From Peribolospora baueri (Eukaryota; Basidiomycota; Peribolosporomycetes; Peribolosporales; Peribolosporaceae), in the NCBI GenBank assembly GCA_029717555.1, contig JAMDHS010000023.1, positions 186,001 to 250,000 on the forward strand: a DNA stretch of 64,000 nt, in the 5' to 3' direction. The notes under the pieces were generated by a model. That model was given only the letters and a program-made list of their open reading frames with translations, searched no databases and had not been told where the DNA came from. How positions within the stretch are numbered: position 1 is the first letter of the stretch; every line of letters starts with the position of its first letter. A program made the position numbers and the translations under genes. This document shows positions 1 to 64,000 of the stretch, piece by piece.

Positions 1-1
1 G

Positions 2-565
2 AAGAGGAGGGGAAAATACAAACCGGAGACGGAAGAGGAGACGACGGGCGAAGGGGGTGACGTAGGTACTAGTGCACGGGAGGCCGAAGAAGGTCGAGCG
101 AAGGACACGGCTGGGAGCGAACAGAAGATTGCCGACGGGACAGAAGAGCGAGAGAATGGCGGAGCCGCTGACGAGGGTACCGACAAGCGGCCGGAAGGAG
201 CTATTGGCGAGTCGGGGGACGGAGAGCGGCAAGGACAGCAAGGGCAAGGCGCATCAGACGCCAAGACCGACGGTCACGGAGAGGAGTCGACGACGACGGC
301 AGAAGAGGACGAGGCGCGCCTGGTTGCGGCGCTCGAAGCGGAGCCGACAAAGAGCAGACTGGCGATGGCGCTCAACATCTTTGGCCAGTTCGAAGCCAAA
401 TTGGAGTTGCTTGCGAAGACCCGGTGGGACGAGGTGCCTGAGCAGGTCGAGGGGGAGAAAGAAGGCAAGGAAGGAGATGCGGCAGAGACAAAGGAGAACG
501 GCGGCGACGAAGAGCAGGCGGCGGGCAGCCAAGGAGAGAAGGGCGGAGAAGGAGGAGAGGCGTAA
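2..565 (+). CDS. C-terminal part of an acidic, low-complexity protein (partial)
   Basis: Frame 2 is open from the first bases of the window to a TAA at 563-565, so this is the 3' end of a gene that starts upstream. The visible 187 residues are rich in Glu, Gly, Lys and Thr and look disordered. One short, more ordered stretch of about 30 residues (near nt 330-430, around LAMALNIFGQFEAKLELLAK) could be a helix. I do not recognise a family. An overlapping 247-residue open frame (72-815) is Arg-rich and looks like a shadow. The neighbour on the other strand is convergent. The frame choice is moderately sure, since it ends in a natural Glu/Gly-rich tail; the function is unknown. Confidence 0.55.
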   Translation, partial: KRRGKYKPETEEETTGEGGDVGTSAREAEEGRAKDTAGSEQKIADGTEERENGGAADEGTDKRPEGAIGESGDGERQGQQGQGASDAKTDGHGEESTTTAEEDEARLVAALEAEPTKSRLAMALNIFGQFEAKLELLAKTRWDEVPEQVEGEKEGKEGDAAETKENGGDEEQAAGSQGEKGGEGGEA

Positions 566-1041
566 ATGGCGGCCGGCGCGTGATCATCGCGCGATAGGAA
601 GAGGCATCGTCGGCCGAAAGGGCGCACGCAGTTTAACGTGGCCCTTGTCACGTCACGTAGGGCCAAACCGCATTGGTACCCGTCTCTTTTCATTCATAAC
701 CGGCAAGCGTACCTGTCTTCATCACCCTCGTTCTCTCGGATATATGAAATGCGTGTTACACGTTCGTGTCGGCCACGAGCTCATGCCGGTTACGGACACT
801 ACATGCAGTTCGTGAGGGACGGCCGTCTATGCTCGTCCATGAGCGACCGACGCCCTCCCCACACGCCCGTCTCCCGATGTCCTATCCTGCGACTCGAGCC
901 AGGGTCGATTTGCCAGACGAATTTCCTTACGGCATCGTTTCTTTTTTCCCGCATAGATCGCCCCGTTGGGACGTTCGACGGCCATTTGTCTTCATCGCCC
1001 ACGCCCACGCCTGCAACTTCTCAGGGCATAGAATGGCGGCG
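566..1041. other. Convergent intergenic stretch
   Basis: This lies between the end of the acidic protein on the + strand and the 3' end of the carrier gene on the - strand. It presumably holds both 3' ends. I see no gene, repeat or RNA in it. Confidence 0.4.
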
Positions 1042-2904
1042 TCAAAGGAAAGAGCCAACGGGTGTCTCGATCTCGATCGCCGATACAGCGGCGTCCCTCA
1101 CCGGGCGCTGCGCAGATATACGAGCCGATAGGAAAACGATCCATCTCTCCACTCTATCCTTTGTGACCCTGGCGAGACGGGCAAAGGGGGCGGTGAGGGG
1201 AGGGGAGGGATGGAAGGGTGAGTTATGCACTTCGTCACGGAATGGTCCGATAAGACGAACGAAAGCGATTGCATGCTCACATGGTGAGATCCCGTGTCCG
1301 ACGAGACCCTCGACGAGCTGACCGTCCAGTCCCTGATAAGCCCTTTGACGCCGTACCGGTGGAGCGTCTTGCGCACCCCATTGGAGCCTGAAAGACGGTG
1401 GCTGAAGCGAGGGGAAGGCGGTCGTGTGACGAAGAAAAGTTAGGCTCGGGCTCTGTGGCGTTCTGGTTCGTACTTGGAATCGAGATCGACAACGGGCTCG
1501 GTTCGGTTTGACGGGGCTCACCGACGGCGTTGGCTAGAGCGCTGGTGACGAACGTCTGAGCGACACCACTCGGCTTCTCGCGGTCCTTCCAGGGCACGAG
1601 GGCACGCGTGAAGGCTTTGGTGAGGTAGAAGGTGAGGGCGGGAGAGGAGGAGAGCAAGATGGCGGACTGGAAACCTGCTCGATGAGAGGAGAGGCAGGAC
1701 AAAGCAAAAAAAAAGATTCGGGCATGAGCGAGCAACGTCGACAAGGCGAGGCAGACCGCGACGACGTAGGAGGGCACGAAACGTAAAGGCCCACCGCTCC
1801 ACAAGCCCGTCCAACCCTTCTCGTTCACAATGTCCTCCACGATCTCGCGCGTGGTCCGAGTCTTGGCGTACCCGTCGTCGTCCTCGTCGCTAATCTTCTT
1901 CCTGGTGGGGCGGCGTGACGGCCGTATCGGAGGACGGTTGGGAAGGAGCGGCTGGTCGCTGGGAAGGAGCGGCTGGTCGCTGGGAAGGCGACGACGCGGC
2001 GGTCTGTTTGCGGACGACGATATTGGAAAGGGGGGTTGTGAAGACCCTGCGGAGAGTAGAGTCGACGGCCGGAACGAGAAAAGAAGAAATACAGCATCAG
2101 ATGAGACCCGACACGAGCCATTATTCAGACGGGACGGGACGGGCATCCGCACCGCACCTACTGATCACGCCAGCCAAAGCGCCAACAGCCAACTCTTCCG
2201 GCGCGTTCAAGCTCGTCGCCGGGCCGCCCTTTCTCGGAGAAGGAGGGGCGGCGGCGCGCGTCCGCGTCCGCGTCTGGTTGCGTTGGCGGAGAAAGGAGGA
2301 TAGAGGAAGCTGCGGGGAGGAAGGGAAGGGAAGAAGCGGGGCCGCGTTCGTCAGACGAGCGGCGCATCGACGGGCTGAGCGACACTGCGCCGCGCCGCAC
2401 CGCGCCGCACACCCAAAACCCACTTGGAAGCGATCGTCGACAGCGTATCCGATCCCAAGCCTCGATAGAGCGCTCTAACGCCGTCTCGGTCGACGATGGC
2501 GCGCGCTGCGCCCGTCAAGCCCGCGTCGCGTCTCTTTCCCTGCGAACCGCTCGATGACGATGGCGACGGCGATGGCGATGGGGATTGTGTTTGGAGGCGG
2601 GTGGAGAGAAGGTCGAGGGGATATACGATGGCATTCGAGACAGCCGAGCTGAAGAGAGGGAAGCAAGGGGAGGTGATGATCAGCGAAGCAAAACCACGGT
2701 AGTGCAATCCAAATCTATCCAATAGCCCACCCTACGGCTCCGGCAGTCGCCTGGGCAAAGGGAGGCTGCGAGAAGCAGGAAAGAAAGAAACAAAAAGTTA
2801 AGTCGACGAACGACGAACGAACGGACGAATGGACGACGCGCGAACGAACGGGCGGAAAAGGAAAGCGGGGAAGCGTGTGTGCCTACGAGCTGACTCTGGC
2901 TCAT
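1042..2904 (-). pseudogene. Peroxisomal PMP47/ANT1-type mitochondrial-carrier-family gene, apparently decayed
   Basis: The gene starts with MSQSQL, and after a short intron continues with PPFAQATAGAV. Spliced exons then give the carrier signature SNAIVYPLDLLSTRLQTQ and the block GVRALYRGLGSDTLSTIAS. Further on come EELAVGALAGVISR, VFTTPLSNIVVRKQT, GWTGLWSG joined to FQSAILLSSSPALTFYL, NGVRKTLHRYGVKGL and YQGLDGQLVEGLVGHGIS. These are the ordered repeats of the peroxisomal ATP/AMP exchanger family (PMP47, yeast Ant1), which feeds ATP to fatty-acid activation. In at least four places the conserved sequence resumes in another frame without a usable GT...AG pair: after NFLY, in the hydrophilic linker before TREIVEDI, at GL/YQGLDG (about 1331-1345), and at the last exon. 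The segment expected after SALANAV (a membrane helix plus the third carrier motif) is largely missing. Identification is firm. Whether the gene is dead or the assembly is poor here cannot be settled from the sequence. Confidence 0.7.
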
Positions 2905-3457
2905 CGTGAAAGACTGCTATCTCTAGGCTTCCGACCAAAGGGACGGGAGGGGCGTTGGGAGGAGACGGACGGACGAGGTCGAGGGAGTCGAGGTGTATAG
3001 CAAGACACCGACGGCCGCGACGAGAAGAGAAGGAGGGGACAGCGGTGCGGTCGTCGATCGTCGATCGCCTGCACCCCGTCGCTGCGGCAAGTGAATGTCG
3101 TCCACGCATGTCGTCCACTGCGCGGCGGCCGAGAGAACGAAAATGAACCGAGCTGGGTAAGATGTGCGATTGAAGCGGGCGGGGCAAAACACCTATCCTA
3201 TGGTACACACTTGCGCGAAAAGGAGATGTGAGTCGGCTAGCCGACGACGACGGGAGGACGGAAGGAAGGAAGGAAGAAAAAGAGGCAAGTGAGGACGGGA
3301 GGGAGAAGCGAAAGGAAGCCAAACAGAGGGGCAAGGAAGAAAGGGGAAGAGAAGAAGAAAGAGACGGCTACGATGTAAACGGGCGGGGGAGCGACGACCG
3401 GCTGAAGCTAGAAAGAGAGTGGAGCGTCCAAAAGAGAAGAAAAAGAAGAGGCGAGGA
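2905..3457. other. Intergenic, upstream of the carrier gene
   Basis: Between the carrier start and the SPA2 3' end, both on the - strand. It is purine-rich on the + strand (pyrimidine-rich as 5' leader of the carrier), which is common in these intergenic regions. No gene is seen. Confidence 0.4.
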
Positions 3458-6400
3458 CTACCTAAGATCGTCCTTTTCGTCCACCTCCTTCTGCAACAGA
3501 CTGTCCGACGCGAGGCGAGGAGAAACCCAAGACGACGTCAGCGATCGGTCGTCGCCGTCGTTGTCTTCGATGACCACCGGGTAAAACTCACGAATTGAGC
3601 GCCTTGAGACCCTTGGCGATACCATAGCTAGCGCTGGCCATGTTCGTCTTCGTCGCCTTGTCAAACGCAGGTCTGGCCTGGAGTTCGGAGAGCTTCTCAC
3701 AGTTGGTTTCGAGCTCGCGCAGGATCGGCTCGCCCTCGGCCCGCGAGGCGGCAGGAAGGTTGTCCTGCGAGATGGCGACGATGGAGCCTACGATGGTGAC
3801 GATCTGCGTCAGGTTCTCTGCGGAAGCGACGAGGAGGGATGGGTCAGCGAGCGAGCGAGCGAGCGGGGGAGCGGGGCGGGACGACGGCGACGGGACGCAC
3901 CGTTCAACTGTTTGCCCTGAGCTCCCTCGCGGATGGACGACAAGAGAGATTGGATGGAGTGGACGATGGCCTCGGTCTGGGTCTCGATGTAGTTCTGGAA
4001 GACGGAGAAGAAGAAAAAAAAAAGATGAATGAAGGAAGGTGGCCCATCAAATCAGTCTTTGCCAAACGCGCCATCGAAAATGGAAGAGGGACGAAGGCTC
4101 ACCTTGAGCTCCTCCCAGTCTTCCGCCTGACCCTCATATTCCTTCTCCTCGTCTTCCTCATCGTCGTCGTAGTCGTTCCCGCCGCGGTCGGCGTACGGCG
4201 GCGGCGGCGGCGCCATCGCCGTGCTCTTCTCCCTGTCCCTCAGGCCGGCCAGGGGCGAGAGACGAGGAGACAAGGAGGAGGGGGAAGAAGGAGCGCCGGC
4301 AGTGTTCCAGCCGTTCGTCGGCGCTCTGCCTCCGCCGGGCACGCGAAGCATGCTCATCCGTCCGGCGGCGCTGGGGACAGCGAGTTCGGATTGCTCAAAC
4401 TCAAACTTGCTCGCTCGACGGACCTTGAGGAGCTTGGCAATGTCGACGATCGTCGAGCTCACGTGGCTCGCCGCGGCGTCGAGCAAGCTCACGGGGCTCA
4501 GGCTCTGCGACGTCGCGTGGTTCCGGCTGGCGGTCATGAGGTTGTTGAGCGTCGCCGCGGCCTTGGTCTTGAGGCCCTGGAGCTGGTCGTAATCGGCGAC
4601 GGACAAAGCTTCGGCGGCCCTGTCATTGAAGGATTCGACGTCGTCCATGACCATCTTGTGCGCTACGACGACCTGCTTCATGGTGCCGAGCACGGACGAA
4701 GGCGAGTGAGAGCGACCGGAGGCGAGGAGCTCGTCGATGGACGACTGGAAGGCGGTGAGGTGCACGTCGGCGACGACGCCGTCGGCGGTCGCGGGCATAA
4801 AGTCGTCCGCGTTGGGCGGCTGGACGAAGAGCTGGGAGGTGGCCTTGATGTTCCGAAGCTCCGTCTTAGCCGCCTCGTATTTCTTCTTGTAGCTTGCCAT
4901 CTGGGCGTCGAGGTCGCGGATCCTGGCCACGTCTGCGTCTTTGTCGGCGAGCATCTCCTCGTTGCGCGCCGACAGGGCGCGGAGCTCGTCGAGGAGGGTG
5001 GAGACTTCCTTTTGGAGGTCGCTGATCACCTCCTCCTGCCCGTCGAATCGCCTGCGAACCGACTCCAACTCTTCCCTCACGCTCGACTCGCCCACGTCGC
5101 GCGCCTTGGCCGCCTTTTCCTCGGCCGCCCTCAGCTGCTCCTCCGTCTCCTCGAGCCTGACCTGCAAGGAGCGGAGCAAGCTCTGTTGGCCCTCATTCCT
5201 CTCCTTCTCCCGGCGCAGGTCGGCCTCGAGCTCGCGGATTTGCTCCGATCCCGCGCCGCCGTCCTTGGCCTGCGCTCGCAACTCGTCCGCCTCCTTCTCC
5301 AGGTTGGCGATCCGGGACTGCATCGTGGCGATGCGGAACTCGTAGTCGGAGCGAATCTTTTCGGTGTCTTCGAACTGCTAGCAGGTCGGCCAAGCGAAGC
5401 GCATGGAAGAAAAAAAAAAGAGAAAGATCGCAGGGAGGGAGGGAAGGATGAATGCGCATCGCCACGTTCAGGGATCGCTCGCTCGGACTCACATCGCTAA
5501 CGCCGCTGACGCCCCTCCGACTGCCAAAGCCAGAGCCCCTGTCGCCGACGCTGAGGCCAGTGGTGCTGGGAGCGCCGCTGGCGTAGCCGTTAAAGAAGCC
5601 GGTGCCAATGCTGCTGGACTGGCTGAAGACGGTGCTGCGGTTGTCATCCTTGGTCGAGCCGTCGTCGCGGTCGCGGTCGCGGTCTTCGAGGGACCGGCGT
5701 CGACGGCCGCCGAAGCCGTCGCTCTCGCTCCCTGGGTCCGAGTCGGCGATCTCGCTGTGATCGGCGGGGTGCTTTGCGTTGGCGTTGGCATTGGCGTTTG
5801 CGTAAGGGACCTCGATCTGCTCCTCGACCAAGGTCGACTTAGAAGGGATGATGACATCGCTCTTGGACGGCTGCGGGGAGAAAGTGCCGTCGGTGTCCTT
5901 GCTGCCCTTGCGCCGAGGCTTCTCCCTCTCGTCCGGCTCGCGATCGGCGTTGGGCCTGAACTCGGCCTTGAGGTCGGGAAAGCGTCGCTCGAGCTCGAAA
6001 AAGACGTCACCGGCGAGATCCTTGAAGCGGGATCGGGGTAGCGTGGCGAGCTTTTGGCGGGCCTGGTTTCGCTTCGGGTGGAAGTCTTCGCGGACGGGGA
6101 GAAAAGGGGCGCCTAAGGCGGAGTGAAGGAGAGAGGAAAAGGGAGAGGAGAGGAGACGTTGAGACAGCGAACGGGCGAGAAGGAGAGGGGAAAAGGGAGA
6201 CGAAGGAGACGAGACGTTGAGGAAAAGGGAGACGAAAGGAGAGGAGACGTTGACGAGAAGGAAAGGAAACAAAAAAGGGGGAATCAAAGGAGACGAGACG
6301 TTGAGACGGGCGAACGGGCGAGAAGGACAGGAAAAAAAAGGGAGACCAAAGGAGAATGAGACGGGCGAAGGAAAGGAAAAAGGGAGACGAAAGGAGACGA

Positions 6401-7072
6401 GGCGTTGAGAGGGCAAGAAAAATGAAAATGAAAATGAAAAAGAGAACGTCGCCCAGCCACTATCAATCATAGACGCACCTTTACCACCAGCCTGCTGCCG
6501 ATCCCTCTCTCCACCGTTCTGTCTCCGAACGAGCTCGTCATAAACGTCGGTGGACAGCTCGTGGAACTGCAACCGGGAGAGGCGGGTGAGTTTCTCTCTT
6601 GCGTTGGTGCGCGGGCCTGTGTCTGTGAGGAGGGAAGGCGAAGGAAGAGAGGTGGTGGTGAGATAGGATAAGAGGACGCGGCGGGGGAAGAGATCGACGC
6701 ACCCTTGGCCAAGTAGGTCCTCAAGAACTCGAGGAGCTCGATGTACTGTTGCCTGGCCGCCTGAGCGACCTCCTCGCCGGACAATTTTGGGCGCTGACTG
6801 CGGCCGTGTTCGCCGGCGGCACCACCGGCGGCACCGCCACCGCCGGGTCGAGCGTTTCCGGGGGAGGAGCCAGAAGAAGGCTTGGGGGAAGGGAGGGACG
6901 GGCTGAGGGGGTTACCGCGCCCGTAGGGGTCTCGATCGCGGTAGTCGACGGAAGGGCCGGAGCGAGCGCGGGTGGGGGAGGAGAAGTTGGGCGGCAAGGG
7001 CGAGTGGATGGCGCGGGGCGAGGTGAGGTCGAGGCCGCCTCCGCTGGGAGAGCGGGCGGAGCGGAGGGACAT
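3458..7072 (-). CDS. SPA2: Spa2-type polarisome scaffold with GIT/Spa2 homology domain
   Basis: Spa2 proteins scaffold the polarisome at sites of polar growth and dock MAP-kinase kinases and Bud6/Pea2-type partners. The N-terminus (MSLRSARSPS) is Ser/Pro/Gly-rich and is followed by a helix, AARQQYIELLEFLRTYLAKG. Then come the two Spa2-homology repeats: FHELSTDVYDELVRRQ, and PVREDFHPKRNQARQKLATL with SRFKDLAGDVFFELERRFP. A disordered linker follows, then a long coiled coil (about 5323-4880, MQSRIANLEKEADELRAQ onward). The C-terminal GIT1-like helical domain runs about 4800-4400 (HLTAFQSSIDELLASG, SLSPVSLLDAAASHVSS). The last exons read NYIETQTEAIVHSIQSLLSS, then NLTQIVTIVGSIVAISQ, and end in SLLQKEVDEKDDLR with the stop at 3458-3460. 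A GTGAGT donor just before an earlier in-frame stop (3588) supports that final exon. One intron (6118-6470) is unusually long and repetitive. Confidence 0.9.
6120..6415. repeat. Minisatellite inside a SPA2 intron
   Basis: The purine-rich + strand repeats variants of ggagacgaaaggagacgag and gagacgttga at irregular spacing of roughly 35-60 nt (near 6151, 6210, 6245, 6293 and a variant near 6403). Copies of gggcgaacgggcgagaagga also recur. It lies between the two halves of the Spa2 homology domain and makes this intron about 350 nt long, against 50-110 nt for most introns here. Confidence 0.7.
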
Positions 7073-8232
7073 TGCGACGGTGGAAAGCGGTGGGGGAACG
7101 GGAACGGGGGGAAGAGAGGACTCCCGCTATGCTATGCTGTGCTTTGTCGTCCTCTGCGAGAAGGGTGGACGACGGCGACGGGGCCCACCGCTGGGTGTGG
7201 GTCGGTCAGTTGGCGAGCAACGCGTTGGGTTCCTTTTGTACGGGGGCGAACGGCAGGGGCGGCGGGCGTTGGCGTGGGCGTGGACGAGGAGGAAGAGGAA
7301 GAGGAGGGAGTGAATGAACGAGTGACTGACTGACGACTAGCTGACGATGGACGACGGATGGAGACGAGGACAGAGCTGCGCGCCGGCGGTGTGAATTCGC
7401 GGGCCGGGCGTCGGACGGATGGGGCTGCCAGCGACGGTGTTGTGTTGTGGAGAAGGGAAAGAGAAAGGGAAAGGGAAAGGAGCGGCGGTGGTGAAAGAAA
7501 GAGAGACGGCCGAAAAAAGCGAGCGGGCTTGTGGATCGTGGCTGACGGGGAGAAGGAAGGCGACGATAGCGCTGGAAGCGATGGCGACGGTTCTGTATGG
7601 CGTCGGCGACGGCGAGCGAGAGACAGCCCGAGGGAGTGACACAGAGAGAGAGCCAAAAGCCAGCCAGCGAGCCAACCAGCCGACGCGCGACTCCACCACG
7701 TCCTCCGCAGTCGCTCGCTTCTCATCTCCGCCTCGACCACGCCGCAGTCGCCATTCGTTGCCGAGCTGCCGCAGCAGCGGCTTGAAGCCTTCGCTCCTCG
7801 CTCCCTCCTCGCCAGGCAATGCGGACTAAAGACACAAAAAACGAGGCGAGCTAGGTAGAACGAGGGAGCGAGCGAGGGTGCAAGCAAACACGCAGATGAA
7901 CACGGGCACGCAGACGGGACGGACGCCTGCCTGCGTGCGCGCCCGAATGAGACGCAACGAAACAAAACGACACGACACAGCGCGACACGAAATCGAATGC
8001 CAATATCGCCGCGCTCGGACGCTCACACTCAGGCGCAGCTGATTACGCACAGCACACCACAGCACCGCCCTCCGTCACTATATGTACGTCCAACTGACCT
8101 GCCTGACAGACAGGCGACAGGCCCAAACTCGTGCCATGTCTCGGATCGCACCCAACCAAATCGCGTCGTCGTCTGCCACCTCGGCCACCTTCCGGTCGCC
8201 ATAGGCGGCGGTCGGTCGAGCGGTCATCGCCT
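7073..8232. other. Long SPA2 upstream region, low complexity
   Basis: About 1.2 kb between the SPA2 start and the 3' end of the small membrane protein, both on the - strand. It is rich in GA runs on the + strand (for example 7450-7510) and short C/T tracts. Frames open on either strand are Ser/Pro or Arg-rich and show no family features, so I read it as promoter and 5' leader. Confidence 0.4.
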
Positions 8233-8715
8233 TCACCACAATCCGAACCACGTCCTCCTCCTCTCTTGCCCCTGCCCCTGCCCTTCCCTTCGCCCTTGCC
8301 CTTGCCCTTGCCCACCCTCCACCCTCCACCTCTCCCTCTCCCCCCTCAACGCCTCAACCTCCCTCTCCAACTCCCCCACCTTCTCCCTCCAAACCCTCCC
8401 CTCCTCCTCCCCATCCAACACCATCCACCCAAGCTGCAACAAGAAATACACCGCGCTACCGTAGGCGAGGACTCGGAGCATTGACGGGTATACTTCGCGG
8501 TAGATCCCGCCGTGCTTGAGATTTGGGTGGGGGGGCGACGCAGATGTGTTTCGGTTGTCCGTTTTGGCATCCGGCGACGGTGACGGAGTATGTTGCGATT
8601 GCGATGACGATGGCGAGACATAAGATCGCCGGAGCTGTCCAGCGAACTGACACCGACCGCGGCTCACGCAGAGGAGAGACGACCGTCTAGCTATTGCCGT
8701 CGCTGTCGTCGCCAT
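8233..8715 (-). CDS. Small predicted mitochondrial single-pass membrane protein
   Basis: A single uninterrupted frame of 160 residues runs from an ATG at 8715. The first 30 residues (MATTATAIARRSSLLCVSRG onward) are rich in Arg, Ser and Ala with no acidic residue, as in a mitochondrial presequence. After a polar spacer there is one hydrophobic segment, LRVLAYGSAVYFLLQLGWMVL, at about residues 79-99. A charged helix (EEEGRVWREKVGELEREVEALRGERERW) of coiled-coil type follows, then a Gly/Gln/Arg-rich tail ending WFGLW. This order of presequence, helix in the inner membrane and coiled coil resembles small inner-membrane assembly or MICOS-type proteins, but I cannot name it. The function is unknown; that the frame is coding is fairly likely from its ordered layout. 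Confidence 0.6.
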   Translation of the reverse strand: MATTATAIARRSSLLCVSRGRCQFAGQLRRSYVSPSSSQSQHTPSPSPDAKTDNRNTSASPPHPNLKHGGIYREVYPSMLRVLAYGSAVYFLLQLGWMVLDGEEEGRVWREKVGELEREVEALRGERERWRVEGGQGQGQGRREGQGQGQERRRTWFGLW

Positions 8716-9416
8716 CTTGCGTCTTTCGTCTCTTTTTCGTCCTCGTACGAGGAGGAGGAGGAGGAGGAGTCCTCGTCCCGATCGACCCGCGACCCGTCAG
8801 TCACCCGCGATCGATCCGCTTGTCGCCGCCTTACCCCGTCCGCTCCGTCAGTCGGGGACACAAACAGAAATACAGATGGAATCGATTCACATCTCTTCGC
8901 TAACTATGACTGGATGGATGGCCGGATGGATGGATGGATGGATACGTCCGCTGACGACAAGCGAGCGAGCGAGGACGACAAGGAGATTGGACGAATGGAC
9001 TCGTCAAATCGAATCGAATAGGATCGAATCGAACGCAAGATGAACAAGGGGGAGCGAAAAAAAAAAGGAAACGATGCGTGACTATGCGAAAAAAAAAAAG
9101 GGAGAAAAAAATAAAACGTAATGGAGGCGTGGGACCCATTGCAATAGGAGAAGAGAAGGGGGAGTCGTTTCGTTTCGTTCGCTCATTCGTCCGTCCCGCC
9201 CGTCCACAGACGGACGCACTGAAAAAACGATAGGAGCAAGCCCCGCTCGCTGCTCTCCTCGCACTTCTTCTCTTCGTCGCCCCTCCTTCCTCTATCCTAC
9301 CCTACCCTCCTCCTTACAACATCCCACACCTTCCCGCCGGCGGACTGAGGTCCGAATCCAACCTCGGGATCTCTGATGAACGACGCCAGAAAACAAACTA
9401 TTTTTCACTCTCCCCC
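8716..9416. other. Intergenic with GGAT and A-rich tracts
   Basis: This lies upstream of the small membrane protein and downstream of KAP104. It contains a short GGAT microsatellite (8911-8943), runs of A at 9058-9110, and several short copies of the motif aatcgaat near 9006-9030. No coding signal is seen. Confidence 0.4.
8911..8943. repeat. GGAT microsatellite
   Basis: Tetranucleotide run tggatggatggccggatgga continuing as ggat, interrupted once. A similar GGAT run lies near 13916-13948. Confidence 0.7.
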
Positions 9417-12400
9417 TCACACTCCATACCGCTCATGCAGCCGTTCCATGATGACAGGCGGGAACTGCGCCGTCTGCACCTCCCACTGAGGTCCGCTCAT
9501 TTCTCGGAACCCTCGGATGATCTGCCGGCGGCGCAAAAGGAAAAGAATCGATCAGGAGCTGAGAAGGACGAACAAACCGATCCGGCTCGCCCACCTTGGT
9601 GAACATGTCATTCAGCTCTTCTGACGGCGTGCTCCACCGAACGACGGCGTTGCAAAAGTAGACAAAGCTCTGGGAGGACGAGACAACACTTCAGTCAGCG
9701 GAAAAATCCGCCCACTCGCCCCCGAAACCGAAAGCTCACCTTGGCCAACCCGTTAGGGTTCTGCTGGATCATCAGACAAAGTCCCCGGAACGCCGAGTCC
9801 TTCTCCTCGTTGTCCCTGATATCCCACAAAGCCTGACACCAAGCCTGGACGAACGCCTCGAGATGCGGTGCCACAAGGTTCGGGCAGACGAGGCCCAGGC
9901 GGCCGATCGTCACTGCCGCATTCTCGGAGAGCGACTTTACGCTCTTCGGGCTCAGCAGCACCGGCACCAGACGGTCGATCAGCGGTGGCACCCATTGCTG
10001 GATTTCGGGGTCTGACAACGCCCAAGGCGATCCAGTCAGTCCGATCACACTCCGTCGCATGAGCCGCCCAAGGCAGAAACCGCCGGCGGTATAAGGCCAC
10101 TACCACCACCATCACAGCCACGGCCAAGGCCACTCACCGGAACCATACTGCAAAGCAATCTCTCCCGCCGCCCACGCCGCGTTATTGCACACGCTCACGT
10201 TCTCCACCTTTGGGTCCACATCGATCTGGCGGATAAGCTCAGGCATGATCTGGGCGAGGTATGGTCGGAGAAGGTCGAAGCACGAGATGGCCAGGTCGCC
10301 CAGGAGCGCGTAGGCTGACTGGCGCACGGCGGGCTCGGGGTGCTGTAGGCGTCGTGGAAGAGACAAGGGGTTAAGTGGTGTCGTGGGAGAGACAAAGGTT
10401 CAAGTCCACTTGACCCCTGCGACCGGACTGTGATGTGATACTCACGTTGATGCAGAGGGGCATCATGGGCAACAGCGCCGGCTGCGTCTGCTCGACGTAC
10501 TGTCTCACATTACCCTTGAGACCCTGTGTCATCCCGCTCAACAGGTCCAGGGCGACGATGATAAACGTCCTATCCGGCACTTCGTCCAGGTTGTTCGGGT
10601 CCTCCTGCCGGTACGACAGCAGAGACGTGTGTACAATCTTCAGACACCGTTCGAACACCGGGCCCGCGAACTGGTAGAAGCCGGGTCCGATGGCGATGGT
10701 TACGGACGAGAGACACTGGAAGAGAAGAAGGCAACGCCACAAGTGAGCCCTCTTGAACGTGCCGCCGCCCCCGCACGCTCGGACGGCTCACCTCAAGCAA
10801 GGGAATCAAGTCGGTGTCCTCGTCGGACAGGTTCTGCCACTTGTGAATGAGCGGGGGCAGAAGCAGCTCGAGAAGCTCCGGGTTGTTGAGCGCGCTTCCG
10901 ACATGGTCGGCGAGAGTGCCGATGGCATCGTAGAGAATGAGCAGGTTCTTCTGCTGGTACTTGTTGAATGCAAAGACGAGATTGCGGATGATGGGCTCCA
11001 GGAACGGATCGAGGTCGTGGTCGGCCGCTTCCTCTAGCGTCGCGAATGCGCTGCAGCCCGCCTCTTGGACTCGCTTGTTGTTGTCCAACACCATTCGGAG
11101 CAGCTGGGCAGAGGGAAGCGAAAGATAAAGAAAAGAACACGGCTGATGAGCTTGGCTGGCCTAGACAAACTTGCGAGCCGGCCAGTAACCGCTTTCACTC
11201 ACCGCCTCCATCGCAGGCACAAAATACTTTGCCTTGTGCTCCGGGGTGGCGTCTTCGTTGACGCACCAACCGGAGTATCGACCGAGCGTCCAGCAAGCGA
11301 TGGAACGGATCGGAGGTCTGGTGTCGTTGAGGGCGTTGATGAGGTAGGGTACGAGCGTGCGGAGGTGTGGCTCGACGCCGCTGAGGCAGCCTACAAAGTC
11401 CGGCAACAAGAAAAAGGATCGTCTCGTCAGCCCGTCCGTGCTGCTCGGCCGACATCCACCTCGTCCTCGCCGCCGCGCCAACTCACCGTCAGCTATAGCG
11501 CCCAGCGCGAGGATGCCGCTTTCCCTCTGCAGCCAGTCCTCACTGAACAACTTCTCCTTGAGGTAAGGCAAGAGGATCTCTAGCAACTCGTTGCCATAAT
11601 TGACCGCGATCACGTCAAGCGCGGCGGCGGAACATTTGCGGAGGTTCCAGTCAGTGAATTCCTCGTCGTCGTCGTCCAGGTCAAAATCATCATCGTCCTC
11701 GTCCTCATCCTTCTGCTCCGCACCGAAGCGGTCCTTGGACTGGCCGTCAGAGCCGTTGGTGCCAGTCTCCTCCATCCGAGCGTTCGCGTGTGTCTTGCCG
11801 CGGTAGTGGACGGGTCGGATGTCGCTCTCCTTGTCCGGTACGGCGGCGTCATCGTCGACGTCGTTCTCGAGGATCGCAATGTCGGCCTCAGAGTAGACCA
11901 TGCCCTTGAGCAGGACGGGAGCGACCTTGGGCAGGTACGGTTGGAGGTGGTCGTGCAGCTGGGGCTGTTCCGCAAAGCTGAGCCAAAACTCGCACGCCTC
12001 GAGGGCCACGTCCTCGTCCTTGTCCTGGGTCGAGTAAAGCATGTACTCCACCACGTTGCCCATCTCCGGCACGAGCTTGTCCGGGCGGGAGCCAAGAAGG
12101 AGGACGAGAGCCTGGCAGACGAAGCGGCGTACGTCCGAGCTTTCATCTGAGGCGCGCTTGAAAAGCTCGGCGATGAAGGCGTCGATGTGCGCTTGGAGCG
12201 AGGAGGAGCCGGTGGGGATGAACTGGTTGAGGCAGTTGAGGGCGTGCACGCGGACCCGGTTGTTGGGATAGCTGAGGAACTGAAGGAACTTGGGTATCAT
12301 GATGTCGAGAGGCCGAACGCCGTTGATGTCCACCTCGAGCTCCGTCGGGATATCTTCGCAGATCTTGGCCCAGGTGCTAAACGCTCCCTGTAAAAGACGC

Positions 12401-13052
12401 CGGGCGGGCGAGGCAAAGGGAGGACGGCGTCCCGTGGGTCCGTCAGTCAAGCCTGCGCGGATGGGCGGCGAGACAGGTGTCTCACCGTCTTTCTCTCTCA
12501 AAGAGACTCACCTCGACCTCAAACTCATTGGGGGAATCGAGGATCTGTACGAGCTTTTGGAGCGCCTCGGGCCAGTTTTCGGGGCCGATGATGACGACGA
12601 GCATGGCGACGACGCCCGAGGCGGTGTTGCGGACCATCGTGTTGGCATCGCTGAGGGCGGGCAGAACGACGTGCTTGACGTACTCGACGTTATCGGCGGA
12701 AAGGTGCTCGTAGTGGTAGCGGATCTGGTTTTTGAGAATCAAGCCGGCGATCGATCGTGTCCGCTCGTCCTCGTGGGGCAGGGCGCCGAGGACGTAGACT
12801 AGGTAGTTGACATAGTCGGGAACGGAGTTGAAGGATTCGAGGCGCTGATGCGGGACGAGAGAAAGAGATGGGGGAGACGGTGAGAGATCCATACGGATCC
12901 ATCCGCACCTCGGCTGGCGATCCAGGCTTCAACGACACCACCCGACTTACGGCGGTGACGGCTTGTTGCTCCGCCGTATTCGGGCTGAGTGAGTCTCTTA
13001 GCAGCTGGAGGAGCTCAGCGAGCCCGTCAGGCTGAGGCGCCCAGGAAGCCAT
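9417..13052 (-). CDS. KAP104: Karyopherin beta-2 / transportin (Kap104)
   Basis: Nuclear import receptor built from HEAT repeats. It carries PY-NLS and RG-rich cargo (mRNA-binding proteins such as Nab2 and Hrp1 in budding yeast) through pores and releases them on RanGTP. The start [20 protein letters not shown] matches the transportin N-terminus. Diagnostic blocks follow in order: [60 protein letters not shown], the acidic H8 loop ([18 protein letters not shown]) that helps eject cargo, [54 protein letters not shown] and [20 protein letters not shown]. The C-terminus is [20 protein letters not shown] with a TGA at 9417-9419. About ten exons are separated by short introns; exon 1 is 12951-13052 and exon 2 about 12512-12844. 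It looks full length and intact. NAB2 is the next gene upstream on the same strand. Confidence 0.95.
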
Positions 13053-13459
13053 GGCGGGATGGGTATGAGATGAGGCTGGAGATGAGAATGAAGATAGGAC
13101 TGGGAGCGGGAATGGGATGGAGGGAAGGGAGGGGATTTAGGAAGTGGTGGTACGAGAGGCGTGGGGAGCTAGTCGTTGGGCGACGAGCAAAGACTGCGGT
13201 CGGGCGAAGGCGATGCGATGCGGGTGAAAGGGAGGCGAGAGCGAGGACGGAGGAGGCCGTCTGGGGGCGATGGGAGTCGAAGGATGATGGGCGTCGGGAG
13301 GAGTAAGGGCGAGCGGTCGACAAAAGGGAGGAGTTGTCGGTGGTGGAAGAAGGGAGTAATGATGGTCGTCGACGACGCGGCTGCGATTCCATTCGTTCGT
13401 TCGCGTGGAGGAGGTCAAGCGTCGTTCGGACTGACTGCGGCAACTTCGAGCAGAAGACT

Positions 13460-13528
13460 GGACTGACTTTGACTTTGACTGACTGACTACTGACTACTGA
13501 TTGACTGACTGATTTGATTGACTGACTA
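13460..13528. repeat. Degenerate TGAC simple repeat
   Basis: Runs of gactgactttgactttgact and tgactgactgattt, upstream of the KAP104 start. Confidence 0.7.
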
Positions 13529-14471
13529 CGGAGTCGGCGCGTTAGCAGCGACGCCGCCGACGACCCTTCTTCCTTCCTCCTTTCTCGCCCTCGACATGTC
13601 ATCGACATGGACATGGACATGGTTGTGGACGACATGGACAACCACCCACGCACGCCCGAGCAAACATACATGCAAAACAGAGAGAAGATGGGAGAGGAGA
13701 CAAACATGCCACGTCGTCGTGTGCAGCCCCCCGACGACGTCCTACCGGGTACCATTGCCTCTCTTCAGGCCATGGACAACGGGTCCGACGCTTTCCCTCC
13801 GCCCCTCGCCGCTCCTTCCCAGCTCCCTCTCGTCCGTCGCTCACTCTTTGGCATTCCTTCAGCTCCCGCCGCTGTCCCGGTCGGTACCTGCCTGCCTGAC
13901 ATCGCCTCGACGGGCGATGGGTGGATGGAATAGATGGATGGATGGATAATTCGACGCGCGACTGGTTTGTCAGTCAGACAAGACAGACGATGGAAAGAAG
14001 AATTTAGGGAAGGAAGGAAAAGAGCAGAACCAGTAGGTTGAGAGCGCCAAAGCGACGAACGACGGACAGACGGTGTTTGGGTCATCCGTCCCTTCGATTC
14101 GAGCCAAAGAGAGAGAGCGATAGAGATGTGTGTGTTTGTGCGGTCATTCGTACGACTCGAGCAGGAAGGAGAAAGAAGCCTAGTCAGGACCGAGCCGAGC
14201 CGAGCCCATGTCGGCAGCACCCTTGCCTCCGGCCCGGCCGTCAGAGCAGGCAGTGACTAACCGGTCGCGAAAACAAAGGGCCAGGCAGGGCCAGGAAGCA
14301 AGCAAACACATCGAGCTCGGGCGCATGTAGGATACCGTATTCATGATGACGAACGAACGAACGAACAGACGGACGAGACCCGTTCAAGCAATGGATTACA
14401 GACAGACGACGAAGCAAGCGAACCCAAGCGGGCGTATCCCAAAACGAAAAACGAAAAACTAGACGGAGAAA

Positions 14472-14472
<1 letters not shown>

Positions 14473-14502
<30 letters not shown>

Positions 14503-14504
14503 CG
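14473..14504. repeat. GAC trinucleotide run
   Basis: About ten tandem GAC/ACG units lie about 30 nt downstream of the NAB2 stop codon, in its probable 3' untranslated region. Confidence 0.75.
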
Positions 14505-14534
14505 GTCGGAACGACCGCCGACCCGACCCGACGC

Positions 14535-15695
14535 TCAACTCAACTCCCCACCCGGCAACACAATCTCCACATCCCCGTCTCCGTCCGTCGCCAAGCCAAA
14601 AGGCCTCTCGCTGATGTGCGTCGACGACGGGCCGTCGCCGTTGCCGTCGCCGGGAGGAGGAACGTATCGGCCGGGCGGGTGTTGGAAGTAGCAGTCTGGT
14701 CGGTGGCAGCGGATGCCAAACTTGCAAGCCGTCGTCGTCGCGCCCGCGTCGCGCGGGTGCGAAAAGTAACAGTCCGGACGGGTACAGCTGTCGCCAAACC
14801 GACACGGCTTCTTGCCGTCGCCGCCGACGCCGCCGCCGGCGGCGTAGGTGTATGAGGAGGAAGAAGAGCCGAACGCGGAAGGGGCGGCGACGCCGGCGGC
14901 GTGGTTAGCAAGCGAGCTTGTGAGCGCCGGCGAGGGCACAGCGTTGCCGTTGGCGTCAGTGTGAAGATAGGAGCACGACGGGTTGAGACAGTTTTGGCCA
15001 AACTTGCAGGGCACACCGGACGTCGAGGGCGGAGGTCCGTCTACGGAGGCTATATTATAAGGGTGACGAGGAACTAGTCAGCGATCCATCGAAGCGGACT
15101 TGTCCACGACCAACGGCAGCAAGAGGCGACGACGATGACTCGCCTTTGACGACAGCGGGGCTGACATGACTCTTGCCACAGTCCTTGTCCTTACACTCCC
15201 TCCCCCCCTCCCCAGCTCCACACACATCCTCGCTCAACACGAGCCCGCTCTGATCGTCGGCCACGGGACTGGGATGTGCGTACCGGCAGTATGCGTTCGT
15301 GCACGAGCTGGCAAACTTGCAGAGCGCCTTGTCCGTAGGCTCCGACGGCACCGTCTTGTCGGCTTTCGGTGCGAAGGACGGGCCGAACGTCGTCGTCGTT
15401 GTCACGGCCGCCGGAGAGGCGGCGAAGGGAGACACCGCGGGCGCGGGCGCAGAAATGGACGTTGGGGCGGGTTGGCCCAATGCGCGCGAGGTGACGTGCT
15501 GCAGCACTTGGCGGATCTCGCCGGCGCCCACTTCCGACTCGGGAAGCATCGGGTCCACGCGCTGTGCCAACGACGGCCTCGCGCCGAACGGCGTACCCAC
15601 AGCCCCTGGAGGCGCTCCTGGAACGCCCACCATGCCTTTGGCGCCGAAGCCCGTCGGGGGACCAGCATACGCGCCGTTTACCGATGGTCCATTCA

Positions 15696-15729
<34 letters not shown>

Positions 15730-17247
15730 GTGGTTCTGGTTTCGCGCGAACGCGGGGGTGAACACGTTGGCATGCGGGTTCGGCACACCGGCTCGGGTAA
15801 AGATGCTGGGCAAAGAGGAAGGAGCAGAGGCGGGCATGCCCTTCATCGAACGACCCTGGGGCAATTTCGGCAGCTGCTGCCTCGCCGCCGCACCGAGGGC
15901 TTTTCCAGCGATATGTAGGCCGCCGTCCATTCTACCGTTCCTGGCCATGCCGCCGACGGCGATCGTGCTCCTCTGCGCCATCGCCCTGGGCTGGGCAGGG
16001 ACCGTCTGCGGCCGTGCGACGCCGGGTTGGCCGTCCAGCTTATCCATCTCAAGTTTGCCTCTCTTGGGCGCATCGCCCAACACGTCCATCTGAGCGAATT
16101 TGCGTTTGCCGACTGCGGCGGAGTCGAGGGATTGGATCGCGTTGCCGAAGAGGTTGCGCGGAGGTCCGGTCGGGGGTCTGCAAAAGATACATGCATTCAT
16201 GTGAGACGACCCAAGCGGCGAGGAGACGTCGGCGGCGATGCACGGTGGTATGGCCGGTGGCTAGCTCACCTTTGCCGCACAGACGTCCTCCCATCTTGGC
16301 GCGCGTCCCTCTCCCCCGGCACATAGCTATCATACCCTCTCCGCCGCCCATCGACAGGGAAAGCGGTCTGTATTGGAAATGCGCTCTGCGCTGGCTGTGG
16401 CGGCGGTGGCTGCTCGCAGTGATCCCAATATTGCTGCTGCTGTTGTGGTTGCGGTGGCTGTTGGTTTACCCTTCTCCGCTCCTCGTCCCTGCCTTCATCC
16501 ACCTCCATTCGGTCTCGGTCATCCTCCCGAGCCACCTCGGGCTGCTGAAGCCGTGTCCAGGCGACGGTGGACTCTGGTGGGGGGGCGGTGGCGGGCTCGC
16601 AGATCCTTCGCATCTCGTCGTAAAACCATTGCGAGAGGGCGGGTTTGTACTCTGGACCAATGACTGGGAGGTAGAAACAGCCGACGGAGTCAGACGTGGG
16701 GCCATGTGTAGATCGAAAGAGCGCCGCACGGTCTCGAGGGAAAGTCGACTCACGGTCCGTGAGCTCGGCAGTGATTTCGGTCGGGGCCTTGGAGTTAGCG
16801 AGCATTACGGTGATATACTCGCCCCTACGCGAGTAAATAAAAGGGAAGGAAAAGCAAAGCCGAAGAGCAGGCGCCGTCAGCCTCTCCAATTCCACGACGA
16901 GCGAGAGCACAAGCGAGGTAGGACAAAAAAAAAGGCAACCCACATCACAGCGTCATCCTCAGCCGAATAATCATGCTCCGCCAATTTCCGCTGTATGGAA
17001 GCCTGAAGCCGACGAGGGCAGTGGCGTCCGGGAACGAGTCAGCAAAACCCCTCTGTGACAATCAGACCGATTCACCACGCTTTTTCTCTCTCACCTGAAG
17101 CCTTTGTGCCTCGGGCGAGCGTACTGCGCGGACGAGGAAGGAAGCCAGCGAGTTTCAGCATGAAAGGCATGAAAGAGCGGTATCGTGGATAGGAAGACAA
17201 GAACTGGTGATAAACAAAACCGCGCGCTCACGAGTAAAAGGCGCCAT
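14535..17247 (-). CDS. NAB2: Nab2-type CCCH zinc-finger poly(A)-RNA-binding protein
   Basis: Nab2 binds poly(A) tails, limits tail length and escorts mRNA to the pore. The gene opens with MAPFT (ATG at 17245-17247). Very short exons then give LRSPEAQRLQ and ASIQRKLAEHDYSAEDDAVM, and then GEYITVMLANSKAPTEIT and IGPEYKPALSQWFYDEMRRI, the PWI-like helical N-terminal fold. A Pro/Gln-rich region follows, then a basic stretch (KRKFAQMD and APKRGKLEMD) and a poly-Gln run encoded at about 15692-15725. Zinc fingers of the Nab2 spacing C-x5-C-x4-C-x3-H follow: CKFASSCTNAYCRYAH, a looser CKDKDCGKSH finger, CKFGQNCLNPSCSYLH, CRFGDSCTRPDCYFSH and CKFGIRCHRPDCYFQH. The C-terminus is EIVLPGGELS, with the stop at 14535-14537. 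No RGG-rich import signal like that of the yeast protein is obvious. The gene lies next to KAP104, the import receptor of yeast Nab2. Confidence 0.9.
15692..15727 (-). repeat. CAG run encoding poly-Gln in NAB2
   Basis: About eleven tandem CTG units on the + strand, read as CAG codons in NAB2, directly after HH. Length polymorphism is to be expected. Confidence 0.8.
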
Positions 17248-17788
17248 GATAGACGGTCGGGAAGAACGGAGTCAGTCGCTGTACTTGCTTGCTCGGTAGC
17301 TGGCCCAAGCCTTGTTTCGTCGGGTGGGTGGCCAGGCCTGTGGTGATGGTGAGAAGGAAGGTGGGATTGAATATTCAGTCGGGAAGGCGACGCGAGTCGA
17401 TCATAACCCTAGAAGTTTTCGTTAAGCGATCGAGCAGCCATCGAGGGCGATCCTCCATTTAACCTCCCTCCTCCATCCTCCATCGCCCCAAAGACGGGCA
17501 GGTGCGAGCGATTTTAGAGCAATACGTCGCCGCTTGCCTCGCGCATCTCAATCTCAGGCGAACATCAACATCATCATTTTTCATCAAAAAGCAATTCGTA
17601 AAGACCCGTTACAAAGCGAACACACCGTCCCCTAGACGGAGAGGGAAAAGAGGTAGAGGGGATTAGGGTACGTTACGATGAGGGGAGGGAGGAAGAAGAC
17701 GAGTCGAAGGGAAGGAGGGCGACTCTTCCTTTGGGGGGCATGCATCCCGTCCTCATCCGCGGCATTCCGGCTTGCAAACTGGATCGGA
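17248..17788. other. Intergenic: NAB2 promoter and CFEM gene 3' end
   Basis: No coding signal. It contains a moderately AT-rich patch (about 17560-17620) downstream of the CFEM gene stop. Confidence 0.4.
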
Positions 17789-18523
17789 TCAGAAGAGGAC
17801 GGCGACGCCGGCGGCGACACCAAGGGCGCCGAGGCCGAGCTGGACGGCGACGGGGCCGGAGGCGGAGAAGGGCAGCTTGGAGGCGGGTGCGGCGTTGTGG
17901 GAGGAGGAGGCGGTGGCGGAGGAGGAGACTGGGCGGTGTGGGAAGGGAGGGTGGATAGAGGTCAGGCAGGGGCGTCGGAGGTGGAGAAGGGTGGGACAGG
18001 CAACTCACCGACGGAGGCGCTCTTGGACGAGGTAGCGTTGGCGGTCGAGCTGCGGGGGAAGAAAGCGGTTAGCGTCCACTCTACCGAGCCGCGTCCATGA
18101 CGAGCAAAAAGAAGCAAAACAAGGGCCCACTCACCCGGTGACGTTGGAGCACTCCTGCTGCTGGAGGGCGAGACCGGCCTGCTGGTCGGCGGCGGAGCAG
18201 CGTGCCTTGAGGCAGGTGCCAATGTTGTTCTGGAGGGGCATGTTGGTGCAGATGCAGGTGAGGTTGGCTGTATGGGGAGAGTTGGCGGTGAGCGTGAGTG
18301 GTCGTGTGGGTCTCCGTCTATCCATCCATTCGTCCATCGCACACCGCGTCGTCGCGCCGCTGGCGCCGCTGGGCTACTCACTGACGGACGTGCACCTGGG
18401 CTGACTGGAGGTCTGGTTGGCGAGGGCTTGGGTGGTGCAGTTGAGCACGCACGGGGGCACGTTCTGGGCGAGGACGCCGGAGAGGGTGGCGAGGAGGGAG
18501 AGGAGGGGGAGGGAGACGAGCAT
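17789..18523 (-). CDS. Small secreted CFEM-domain GPI-anchored protein
   Basis: CFEM proteins are fungal cell-surface proteins with eight cysteines; some capture heme and others act in adhesion or host contact. The signal peptide MLVSLPLLSLLATLSGVLA is followed by QNVPPCVLNCTTQALANQ, an intron, and NLTCICTNMPLQNNIGTCLK, ARCSAADQQAGLA and QECSNV. That gives all eight CFEM cysteines with the usual spacing. A short exon (STANATSSKSASV) leads into a Ser/Ala-rich stalk and the hydrophobic GPI signal LGLGALGVAAGVAVLF with the stop at 17789-17791. Four exons are inferred from GTGAGT-type donors. In the CFEM core, the position used for axial heme ligation in Candida Csa2/Rbt5 (an Asp before the CIC motif) is Asn here (NLTCIC), so heme binding is doubtful. 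It is divergent from the ABCG transporter, with 1.3 kb between the start codons. Confidence 0.88.
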
Positions 18524-19821
18524 GATGGGCGGCGAGTGTGGGGCGACTAGGTGGGAGTGGTGGGAGGAGAAGAGGCGAAGGGAAGGGAAGGCGCTGGCGT
18601 GGCTTTATACGTATCCCCGGCGAGCCGTGCGTGCCTCAAGCGCAAGCCAGTCCAGTCGTCTTTCTTGTTTTCCTTCTTTTCTTGTCTCTCTCCCTCCTCA
18701 CCTTCTTCCTTCCCCCTGCCCGCCTCACCCGCCCCACTCCTGTTTCTGGCCCAGGCGAGGCAATCAAGGCAGAACGCGTCGATCGCTGCGGCATGCTGCG
18801 GCATGTGCTGCCTGCACCCCGCAGACGGGTTTATTACTCGTTAGCCAACGCCACGGCCGAGCCCAGCGACAGCCAGTCAGACTAACTAGATAGTCGACAT
18901 GGAGAGGAGAGAAAGAGGGAGTGGGGAATGGGGATGGGAGTGGGAGTGGGGAGAAGGGAAAAGGGAGACAGGAGACAGACGAGAGCGTACTGGTCATCCT
19001 CGCACTTAATAACGGCGTTAGCAAACGCCTGCACTCGGCGCCCACGTTCTTGCTTGCGCTTGCACGAATGAAGGAGATGGCCAAACAGGGTAGGGGGGGT
19101 GTGTGTGTTGGTGGTGCATATTCATGTCTCGATGGCAAGGGCCACCCACACACGCTATCCCCGATGGCGGGGACCCCGGTCGCCTACGTACTATGAACGA
19201 AACGACACGGCGCTGCTGGAGCGGTGAACGAAAGACGCACCCTTGCGCACGCCCACCTCATCACGCGCCCTCGGCCCTTTGCTCCCGCCGAGGAGGAGGA
19301 GGAGGTCGACGGGGGCCGGTCGTACGAGAGAGAGGCGCCACAGTGCAGCAGCAGTCAGGTCTCGGCCGTCGTTTACTTTGGCGGCGCGATGGGTATAGCT
19401 CGCTAGCTACAAGTGGGCGAGGAGGGGAGAGGAGGGGACGGAACGGGATAGGAGAGGCACGTCGTCGTCGTCGTAGGCGTCGTGTGCGCATCGCATCGAA
19501 CGCTGTCGTCAGCCGTCAGGGCGGGCGAGGTATTTGGTTGTGCTGTCCAAGGCGCTGGCGGTGCGCACCGACTCGGACTCGGACAGGCGATCCTTTCTCT
19601 TCTACGACGACGGAACGGGGTCGGGAAGAGACAGCAAGATGGCACAAGCATTCCTAATCCGTATCCCTGCCCGCCCCCGCTGCTGATCGCCGTCATCGCG
19701 CGCCAGTCTCAGTCCGTGCACGGTCCATCTCGCCCCATCGTCGACGGCGACGGCGACGGTGACGGTGACGACGACAACGACAAGACGACGAGGACGACAA
19801 CATCGTCCAGCGACCCTCGCC
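18524..19821. promoter_or_regulatory. Divergent upstream region of CFEM and ABCG genes
   Basis: The 1.3 kb between two divergent start codons, both for cell-surface or secretory-pathway proteins. It contains C/T-rich tracts (18655-18740) and short repeats of gggagtggg (18915-18955). I cannot name specific sites, and no gene is seen. Confidence 0.4.
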
Positions 19822-22800
19822 ATGTCGCCCCTCTCCTCCCCTTTCTTACGACTCCCCCTTCACCTTCTCCTCCTCCTCTCCCCCGCCCACGCTCTCACCT
19901 GCTCCAACTACGGCTACCCCAACACCACTGCTCAAGCCGCCTGCGTCTGTCCCTCCCCCTTCCTCCCACCCTCCTGCCTCTCCCCCTCCTGCTCCGGCAA
20001 CTTCCTCCTCCCCACCTCCCTCCGCCAGCCCCTCCCCGCCCTCGCCAATGTCACCGACGCCAACTTTGGTTCGCACACCGGCGGCGGAGGCGGTAATGCG
20101 TCCTACGTTGGTGCCGGGTGCGGGTGCGACGCCGGCTGGACGGGCGAGGGCTGTGGCGTGTGCACAACTGACGCCGCTTGCGATGCCGCCTTTGCCCGCG
20201 TCACCGCCGCCACGGGCAATCAGGACGCCCTGACCGGCGCGAGCACGACCGCCGACGCCGTGTGCAATGCCCAGCCGTGGACCAGGTCGGCGGGCATGAT
20301 CAGCTGTGACGTCCAAGTGATTTTTCTTCCATCGTCTTTCCCTCCGCCCTCTCCGTTCGTTTGTTCATCCTTCTCCCTTTTACTCCCTCCGCACAGAATC
20401 CAACCCTTCAAGCGCTCTTCCCCCTCAACTCGGTCCTCACCATCCAAAAGTTCGTTAACCCTTCCAAGTCCCTATTCCCTCCCTCGTCCGCCTCTTCCTC
20501 TTTCTCTCCCCCCTCATCCAATGCCACCGCCTTTGGCACCGCCGCCACGATGCTCGCCCAGCTCTGGTACGCCGGCGTGGAGCAGTTCTACTGTCATGCA
20601 GATCAGTGCGTCCAGTCCAACAAGACCGCCGCTGGAGGCGGCGGCCAAGGACAGCCGGTCGATTGGGTGTGCCAGGATTTGCAATGTCAGTGCGTCCCTG
20701 GCTCCGCCTTTTGTGGCGGCGTGCCGGTGAGTGCCCGTTTCTTCGGGCGTAGAAGTACACCGAATCGACGTCTCACTCGTCCTCCTCCCGCCTCAGCTCA
20801 AATCGATAGAGGGCACCATTTCCCAGCTCTCCGGCACGGTCACCATCACCTGCACGACTGCCTCCTGCACTTTCAACCAGGCCCTCCTCGCTTCCTTCTT
20901 CGGCTCCGGTGGCCTCTCCCTTACCGGCTGTTCCTTTGGCGAGTGCGTCAGTCGCGCCGTCTTGAACGAAGTTGACTCTTCCAGCGCCGGAGGCACTGGC
21001 GGCGGCGGTTCGGGTTCGAGTCTGAGCGCCGGCGTCATCGCCGCCCTCGCCGTCATCGGAGCTGCCGCGCTCGTCCTCCTTGCCCTCATCGCTTGGGCCA
21101 TCGTCGCGCAACGAAAAGCGAGAAGGCGCAGCCTCCCCCACGGTCTAGCCCTAGGCGTCGTGGAAGAAAAGTCGGCTCCAGGTCGTCCTTCCGAGGCGGG
21201 AAGAGGCGTGGCTTGGCATGCCGTATCCTACGACGTTCCCTCCCCTCGTCCCTCCATCTCCACCTGGTCGCGCTCCTTGGCCGCTGCCGCTCTTCCGATC
21301 CCCCGCCGACGACGACAACACCTCGTCGGAGGAGGCGATGGAGAGCGACCGGAAGAAGCGGCGGCAGCGGCGACGACAGAGCCAGGCAAGACTGTGCTAT
21401 TGAACAGCGAGGGAAGCGTCGCGCCGGGACACATGCTTGCGATCCTTGGCCCGAGCGGCGCGGGGAAGAGTACCCTCGTCGATATCCTCGCTGGAAAGGC
21501 TAAGCGCGGACACGTTCGCGGTCGCGTCTCCTTCTCCGGCGGCGGCGGCGGCGGCAGCGTAACGGGAACGGGGCGACCTCGGGTCGGCTTCGTCAGCCAG
21601 TCCGACGTCCTCCCACCCACCCTAACCCCACGCGAATACCTCCTCTTCTCCGCCCACCTTCGTCTCCCGCACGCCGAATCCCTACCACAATCTTCGATCC
21701 GTACCCACGTCTTTGAAGTCCTCCGCCAGCTCGGACTTACAGATGTTGCGGATGTGAGGATGGGCAATGAGGAGAGGAGGGGGTTGAGTGGTGGAGAGAA
21801 AAGGAGGGTTAGCATTGCGCTCGAGGTATTGACGAGGCCGGAGGTGCTCATTCTCGATGAGCCTACCTCGGGTAAGTCCGCCCCCATCGTGGCCCGCCCG
21901 CTTGCTGGCCGGGCTTGACCTGTCTTGGTAGCGCTCACATCCATCGCTTTCCTTCGCTCGTCAGGCCTTGACTCCGTCTCTGCAGCCAACGTCATCTCCG
22001 TCCTCCAGAACCTCGCCAGCGATCCAGTCTATCCCACCACCGTCGTCTGTTCCATCCATCAGCCAAGGTAAGCAGCATCCCGCCTTTTCCTTTTTCTTTG
22101 TTTTTCCAGCTCTGAACCGCTCGACGACACCCCCGCAGCTCCAAGATCTATCGCGCCTTCACCCACGTCCTCCTCCTCTCCCTCGGCCGACAGCTTTACT
22201 TTGGTCCCGGACGCGACGCGCCTGCCGAACACTTTGCTCGAAGGGGCGTCCCTTGTCCCGTCGGATACAACGTTGCGGATCACCTTCTCGAAATCGCTAG
22301 CGATCCTTCCCGGTCTGTCCTCGTCGACGCGCGGAGCGGTGGGGGGAGCAAGCAAGATCGGAAGGAGATCGTCGGAGCCGTCGACGACGGCGCGTCAGCG
22401 TCAGCGTCAGGAGGAATGAAGGCGAATGGCGACGCCAAGGACACGTCTGCGTCTGCAGAGATGGAAAGCGTCCTCCCCGTCCTGTCTCCCGGTGAACCTT
22501 TCTCGAGACGCACACGCGGCCAGGTGAACGACGCCCATGCGACGACGACGACAACGGTCGAGGCGGAGAGCCCGACGCCGAAGGAAAAGACGACGTGTCG
22601 GACGACGTTCTTGACCCAGTTCGAGGTCATCAGCGGCAGGGAATGGCTCAATCTCAAGCGGTGAGCCACGCCCCTTGCCTACCGGATCTTCCCGCCGTCC
22701 GTCACCGTCTACCGTTCCTGACCGTCCGCTGATATACTCTCTTCCGCGACCCCCCCCTCGTTTCATCTCCTTCGACAGAGACAAGTCGCTTTTCCTCCTA

Positions 22801-24096
22801 CACCTCGGTGTCGCGCTCATCCTCGGCGTCTTCTGCGGCGGACTCTACTTCCACGTCAACCTCACCATCGCCGGTTTTCAGTCTCGCGTCGGATCGCTCT
22901 TCTTCATCGGCGCCCTCATCGCCTTTACCAGCTTGTCGAGCTTGAGCAACCTCGTGGAGAGGAAGGAGCTGTTCGTGAGGGAGAGGGCGGCCGGGTATTA
23001 CCGGTGAGTCGCTGCCCCTCTTCCACACGCCGCCGTGCCGCACGTCTCGTCGAGCTGATACCATTCCTGCCCCTCTCGTCCTCCCTCCTTCTTCTAGCCC
23101 CGGCGCCTGGCTCCTCTCCACGATCCTCTTCGACGTCATCCCCCTACGCTTGATTCCCACCATCGCCTGTGGCACGATCATCTACTGGATGGTCGGCCTC
23201 GCCCCGCACCCGGCCCAGTTCTTCAAATACCTCTTCGTCCTCGCCCTCTTCAACATTGCCTCCGTCCTTTTCAACCTCGTCCTCGCCGCCTCCATCCGTA
23301 ACGGCGGTGCGGCCATCCTTTTGGGCAGCATCGTCACGCTATTTGAGATGGCCTATGGTGAGCTAGCTGATCCGAGACGGAGGGAGGGGAGGGGAGCGAT
23401 GGGACACTTGTCGACGTCGTGTTCGTGCCGCTCATACCCACTTCCGTCGTCCTATGTCGCTTTCGGGAAAAACCCCTTATTTTTTTTTTCCTTCGCAGCC
23501 GGCTTCTTCGTCAACCTGGGACGAATACCGCCAGTACTCCGATGGCTTCAATATCTCTCCTTGCTCAGTGCGTCTCCGACCCCACCCGACGTTTTTTCTC
23601 TCTTTTTCTTGTCGCATCCCGCAACGCCCTATGACTCGCTCACGTCACGTCGCGTCGCTTCGATTTTCACCCCATCGCGCAGAGTACGCGCTCGAAGCGC
23701 TCTCCGTCAACGAGGTCATGTCGGGCCTCCAGATCGAGGACGTGATCGCAGGCGTGCCCGTCAACATCTCCGCCGTGACGATCATGAACCTCTTGTTCGG
23801 GTTCGGAGAGAAGAATTACTGGAGGTGAGCGCGCGTCGCGTCGCATCGCGTCGCGGCGAGGCGAGGCCAGCGAAAACGCGCCTCGACATTGTTCCGATGC
23901 CGGGCCCAACTGACGGCATCCCCTTCGCTTTTCTTCCCGTCTCGCCACTCACCCTCGCCCTTCACGCGGCCCGACGTTTTTGTCTCATTCTCGTTCGCCT
24001 TCGCACAGAGACGTGGTCATCTTTGTCGCTTTCATCGCCGGTTTCTCCGTCATCCTCGTCAGCGTCGTTGGCTGGAAGCTTAGAGAGCGGAGATAG
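19822..24096 (+). CDS. ABCG-family transporter with extracellular EGF-like ectodomain (ADP1-like)
   Basis: The domain order is that of yeast Adp1 and plant/fungal ABCG half-transporters. There is a signal peptide (LPLHLLLLLSPAHALT), then a Cys-rich luminal/extracellular region with an EGF-like turn CGCDAGWTGEGCGVC. A first membrane helix follows (GVIAALAVIGAAALVLLALIAW), then the ATP-binding domain: Walker A GPSGAGKST, signature LSGGEKRR, Walker B VLILDEPTSG and H-loop SIHQPS. A long low-complexity insert (about 22320-22600) precedes the ABC2 membrane domain (LFLLHLGVALILGVFCGGLY, then WLLSTILFDVIPLRLIPTIA and later helices). The C-terminus is VILVSVVGWKLRERR with TAG at 24094-24096. About ten exons join cleanly in frame. 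The substrate is unknown. The ATG at 19822 is chosen because it opens directly into the signal peptide. Confidence 0.92.
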
Positions 24097-24922
24097 GTCT
24101 TTCGCCCGGGCGCTCAGGCTTATTTCCCCGATGCTCCCTTTCCCTCACTTTCTATTTCTTCCCATTTCTTTGTCCTTCCCCCCTCTCCCTTTTCTTCTGG
24201 TCTTCTATTGGGAATACCCCTTATGGCGGTCGGTTCTTGTGGCAACGTATTTCAAGACACGAGCTTTGAAAAAAGACCGAGACGGCTTCAGGTGGTCGTC
24301 GGAAAGATGATGAAGAGTGCGCGTGGACAGCCGTGGGGCGGTCGTCAGGGTCATCTGTCCGGCGACACTCCCGTCGTGATGATGATGCGCTTTTAAGCCA
24401 CACTCCACAATCGCATCGCATCGCATCGCTCAAGCTTGCTGCTCCCGGAAGATCGCTCCTTTGAGCGAACCAGTCTGGCACAGAGTCTGGAGCTGGGCGG
24501 TCAGTCCGGCGCCCGTATTGATGCCTCCCGGCAGGACCATCGCGCCCGCAGGCGGCAGGGCGCCCACAGTCGGGGCGGCCGCCATGCCGACCAGGCTGGG
24601 AGCGGGGCGGAGCTGACGAGAGGGACGGCCAGGCTGATGAGAGCGAGGGTACAGAAGGAAGACGACTGGCAGGTGGGAACGTTCGTTTGCCGTCCTGATC
24701 CCGCACCGGGTGGCGGGGAGGCCGGGGGGGGGTGGGGAGCTGGCCGGAAAAGGGGCTATAGAGCGACGAGTCGGCGCGCACGAGAGACAGAACAGACTCG
24801 CCTTCATATTTCCTCTAGACCGCAACGATGGTGTATGTGGAAAATACGTCGGCGTGCGTGTTGCAGACGCAGGTTTGGAGACGAGCCAAGCCGTCTTCCT
24901 AAGCGCCGAGGGTTACGTGAGC
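24097..24922. other. Stretch between the ABCG gene and the coiled-coil orphan
   Basis: It holds the 3' end of the ABCG gene and the leader of the next gene. On the - strand, 24433-24807 encodes a possible small protein (start MKASLFCLS, end LKGAIFREQQA); its parts do not join in one frame by clear splice sites, so I do not call it. An alternative frame there reads like a signal peptide (TLALISLAVPLVSSAPL). Confidence 0.35.
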
Positions 24923-26329
24923 ATGACCAAGAACCGAAAAGCCTCAGGCAGAGCGAGGTCGGCGACTCCCATCGCTCAAAAGAGTCAGAACCACCTGACG
25001 AACGCGCAGATGAGGATGCGGGGCCCGACGGCGACGGCGATGACCACCACCACCACCACACCATCTCACGTCGCTCCTGGCGAACGGCCCTACGCCGCCA
25101 GCTCGAGCTCCCCACCGAGCACGGCGGGCCCGCCAACGCCCCCCACTCCGCTCTCCAGACCGACGTCCGTGCGCTTTTCGGCCGACGGCTGTCCCTCGCC
25201 GCATCACGAACATCAGCCCCAACACGGGTCTCGCGAGCACCATCAGATGCCCCTCGGCGCCACCATACGCAGGAAGGAAGGCCACCGCAACTTGAAGCAA
25301 CCCCGTCCGCGCCCTCGTCTGCGGCAAGCCGAGTGCGAAAAAGCGACCGAGTCCGATTCCACGTCCGACTCTGAGATGTCTGCCGGCTTCCATTCCGCCG
25401 GCTCCCATCTATCTGAAGACGAAAGCGCCTCCTCCGCCGGGCCTTGCTCTTCCCCATCCTCCTCTACCTCCTCTTTTCTCTCTTTTACACCCATGCTTCA
25501 TGTCGAGCCGATCAATAGGAGAGACGGCAGAGGAGATGAGCGCAAACAGTGGGTTGTGCAAGGAGGAGAGCTGGAGAAAGCGCAGATGGAAGCAAGAGGT
25601 GTGGATGAGGAGGCCGTGAAGCATGAGATGAGGCATAGAAGGAGGACTGGTGGTGGTGACGGCGACGGCAGTGGCGGTACGGCTGCTAGCGATCAGAAAC
25701 ATCAGGCTGTTATGGATGGAGTAACAGAGAAGGAGAGACAATTTGAGGTTGGAGGGATGTTCCCAAAAGGGCGAGAGCGGGATGAAGGACCGGCAGACAA
25801 GCACAAGCACCTTGGTCCACCAGGCCTAGACGCACGAGACCTCATCCGGCTCCACAGTGAGCGAACGTGGCCTCGCTCAGCTGGAGCCAATGCTCAGCCA
25901 GTGCCACCTTGCTCCTCTGACCTCAAGGAGGCGGCATGGTTAGGAAAGGCGGCACTGGGAAGCTACGCGGATACCAGTACTGCTGAGGAAGACCGGAATG
26001 AGGAAGGAAGACATCCGTCGACGGAGGAACGAGCCGAACACGCAGAAGCACTTGCATCAGCACAAGCTTCGGCTCTAGCGTCCAGCGAGCGTTTCCACCT
26101 TGGCCGGGAGCGATCGCTGTTGAACGAGGTGAGGGCGCTGCGACAGAGGCTGTCTGTGAGCATCGAGATCGGCGAGCACGAGAGGAGGATGGTGGAGGCC
26201 GGGAGGAAGTACGAGATCGCTTTGAAGGAGCTTGAGGACCAGGTGAGAGGATTACGAGAGGGGAGAAAAGCTGTGAAGCGCAGGGGTTGGCGAAGGTTGT
26301 TGCATTTGCCCAAGCACATTCATCATTAG
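24923..26329 (+). CDS. Predicted 468-residue protein with disordered N-terminus and C-terminal coiled coil
   Basis: A single long frame without introns, which is rare in this window. I take ATG 24923 (MTKNRKASGRARSATPIAQK) as start, since upstream in-frame codons are non-ATG. Residues 1-190 are Ser/Thr/Pro/His-rich and probably disordered, with clusters of Ser and acidic residues (ESDSTSDSEM). The middle is polar. The last 130 residues are Glu/Ala/Arg-rich with heptad character (LGRERSLLNEVRALRQRLSV, YEIALKELEDQVRGLREGRK). It ends in a basic, aromatic tail, RRGWRRLLHLPKHIHH. I recognise no domain. Frame openness over 1.4 kb at this GC content is weaker evidence than usual, but the coiled coil and consistent composition favour a real gene. 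Confidence 0.6.
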   Translation: MTKNRKASGRARSATPIAQKSQNHLTNAQMRMRGPTATAMTTTTTTPSHVAPGERPYAASSSSPPSTAGPPTPPTPLSRPTSVRFSADGCPSPHHEHQPQHGSREHHQMPLGATIRRKEGHRNLKQPRPRPRLRQAECEKATESDSTSDSEMSAGFHSAGSHLSEDESASSAGPCSSPSSSTSSFLSFTPMLHVEPINRRDGRGDERKQWVVQGGELEKAQMEARGVDEEAVKHEMRHRRRTGGGDGDGSGGTAASDQKHQAVMDGVTEKERQFEVGGMFPKGRERDEGPADKHKHLGPPGLDARDLIRLHSERTWPRSAGANAQPVPPCSSDLKEAAWLGKAALGSYADTSTAEEDRNEEGRHPSTEERAEHAEALASAQASALASSERFHLGRERSLLNEVRALRQRLSVSIEIGEHERRMVEAGRKYEIALKELEDQVRGLREGRKAVKRRGWRRLLHLPKHIHH

Positions 26330-26506
26330 CATCATGTATTGCTAAGATACGCCAGTCAAACTGAGAAGACAGTGCCAGATCGGCACGTCTTGGCGTCCAA
26401 GCTAAGGCAAAGATTTATTCAATTGATTCTTGGAAATTCACTTTGGGTTTATTTGTCCAACGGACATACACACTGGGGAATACTGGCGAACAAAGCGAAT
26501 ACACGC

Positions 26507-27597
26507 CTAAAGGCCCTCCTTCAACCTCTTCTCGGCTTCCTTGAAGTTGATCACTTGCCTATGTTACACGAATGAAAGGTGACAGCCGGTAAGCGGATCG
26601 ACGAACGACGGCAGAGGGAACATGACGTGCACAGCGGCAGCACGTGACGCCGATACAGTCTTCACGCTCACCAGATTGCCTTAAAGTACTCGGCCTTGAC
26701 ATTCTGGTACTGGAGGTAGTAAGCGTGCTCCCAAGCGTCGATGCCGATAAGGGGCTTGTGGGCTGGCATGAAGAAAAGTTCAAACAGGGAAGGGGACGTC
26801 AGCGAGATTGTCATGCGTCGTCAGACTGCCGAGCTCTCGGGATGATCTACTGACACAGCAAAGGGTCCTGGTTCGCAGTGGTGACGATATCGAGCTTCTT
26901 GGTGATGGGGTGAATACCGAGCCAGCCCCATCCAGAGCCCTGGATGCCAGCGAGGGCGGCATTGAACTTGGTCTTAAGCTGGTCGAGGCCACCGAAGTCG
27001 CGATCGATGGCATCCTTGAGCGCACCGTCGGAGAGCTCGCCACCACCGGCCTTGGGCGGGGCCAGGTTGGTCCAGAAAAGAGAGTGGTTTACGTGGCCTG
27101 GTGTGATGTGTAGGCAGGCATACCACTGATAAGTGGGGCTCACGGGATAGTGTGGGCCAACGGTGAGCGGGACGGGGAAGTTGCTTATAGTTTAACTCAC
27201 CACCGCCGTTGAAGACGAGAAGCCGCTGTGTCTCAAGCTGGGTCTTGACGTCACCCTTGGCGGTCGCCTCGTGCAGGGTTTCCTCAGCAGCATTGAGACC
27301 GTTAACGTAGGCCTGGTGGTGCTTGTTGTGGTGGAGCTCCATGATCTGGCCGGAGATGGCCGGCTCGAGCGCCTTTGTAGACATGAGCGTAAAGGGTTAG
27401 GCGTCGACTCAGCGTCAAGACATGGTCCGGTTCGGCCATTCATCGTCGACATTCATTCCAGTTACACTTACACCGTAGTCGTACGGCAGATCAGGCAGTG
27501 TGTGCTTGCTCCTCGTGGCCATCGTGCCGGCAGGCCGGACCGCAGAGGCGCGGAGGGCGGACGAGGCGAGAGGGCGAGCGGCGACGCGGAAGGACAT
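26507..27597 (-). CDS. SOD2: Mitochondrial manganese superoxide dismutase
   Basis: Converts superoxide to hydrogen peroxide in the mitochondrial matrix. Exon 1 carries a presequence ([20 protein letters not shown]) and the mature start [13 protein letters not shown]. Exon 2 begins [20 protein letters not shown] with the first metal-ligand His region. The next exon has [14 protein letters not shown] (second His ligand), GSGWGWLGI and [14 protein letters not shown] further exon has [18 protein letters not shown] with the Asp and His ligands, and the last gives [14 protein letters not shown] with TAG at 26507-26509. The GSGWGW motif and Gly/Gln pattern fit the Mn form. The whole length matches the family and no break is seen. 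An inner ATG (MSTKALEP, 27384) lies just inside the intron and is not the start. Confidence 0.95.
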
Positions 27598-28372
27598 GGT
27601 GGGATTGTGAGCAGGAATCAGGAGTGGTGAAAGTGGCCGTCGTGAAGATGATCGCGATCGTTCAATCCCGGAACGATGTTCGATGATGACGCGCAGATGA
27701 TCGGCGCCGCAGTCGAGTAAGTGCACAAGTATGTAAGCAACCGTAGGGTTAGGGTCGGGCCCTTGCCGCAGCCCCAAGCACGTCCACCGCCATCGTTCGT
27801 TCGGCGGCCCCATTAGGGCGCCTTCCCGTCATCCCAACGCTCGTTCCCTTTGGCCCGTTCCCGATTGCATCTTCGGTCAGCGGGTTGCCAAGTGAAATTG
27901 GCAATCCTCATTACCCGCGTAGGAACCTTGAAACGAGGGAGGGACGCGTGCGTGGCTTACTTAAGGGATGGCAAGTCCTGTTACCTCCTTTACCTCCTGT
28001 AGGCAGGCGCCGCGGCGGTGAGGGGGCGTCCCAGGCCGCAAGCGGACAACCTCGTCGTCGTCGTCTTAGCCGCCCTCCGTGACCAACGCACCTAGGGGCC
28101 AATGAATAGCAAAGGATAGGGATGAGAGCGCGGAGAATACCCAGCCCACACGGGAGTGGCTCTGGTCCTGCGGCGTCGGGTTCTGGTGGCGATCCGGAAC
28201 AACGCCGCCTTGCGGCTGTTGGCTTCGTTAACATGACCTCGGCCGCACTTTTCGGCGTCAAGACGACTCGACGCTTGCTGCACACTGTCGCACAACCTAG
28301 GCGCCACCATGGTGCGGTCCGAGTTGTCGGTTCTGGACGAGGTACCGAAGCAGGTCGACCGCGCTCGTCGAG
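27598..28372. other. Intergenic between SOD2 promoter and the mitochondrial insert
   Basis: Ordinary GC-rich sequence without a convincing gene. The change to AT-rich sequence near 28373 is abrupt. Confidence 0.4.
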
Positions 28373-29200
28373 TATAAATTTATGATAAGGATTTCGTTCG
28401 TTATCGGACTTAACCTTACATTTTATAACACGAACTGACGACAGCCATGCAACACCTGTGAAAAAAAAACCTATTACACTTATTTTTAAAACTAGCACAA
28501 TAGGCAAACAAACTACTCCGACAAGGGTATTCATTTAACTATTTTCATACAAGGAAAGGTAAGGTTCTACGTGGATCATCGTATTAAATAACATGCTTCA
28601 CTTCGGGTTTCTGGTGCCCTCTAATCTTTTTGTTTTCAGCACTGATGCTATACTCACAAGATGCTACAAGCGTTAGCATCTTATCAGATATAATAATTGC
28701 TACCAAATGATAGTGTAGATCGTTTACGGCTTGGAATACTAGGGTATCTAATCCTTGTCTCTCCCCAAGCTTTCGTATCTTAGTGTCAATCGTTAATTAG
28801 AAACGTGCCTTCGCAATTAGTATTCCACTAAGTATAATCGGATTTCATCCCTACTCTTAGCATTATCCTTTCCTCTGTTCGATTCTAGTTATTAATGTTA
28901 AAATAACCACCTACATGCCCTTTACACCTATTAAATACGTCTAACGTTGGCCCACCCGTATTACCGCTTCTGCTGGCACGATGGTTAGATTGGACTTATA
29001 GTAAGGAAAGTCATTATACTCCTTACTCTATCCACAAGAGTTATCCACTTGTAGAATTCTAGTTGACTAGGTCATTCTTTCGAACATTGCCCAATATTCT
29101 AAACTGTTGCGTCTTAAAATAGACCATCCTTGGGCTCAACCTCGATTGACGCTGTCGACTTATACGACTTGTTTGCACGCTACACAGATCGGAAACGCAG
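28373..29200 (-). pseudogene. rns: NUMT: partial mitochondrial small-subunit rRNA gene in nuclear DNA
   Basis: This AT-rich block holds, as complement, the universal small-subunit rRNA landmarks in correct order and spacing. They are the 1100 region (aaggatttcgttcgttatcg), the 1050 region (cgaactgacgacagccatgc), the 910-970 region (ggtaaggttctacg, then attaaataacatgcttcac), the 790 site (aatactagggtatctaatcc, about 28735-28755), the 530 loop (cgtattaccgcttctgctgg, about 28958-28978), and the 340 region (acattgcccaatattctaaactg). Using E. coli numbering this spans about position 1115 back to about 300, roughly 830 nt. The 5' domain and the 3' minor domain are absent, so it cannot be a working rRNA. 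Low GC and divergent variable regions point to a fungal mitochondrial origin. The right edge is approximate. RCC1 ends about 200 nt to its right. Confidence 0.9.
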
Positions 29201-29413
29201 CCCCGATCCCACTCGCCATGGTCATAGGAAGAGAGCTGAAAGAGGCTATGATAAAGAGGACTACTGAGGTATCTATATAAGTCGTTTGTTTCAAAGTCGG
29301 AACGAGAAAGCACATTGTTGTACTACACTCGTACACGACAGGTGAATAAATTCGATTCGACCCAGAGGAGCGCTCCTTCTTGATTTGAAATCAGTTCGTG
29401 GATCTCCCTCGAA

Positions 29414-31402
29414 TCACTCATCCACCTTGACAGCGAGCACAGCAGAGTGTTGCCCGCCCGTAGCGCATCTCACCACCTTATACCCCTGCATCTGCTTGCT
29501 AGTCACCCTCGTCGGGGTCCTCACTTCTTCCTCGTCGCCTATGCCTAACTGGCACTGGTTGCCGTAACCCCAGCCGTAAAGGCAGCCGTCCTCGGCAACT
29601 GCAAGGTTGTGCCGCGTGCCGCTGGCCAGATGCACGATCTTCGTCGGCTTGCCGTCGGCTTCTGCCGGGAAAGGTATGTGCACCGGCTCAGGGATGTACT
29701 CGTCCGGAGGAGGACCCTTCGTCGGCGGAAGATCATCCGACGATACGACGCCCGCAAAGGCCCCGCCCATGCCATCCACCTCCATGGCATCGGCGCCACC
29801 GCTAGCCGACGCCTTTTCGCGCTTCTGGGCCTGTTTGGCCTCCCACTGCTTCATCTCCTCCTCCAACTCCTCCGCCCTGCGCTTCTCCCACTTTTCGCGC
29901 TCTTCCGCCACCTCGATCATCGCAGGATGGTCGTCGTCCAGACCGAGCTCGAAGCCGTCGCAGCGCCCGCAGCCCCAGACTTCGCCGTTGTCGAGCAAGA
30001 AGAGCGTGTGGTGCTCGCCGCCCGAGATCTGCTTCACTCGAGCTCCGCCATGCTTCTCCGGGCTTAGCGCTTCCACGCGCGCCGGCACAGGGATGATGTC
30101 CTGAGCGCCTCCATGCGACATCGGCACGCCCGTTTGATGGAGCGAGTTGAGGCCCCAGCTATAGACCTCTCCCTTCTTGTCGACCGCAAAAGAGTGGTAG
30201 CTGCCGGATCCCAACATCACGATATCTTTGAGAGCCAAGCGTTCCGGTGTCAGACCATTGATCTTGCGCCTCTCGATGATGCGCCTTCCGAGCTGGTTCT
30301 GCTGACCGTTGCCCCACGTGTAGACGTGGCCCGTCGTCGTCAGAGCCAGAACGTGATCGGCGCCACACGCGATCTGCACGAAGCTGTGCTTGTTGAGCTC
30401 GGGCAGGGAAACTGGAGAGAACTGCTTCTTCTCCGATCCAGTGCGGCCGTCGAAGCCAAGCAATCCGTCGTTGGACTAGGAGAAAAAAAGGGGCCGTCGC
30501 GCGCATTCAGCGACGGTGAACGTAGAGATGCCGAGACTTCTATCGCTCACCATACTCACCCTGAAGCTACCCCACACTCGCACCTGGCCCTGATCTCCGA
30601 TTGCCACGCTCACGCTGTCTCCAGCAGCAACCTGAACGGCACGGAAAAGCTCGACTTCGCCCTCCTTGCCGCCCTCAGGCGGCGGTCCGGGTAGCACGCC
30701 GCGACCGGCAGGGTCGAGGCCCTCGACTCGCATCGGCTCCGTCTCCAGCACTTCCGCCTCAATGGACGAATCTCGAGTGGTGGAGCGACCGAGAGAGGCG
30801 TTATCGTTGATACCCCACGACCATATCTGAAAGGCGTCGAGGCAACATGAATAAAAACACCGGGTAAACACGGGGACGCGGTCGAGTTGAAGGAAAGGGC
30901 GTCGGGAAAAGAAACCCGCGAATGGTTCACTCACCTGTCCATCCGAATCCACCGCCAATGTATGCATACCGCCAGCGGCGAGCGTCTCCAATCCGCCCTG
31001 GCCGGAAATGCCCTCGTCCACTTTGGATTTCCAGCCGATATGCAAACGCGGACGCTTGATCTCTCCCAGCTCTCCGGTGCCCAGTCCGTGTTGGCCCATA
31101 TCGCCATTTCCGAACACGAACAGGTATCGTGGGAGGATCACGGTCGCGTCCTTCGCGCTGCGGACGGCCGCTTCCGGGACCGGAAGCGCGTTAAGCCCTG
31201 GACGAGGTGCTCTCGAAAGGGCACTCGCCCGACCGCGACGAGACGGCGACGCGGACATCGTCCTCGTCTTTTTCCCTGCAGGCTCGGGCGTCTTGCTACG
31301 TCCGCGCCCGTTGGCGGTAGAGGCCCCCTTGCTGGGGCCAGCAACCGGCGACTTGCCCCGCTTCCGGGTCGACCTCTGAGCCATGTGCTCGTCCACGTCC
31401 AT
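29414..31402 (-). CDS. RCC1-type Ran guanine-nucleotide exchange factor
   Basis: Chromatin-bound exchange factor that loads Ran with GTP in the nucleus (yeast Prp20/Srm1, fission yeast Pim1). After a basic nuclear-localisation tail (QRSTRKRGKSPV, KKTRTMSASPSRRGR) come the propeller blades: YLFVFGNGDMGQHGLGTGEL, TLAAGGMHTLAVDSDGQ, IWSWGINDNASLGR, AAGDSVSVAIGDQGQVRVWG, IACGADHVLALTTTGHVYTW, MLGSGSYHSFAVDKKGEVYS, ISGGEHHTLFLLDNGEVWGC and LASGTRHNLAVAEDGCLYGW. It ends SAVLAVKVDE. Three or more exons are visible. A charged insert (EEREKWEKRRAEELEEEMKQ onward, about 29910-29780) interrupts one blade. I take MDVDEHMAQRS (ATG 31402) as start. An upstream exon MS at 31668-31673 could splice in frame to SATRARIN and would lengthen the N-terminus. 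It is divergent from COG5. Confidence 0.92.
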
Positions 31403-31704
31403 ATTGATTCGAGCCCGGGTAGCTGACTGCAAGGGAGAAACGGCAATGAGACACGCAGGATAGAGGGCGAAAAGGAGAGCGAGCAGCACCGAGGTGGAGC
31501 GTTGGTGGATGGTGGTCGTTGGTTAAACTCGCAAAAAGTTTTCGATGTTGACGTCCCGCCGTGTTTGGCCCGATCTTGCCTTCTTGCCGCAGTCGACGCG
31601 GCTACCTTGGCCCACGTGGACGACACCGACTTCGAAAGCCCCATCCCCCACTCTGACCTCACCTCACAGACATCTTCAAGCAGCAGCATTGAGACAGACG
31701 TCTG
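31403..31704. promoter_or_regulatory. Bidirectional promoter of RCC1 and COG5
   Basis: About 300 nt separate the chosen start codons of two divergent genes, so both promoters must lie here or inside leader introns. A good acceptor (ttgcag, complement of 31427-31432) suggests that RCC1 has an intron in its leader. If the upstream RCC1 exon is used, only about 30 nt separate the two ATGs. Confidence 0.55.
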
Positions 31705-33979
31705 ATGCTCTTCAATGGCACCGGAGGGGGCTCCAGCGCCGGGGATCCTCCTTCCCAGGCGCATCCTGATGCAACCTCTTCTTCCGCCTCCGCCACAGCC
31801 CCCCGGCTCGAGCTGGGAGCGACCATGCTCGACGGCGACGAGAGCCTCGACGGAGACGTTACCGTCGCGCTGGCCAGACTCAACTATAACATCGAGAATG
31901 TGACGAAACAGATGAGGGAGCAGGTGAATTCTGCGTTTTGTTACTTGCGTCCAAAGAGACGTTGCGCGACTTACCTTCTCTCAACCTTTTGTGCCTCGTT
32001 CGATCGCCGACTGCACAGGTAACCACCCATGCGCCGGCACTGCTCGCCCACGCTTCCAGCATATCCAATATGGAAGGCGGGCTCAAGGACGTGCGTAATG
32101 GTCTTGGCGAATTAGAGGGTGGAGTGGAGCGGTACGTGCAACCTTTATATTGTCTATGTACGACGGTGTTGAAGCCCTCAAGTTTCGCTCGTGTTGATGC
32201 CTCCTGTGTCACATTTTGTGACCATTACCCTTCTTCTCAAGCCTTCGCGCAAAGGTACGGACTCCGTACCAACATTTGCGCCGCTTGCACGCCCGACTCT
32301 CTCGCTTGCACGCTGCCTCCGATTTGCTACGTCGGGCTGGGCGGTTCGCTCAGCTGGCTCGTAGGTTGGACGCCCAGATGGACGTTGTGGTCGCAACAGA
32401 AGCGGGAGGCGGGGATACGAACCCAGCCCCGGGGACGATTGAACAAGCGAAGGGCAAGGGAAAGAGCAAGCTGGATTTGACCGAACCAGAGAGGGAGGAG
32501 GCTCTTGGCAGGGAGCTCGCCAAGGCGGCTTTAACGATCTCTGAACTCGGTGAGCGAGCCCTTCCATCTCAAGGACTCCTCTCTACCAAGACGACCTTTA
32601 TTGACGCAGGCATACTTGTATTGGCTTCCTGTCGATCTCTGCACGCTTTCTTTGCTCTCTTATAGACTCATTACTCTCGCAATCCCCGGTTTCTAGCCCA
32701 ACTGCATCTCCTTCCACGGGCGCGAAACCGCCCGGTAAAGGCAATGCTGATCCTCCGGGACTTCCCTCCCCACCGCTCACGGCACTTTCCTTTGTGAGGA
32801 CATATCTGTCGGTTCTAGAGGAGGCAAGGAGGGGGGTCAACGAGCGGATGGAGGATATGATTGTTAGAGGGCTTAAAGATTTGGTGAGTGGAAGCCTCCC
32901 GGCGCGCACCCTTCTCTAAATCCCCTCTGTTCTTGCTCTCATGAGCTGAAGCTCGGCTCGCGCTTTTTTTCTCTTTCAAACGCCCTCACGACCATCTCTC
33001 ATAGTCTCCAACGCTTCTCTCGAGCGCTCTCCAAATCGCGAATAACCTTGGTTCCCTACCCGACCTCGTAAGAGATCTGCTCTCTGACCTGACCGAAGTC
33101 GTCCGTGATCGCATCCGCGCGGCATTCGACATGACGAGTTTGGCTAAGGAAGTTGGTGGTAAAGGTGCGCCTTATGCCCTTCTCCGTGTGCACTCTGCCG
33201 CTCAATTCACAGGGCACGTTGCTGATCAGCTGACGTCCGTCCCTTTTGCCGTTCCACGATCAGAACCTATCGCTCCATCGGCGGCGAACGCGTACATCGG
33301 CTACAAGATCCGCTCACGCAACGAGCCGGCAAACGTGCTCGCGCCACAGTGGGCCGCAGCTTTGTGGAAGCGTCTTGACAATCTAATCGTGGGGGAAATG
33401 GCAGGTGTTTGTATGAAGGTGGGTCTTCGTTTGCTCTGCTCAATTGACTCGGTAGCATGCATTGGTGCTGGCGAAATGGATTCGTGCTCACCTCATGATG
33501 CCATCATTGACGGGTGGCCAGGTGTACGCGCTGGAGAAAGTGCTCCGACTGAAACAAGACCAGGGGACACAGCTTTCGTTCCTTGAAGAGGCGATGAAGG
33601 TGCTAGAGAACAAGCCGAGCGTCATCTTCTGGAAGACGTTTGCTCAGGCTTTCGAGTCGCACTCGAAGGAAGCCGTAAAATGTGAGTCGCTCTTCCATTT
33701 CCTTACTCCGGTTCACCACGGCGCTCGTCCATCTTCTATCAAGAGGAGGCTCGCCCGCGCGCGCGCTCAATGACATCTGATCTGATCCTCCACTGGATAC
33801 GGGCATACGAAAAACAAGCGTCAGCGTTCGTCCAACAAATGCTCACCACCAACTACGCAAAGCTCGTCCGACTCTTCCAAGACTTTTTCTCCAAGGTCGC
33901 CGTGACGACGGATACGGACCAGCAATCTCCTGAGACGGTCCTTGTGCTGCGCTCGATAGCACACTTTGCGAGCGCCTAG
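31705..33979 (+). CDS. COG5: Conserved oligomeric Golgi complex subunit 5
   Basis: Cog5 belongs to lobe B of the COG tether, which captures retrograde vesicles at the Golgi. Exon 1 (MLFNGTGGGSSAGD onward) leads to LARLNYNIENVTKQMREQ, the family N-terminal motif, followed by VTTHAPALLAHASSISNMEG. The next exons give KVRTPYQHLRRLHARLSRLH and AASDLLRRAGRFAQLARRLD, the characteristic helical block. Then come LSFVRTYLSVLEEARRGVNE, SALQIANNLGSLPDLVRDLL, LWKRLDNLIVGEMAGVCMKV, YALEKVLRLKQDQG, SVIFWKTFAQAFESHSKEA and FVQQMLTTNYAKLVRLFQDF. The stop is at 33977-33979. About nine short exons join in frame with GT...AG introns. It is shorter than animal COG5 but matches fungal lengths. No frame break is seen, in contrast to the carrier gene. 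Confidence 0.88.
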
Positions 33980-34649
33980 GTATGCTGTGTGTGCATGTGC
34001 ATGTGTATGTGTATGTGTATGTGGGCGTTTGGATGGCGCCACCCTGCTTCCTCGACGATGGATTTCAGCGACAGATGCTGTTTCCGCAACGTCCCGAGGT
34101 TTTTTTAATGCCTCGCGGCATTGTTCAGTCGAGGCGAGCCAAGCCAAGCCAAGCCAAGACGAAACGAAACGAAACGAAAGGGCCGGAAAAGGAAAAGAAA
34201 GAAAGCCATCTGAACAGTCGATGGCGTGGTATTCCATTGACAAAGCACGATGACAAGGTATCCCGAAATAGCTACGCATGCATGTATCAGCATCAATATC
34301 AATATCAACGTCTAATATCCCGTCGGTAAGGGACGACGGGAGGGATGTGGCGTTGTTAGGAATGATACCAAGAGGTGGAAAATGCGCACGCAATAAAGAG
34401 GTGCGGGTGGCCGGGCGGCCGGGGCAAGGCAAGGCAAGAAGGGTAGGGGGGGGGGTGGCAACCGAGCGTCCCGAGGCAAAGGATAGGAAGAATACGAAGG
34501 CAAATAAAATGTCAAGGAGAGCGACCCTTTCGCTGGGGCACAAGGGTCCTGGTGCAGAAGGGCCGATGTGCGGGAGGAGGCTTCTTTGAGTTGGGCAAAC
34601 CGGAGGAAACGAAAGCGTCAGGAAGAGGGACGCTGGAAAGGTGCTCTTC
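33980..34649. other. Convergent intergenic with short tandem repeats
   Basis: This lies between the COG5 stop and the GPI protein stop. It contains a TG/TATG run right after COG5 (33983-34024), ccaag then cgaaa pentamer runs (34137-34178), and a G-run near 34446-34456. No gene is seen. Confidence 0.5.
33983..34024. repeat. Alternating TG/TATG microsatellite
   Basis: Purine-pyrimidine alternating tract (gtgtgtgcatgtgcatgtgt continuing with atgtg units) immediately downstream of the COG5 stop. Such tracts can adopt Z-DNA; that is inference. Confidence 0.7.
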
Positions 34650-36258
34650 TCAAAGGATGAGAGCGGCGACGGCGCCGACGGCGCCGAGGGCGAAGGAAGT
34701 GAGGACGCCGACAGGAAGAGAGGAGGCGCTGTTGGAGCCGGAGGTGGCCTTGGATCCTCCCGTGCTGGTGGCGGCGGGACGGGAGGAAGGCAGGCTGCCG
34801 TCGGAGGTGTGGACTGCGGTGACGGTGATAATGTGAGTGGTAGAGAAGCTGGAAGAGCTCGAGATCGTCGATTGCGTAGACTGACTGGAGGCCGAAGAGC
34901 TGCTGGAGGCGGAGGATCCCGAGCCGACGCTCTGAGGGTGATTGGCCTCGGAGCCAGCGGTGGGAGCGGCGGCGCCCAAGCCGGAGGAGATGCCAGAATA
35001 AGTGTTGCAGTTGGACGAGCTGGCGGCGGGATGGGCTGAAGGGGTGGGCGAGACGCCCTGATACCACCTCGAGGTGCCGTAAAGGCCCATCGGGAGGTCG
35101 TCGTCGGCGTCGCACTGCTCGAAGACGCCGTCGGTGTACGGACCGGGCATGCTAGGGTGATGCAAAGAAAACGTGGCGAGGGAAGGTCAGTCGGTATCCA
35201 ACGAAGGAGAGAAGGGGTTGCAAAGCGGAAAGAAAAAACAATACTCACTTCCTGAGAGAATCGAATCGATCCAACCGGTGAAGATGGGAACACAATGCGA
35301 AGGGACCAAAGGTCAGTCGCGAATGACCGCGCCATGAGCAAAAAGGGCAAAACGAAAACGAAAACGACAATCACCATTGGCAACCCATGGTGTCGTAGAT
35401 ATGCTGGCAGTTGGTAGCGGCGTTCGGGCCGATACAAGCACGGACACAGAAACTGCGATGGTAGAAGGGGCGGTGAGACGAGGCGGGAGCGGCCAAGAAG
35501 AGAGGATGCTTGGGATATGCTCACTCGCTCTCCGACATAAAGTTGGTCCACTCGAAGATCTGCTGATAGCCGCCATCAAAGGCGTTCGAGAACACTAACC
35601 CGCCGATGGGGTTGCCGTTGCCGGTCGCACCGTGCGGATCGAGCTCTCCGCCAGCGTCGCCGCGAGCGATGTTCATCTTTGTGAAGTCGCCATTGCCGGT
35701 CACTTGGACATAGTCGTCCGTCTTGAGGAAGTGCACTCCCGTGAGAGTTCCTGTCAGGGCGAGGGAGGCGGATTTCAGAGGAAAGCAAACAGGAGAGGAC
35801 GGTTCGGTTAGGAGAAACGGGGTCGACCACGCAACGCAGCGGATAACCATAGCCTTTACCTGGAGGGATGAGACGGGTGCCGTATCCGCTCTGAGTGCAC
35901 CAAGCCACCTCCACCTCCTCCGTCTGGCCGATCTCGCCGACGGTGGGGGGAGCCCAGAGACAAAAGTCGTGCACCGAGTTGATGTATACGTTCTGACAGT
36001 TCGAGGTCTGGGACGAGCCGGCGCCGCACTTGTTCGTGCCCGTTTGGCCTTGTTCCGTCGTTGCGGGCAGGTTGGCGGGGTCGTAGGTCGCGCTGCAGGG
36101 AAGGGTATCGGACAACGCCCGTCAGGGATATGCTTCTTTCTCAAGCGGCGCCACCGCTCGCAAAGCGTCACGCACGAGTACTGCGCCTTAGCGAGAGCGG
36201 CAACGAGAGGGAGAGTTTTGGCGGCGAGGCCGACGATGTTAGCGGTCGAAGTCTTCAT
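34650..36258 (-). CDS. Secreted GPI-anchored surface protein of a conserved basidiomycete family
   Basis: The start MKTSTANIVGLAAKTLPLVA followed by ALAKA is a signal peptide. The mature part has paired cysteines and family blocks: QNVYINSVHDFCLWAPP, EEVEVAWCTQSGYGTRLIPP, FLKTDDYVQVTGNGDFTKMN, GELDPHGATGNGNPIGGLVF and YQQIFEWTNFMSE. Further exons give CVRACIGPNAATNCQHIYDT, MGCQW, MPGPYTDGVFEQCDADDDLP and YGTSRWYQGVSPTP. I recall this layout from many basidiomycete secretomes, without a known biochemical role. A Ser/Thr-rich stalk of about 80 residues and the hydrophobic tail VGVLTSFALGAVGAVAALIL form the GPI signal; the stop is at 34650-34652. There are about five exons. It would sit on the plasma membrane or cell wall. 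POLK starts on the other strand 1.1 kb away. Confidence 0.82.
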
Positions 36259-37334
36259 GGCGATGTGAGAAGACAGCGAGGAATTAGGGAGATGTGAGAA
36301 GAAGGTGAGAGAGGAGAGGAACGAGTGTGGGGGATATATGGCCAGTAATAAGATATGCCAGTCGGACAGGGAGGCGGTGCTGTTCAAAAGAGGTCAGGGA
36401 TCAGGCCACTGGGTCCGGGCATGGAGAGGTGGACTGTGGAGGACGGAGGAGGACTGGGCGACACACGGCACGCACGGCGCGCGAAGTACGATTACGGTGT
36501 ATGTACCGTTTAACGCACACCACATTCAGCTCAAAGCCTCTCCCGCTTCTGCTCGCTCTCTCTCCCATCTCCCAAACCATCACAAGGACCGCTCTAGACT
36601 CACCGCAACGCAACGGCTCCAGATATCGGCCGCACGGCCGCCGACGGTCGCGTCAGGCCGTCCGCGCCGACTCGACAATTGTGCCGGGCACAAGTCCACC
36701 GTAAGTATGATAATAATCAGACTACGTGACCTACGCCCGCAACAGGCCAACTGGAGCCTCTTCCCGCTCGCCCTCCCTCCACGTTGCAAGTCGCAGCGTA
36801 CTTGCCTCTTCACGTCGCCGCCTGATTCTCTCCGGCTTGTCGAGGGGGTTTTGTCCAGCACGTGAGAGCATGTACAAAAGACTCCCTCCTTCCCCGCTCG
36901 CTGCCTCTTGGGCTCGCGCTCCCTCAACATGCGCCTGCAGTGGACAGCGCGCAACGGCTCGGAGCGAACAGACTTCGCAGCATGTCGTGCAGCAGCTAGC
37001 CAGCTGTCCTGGGCCCGACCCTCGGATCGTCGAAGGCTCGGCGGACGTCTCGGCGCCGCTCAGCCTAAAGTACCTACGGGATCAGCAGGGTGCATAGTCA
37101 CGTGCGCTCGAGTATCGTCAGGCGTAATCGAAGGTATAATGGCGCGGCAAGCGATCTCTTTCCGGGCACGCCAAGCCCGCGCATCGTCGACCACCACCAG
37201 GAACGACCGACCAGACCAGCCTGTCCACGTCTTCCTTTGAATTGAATCCATGCGCAGAAGCATGCTGTTGCGCCCTCGCCAGTGACTGACCAGAGGCCCT
37301 CGTCTCACTAGGACAAAACGGCGTCGGGGACGGG
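36259..37334. promoter_or_regulatory. Divergent upstream region of the GPI protein and POLK
   Basis: About 1.1 kb between divergent starts. Frames such as 36908-37240 lack family features. I see no RNA gene or repeat. Confidence 0.4.
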
Positions 37335-40300
37335 ATGCAGGAAGCAGCGCAGGGCAAGGACAAGGGGAAGGGAAGGGCGAACGAGGAGGGTCCGGTGCGC
37401 GACTCCCTTGGCGCCGACGGCCTCGAGTCGCTTCGAAAGCGCATGGCGGGCCGTGAGTGCCAACTCGTCGCCCATCGGATACCCTGTCCTTCGCCGTGCT
37501 AACCTGGCCCTCTCGCCTGTCCTGTCTCCATTCTGTTTGTGCGCTCATGCTGCTCTTTTCTCCTTGACATTCTTCTCCACCCCTGCGGCTCAATGCAGCC
37601 TCCTCCAACAAAGCAGGCCTCTCCCACGACCAGGAAGACATCAACCGCAAGATCTACGAGGCGTCCAAGGGCAGCAAGTTTTTCGAGAACGAACGCAAAA
37701 GGGATGAGGAGGTCACGAGGAGGATCGAGAGGCTCAGAGCTGTGGAAGAGGAGGGGTTGAGAAGGTTGGGCCTCGCCTTAGCAGATGGGCGGGTCGTTGG
37801 TGAGTCTGTGGAAATGCGGAGGGCGGAGAAGGAAATGGCGGATTTGGTGAGCTTCGTTGAGACCACTTTCGACAAGGCCATCCCGGACACATTTTTCTCA
37901 TTCAGTCCCTACCAACCTTCCTCTATCGCATGATGGAATTCCATCTGTTCAGATCGCCGCGCTAGAACTTGAGCGCGACCTGAAGGAATACATTCTACAT
38001 TGCGACATGGTAAGTCGTGAGGCCCGGTAGATGACAGCTGTGAAAGGCGCATCGAACAGAGGCCATTTCCTCACTTTCTTTCTCTCCTCCCTCTCCTCCG
38101 TCCTTTTGTTGCCCAGGACATGTTTTATGCGGCCGTTGAACAACTCGGCGACCCCACTCTCGCCACCGTACCCTTCGGTGTGGGCAGCCTGCATGGCGTG
38201 CTCACAACGTGCAACTACGAGGCGAGGAAGTACGGCGTTCGGAGCGGTATGGCTGGCTTTGTGGCTGCCAAATTGTGTCCTCATCTTCGGTTTGTGAGCA
38301 CGTTACCCTTCCTTTCTACTGTCCCATGGCTTGTCGATTCCGAACCTTGCACTCATTTACTGGCTCAAGGTAAAGAACGATTTCTCCAAGTACACGGCCG
38401 CCTCAAACAAAGTGTTCGACGTCTTTCGTCAATGTAGGCTCTCTTCCTCCGCGCCCCGGTGCCTTTTCACTCCCACGGGAGGATAACGTCACAGGTGGGA
38501 CTGATGCCAAGACCACGCCTTGCCCTTCGCAGATGACCCGCTCATGTCCCCCGCGTCCCTCGACGAGGCGTACCTGAGCGTTAGGCGGTACTGCGAAGAG
38601 TACCAAATGGGCGTCGAGGAGGTCGTCCAGCGCATCCGAGCCGAGGTGAGGGAGAGGACAAAACTCACCGTTAGCATCGGCGTTGCTCCGAACAAGAGTG
38701 AGTACGTCCCCACCGGAGCCCCTCAACTCTGGTCGCGGCAGCTTGTCGATCTCGTCCTGACTGACGGACCGCCGACATCTTGGGCCCGAGTCAGTGCTGG
38801 CAAAGGTGAGATCGCGCTCGCTCGATCTCTTTCGCCATAAGCGAGGAGATTAAACGGCTCTCCGCCCGTATGCCTCTCCCACCCTCCTTCCCTTCACAGA
38901 TCTGCTCAGACAAGAACAAACCGGACAACTACTACATCATCGAGTACGACCGGCGGCACATCATCGAGTTTATGGACCGTCTTTCTGTTCGAAAGGTGCC
39001 CGGAATCGGGAGGGTCACGGAGAGGATCTTGAACGCTTTCGGCGTCGTGGTGAGAGTGCGCGTCTTTCTTGTTGCTAGGCGTCAGACTTGGCTGGCTTTT
39101 GACCTCCGGTGGTCTTCGTTTGCATTCCGTCGGCGTCTCCAAAGACGTGCGGAGACATCTACAGGCAGCGACTGCGCTTGTATCTGCTTCGACAACAGAT
39201 TGGTTTGGACGGTCTGCTCAGAGCGTACCTAGGCTTGGGCTCGAATATCGTGAGGCCGCATCGGAGGGAGGAGCGAAAGACGGTGGGCAGAGAGTCGTTA
39301 GTACCCGAGCCGAGCTGTGGCCTTCTTCCACTCCAAACCTATTGTGAAAAAAGACGGATGTCCTCTCACACCACAACTTTTTCGCATCCGCGCAGAACGT
39401 TTCAGCCAACGTCGAACGAAGGTGTCCTTTACGCAAAACTGAGGAACGCGGCGGAGCACGTAGAGGAGGATCTGAAGAGGCTCAATTTCTGTGTGCGTGG
39501 TTTGTCCGAAGCAGCCGATTGGACCGTTTCAATTCATATCACAGTGGGATGAACCAGCGGTTTCTCCTTGTCACACGTCCAGGGAAGTACCGTCACCTTG
39601 CGGTACAAGCTTGACACCTACGCTTGTGAGACCCCGTGTTCTCGGTCACCCTATCTATACCCTGCCCAATCGCCTCATCATGAAGTCCACAACTTCCCCC
39701 TTCCCTCCCTCCAGCATACACCCGTGCCAAGACCGTAGCGCACAAAGTGAACAAGGCGGACGAGATCTTTTCCATCGCCTCAAAGCTTCTCGCCGCGGAG
39801 CTTCCTCTCCGGTGTCGTCTCATCGGCGTGAGGGTCGGCAAACTGGTGGATAGGGGCGTCCTCGAGAACGGCGGTCCGCTCGATAAGGTGCGGTGTACGG
39901 TCGGCCGGTCTATTCTGGTCTTTCGTCTTTCGCTCATGACTCATCAGAGCTGACGGAGCGTGGGAAGATGCTTTTCGCCCGCCATCGGTTTCGGACAGGC
40001 CTTCGTGAGGAACGGCTTGTCGCTAAAGTTCCAGAAAATTTCTCCCGTCGCGGAGGGGGCGAGCGCGGGAGAGCACAGCGAAATGGACGGCGCTTCGCCC
40101 CAGGAAGAGTTTGCGAACCCGCCGGAGGATGCGTTTCTCCGCGACGAGAAGATCGGGCCGCTCGAGGATGGCGACGGTCCAGACATGGCGCCGCATCGCA
40201 GCGGAACACGTTCTCCGCCGCCGTGGGAGGAGACGCTGCGTACGACTTCACCTCCGCCCTCAGATTCCAGCGCCCCCACGACAGCGACGTCGACCGAACC

Positions 40301-40493
40301 GACGGTCATCTGCCCGATCTGCAACGACCCCGTGCAGGACGGAGAAGATAACGCTGCGCTGAACGCCCACATCGACTTGTGCTTAAACGGGCCGGGCGTG
40401 GTGGCCCCGGTTTCGGCTTCCGCCGACGTGTTGCCGAAGAAGGGGAAAAGGAGGCGAGTGAGAACGTTGGATGGATATTTTCAGATCAAGTGA
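37335..40493 (+). CDS. POLK: DNA polymerase kappa (DinB-type translesion Y-family polymerase)
   Basis: Bypasses bulky minor-groove lesions. Exon 1 (37335-37452, MQEAAQGKDKGKGRAN) and exon 2 (37599-37846) give the N-clasp: KAGLSHDQEDINRKIYEASK and GSKFFENERKRDEEVTRRIE. The palm has HCDMDMFYAAVEQLGD (metal-binding Asp), GVLTTCNYEARKYGVRSGMA and QYDPLMSPASLDEAYLSV with the catalytic Asp-Glu. SIGVAPNKMLAKICSDKNKP is completed by an 11-nt exon. The thumb has VRKVPGIGRVTERILNAFGV, followed by DIYRQRLRLYLLRQQIGLDG. The little-finger part has TSNEGVLYAKLRNAAEHVEE and TVAHKVNKADEIFSIASKLL. The C-terminus carries one UBZ-type ubiquitin-binding finger, CPICNDPV ... HIDLCLN, and ends VRTLDGYFQIK, a probable PCNA-binding (PIP-like) tail. 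The stop is at 40491-40493. All exons join in frame. Confidence 0.94.
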
Positions 40494-40957
40494 ATTTTTG
40501 GACAGCCTGGCCTGGGCCGGTGACGTCAAGCGGGTGGTGGAAGGGCGAGTGGTGGCTTTTGTTTTTTTTCCTGACTTGCCCTGGACTGGACGCCTTCAGA
40601 GCCTTTGTCTGGCCTCCAAAGGTTGGGCCCCGTGTATCCTAGTCGCAGCCTTGTGCGACGGACGTCGACAACCATGTCATTTTCCATTCCATATGATATC
40701 AATTGCGTGGCGTGTCCAGAGCCTCCCGATGGTCCGGTCCGTTTCTTCACCCGCGAACGCGAACGTGATCGGCGGACGATCGCCCCTTCTGTTTTCTGAC
40801 CCTAACGGAACTTCTGATGCTACGAGGGGGCCTCCTCTTCCCTTGCCGTCGTTTCGTCACCTTCGTCTCTCGTCCCCACTCTCCTCCCACCGCGCTCGCT
40901 CGTCCCAAGTTCGCTCCTACCGCCCCCTCCGCACGCACACACCCCAGCGCCCTCACC
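40494..40957. other. Intergenic between POLK and APA2
   Basis: Head-to-tail spacing of 464 nt with a pyrimidine-rich run (40840-40950) just before the APA2 start, likely its leader. Nothing else is seen. Confidence 0.45.
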
Positions 40958-42802
40958 ATGTCCGCACCCGAACGCTTGCCGTACCTCACCGTCTCGGACC
41001 TCCGGCCGGTCCTTGCCAAGGTGTCGCAGCAGTTTGAGAAGGCGGTGCGAGAGGGGGATGCGTTCTTCTTCGAGAGCTCCATCAGGACGTTGAGGGTGGG
41101 CGGGGATGGGGGTGAGGGAAGGATAGGAGACGAGCAGGACGTCGTTGGGAGGGTGCCTGTGAGTCTACATGACCAGACGTCGGTTTCGCGTCGCATAAAC
41201 TTCCCGGCTCGCTCGAGCGACGGTCAAAGAGGCTTTTCCTTCCCGCCCGCTCACCGCTTGTTCCTCTTCGCCGGCTGGTCATGCCTCCTGCTACGGACAG
41301 TTCCAAATCCGCCTCGTTCCTGCCCTGCTCAAGAAGCCGACCTCAAACGCCGCTTCCAACGGGGACGGCGGCTCGAACGCCCAAGCGGATGGGACGGCCG
41401 CTACGAAGCCGCCGTCGTCGGAGGGCAAGGGTGCCACAGAGGGGCGAAAGCAGAACGAAAAAGACCCGTTCGCTCCTCCTTATGTGCCGAATCTGCTCGT
41501 GCAGGAGTTGGGCGACTATGTGGTCCTGGTGAGCGTTGGGCGTCGCTTCTCGTCCTCCTCATACCGTCCGCGCCGCGCTCGTCTGACCATCACATGCATG
41601 GTATGGGATCGTTTGGACAGTTGAACAAGTACTGCGTCGTTGCGAATCACTTCTTGCTCGTCACCAAGGGTAAGCCCGGTCTTTGTACGGACGGCGGATG
41701 GATGCACGTTCGCGTTCACTGCACGACTTTGCGCTCATACTCGCTCGCTCTTTCTAAATGCACATCCGTCGCCCGCACACGCCCGCCTCGTTCTGTGTGT
41801 GTAGAGTTTGCGCCCCAGCACTTGCCGCCCTCTCCTCGGATGCTGGCGCTCATCTACCGCATCCTCCAAGCGCACGCCGCCTCGGGCGCTGATAGCAAGG
41901 AGCTCCTGGCGTTCTACAACTGCGGGCCACAGAGCGGTGCGAGCCAGCCACACCAGCACGCACAGTTCATAGAGGTCGGTCACGAGAAGGAGCAGGGCGG
42001 CGAGCCGACGAAGAGTAAGGTGCCGATCGAGGCTATGCTGGAAGGGCTGGAGGATGACGGACGGATAGGCGAGTGTGGGCTCGCTTCACTTCGCTTTGGT
42101 TTTCGGCTCTTTTTTTTTGCCCGGAGGCGGCCCCGCGCTCTTTGTTTTCTTTGCTGATGGCTATCCTCCCTCGCTTGGCCTCGACACGCTTCCGCAGACA
42201 CGATCCACGGCCTCAACGTTCCATGGCAGCAGTACGTCGCCTTGCTCACCCCACCTCCGGGCGCGTCCTCCAAACCGGAGGCGGGAAAGCCGGACCCGCT
42301 GGAAAACTACCTTGCGGGCCGGTTCCTTACCCTGCTCGACACGATGGTCTCCGCCAAACGCGCGGCAGCCGCGGCGCCGACGGGATCGGGTGCGGAGGCC
42401 GAATGGGGAAGGGAACGGGAGACGAGCTTCAACCTGCTGGTGACCCGTCGGGCGATGCATCTCATCCCGCGGGGTCGGGAGACGTTTGACGGTCTTCCGG
42501 GGAGGCAGGACGGTGGGGAGATTGGAGCGTTGAGCATCAATGCTCTAGGTGAGTCGCGCATGGGGGGAGGGGACGGTCCCTGGACGGGGCGGTTGCACGA
42601 CTGATGATGGCCTGACGGACATATTGTGGGATTGAACGAACACGCAGGCTTCGCTGGCCTCCTGCTCGTCAAGTCCGAGGCGGAGCTGTCGGCGCTCGAG
42701 CGCCTGCCGGGCGGCGTGGCGGAGGTGCTGTCGGCGGTGGGCGTGCCGCGGACGGCAGAGGTCGAGTGGGCGCAGGAGCTGGTGAGGGACGAGAAGATGT
42801 GA
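40958..42802 (+). CDS. APA2: Ap4A phosphorylase / ATP adenylyltransferase (Apa1/Apa2 type)
   Basis: Splits diadenosine tetraphosphate with phosphate to ADP plus ATP, keeping this alarmone low. The start MSAPERLPYLTVSDLRPVLA leads to a short N-terminal domain (QQFEKAVREGDAFFFESSIR). After an intron come PFQIRLVPALLKKP and a low-complexity insert, then DPFAPPYVPNLLVQELGDYV. Next are LNKYCVVANHFLLVTK and FAPQHLPPSPRMLALIYRIL. The HIT-like active-site block is FYNCGPQSGASQPHQHAQFI with the H-x-H pair. The C-terminal adenylyltransferase domain has HGLNVPWQQYVALL, SFNLLVTRRAMHLIPRGRET and INALGFAGLLLVKSEAEL. It ends VEWAQELVRDEKM, with TGA at 42800-42802. Five to seven exons join in frame, and no break is seen. 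Confidence 0.92.
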
Positions 42803-43514
42803 GCGGCGGTGGGGTGGACGACGGCTGCCGTAAGGGACCAGCCCTAGTAGGCCTTTCTCTCCTTCGACTCGATACAGAGCAGGGCGCTCCGTGCGTGTAA
42901 TGTAGAAGAGGCGTTAATGATCCGATCGGACGCACGCCTTGTGAGCTCGTTCAGCAGGGAGCTTGCTCCAAGTTGGTGCAGGTTGCTTGCGTTGTGTGGG
43001 ACGCAGTCGTGTGCGGGTCGTCATTTCACGACTCCGCCGCCGGCAGTATTTTATTTTAGATCGTCGATCAGCTGACTTGTCCCTTCGCCGCGGTCGGCGG
43101 AGCAGCGTCTCCGTCGTCGTCGTCGTCGTCTCGGATGTGGAGCGGTTAGAGTGCAGTCGTTTTACCTTTTAGCGGCCTTCGTTTCCACGCTTCCACCCAC
43201 CGCGTCCCAGCCTTCCAAAGGCTCGCTGTCGCACAGGGATAGAGCAGCGCTAAGGACTGGTCTGGTGAGCACATAGTCACTGGACTGCGCCGGACAGAGG
43301 TGAGTGAAACTCGGGGGGGTCTTTGGCGAGCCCGTCGACGGCGAGACGCAGCGACGACGGGGTGGTGGTGGAAGCGATTACAAGCACTCATATCAAAACC
43401 TTCGTCTTCGCTCTCCGTTTATTCTTGCCCTCCCACCGCCCGTCCTTCTCTTCCCTCCTCTCCATCCTCTCTCACGCTCTTTCCCCTCTCGCACGGACCA
43501 CACCCACACTCACC
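42803..43514. other. Intergenic, ceramidase promoter
   Basis: About 710 nt between genes on the same strand. It shows a short AT-richer patch (43040-43060) and C/T-rich leader sequence before 43515. No gene is seen. Confidence 0.45.
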
Positions 43515-46500
43515 ATGACCATGCCGGCCGTCGCCCTCTCGCTATCCGACCCTGGTCCCCCAACACCAACACCGCGCCGCCAGCGCTCCACCCCGTCCTC
43601 GCTCCTCTCCCTCGCCCTTCTTCTCCCCTTTCTCGCCATGTCCAAGCTCAAGCTCAAGCTGCTCTCGCCCAACTCGCCCTCCTACCTCCCGCTCGCCCAG
43701 CAGCCCTCGTCTCCCAAATCCCGTCCCTTCACCCCTTTCCTCCGCACCGCCCCTCTCCTTCTCTTTCTCGGCGCCCTCTGCCTCCTTGCCTTTTCCCTCT
43801 TCTCCGGCCGCCTTGATGACCTCGTCGGCCAGAGCCAGGGTGGGAACGTCGGCCTGCGATTCGGCAAGCACGCCAACGGCGGCAGCGGCTCGTGGGACGT
43901 GCACGACGTCCGGCAGGCTGCTGCGCCGTTCAGGGTGGGAACGGGGATTGGCGACATTACTGGCCCCGTCGTTGAAGTTAATATGGTGCGTGCAAGCGCG
44001 AGAGCGAGCAGCTGTGGTGGCGGACGACGGCGGGCGGCCGCTCAAGCTCCACGTTCTCTCCACCGTCTCGTCTCCGCTCTCATGCTTGGTCACAGATGGG
44101 ATATGCCTCCCTCCCGCAAACCAACACCGGCCTTCATATGCGTCTGCGCTCCCGCGCATTCATCGTCGCCGACGCAAACGAGAACGGCAAGCGATGGGCC
44201 TTCATCAACGGCGACATTTGTAAGCCCCTTCAGTCGAGAGCCCCTTTATTCGGCTCCGTCGATGGAGTTTGTTCGCTCGTCGTTCCTTCCTGAAATCTCT
44301 CTTGTTCCATTGCGCGTGGCAAGGCATGGGAGATACGGCCATCCGTCAAGGCGTCATCGACCGCCTCTCGGCCCTCTATCCGGGCGTTTACGACAACACT
44401 AACGTAGCCATGGTCGGAACGCACAGTCATGCTGGTGTCGCCGGGTTTCTGAACTAGTGAGCCTCTCAGCTCCGCATGCTGTCCTCGTTCGTCGACTCGT
44501 GTTGTCGTTCACCTCGGTCTGATGGATCGTATTTTTTTTTCCTTACTCCCTCGCAAAGCCTCTTGCCTCAGATCACGTCTCTAGGTGAGCTTCCTTTTCA
44601 AGAGAGCAAAGGATATAGATGCCTGGCTGCTTGCGTGGATGCCTTCAAATGCCGACCTCTGATCTCCCTTCTCCCACCGTCCTTTCTTCTTCAGGCTTCG
44701 TCCGCCAAACATATGATGCTATTGTCGACGGCAGCGTTCTAGCTGTTCAGCGCGCGCACGAGAGCCTCGGAGCGGGAAATCTGAGGTTCGGTAACACTAC
44801 GTGAGTCTTCCGGGCTTTGACGCCGCCTCTTCCTCTTGCAAATGGTTTAAACACTGACGTTTTGACGAGGCCACACCGTCCGCACCGTCCGCCGTCACCC
44901 TCTTCTCAGTCTCCTGGACACTAATATTAACCGCTCTCCATACTCTTACGATCTGAACCCCGCGGAGGAAAAGGCGCGCTACCAGTACAACCAGGACAAG
45001 GAGTTTGCGCTCCTGCGCTTTGACAACGCCACTGGCGGCGCCAAGGGCTTCCTGAGCTGGTTCCCCGTCCACGGGACAAGCCTGGTGGGTCCATTCATCG
45101 GCGGGGGCGTCGGAGGTGCGCGAACGCGAACGGATGCTGATATCGGCCGTCTCGTTTCATCTCAAAGTACGAGAACAACACCTTGACCTCGTCCGATAAC
45201 AAGGGTCTCGCTGCATTCATGTACGAGAGCTACCAGCAACCGGCCGTGATGCCCGGGAACAACACTTTTGTCGCCGGGTTCTCGCAGGCTAACGTGGGCG
45301 ATACGTCTCCCAACACGCTTGGAGCATGTGAGCGTCCTCGGATACCCTATCCGATCTTTCCTCGCCCTATGGCTTTGGAGCTGATCGGATCATTATCCCG
45401 CGGCTCCTTGTGCCATGTTTCGCAACAGTCTGCGACGACGGTTCCCCCTGCGATTACGAGCACAGCACCTGCAACGGCAGGGTGGAGACCTGCCACGGAA
45501 GGGGTCCCGCGTGGGGTAACGCGGGGGCGCTCGCTGTCTCCCCGACGGGCAGCTACGACTTTGCTTCGAACGAGATCATCGCTGCCAACCAATTCGGTGC
45601 CGCTCGGAGCATCATGGAGGGCTCCGGTCTGACCGCGCTCACCGGTGCTGACGTCGTTTCCGTCCACACCTACGTGAACATGAGCAACTACGCCTTTGCC
45701 CTCTTCAACGGTACCACCGTCCACACTTGTCCTGCCGCTCTCGGTTACGGTTTCGCCGGAGGAAGTGAGCCCTCCGTCCGTTCAAATTTGTTCGGTTGAC
45801 CGAACCGAACCGGTCGTGCATTCGTTGACCGCGCTTCGTGGTTTTGTGCTCGCCTTTGACAGCCACCGATGGACCGGGAGCGTTCGACTTTGTTCAGGGC
45901 GATAACTCTTCGTGAGTATAGGTAGGCGTTTCGGCGAGCATACCAGAAGGAGTTTCGAGCGACCATATTGCTCCTTGTTAAGTTTATTATTCTGCATCCC
46001 TGTGTGTTCAACGCCCTCCTATTCAACCCCTACAGCGACACGCAGAACCCGTTCTGGCAGATCGTCAAAGCCTTCGTCAAGGAGCCCTCCGAGTACAACA
46101 AGGCATGCCAGTACCCCAAGCCGATCCTGCTCGACATTGGCGAGATGCACGCCCCGTACGATTGGGGCCCGGCGATTGTGGACATCCAGATGTTTCGCGC
46201 GGGCAACCTCGTCGTCCTCGTCGTGCCCGGCGAGTTCACCACCATGGCCGGCAGGCGTATCAAGGAGGCCGTCGCCGCCGCGCTTGTGGCTCACAACATC
46301 ACGAGCAACCCGATCGTTCAAATTAGCGGGCCCGCCAATACATACGGACATTACGTCGCCACCAGGTGAGACATGTGCTGTAGAAGAGCTCTATCGATGA
46401 TGGTCGCCCGCCCTCTCTATACTGACAACAGTCCTTCGCCGACGCTGCTCCTCTCGATTGCAGGGAGGAATACACTGCCCAACGCTATGAAGGAGCTTCG

Positions 46501-47390
46501 ACTCTGTGCGTACCTTCAACGTCTTCTGTTCCTGCTAGGGGTGGCAGCTGCAAGACATCTGATCGCCGTTTCCTTTAATCGTTGCGCGATAGCTTCGGGC
46601 CGTTCACTTTGGAGGCGTACATAGACATCTACACAAAGCTCGTCCCATCCCTCGCTGCGGGAGCCGCCGCGCCGCCTGCGGGACCTAGTCCGCCCATCTT
46701 CATCAATCAGGCCATCTCGCTCGTCCCCGGGGTGGTGTACGACTCCGTGAGCAGCGAACATGGCTGCCACATGCTCGAGGGGCGAATTGTCTGACCGTGC
46801 CGTGTTTCGTCTTTCTCTCTCGCCATTATACGACCCACCCACAGCCTGGCCTCGGACGTTCCTTTGGCCAAGTCCTGAAGGACGTTCCGTCGCATACCTT
46901 CACGGCCGGAACGGGCAACGCAAGCGCGACATTTATCGCCGCCGACCCGCGCAACTCGCTCCGCCTCGAGGACACCTTCCTGGCCGTGCAGATGCTGCGG
47001 AACGACGACGGCTTGTGGAAGACAGTGCGGACGGACGGGCACAACACGACGACGATACGCTGGACGCGGACCAACACCGTCACGGGCGAGTCGACGATGG
47101 AGGTGGCCTGGGCCATTGAGAAGGACGCCGCAGCTGGGACGTACAGACTGGTGAGCGTCGAAGAAGGTCGCCGCCTCCGCGCGTCCAGTCCTTCGTCCTA
47201 CCGTCGTATCGGTCCGGCTCGCTCGCCAAAGCGCCTATCGTCCGCTAACCTCCCTTCGTCTCTTGAACCCATCTTGCGAAACCCCCTTCCCAAAACCACT
47301 TCGCAGCAATACAATGGAGACAGCAAATCCGTCACCGGCACCATCACGCCTTTCTCCGGCTACTCCAGCAACTTTACCGTTACCGCCTGA
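43515..47390 (+). CDS. Neutral ceramidase
   Basis: Hydrolyses ceramide to sphingosine and fatty acid at the cell surface or in the secretory path. Exon 1 has a polar N-terminus and then a hydrophobic segment, APLLLFLGALCLLAFSLFSG, at about residues 80-100. This suggests a type II signal anchor rather than a cleaved signal. The catalytic domain follows: FRVGTGIGDITGPVVEVNMM, GYASLPQTNTGLHMRLRSRA, VAMVGTHSHAGVAGF (zinc-ligand His) and FLSWFPVHGTSL. FSQANVGDTSPNTLGAFC contains the active-site Ser in the GDxSPN motif; later come FDFVQGDN, CQYPKPILLDIGEMHAPYDW and VVPGEFTTMAGRR. The C-terminal immunoglobulin-like domain ends SGYSSNFTVTA with TGA at 47388-47390. More than ten exons are present, several under 40 nt. 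All blocks are present and in frame. Confidence 0.93.
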
Positions 47391-47756
47391 GAGCGATAAG
47401 ACGCCTGTTCGCTGGACTTAAAAAAGATGTTTAAGACTCGTACGGAATGAACACGGACCATTTATGGAAAATCCAGTCCGGGAGCTCGAGTCTGCCCTTC
47501 ATCGCTTTGTCCCGCATCCCCCAAACCGAGTGTCATGGCGCCCTGAAGCATACTCGCGACGCGTTCATGGAGCCATTCGCAGTAACGCCTTCCGTGGGGC
47601 GAGACATGAACGTAAACGCGTATCGTACAAATACAAGTTGGTGGAGGAGGGGGACGAGAGAGAGAGAGAGAAGGATGGAAAAGCACCAGCTCTGACCGCG
47701 CATGTCCAACTCGTCTCGCACGCGACTTCTGCTCGCGCCAGTGAGCACTCGCTCGC
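47391..47756. other. Convergent intergenic, ceramidase and TAF12
   Basis: Short region that holds two 3' ends. It contains a GA run (gagagagagagagaagg) near 47660-47676 and no gene. Confidence 0.5.
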
Positions 47757-49702
47757 TCAGCGCGGTCGAGACGGGTAAGAGCCGGGGAAAGGAATGCGAA
47801 TGTTCCAATTGCGCTCGAGATGGAGTTGGAGGTCTCGCACTTCGAGCGAGTTGCCTTTGCGGTGCTTAGCAAGACGACAGGCGAACTGGGTGACCGATTC
47901 AATGAATTCGTCGGCGATTTCAAGGAGAAGCTTTTTGCGTTGTGGATAAATAAAAGACCGAAAGACGAGGAGGTGAGCTAGAGGCCGTGATCGAACGAGA
48001 ACAAAGGGGCAACGATCTCACATCTTCGACATCCCCTTCCAACCTCTCCTTGCCATCCACTTCGGCGACGAGCTCCTGCACCTTCCTCTTCGTGAGTACC
48101 TTGCCCTGATCCTCGGGAGCGATAGGGGGCGGCCCCACTGGCGCCGTTCCTGTTCCCGGCCCTGCTCCGGCTTGCTGAGCAGCTTGCATGGCCTGCCCGA
48201 CCGCTGAACTGACGCTGGCGGCGTCGCCACCCAGTCCTTCGATCCCCTCCAGGCCCCCACTTAGCCCGCGTTGCCGCGCCACCATTCCCAGGAGTTCCTC
48301 CCAGCTGGAATAGGCCGGACTAGCGCTACCAGCGCCGCCACCAGATTTAGAGCCGCCCAAAGGACCGAGAGGCGGCGGCTTTGTGATACCTGGCGTGCCG
48401 AGGAGCGGTGAGGCCCCGAGGCCTGTATTGAGCGTCGGACGGGGGCCGGTAGAGTTCGGATATGGAGCCGGTGCAGTGGATGACGAAGAGAGATTGAGCG
48501 TAGTGGGAATTGGCGGTGTCGTATTTAGAGTAGGAGTGTAAGAAGTCGGCATTGGCTGAGCGGAAGTGGATGGAGGAGCTCCAGCCGGCACACTTGGGGC
48601 TGGCGCTGGGGACGATGCCGATGGACGCGTGCCTGCGGTAGAGCTGGGAGCTGGAGAAGCGCGTGCGCCGGTAGGCGCCTGTCCCGCAGGCAGCCGCTTG
48701 GCGCCTACAGCTGGCGAACTGGTGTGCGTGTCTGCTCGGCTGCCAGGCCCGGGTGAGGAAGCGGCCAGAGGAGAAGCGCCAATCTGTGCGTTTGTCTGCG
48801 CAGGGCTTCGAGCGTGCGGTTGGGCACTGCTCATGGCGGGGGAAGTCGTAGTCGCCGCTGGCGTCGATGCTGTTGTCTGCTTCTGAGCCTGTTGGGCCGT
48901 CATCTGCTGCATAGCACGTGCTTGCGCCTGCTGCCGCTGTTGTTGCTGAACTTGCGGAGACGCAACGGCTTGATGAGCTTGCTGCTGGCCACTCTGTTGC
49001 GTCTGCTGCTGGGCAGCCGACTGGGCAGCCGCTTGGGCCTGAGCCTGCGCTTGCGCAGCCAAAAGCTGCCTACCCAGCATGAGGTTGTGCCTCCTTGCCT
49101 CTTCGAGATCGTGTTCCATCTTTGCCCGCTCCTCCCCTTGGGGCCCTCCCTGCTCTGCAGTCCGGGCGAGCGCCGCCTCAAGGGTTCGGATGGTGTGCTG
49201 GATCGGGCCAGCGAGCCGCGCAGCTTGCGCCGCGCTAGCCAGCGTGATGTTCGCGTTGCTTAGAGGACTTGGAACTGCTGGCTGCGGTGGCCGAGGCTGA
49301 GTGACCTGCTGTGCGGTTGGCGCGGGCGGACGCTGCTGTTGCTGAGTCGGATTCACGGGGGCGGGCGCCGTCCCCATTTGACGTTGACGCTCGTGACCTT
49401 GGCTGATCAAGGTACGTAGCTGCCATCCATCCACAAAATTCAACCGAAGAGCACGCCACAATTTCGTAAGACAAACAGGAATCCAAGCTGTTCGCTGACA
49501 TTGACAGAAAAGCCTTGGCGAGACGCACCTGGTTCATCCTTTCAGGGCTCACGCGCCCTTGCCGAGCAGCCTCGACGAACGCCTGCAACTGAGCAGGGTC
49601 CCTCAGCAGCGCAGCGATGTTCCCCAGAGGGTTTTGTTGCTGTGACTGTTGCTGAGGCGTCATGCCTGGACCGCCCTGGAACGGCGGCGTTGGGGACGAC
49701 AT
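47757..49702 (-). CDS. TAF12: TFIID/SAGA subunit TAF12 (histone-fold)
   Basis: TAF12 pairs with TAF4 (TFIID) or Ada1 (SAGA) through an H2B-like histone fold. Exon 1 starts MSSPTPPFQGGPGMTPQQQS and contains NIAALLRDPAQLQAFVEAAR, a helical motif. A Gln/Pro/Ala/Ser-rich middle of about 400 residues follows, including GPIQHTIRTLEAALARTAEQ and a long Gln-rich run. The C-terminal histone fold is KVLTKRKVQELVAEVDGKER, an intron, and LLLEIADEFIESVTQFACRL, AKHRKGNSLEVRDLQLHLER, then NWNIRIPFPGSY, ending PSRPR with TGA at 47757-47759. The fold is intact. An open frame continuing upstream to 49753 begins with GTG, so ATG 49702 is preferred. It shares a 208-nt divergent upstream region with the CoA kinase gene. 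Confidence 0.93.
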
Positions 49703-49910
49703 CGTCGGACGACTGGCTAGCTGTGTCGACGATGGTGGATTGGAAGGCCACAAGGGGAAACGAGACGCCGAGATGATCGCGAGGGAGTCAACACCGCGCT
49801 TCTCCGCCTATTTCCGTTAATCTCCCTACCCCGCCTTTGGACTCGGACAGACGTTTCGGAGTGCTTCTCAGGTCAGATTGGAGGCAGGTCGCTATCAGGA
49901 AGCAGAAAAG
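49703..49910. promoter_or_regulatory. Compact bidirectional promoter of TAF12 and dephospho-CoA kinase
   Basis: Only 208 nt separate the two start codons, so the core promoters and both leaders are packed together. No named sites are recognised. Confidence 0.6.
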
Positions 49911-51023
49911 ATGCTCGGTGAGGCTCGAAAGGATGCCAGTGGTCCTTGCTGGAACGTCTGTTTGAGCTGAGGATTGACTAACGGGCGACTTCTCTCGTGA
50001 CAGTGGTGGGTTTGACTGGCGGTATCGCTTCCGGTAAGCGCTTTTGCATTCGTCGGGCCTGCTGCTCGCAACCGCCGCACATCTGACCGACGACGCTGTC
50101 TCCCTCAGGCAAGAGCACAGCGTCCAAACTATTTCAAAATGAACATCATATACCTCTGATTGATCTGGACAAGCTGGCCCGCGTGGTCGTCGAGCCGGGC
50201 ACGCGTACGCTGCGTTCGTTGGTGCGCACCTTTGGCGATGATATCCTTCGTCCGGACGGCTCGCTCGATCGGCCTGCTCTCGGGAAAATTGTGTTTGACG
50301 ATGACCCCAGCGGGGAGAAGCGCAAGAAGCTCAACTCTATCACCCATCGAGCTATCAGGAGGAGAATGGCTTGGGAGCTCTTCAAGTTTTGGATGAAGGG
50401 AGAACAGGTCGCCGTCGTCGATACCCCTCTCCTCATCGAGGTTGGGATGTGGCGGCTATTTGGGGAGGTTGTCATCGTTTATTGGTGAGTGGCTAAGTGT
50501 CTAGCGTACGATTGCTAGTCTCCCATGTCATCGACTAATCTGTTCGTTTGTCCGACTACGGTATGTGGTTTCTCACGCTGTTTCTTTTTCGGCATCGTTC
50601 AGCTCCCCGGAGGACCAGCTCGCTCGCCTGCTCTCCAGGGACACCCACCTGTCCGAAAGCTCGGCGAAATCGCGTCTGGCCGCCCAGCAGCCGTTGTCAA
50701 CGAAGTTACCGTATGCAGATGTGGTCCTCGATAACCGGACTACCATCACCGAGGAAAGTACCCCTACAACTTCAACCAACCCGCTTTCTTCTCAAGTCGC
50801 TGCGCTGGTTCGACGCTGGAGGAGACGACAGCGCGGATGGTGGATTTTCAGTTGGATCGTGCCCGGGTGGGCCATCTTCAGCGCTGCGAGCCTCCTCATT
50901 GGTCGATGGTGGATGGCGCGACGGCGAGGATTGGGAAAGGGCAGACCGCAGGAAAGCTTGGTGGGCGTGGAGGAGCAGATACGCGCAAAGGCAATTACGG
51001 TCGAGGCGCACAAGGATCGATGA
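49911..51023 (+). CDS. CAB5: Dephospho-CoA kinase with C-terminal membrane anchor
   Basis: Last step of coenzyme A synthesis: phosphorylates the 3'-OH of dephospho-CoA with ATP. Exon 1 is only 7 nt (49911-49917, ATG CTC G) and exon 2 only 30 nt (50004-50033). Together with exon 3 (from 50109) they read MLVVGLTGGIASGKSTASKL, whose P-loop GGIASGKST is spliced from two exons. Then follow HHIPLIDLDKLARVVVEPGT, GEKRKKLNSITHRAIRRRMA and VAVVDTPLLIEVGMWRLFGE. After another intron come SPEDQLARLLSRDTHLSESS and AKSRLAAQQP. The usual VLDNSG end is replaced by a linker and a hydrophobic segment, WWIFSWIVPGWAIFSAASLL, suggesting tail-anchoring to a membrane, as in some eukaryotic homologues. The stop is at 51021-51023. 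Confidence 0.9.
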
Positions 51024-51361
51024 AGTTTGTAAGCGATCGGAATCGAATGCGGTCGAGCCAGGCTTCTTGTCCGTGCATACGTTCCGCATTCATTATACAT
51101 GGGGTATCGCCCACATGCCGTCACCGGAGCTGGAATAAGACGAGACAGGAGTGCGTAATGCGGTGGCCCGAGGTCTGCAGCATGATTTAGTCCTTATCTC
51201 CGTCCTTGAGTGAGACTTGCGCTAGAGGTGGAGACGAAGCGGGGCACATACAAAACACCTGCTTCCTGCTACACCCCCTTATCCGTCTTGGCCGCGTTTT
51301 ATCGGCTATAGAGGTATCCCCCCTTCTTGATTGCGCGCTTTTCCCAGTCGATATCCAGGAA

Positions 51362-51935
51362 ATGGTCGACGCCCGTTTTGAAACCCCTTCCAGGACGTCA
51401 GCATCTCTCACACCTTCTTCCTGCTCCTCCGGGAGCTTAGCCAGCAGCGTCACCAATTTAGAGCCCTGCACCACCTCCCGCCTATCGGATGAGGACTGCA
51501 AGGGCGTCCACCGGGTCATCTCTGCTCACCGAGCCGAGCTCAGGGTACTCCAGACTCGTACAGTGGAGAATCAGGAGGGCATCGATAATATCGCACAGCT
51601 TGAGCGGGATCCTTCTGGGAGAGGGGGAGTGGAAGGGAAGGGAGAGTATAAAGAGAGGCAGCTGGCACTGATACGGGCGAGAATTGCGTTCGACAAAGAC
51701 ATGGCTGGTGAGTGGCCTGTAAACATGTTCATGTGCATGTGCTTGGGTGTTGCCCTCATCAAAGCTTTCATATCCCTTCCCATCAGCACACATCGAAAAG
51801 GAGATCACCCGCCTGCGTGCCTCTCTCGAGCAAGAGAAACGGCTGCGTGTACGCGAGCTGCCCATCTCAAAAAGGCTCGCACACGCGTTTAATCGTAAGA
51901 GCTGGCCACTCGGCGAGGGCCCTCCCTCGGTGTAA
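51362..51935 (+). CDS. Small coiled-coil protein of unknown function
   Basis: Two exons are supported by a GTGAGT donor after DKDMA (about 51710) and a CAG acceptor before HIEKEITRLRASLEQEKRLR (about 51788). The start MVDARFETPSRTSASLTPSS is Ser/Thr-rich. Residues 45-150 are helical with heptads (VISAHRAELRVLQTRTVENQ, KERQLALIRARIAFDKDM). The end is SKRLAHAFNRKSWPLGEGPP followed by SV. The in-frame splice across the coiled coil is the main support. The 5' end is uncertain; an AG at 51345-51350 could be an acceptor for an earlier exon. Size and composition would fit a small kinetochore, spindle or vesicle adaptor subunit, but I do not recognise it. Confidence 0.55.
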
Positions 51936-52970
51936 TCGCGGTGGCGTATGATCGATCTTCTTGCCAAGCGGTCCTTGACGCTGGTCGACCAAACCCCTCC
52001 CTTCTTGCCTTCCCTCTGAACTTTACTCCCACAATTTGGTTATCTACACTTAGTTGTCCCTCGATTCTTCTTCTTCTTCTTCTTCTTCTTCTTCTTCTTC
52101 TTCTTTTTATCCTTGGGTCCCTTAGTTACCGTCCCACTCACGAACATGGACGTTCATCCTGCGTGCTTTGTTGTTTTTGTCTTGTTTCGTACTCGCCGAC
52201 GCGCAAAATGCCGACGCGCACGGACCATCGCGTTACTGCTGCGGTGGCTTGTCCTTCCCATTTCCTTTCAGGTCGTCTTGACAACGAGAACGAGTCGTTG
52301 GCTTTCCTCAAGGCGATTGTCATCGACCATTGAGCAGCGAGGAGAGGCTCAACGAGTCTACCGGCTGATGAGGATCTCTCCATTTTGCCTCCTTCTTGTA
52401 CGCCACGTTGTCACAGCGCTCGCCCTTCGGCCAGGCTGCCGCTCTTCCTTCGCCTCTGCACCATAACAACGCCCTATAGTGACGACACGGCGTTCAAAGG
52501 TAGCATACCTTCCACTCTCTTTTCCTTTGTCGTTTTGATACAGGGCTGTTACTCTGATATGGATTGGCACTCGGTGTTGTCAGGCACGCACACAGAGGTA
52601 GAGGAGAAACCAACCGCTTAATAAAACAGGAGGCCGCCATGTTCTCTCCCTCTCCCAACCTCGTCGTTCTCCCCCTCCCTAAGCTCACCTTTCATACCTT
52701 TCTTTACCCCTCTTCTTTTTGCTTTGAAAGGGTCTGGTACCCTTGTTCCCGACACCCCCGCGTTGTTTACCCTCAGGCAGGACCACACCCCCCCTTCTGC
52801 TCGCCCAACGACAACCTTTTCTTCCCTTCCAGGCGGAGGTAGAGGGTCCTAGGCGACCTCTGTCTCCAGAACATCGCAGTTTCCTTTCTATTTATCTCTG
52901 TTCACCACTTTCCTTTATCACAACTGCTCGACCTTTTTACAACCCCGTCTACACTGAACCGAACATCACC
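51936..52970. other. Intergenic, about 1 kb, with a TTC repeat
   Basis: Between two genes on the + strand. It contains the TTC run listed separately and a long C/T-rich leader (52650-52960) before the next start. No further gene is supported. Confidence 0.45.
52065..52104. repeat. TTC trinucleotide microsatellite
   Basis: About thirteen uninterrupted TTC units followed by a short T run. Confidence 0.9.
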
Positions 52971-54031
52971 ATGGGAAAGTTCGTGTGGCACGATTGGGGT
53001 AGGCTTCTCGCCCTCGCTACCGCCACCTACTACACTTGGGCTGGTATTTGTGAGTCCCTGGCCCAAGTTTATCTGCTTTCTTGTTGCGTGGCTTGTTGAA
53101 AGTGAGAGATCATGTGATGGTAACAAGTGCTTGGGAGTCCTGGCGTTGGGATCGGACAAGGTAGGCGGTTTTCAGGGGATGGCCCGGAGGCCATATTTGC
53201 GATGAGGAAGCGGACAGATGTACGCTCTGTTTGAGCCACTCTTGTATGACTCTGCTCCGTCCAGGTCGGCTGCGCGGAGCTTGGTCTTGTCAGTTCGTAA
53301 AAGGCATGGCGCGACCAGGACACGCCTCATGTCAAGTGAACTTAGCTATTTGTTCTACGTCCTCGCTAATTTCACCCATTGACTTTCGCTTGTCCTACGC
53401 CCCACCCAGGGGGCATCTTCTTTCGCAAGTTTTTCTGGGACATGATTGACGGCACGCTCACCTCGACCGGATTTGTGTGAGTGACCCTTCACTGAGTCCT
53501 ACTTTGTTCCTTCCGAGTAATCCTTCGATCCCCGCTCCACTGTGGCCTCACTAATCTCTCTCCTCTCCTATATTTCTCACCTTATCTACCCTCCCCTCCA
53601 GAGCGCCGCTCCAAAGTCAGGGGTTCGTGGCGGTGACGGTCAAGTTTCCCCTTCTCCAGATCCTCATCATTCTCGGAGGCCTTTTTGCCCTTGCCCTCGA
53701 GTGGCCGCTCAATTTCTTCAAGGGATCTGCGTTCCATCGCAGCTTCGTTTTCCGCGGCGTCGTCTACTTCTTCTTCGCCTTTTTGGGTAGCTTGGTCTAT
53801 CAGGTGAGCAAGCGCTCGATTTCCACTCTCGCTCCGGCCGAGTCCGGGAATAATCCACGTAGGTTTGGAGGGACGCAGCTTGGGCTGAATCGGGCCCTCT
53901 CTCCTCTTTCGTGTACATAGACCGTCGACACGGCCGTGTACTGGCTAGTCGTCAGCACGGTCTACACGCGCGCACATGTGCTTGGTGAACAAATGGAGAA
54001 GCCGCGTGGACGTTCAGGCATGGCAGCCTGA
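52971..54031 (+). CDS. Small multi-pass membrane protein of a basidiomycete-conserved unknown family
   Basis: Exon 1 reads MGKFVWHDWGRLLALATATY and YTWAG. The next exons give GIFFRKFFWDMIDGTLTSTG, then VKFPLLQILIILGGLFALAL, EWPLNFFKGSAFHRSFVFRG, VVYFFFAFLGSLVYQ, and finally TVDTAVYWLVVSTVYTRAHV, LGEQMEKPRGRSGMAA with TGA at 54029-54031. Four hydrophobic helices in about 150 residues and a short polar tail are visible. I recall this start (MGKFVWHDWGRL) and helix pattern from small uncharacterised basidiomycete proteins (a DUF-type family), without a function. Splice junctions are clean. It probably sits in the ER, Golgi or plasma membrane. Confidence 0.75.
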
Positions 54032-54897
54032 TGCGATACGGTGACAGCCGGTACGATTTGTCTGTCTTCGGCGCCCGTCCCCGCCTCTCTCCGTCATGCG
54101 AATCGACATTGCGAGGTCGAGTTCTTCTTCGCGCACCCTGTTCACTTGGAGTGGAGTGTGACACCCTGCAGGTGACAAACCAATCTCCCTCCCATCTTGT
54201 CTCCTGTACCACCTCTTGCGCAAGGTTTCACTTACAAGCTCCAATCAGCCAATCAACATATCACACACGTCTTGGTCACTGCCCCCATGCAATCAAACAC
54301 GGGGAGAGATGGAAAGCGGTGGGCGGGACGAGTAGATGTGCGCTGGAGCACTTGTTCCCGATCCGTCTTTCATCTCTTCCTTCCGTCTCGCTCACTGAGA
54401 TGGCGGTGTTATTGTTCGGTCGTCGATAAAAGCCGACGGCTCTCGAGAGCCTTTCAGACAAGACAGAAAGGGCGGGTATATACTTGCTGAAGTGACGTTC
54501 AACAGACCGAAGGGGACTCGAGGGAATGGCAGGCGGTTCGATTATGTCCGCAGAGCGTTGTCTAGCGATTCAGCCGATAGGCGGCGCTGATGGAACACTC
54601 TCAAGGGAAATAGTCTGGGCGACATTCTCGAGTGCACGAGGACACCCGATGGCAGTCGTGTTCGGGTATCCGTTTCGATATATTGACTCGGATGCTGCCC
54701 TTCTAAGAGGCGCCTTTGTAACCCCGGGCGACCGGGGAGCGTTACTCCAGTTATCATACTGCTCGAGGTATACAAGAGATCGACTGACGGACTGAGCTGC
54801 CACGGACTGTGCTGACGTGGGATGTGTAGGAAGGAAGAAAGTCGGGACACGAGCGAGGACAGGAAGGAGGCGCAACGGTCAAGGTAAACTTGTCCTT
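54032..54897. other. Convergent intergenic
   Basis: Between the small membrane protein and the SEY1 3' end. An 89-residue frame (54526-54795, MAGGSIMSAERCLAIQPIGG) is open but has no family features. No RNA gene is recognised. Confidence 0.4.
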
Positions 54898-57800
54898 TTA
54901 CAAGACCACCTTTCGGTTCTCCATCTCGAACTCTTCTCGCCTCCCGTTGCCGTCGTCGGTCGCCGTCGAGCTCGAAGCCGAATGAGACGGCGACGCGCGA
55001 GGTTGTGCCGGTTGAGCAAGCACGCTGGGGGGCTGAGAGTAGACTTCCCGAAGCTTTTGCTCCACCAGCTTCTTCACTCTGCGTGATGTGAACACACGCA
55101 CAGAAACAAAGTGGTGTCCGTCAGGCGACCGAGTGAAAGGGTTGCCATATGTGCGATGGTCGATCTAACTCACTCTTTGAAAACGGCCTTGCCCACCGTC
55201 ATCATAGGTCCAAGGAGAGAGAACTGGACCGCCACGTAGCTGTCGGGCGAAACAATGCGATTCGACAAGTGAGCAAGGACCAAAGTGAGCTATCCCTCTT
55301 TCGGACAGCTTTAAGGGGCACACTCACAAAGACGCGCCGAGAATGCAGAGCGAAGCGAACAAGAACGGGCTCGACAGCACCGCGATAGCCTCGTTCCAGC
55401 CGAGGACGACGAGCACGGCGTATATCCAATACGGTATCTGAGCGATGCTACTGACCGTGCTCCGCTTCGCCTCCACGTAGTACGCGTCAGCCTCCTTGCG
55501 GAAGCGGGAGATGATCTCGTTCTGCTTTGTCTCGGTGAAGATGGTCAATGTCGAGTCAAAGTCGAACCCTGGCTCGTCGTCCGTCGTATCATCGGCTTCG
55601 GAGGAGGGGAGGCTGATCATCAGGTTCGGGTCCGTAGGGGCAATCTTGGCGTAGATGGGAATGAGGGCTAGCGTCTGCGAGCAGAAGAGAAGGAGCCTGC
55701 TCAGTTACACCTCGACAGGGCTACTCTGCGCACTCAGTCGGTCTCTGAGATGTCCAACCACTCACTGCATCCCTCGCCGTCCGGAAAGCGCCGTCGATAT
55801 CATCATCAGGCTTCCAAACCCTCGGCACGCCATCCTTGTCATACCTAAACTTGTCCTCGAACAATGTGCGCAGTTTGATGAGCAAGACAGCATCAGCAGT
55901 CTGTTCATCCACCTTGGACCGCAAGGCCAGCCATGAGCGGCGGCGGAGAAGGGTGAGGGAAGATTGGTTTTCTTCCTCGGTACAGTTGAAGCCTGAGGAG
56001 ACCGGAAGAAAGAGAGTGGGGTCGCGTGTGAGCAAAGAAAGGGCAAATCCAGACGCCGCCATCGAACAACGAGCAGGAGCAAGTACAACAACGAGCTCAC
56101 TCGTCGCCTTCTTGAGGTAAGTCGTCTCGGCCTTGTCGAGAGCGTCATTGAAAGCTTTCAGGATCTTGTCCCACATGTCCACTGACGGCTTGTTGAGCGC
56201 CAGCTCCGTGGGTTCGGCCACCTGCTTCTTGATGTTCCTCTGAAAACGGAGGTATGAAGGAGCTCATGGTGAGCAGACCGAGCGACAAGACGTAGCCAGC
56301 CACACAGGGCACATGCGCCAAGTCACTCACCTCTATTTGAGTGACCATCTTCTTCGTCTCCTCTACCCGACTTTGGTCAGCGACCTGCGTGATGTCTTCC
56401 CGGAGTTGCGCAAACTCTTCGTCGAAAGACCAGTCCGTGTCCTTGAGGAGGATGGCTTCAAAACGGCACGATAAATAAACGCACAAGGTTGAGCTCAGGC
56501 GTCCAAGGGACACGCATGGGCTTATACGCGGTGGAAGGAAGAAAGGACTCACCATTGGCCGCCTCCTCGAAGGCACCCTCGGCCTTTTGCCTCTCCGACT
56601 TGACTACTTGGGCAAAATCGTACCCTTCTCCCTTGAGCTTGTCCAAGATGGAAGCCTTGAATTCCTTCAGCACGTCCTTGTGTAGATTCTTGAGCTGGCC
56701 GAGGAAGAAAGGAGAGAGTGTGGAATTGAGCTTGTCGAGGAGGTCAGAGCGCTTGCGGCGGTACACCTCGGCGTGGTAGCGAGAGGCGGCCGTGTCGAAC
56801 TTGACTGCGGAGGACGAGACACGAGAAGCGCTTGGATTGAGTGGGACGGCTTGATGGCGACGCTCTACATGCTCACGAAAGTAACTCACCGAGTGCAGCC
56901 TTCCTGTGCTTCTCCATGTCAGCTCCAAGCTCCGGGATGACCTTGCCAGCTTCGACTGGCCGACGGAAGCCCTTGACGTCGTTGCCGAACACGGCGAAAG
57001 CGCCGTTGGCGATCTCGTCGCAGCGGAACTGAGCGAGCAGTTCCTGTTGCGTGGGGAGGTCGAGATCCTTGTTCGTCATGACTTGTTGCTGGAAGACGAA
57101 AGGACGTGGAAAAGCGATCGAAGAGCCAGTGATCAGAGACGAGGTTGAAAGGAAGTGTGATGAGATGCAAAAGACAAGAAGACTAACCCAAATGCCCTCC
57201 ATGTAGTGCCCGAGACCGTCGGCAGGGATGCGCTTGTGGTAATTAGGACGGAAGACAAAGTTGGGGTCCTTGCGATCGATGAAACGACGTCGCAGGTTGA
57301 GGACCTCCTTCTCGAACTCCTGGGGTAGGAGGATCTTGTGCGGCAGGGTGGTGAACATCATATCGAAGTAGTCAGAGATCTTGCAGTCCTCAAGACCTTC
57401 CGGCTGGACCGTACGGGGACCGTCGCGAAGAAGAGGGTGTTTGGTCAGATCGACTCGCCAATAAGAGACATAACTTCCTCCATGTATACGGCTGAGAGAG
57501 ATGTTCACCTTGGAGAGCCCACTCCAGATCTTCTCCAAATCGGAGGCAATAGTATTGGACAGGTTAGAGAGCGGAGTGTGTCCGACGTGGTCGCGGATGA
57601 CGAAAAGAAGGAGCGTCTTGTCTTTCGATGCGCCACTGCGCAAGTCAGAAACCAGAACAAGTCAGAACAAGTCAGCATCCGTCGGGACAAGATGCGAACT
57701 GTGGTAATCCCGAAGAGCAACAGAGGCTAAACGGCGAAGAACACGCACTTCCTGCCCTTGCTCGTCTGGAACAGACTCAAGTTGACCTCAAACACCGTCT

Positions 57801-58809
57801 TGAGCAAGCTCATGTTGGCACCCTGGTAGAGACCAACTTGGTGCTCCCACATGTTCACGATGAGGACCTCGGCGGAGGCCATGGAGAAGAGGGCGGACTT
57901 GCGTTCAAAGTCCTATGAAGGAATCGATCAAGGCGCTTCGACGGTGAGCAGGAGCAGGCCCCAAAATTCTGTTTCCAAAGCACGTTCACAGCATCGCTCA
58001 CCTGGTCCTCTCCCCTTTCACGGCCGTCCGTACCCTCCACGTCCATGACGAGCACGTCCATATCCTGGCCCGGACACATCCATATGCCCTTCGTGGTTTG
58101 CCGCCTCTGAGACTCGTCCATCACATCGAACGTCGTCCCGAACAGACGGTTGAGAAGCGTACCTTTCAGGAGAATGGGGGGCCGGGGGGGGGGGAGGGGG
58201 GGGGGAAGGAGAAAGGGCAGAAGAGGCCTGTGTCGGCACTCTAGTCGAGTATGGCGACCCGCGGACGCCCGCAACCCCGTGTGTGTGTGCTTCATTGAAG
58301 CGTTCAAGAAATGAAGAAGCTTCACTCACTCTTACCGGTGGACTGAGATCCGAAGACGGCGACAACGTCGTAGGAGAAACCCTTATCGAGCAGGCCCCAC
58401 TGATCCATGTTTTTGTCCACTTCCGACCTGGAGGCAAGTGGAGGGGGAATGTGGGGCCATTGAGCTTTGTGCCGTCGAACTCGAATCGAGTCGGGGGTTC
58501 CTGATCGGCTCCCCCGCCGTGATGACAGAAATGATGGCCCTTCGCTCCCCTCTCCCGGGCCCCTGTCGCCTTCGTTATTGGAACTCACGAAAATCGCTGC
58601 TCCTCATCGATGATCTGAAGCCTCTCTTGTCCCTTTAGATTACCCTTCGCGATCCGCCGCCCTCCTTCTCCGTCCTCCCCATCACCGGGGCCGGTCCCGT
58701 TGGCATTCACGACCTTCTCTCCCGCCTCCACCAAGGATGCCTCGGCGGAGATAAGCGTGGGGTCGGAGGAAAGCAGGTTTGGGGTTGTGGTGCTGCTGCT
58801 GTTTTCCAT
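54898..58809 (-). CDS. SEY1: Sey1/RHD3 dynamin-like GTPase for ER membrane fusion
   Basis: Drives homotypic fusion of ER tubules. The start [20 protein letters not shown] is a polar cytosolic tail. The GTPase domain shows [21 protein letters not shown]-loop GSQSTGKS (split by an intron), [20 protein letters not shown] (G2), [14 protein letters not shown] (G3), [11 protein letters not shown] (G4, RD) and [12 protein letters not shown]. The helical bundle follows: [120 protein letters not shown] and [17 protein letters not shown]. Two C-terminal membrane segments form the hairpin ([14 protein letters not shown] and [14 protein letters not shown]). An amphipathic tail ([17 protein letters not shown]) ends at 54898-54900. 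About eleven exons join in frame; the gene is intact. Confidence 0.94.
58176..58205. repeat. G/C homopolymer run in a SEY1 intron
   Basis: Thirty bases of almost pure G (+ strand) interrupted by cc and one a. As read by SEY1 it is a C tract about 40 nt upstream of the acceptor before LLNRLFG, so it serves as an extreme polypyrimidine tract. Confidence 0.8.
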
Positions 58810-59502
58810 GCCAGGCTGGATGGGGGCGACGGGCGGAGAGGGATGATCAGAAGCCGAGCGGGGAGTAAGGGGCGAGGGTGGAAGAAGGGGTGGGGGCGGC
58901 GATGCGATGCGATGCGATATGATATGATGTGATGACGATTGTGCTGATCGACGGCGGACCACAGAGGATCTACGCGTGACACACACGTACGGTGGTAGGT
59001 GGGTGGACGAAGAGCAGGCGCCACTTGATAGGGTGACCGCCCGGTTTGTGCGGTAGCGCTCTGGACGCAAAGGGGTTGTCGAAGGAGGAGCGAGTAGGAC
59101 GGGTGCGGTGGCGGAGACGAGGGACGTTCCGATGGAGCTGAGGAACCTTGTGGGCCGTGAAAGAGAAGCAGGCGACTCCAGAGAAGCTGAAGAGGGAATC
59201 CCACGACGGCCTCGATCGGGGGCGCACAGAGCCCGAGAGCGGATTAGGGTTACGATAGTCGCCGGTCAAGTCTCGCACAGATGCCACATTCAGTGGACAT
59301 CCACGCGACGCAGCGCCATCTGCGAAGGGAACTGGGAAAGGACGACCGTTCCTTAATCGAATACCATATGTCGCGCGTCCCATGTCGTGTCTTCGTTTCC
59401 TCTTGCCAGAAAGACAATGCCCATCCAGAAGCTACAGTGCGCCGATTAGATTTACATTCAGGGAGGATCACCGGAACGAGGTGAAGAAGAAACCCAACGA
59501 GT
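58810..59502. other. SEY1 promoter side and downstream flank of the oxidoreductase locus
   Basis: No gene is seen. A short gatgcgatgcgatatgatat repeat lies near 58903-58930 in the SEY1 leader. Confidence 0.4.
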
Positions 59503-59715
59503 TCATGTCCTGAGGGACAAAGCTAACAATGGCATCATCCCCCTCGCTTCAAAATTTTCCCAGCCTACACCCTTAAACGACACGAACCTCTCCTCGGGAT
59601 CGTACTTGAGCTTGATCTCCTTCAACCGGGCATAGTGGTCGGCGAAGGACGAGTCAGAGCTGGGATGCAAATATCCTAACCCCACCTGTCCTCGCTTTTT
59701 CGCTGACCCCATCTC
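59503..59715 (-). pseudogene. C-terminal fragment of a berberine-bridge-type FAD oxidoreductase
   Basis: On the - strand the residues SFADHYARLKEIKLKYDPEE followed by RFVSFKGVGWENF match the BBE C-terminal domain, which closes over the FAD-binding fold. The block is followed by EARGMMPLLALSLRT and a stop at 59503-59505. The catalytic-side substrate domain that should precede it on this strand is not here; it lies on the opposite strand immediately to the right. See the middle and N-terminal pieces. Confidence 0.8.
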
Positions 59716-60934
59716 CTCCCGGCCGTAATCGTTAGCTCTGGCGTTCAGTGGAACGAGGTGTATGCAGCCGCCGCGGAGCGCAACCTGACTGTCGTCGGAG
59801 GCGTCTCTGCCGGCGGCAGCGTCGGCACTGGCGGCGGGTGTATTCTCGGCGCCGGGTATTCTATCTTGTCGCCGACGTATGGGCTAGGTGCGTTCAAGAT
59901 GCATACTTGGTTTCTTTCGCAAGCTGAAAGGGGCTTCAGCGCCATGCTCATTTGTGTGGACGGTCAGGCGTGGCGTGGACAACGTGCTCCAATTCGACGT
60001 CGTCTTGGCGAGCGGCGAGATCGTGTCCGCCTCGTCCAGTAGCAACTCGGACCTCTTCTGGGCGTTGCGCGGAGGGGGCGGCGGTACCTTTGGCGTCGTG
60101 ACCAGCGTCACGTACCGCGTCCGCCCGGCGACGCCGGCTCTGGGCGCTCTCTGCGCTGTGAACGTGACGAGCGCCGAGGGTTACGAGGAGCTCCTGACAC
60201 GGCTCATCCGCGGCCTGCCGAACGCGACGGATGCGGGCTGGGGCATGTACGTCGTGATGTCCGGCGAGATCCCCAGCAGCTTCGCAACCTGGCTGTGAAC
60301 GCCTTGCATCCCAACTCGACCGACATGGCGCACGCCACGACCGTTCAGCCGCTCCTGGCCGAACTGGCATCGGTTCCCGGGGCGACAGCGCAAAGCTTCA
60401 CGGTGCCTTACCAAGGTGGCTTCTACGATTGGTATAAGGAGTACGAAACAAACGGGACTCAGGTCGGCGCCCCGGACATCCTCGGGTCGAGGCTCATGAG
60501 CCGTGACGCCCACTTGAACAAGGCCCGAGACGCCGCCAAGATCTGGGCGCGGACTCCTGGCCTCGGCATCAAGTGAGTACTGTTCGGATGTCGTAGCGTC
60601 CGCAGTTCCATCTCCATGAAGCATGGAACGGCTGGGTCGCTCATCGCTCATCGATTACATGCCTCGCCCTTCACTCGCTTCTGTCCGCCATCGTCGTCCC
60701 GTCCCACCCAGCGTCATCGCCGGCGGTGCAGTCAATCGGCCCGACGAGGCCTCTACCGGCCTCAACCCGGCGTGGCGCCGCGCCATCTCCAGCGTGTCCA
60801 TCTCAGAATCGTGGGCCGATAACGCGACGGTGGCGGAGCAAGACGCGGTGCAGGCGATGGTGACGTCGCAGACGATGGCGTTGGACTCCTCGAGCCCGGC
60901 GGAGGGGCGTACGTGAACGAGGCGGACCCGGGAG
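59716..60934 (+). pseudogene. Inverted middle of the same FAD oxidoreductase gene
   Basis: On the + strand this segment encodes the FAD-binding and substrate domains: VSSGVQWNEVYAAAAERNLT, VVGGVSAGGSVGTGGGCILG with [13 protein letters not shown] (the Cys-containing FAD-attachment loop), then [20 protein letters not shown] and [20 protein letters not shown]. The substrate domain continues with [56 protein letters not shown] and IAGGAVNRPDEASTGLNPAW, up to YVNEADPG near 60930. It has no signal peptide or start of its own, and no C-terminal KYDPEERF block. Single-base frame breaks are seen near 60280 (GEIPSS to RNLAVN) and near 60904 (SSPAEG to YVNEADP). About 60 residues expected before VQWNEVY, including the His-containing FAD loop, are absent. 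Confidence 0.82.
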
Positions 60935-61373
60935 AAACTTGAAAGCGGTCACAATGTCCTGCACCCGATGGACCTCGACGGCGAGCGACGGCACGCTGCC
61001 CTGGTCGCAGGTGGCAGTTCTGGGGCCTGCAATCTCGCAGTCCTCCTTCCTCCGTGCCGTTGGCCGCGATCAGAGTCTCCCAGTTGGTGTTCTGCATCGC
61101 GCCCGGCTGGTCGGCGCGCCATGTGGCGTTCGTCCACTGCGTCTGCGCCTGCGTGCACGCCGAGGCGGAGTAATGCGGGTCGTGGCAGGGAAAGGCGGGC
61201 GGGCGCGGACGGAGGAGCGGGGTGGAGAGGGAGGCGGAGAAGGCGTCCAGCTCGGCTTGCGAGGGCAAACAAGGCTGGCCGGGCCGGCAGAAGCAGCGCT
61301 GCCGCTGTTGTGGTCCGCTCGCGCCTGCCCGGAGGAAGGGGAGGAGGATAGCGAGGGGAAAGAGGATGTGCAT
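60935..61373 (-). pseudogene. N-terminal fragment of the same FAD oxidoreductase gene
   Basis: On the - strand from ATG 61373 there is a signal peptide (MHILFPLAILLPFLRAGASG) and the secreted BBE N-terminus. This has CFCRPGQPCLPSQAELDAFS, then FPCHDPHYSASACTQAQTQW, WRADQPGAMQNTNWETLI and DCEIAGPRTATCDQGSVPSL with AVEVHRVQDIVTAFKF. The last block is a different frame from NWETLI; no GT donor lies between, so it is a single-base break (about 61043). After TAFKF the gene stops making sense on this strand, because the continuation is on the + strand starting at the far end of the inverted block (59716). Secreted BBE enzymes oxidise carbohydrates or alkaloid-like substrates with doubly linked FAD. 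Confidence 0.82.
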
Positions 61374-63591
61374 CGCTGGGTCGGCTGTGGGGTTTGGAGA
61401 AAGAAGCGAGGAGGGAGGGCTCTGACGAGGACGGCATGCGTCTCCTATTGAATTTTTGCGTCATGCTGCGAGGTCATCTCAGGCTCTTCCTGACGTCATA
61501 CGAAGCGAAGCCTGGCGACTCGCCCGCTGTGGCTCCAACATGCGGACGAGGTCAGTGGGATGGATAGAGAGCGGTGGAACAGATGCGGAGTGAAATTGGG
61601 CGAAAGAGCGGATGGGCAAATGCAGGCGTCCTCGACATGGTCCACATGGCCCAGCCTGTCCAGCTCGCTGGTGGAGTCCGTGGCAAAGGCGTAGGTTAGC
61701 ACAGCGAGGGGGACGTGCGCACTTTGCTTCTTGCGCTTGGACGTTGACGATCGCTGCAAGCAATGCGTGATCGGTGGAAACGCGCGGGCGAGACACGAGA
61801 AACGCACTGCCACCACGCACGCACGCACACATGGGCAACGTCGAACGTGCTCTGCGACTCGGACTGAAGTGGCCCTGCAAGTAAGGCGCTTTACAGTGCG
61901 GTATGTAGGTACCTGCTACACCCAACCAGCCCCCGAGACCCCATATCCCGCCCCGACAACATGCGAACCGCATCGACGCCCTGACTGCCCGCGGTCCACC
62001 GCAGCGCCGCCAGTCCAGAAGGGCGGGCTTCAGGCATGGTGTAAGGATCTGGCGTAAGAGAGACTGCAAGGAAGCCGCCCCGTTTCCTGAATCCGACGCG
62101 CAGCGGTCCAAACGAACCGCAAACCCACCTCTCCGGCGGCGTCAAGCTCACTCAGCATCGGGCGGGCCGGGGGAGGTCGGACCATATTAACTAGTCCGAC
62201 GATGCGGGTCCAGAAGGGGATGGCCACGGGATGCCCGGTCCGGAGGGTGGAGCTGTGGGACACGTCTTGGTCGGAAAGAGGGGTCGCTCTTCTGGCCAAA
62301 AGGGGACGAGTGTGCTCTCCGAGACTTGGGAAAGAGCAAACTATTTCCACATCCGTCCGAGGGGGCTCCTGATCTGATGTCGTCCTAATGAAGGCAGGTT
62401 GTAGTCAAGAGAACGCAGGGGGGTTGTCACAACTCGGCGTCGTTCTCGCCTCGGCTTGCCCACCGGCTGAGCCGAGCCGGTCGTCACGGCTACCACTCAC
62501 TTCCCTTCTCGCCAATGAGAGGCGTCCCATTTCCACTTACCCTGCGTCTTCACGTGGGCCGCCATCTCAATCTCAAGCACAGCCAGCCGTCTTTCGTTGC
62601 AGCTCCATCCCGGACGCGGTTCGCGAGAGCCATCGCGATCGGGGACACCGGCCGGGTCCGGGATCAAGCAGAAGGCCCGGGCCTTGGCCCTCATCGAGTG
62701 CGACGGGGCGCACGACGACACGGACGACTCGCAACACAAGCAAGCTGGAGACGGAGACGGACTTGCGATCCCTCGATCCCACCCACGTTTGGGTGCCTGT
62801 GGGTGGGAACAAGAAGCTGTCCACACTCCCGCCGCCGATCGGCTGAATCGGCCAGGCGTGCATAACCCTAACTGATCAACCGCCCTCCCTTCCGCCCAAA
62901 TTTTCCCGGCCTCGTCCTTCTTCAGCCACGACCCCACCCGTCTGCTCTCTGCAACGAACCACCAAGCCAACACTCGCACCGCCGCTTTCAATTCGTCAAA
63001 CCCAACACCCAAGCCTCTTCTCACCATCTATGGTCGATCCCAGTTTATCGTGCTCAAGCTCTCGATCGAGCCTTCTCAAGTGCGTACCAAGTTCTGCGCG
63101 CCCGCGCTGCCTTCACTCGTGCTCGTCTTTGTGGCCGGCATGGCCGACCGCATGTGGACGAAAGCTAGCTAATGCTTTCTTCTGTATCCATCTCTCCATC
63201 GCCGCTGTCCCGCCCTCGTCCTCTCTCTACTATCTTGTCTGCTGGCGACCCCGCGTACAGCTGCGTCCGTAGGCCTCGCCGCCACTCTTCCTCTGGCCTC
63301 TTGATTCTGTTCCTCGACTCCTCCGACAGGCCGCCGTAAGTTGGCCCATCCTCGTCGCCCCATCTCTAGCCGCCCAGGTTCCTTTCCCACCTCAAAAGTG
63401 TTTCAAGGACCTGGCCGGCGGCTCTTCTCCTGCACACCAGCCCTGCCGTGCTTTGCACTGCGCTGCTTACCATCCGCTTAACGAATACGCTGCCCAGACG
63501 AATCGAGGTTTGCGACGCCTTCGCCATAGAGCCTCACTGAACCACGCGCGCTATCTTCTCACACTCAACGAACTTGTCCTCGTCAGCCGCG
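61374..63591. other. Long intergenic region
   Basis: About 2.2 kb without a gene I can support. A perfect TGACGTCA palindrome (CREB/ATF-type site) sits at 61491-61498, about 120 nt upstream of the oxidoreductase N-terminal fragment. From about 62880 the sequence turns C/T-rich and leader-like. A candidate short first exon (MVDPSLSCSSSRSSLL, 63030-63078, followed by a GTGCGT donor) could belong to the gene that starts or continues at 63592; this is not proven. Confidence 0.4.
61491..61498. promoter_or_regulatory. TGACGTCA palindrome (CREB/ATF-type site)
   Basis: Exact 8-bp palindrome in the probable promoter of the broken oxidoreductase gene. A single site of this length is weak evidence. Confidence 0.3.
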
Positions 63592-64000
63592 ATGCCCGTG
63601 CTTTCCGCGCCTCTCAAGAAACTTCCTCTCCCCCTCACTCACTCTCGGACCATGACGCTAAGCGAGGTGGACGGGAATTATTTCGACGAGGCAGCTCCGC
63701 GCCGGCCATCGACTGCTGTCGGCGAGCGAGACGGTCGTGCAGTCAAGAACAACAGGGACATGGGGGACGGGGGTTGGTTTCGGCAGAGTCAAAGCGTCCC
63801 TCCGTCGCCGACGGGCGCTGTTGGAAACAAGGCGCCGTTGGCACTGGGACAGCCGTCTCAACCCCTGTCAGCCCGGCCGACGCGTAACAACACGCCTTCG
63901 CCGCCACGTTCACCTCAGGTTCCTCTTTCTGCCCCTGTATCCTCTCCCAAAGCTAAGCCCACCGCGGCTTCGGCGGTCATCAGAGACCAGCAAGGCGGCC
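63592..64000 (+). CDS. N-terminal part of a Ser/Pro-rich protein running out of the window (partial)
   Basis: From ATG 63592 the frame stays open for 136 codons to the last base. It begins MPVLSAPLKKLPLPLTHSRT and MTLSEVDGNYFDEAAPRRPS, and continues with a disordered Ser/Pro/Ala-rich stretch (PSPPRSPQVPLSAPVSSPKA). A second in-frame ATG (MTLSEVDG, 63652) could be the true start. No domain is visible yet, so I give no function. The composition resembles the N-termini of fungal signalling or cytoskeletal scaffolds. Overlapping frames (for example 63453-63887) are Arg-rich shadows. Confidence 0.55.
   Translation, partial: MPVLSAPLKKLPLPLTHSRTMTLSEVDGNYFDEAAPRRPSTAVGERDGRAVKNNRDMGDGGWFRQSQSVPPSPTGAVGNKAPLALGQPSQPLSARPTRNNTPSPPRSPQVPLSAPVSSPKAKPTAASAVIRDQQGG

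What the first reader, a model, noticed from the sequence alone, without database searches (positions are those of the whole stretch)
59503..61373. A single FAD oxidoreductase gene with its middle 1.2 kb inverted
The N-terminus (signal peptide to TAFKF) and the C-terminus (KYDPEERFVSFKGVGWENF) lie on the - strand, while the FAD and substrate domains between them lie on the + strand, in the place where they should be. Turning the block back puts the pieces in the right order, and at the left junction the frame runs on (AFKF, then LPAVIVSSGVQWNEV). The other ends also meet sensibly (YVNEADPG next to the HYARLKEIK block via a possible short intron). This is a balanced inversion inside one gene. 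It may be a dead allele, a segregating or reversible inversion, or an assembly artefact.
Basis: partly seen in the sequence, partly recalled or inferred. Interest (0 to 1): 0.85.

Follow-up and report, generated by a model that had tools for sequence, protein, structure and literature searches.

The report
Dead oxidase gene with inverted middle
A fungal gene for a secreted FAD enzyme lies in three pieces with its middle flipped; it also lacks the part that should hold the FAD and has other frame breaks, so it is most likely an ordinary dead gene and not a switch.

Summary
Window 59503-61373 holds one gene of the fungal VAO/BBE oxidase family (nearest solved relatives MtVAO615 and MtVAO713). 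Its N- and C-terminal parts lie on the - strand, and about 1.2 kb between them lies on the + strand. In 27 of 27 relatives that match all four test pieces, the pieces follow the family's order.

Where the frame seems to run on (TAFKF, then LPAVIV), relatives have about 55 further residues (55-57 in 27 of 34, counted), with the conserved KNTGHD..GRS stretch that by family knowledge holds the FAD-binding histidine. My searches did not find that stretch in the window, in 27 fetched loci or in the assembly. The pieces also change frame at four other places, and 8 of 73 otherwise invariant residues are replaced.

Best reading: a single-copy pseudogene, broken by a deletion plus inversion and small indels. 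A reversible switch is unlikely: no exact inverted repeat longer than 7 bp lies within 100 bp of both breakpoints, and turning the block back leaves the gene broken. Misassembly cannot be excluded without reads. Interest is low.

The parts
61047..61373 (-). Piece A1: start codon, likely signal peptide and N-terminal part of the oxidase
   Evidence: tblastn with 31 of 38 homologs, median homolog residues 10-107; PDB match to MtVAO713, E 1.5e-4, and MtVAO615, E 0.17; start codon checked. Signal peptide: by eye and from the family, not predicted
60935..61045 (-). Piece A2: ...CDQGSVPSLAVEVHRVQDIVTAFKF, in another frame than A1; its last codon TTT (60937-60935) meets block B
   Evidence: tblastn with 35 of 38 homologs, median residues 117-144; no PDB match of this family on its own
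61038..61050 (-). Frame change inside A, in a purine-rich run
   Evidence: A1 and A2 lie in different frames of the same strand
59716..60936 (+). Inverted block B (about 1.2 kb): rest of the FAD domain and the substrate domain, up to YVNEADPGE
   Evidence: tblastn with 32 to 38 of 38 homologs per sub-piece; PDB matches of two sub-pieces to MtVAO615, E 4e-12 and 0.0013; two other sub-pieces have no PDB match
59888..59967 (+). Likely intron of B, 80 nt, GTGCGT...GGTCAG
   Evidence: motifs read; flanked by pieces that meet at GLG/GVDN in homologs; not shown by RNA
59968..59977 (+). Tandem GCGTG GCGTG directly behind the acceptor; the frame changes here
   Evidence: sequence; exon frames differ. 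An unusual splice site is not excluded
60263..60285 (+). Frame change inside B
   Evidence: pieces on either side lie in different frames with no room for an intron
60573..60711 (+). Likely intron of B, 139 nt, GTGAGT...ACCCAG
   Evidence: motifs read; flanked by homologous pieces
60881..60888 (+). Frame change near the end of B, before LEPGGGAYVNEA
   Evidence: pieces on either side lie in different frames
60928..60937 (.). Right junction: coding of B (to 60936) and of A (from 60935) meet directly; CCGGGAG at 60928-60934
59659..59722 (.). Left junction: about 57 bp of unassigned sequence between C and B, with CTCCCGG at 59716-59722
   Evidence: The 7-bp inverted match to the right junction is as good in 595 of 5000 random pairs from the window
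59503..59658 (-). Piece C: SDSSFADHYARLKEIKLKYDPEERFVSFKGVGWENFE, end of the BBE domain, then a tail without the family's last cysteine, and a stop
   Evidence: Pfam BBE PF08031, 20.8 bits against a cut-off of 20.6; MtVAO615 residues 528-564, E 0.0074; 37 of 38 homologs

Best explanation
This is a unitary (single-copy) pseudogene of a secreted VAO/BBE-type flavoprotein oxidase. A double-strand-break type rearrangement inverted about 1.2 kb inside the coding region and, in the same or an earlier step, removed the coding sequence for about 55 residues, including the FAD-attachment segment, at one breakpoint and about 3 residues at the other. Small indels broke the frame at four more places. Shown: the order and strand of the pieces, the missing segment, the frame changes, the absence of a second copy in the assembly. 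Inferred: that inversion and deletion were one event, the repair mechanism, and that no product is made.
For: Pieces A, B and C cover complementary, nearly non-overlapping parts of one protein, in order, in 27 of 27 homologs. About 55 residues are absent at the A-B junction and about 3 at the B-C junction. 14 of the 15 invariant family columns that no piece covers lie in the missing segment, with the KNTGHD histidine. Four frame changes besides the junctions. 8 of 73 covered invariant residues are replaced, while 21 of 22 other homologs not used to define them lose 5 or fewer, 10 or less in all 22. Only one copy of the region in the assembly. Two likely introns with GT...AG on the + strand inside B show that the block was coded on that strand and is not a processed copy. 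Neighbour control: an RCC1-type gene at 29426-31408 aligns in one chain and one frame with 4 of 4 homologs tried, and another FAD-family gene of this genome is open over 559 aa.
Against: No reads, so a misassembly is not excluded. Small indels could be sequencing errors. The piece-by-piece affinity test gave no support that A, B and C stem from the same gene: none of 10 rank correlations of scores across homologs reached p 0.05. The reference homologs are mostly Agaricomycetes and the window is not from that class, so the 8 replaced residues may partly be lineage divergence. No in-frame stop was seen inside the pieces themselves, so the decay is young or slight. Three of seven pieces searched had no family match in the PDB by sequence.
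Confidence: 0.78

Rival explanations
1. Assembly artefact: the living gene is intact, and the assembler inverted a block and dropped a piece, with local sequence errors.
For: No reads could be examined; the gene has five kinds of damage in 1.9 kb while the RCC1 control has none, which a locally bad patch would also give. Inverted joins with a deletion are known artefacts of some amplification methods (recalled).
Against: No N in the window; the missing segment is nowhere in the assembly; two separate junctions and four indels would have to be wrong; no second copy or alternative contig exists to misjoin with; in three other FAD-family loci with more than one matching piece (C108, C52, C118) the pieces lie on one strand.
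Confidence: 0.15
2. Reversible or segregating inversion that switches the gene on and off.
For: The block can be turned back to give the right order, and 7-bp inverted matches (CTCCCGG/CCGGGAG) sit at the breakpoints.
Against: No longer exact inverted match within 100 bp of both breakpoints; matches as long are found in 595 of 5000 random pairs; turned back, the gene still lacks about 55 residues and has four frame changes. No recombinase search was made.
Confidence: 0.02
3. Two genes: remnants of two paralogs in opposite orientation, one giving A and C and the other B.
For: Score patterns of the pieces across homologs do not correlate, so common origin is not shown that way.
Against: The pieces do not repeat each other: A ends near residue 144, B runs from about 200 to 529 and C begins near 533; remnants of two genes would be expected to overlap somewhere.
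Confidence: 0.05

Closest known systems
MtVAO615 and MtVAO713, VAO-type flavoprotein oxidases of Myceliophthora thermophila (PDB 6f72, 6f74; PMC6017366, passages seen)
   Same: Closest solved relatives of the pieces that match at all; secreted fungal VAO/BBE-type oxidases
   Different: Those are whole enzymes with covalently bound FAD; here the segment with the FAD histidine is missing and the order of the DNA pieces is broken
Uncharacterised FAD-binding PCMH/BBE proteins of Agaricomycetes (P0004, P0006, P0059 and others)
   Same: About 45-60% identity over the best-conserved piece; same order of segments
   Different: Continuous proteins of about 570-590 aa with the KNTGHD segment
Unitary pseudogenes (PMC2864566, listing and start of abstract seen)
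   Same: Broken gene without an intact counterpart in the genome
   Different: Here one of the lesions is an inversion inside the gene
Processed pseudogenes with internal inversion (PMC3996531, listing and start of abstract seen; twin priming recalled)
   Same: Inversion inside a gene copy
   Different: Here two likely introns are kept, so it is not a processed copy

Membership tests
Fungal VAO/BBE-type oxidase (MtVAO615-like) | Sequence homology along the whole protein | tested here: met
   Eight pieces match; 27 of 27 homologs collinear. Pfam alone: BBE just over its cut-off, FAD_binding_4 below its cut-off
Fungal VAO/BBE-type oxidase (MtVAO615-like) | KNTGHD..GRS segment with the FAD-binding histidine (role of this histidine recalled, not taken from a call) | tested here: not met
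   The segment of about 55 residues is absent from the locus and was not found elsewhere (one search returned no candidates and its own text says that this shows nothing)
Fungal VAO/BBE-type oxidase (MtVAO615-like) | One open, collinear reading frame after splicing | tested here: not met
   Strand changes at two junctions and four frame changes
Unitary pseudogene | Disabling lesions and no intact copy in the genome | tested here: met
   Lesions as above; DNA search of the own assembly finds one place only; protein search finds only other FAD-family genes at lower scores
Unitary pseudogene | No functional transcript or protein | not testable with these tools
   No RNA or protein data
Invertible (phase-variable) element | Inverted repeats at both ends of the block | tested here: not met
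   Longest exact inverted match 7 bp within 100 bp of the breakpoints, 8 bp within 200, 11 bp within 400; 7 bp is common by chance
Invertible (phase-variable) element | Both orientations present | not testable with these tools
   One orientation in the assembly; no reads

The most novel reading that the evidence does not exclude
The block is a segregating or reversible inversion in the living population, and the present allele is one of two forms of the locus.
Probability: 0.03. Interest if true: 0.6.

Novelty: new member of a known kind. Interest (0 to 1): 0.2.

Why it matters
It is a clean example of a gene broken by a small inversion with loss at the breakpoints, and a warning that gene finders will call two or three false genes here. 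If reads showed both orientations, it would be a rare case of an invertible nuclear gene segment in a fungus, but nothing here points to that.

Tried and rejected
Displaced missing exon: looked for the 55-residue segment with 16 homologs in the window and 27 fetched loci, with a whole homolog in the own assembly, with a 63-aa stretch of P0021 (no candidates, uninformative by its own text) and with the KNTGHD codon pattern (no exact match among the listed places; seven with one mismatch, six of them fetched and without the rest of the segment). The best hit (25 bits) is the corresponding segment of a different FAD-family gene on C167.

Switch by inverted repeats; rejected. One 17-nt, 88% inverted pair (60022-60038 with 60914-60930) touches the right junction, but its other arm lies inside the block, so it would not invert this block.

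Same-gene test by score correlation across homologs: no signal.

Identifying the fungus: by one RCC1-type gene only; the closest named hits are Ceraceosorus guamensis 59%, Sympodiomycopsis kandeliae 58%, Tilletiaria anomala 54%, so probably Ustilaginomycotina (placement recalled). The species is not known. Some unnamed metagenome hits score higher.

Telomere-near position: the contig ends about 13 kb to the right, without TTAGGG repeats in the last 1.7 kb; rejected.

Literature. 'intragenic inversion' with 'pseudogene' and 'fungal' gave one paper (on Triticeae, listing only).

Full report
What is there. The window is a stretch of contig C94 (186001-250000 of 260177 bases) of a 22.1-Mb assembly in 178 contigs. 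It is eukaryotic: genes are split by likely introns, and its RCC1-type gene is closest, among named hits, to Ceraceosorus, Sympodiomycopsis and Tilletiaria. At 59503-61373 lie pieces of one VAO/BBE-type flavoprotein oxidase. Pfam sees little in the single frames: BBE in piece C (20.8 bits, cut-off 20.6) and FAD_binding_4 in piece B1 below its cut-off, from profile position 66 on; seven of nine frames give nothing. Against solved structures, four of seven pieces find MtVAO615 or MtVAO713 and three find no member of the family.

Anatomy. A search with the best-conserved part found 4764 proteins at E 0.001 or better among 5397 candidates, 120 listed. I used the 38 of these with 480-640 residues. 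tblastn places A on the - strand (61349-60935, homolog residues about 10-144), B on the + strand (59722-60936, about 200-529) and C on the - strand (59646-59548, about 535-570), in medians; 31 to 38 of 38 homologs match each sub-piece, and 27 of 27 that match all four tested pieces have them in order.

What is missing. Between the end of A and the start of B relatives have 55-57 residues in 27 of 34 homologs; the other values are 45 (three), 46, 53, 60 and -199 (a mispaired match). Between B and C it is 3 residues in 26 of 33; the others are 2, -15 and 64 (five) (counted). The first gap holds KNTGHD..GRS...WTH, invariant in the 16 homologs aligned. The histidine of this motif is, by family knowledge (recalled), the one that binds FAD; PMC6017366 (passages seen) says that MtVAO615 has a bicovalently and MtVAO713 a monocovalent histidyl-bound FAD. 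The segment was not found in the window, in 27 fetched loci or in the assembly.

Other damage. A changes frame near 61047. B changes frame directly behind the acceptor of its first likely intron, at a tandem GCGTG GCGTG (59968-59977); an odd splice site is not excluded. It changes again between 60263 and 60285 and between 60881 and 60888. Of 88 columns invariant among the 16 aligned homologs, 73 are covered by the pieces; 65 are kept and 8 replaced. Among 22 further homologs the number of replacements was 0 to 5 in 21 and 10 in one, six of the 22 being incomplete over these columns. Those homologs are mostly Agaricomycetes, so the comparison is tilted against the window's gene. 15 invariant columns are uncovered: 14 in the missing segment and the last cysteine. 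No in-frame stop was seen inside the pieces.

Controls. The RCC1-type gene at 29426-31408 aligns in one chain and one frame with 4 of 4 homologs tried, with inserts that look like introns. A second FAD-family gene of the genome is open over 559 aa. The region occurs once in the assembly. In three other FAD-family loci with several matching pieces, the pieces lie on one strand (C108, C52, C118). This speaks for real, local damage, not for a generally bad assembly; it cannot exclude a local error.

Mechanism. At the right junction the coding of A and B meet without a spacer (60934-60937). At the left junction about 57 bp of unassigned sequence lie between C and B; they may be the end of an intron of C, the end of an intron before B, or filler. 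A 7-bp inverted match (CTCCCGG, 59716-59722; CCGGGAG, 60928-60934) sits at the breakpoints, but 595 of 5000 random pairs from the window do as well. The longest exact inverted match is 7 bp within 100 bp of the breakpoints, 8 within 200 and 11 within 400. This fits end joining of breaks with loss at the ends, or a deletion followed by an inversion, and gives no hold for a site-specific switch. The two likely introns kept inside B exclude a processed copy.

Verdict. A dead, single-copy oxidase gene, broken by an inversion with deletion and by small indels. Rivals are a misassembly (0.15), remnants of two genes (0.05) and a switch (0.02). Result against my reading: the scores of the pieces across homologs do not correlate (none of 10 tests under p 0.05), so common origin rests on complementarity and order.

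Noticed in passing
window 55000-58820 (- strand): SEY1/RHD3-type GTPase gene next to the dead oxidase gene (PF05879 in the frame 56876-57661); its conserved place may help to find the same locus in relatives.
   Followed up: no
G000: C167, C91, C144, C108, C52, C178, C118, C116, C80: Other FAD_binding_4 or related matches in the same assembly. All 13 matches lie on the - strand of their contigs, which looks like chance.
   Followed up: partly
window 58910-58935: Short run of GATGC/GATAT repeats in front of SEY1.
   Followed up: no
window 60022-60038 and 60914-60930: 17-nt inverted pair, 88% complementary, one arm ending at the right junction and the other inside the block.
   Followed up: partly
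G000:C94:260160-260177 (L028): The contig ends in a run of G, without telomere repeats.
   Followed up: no
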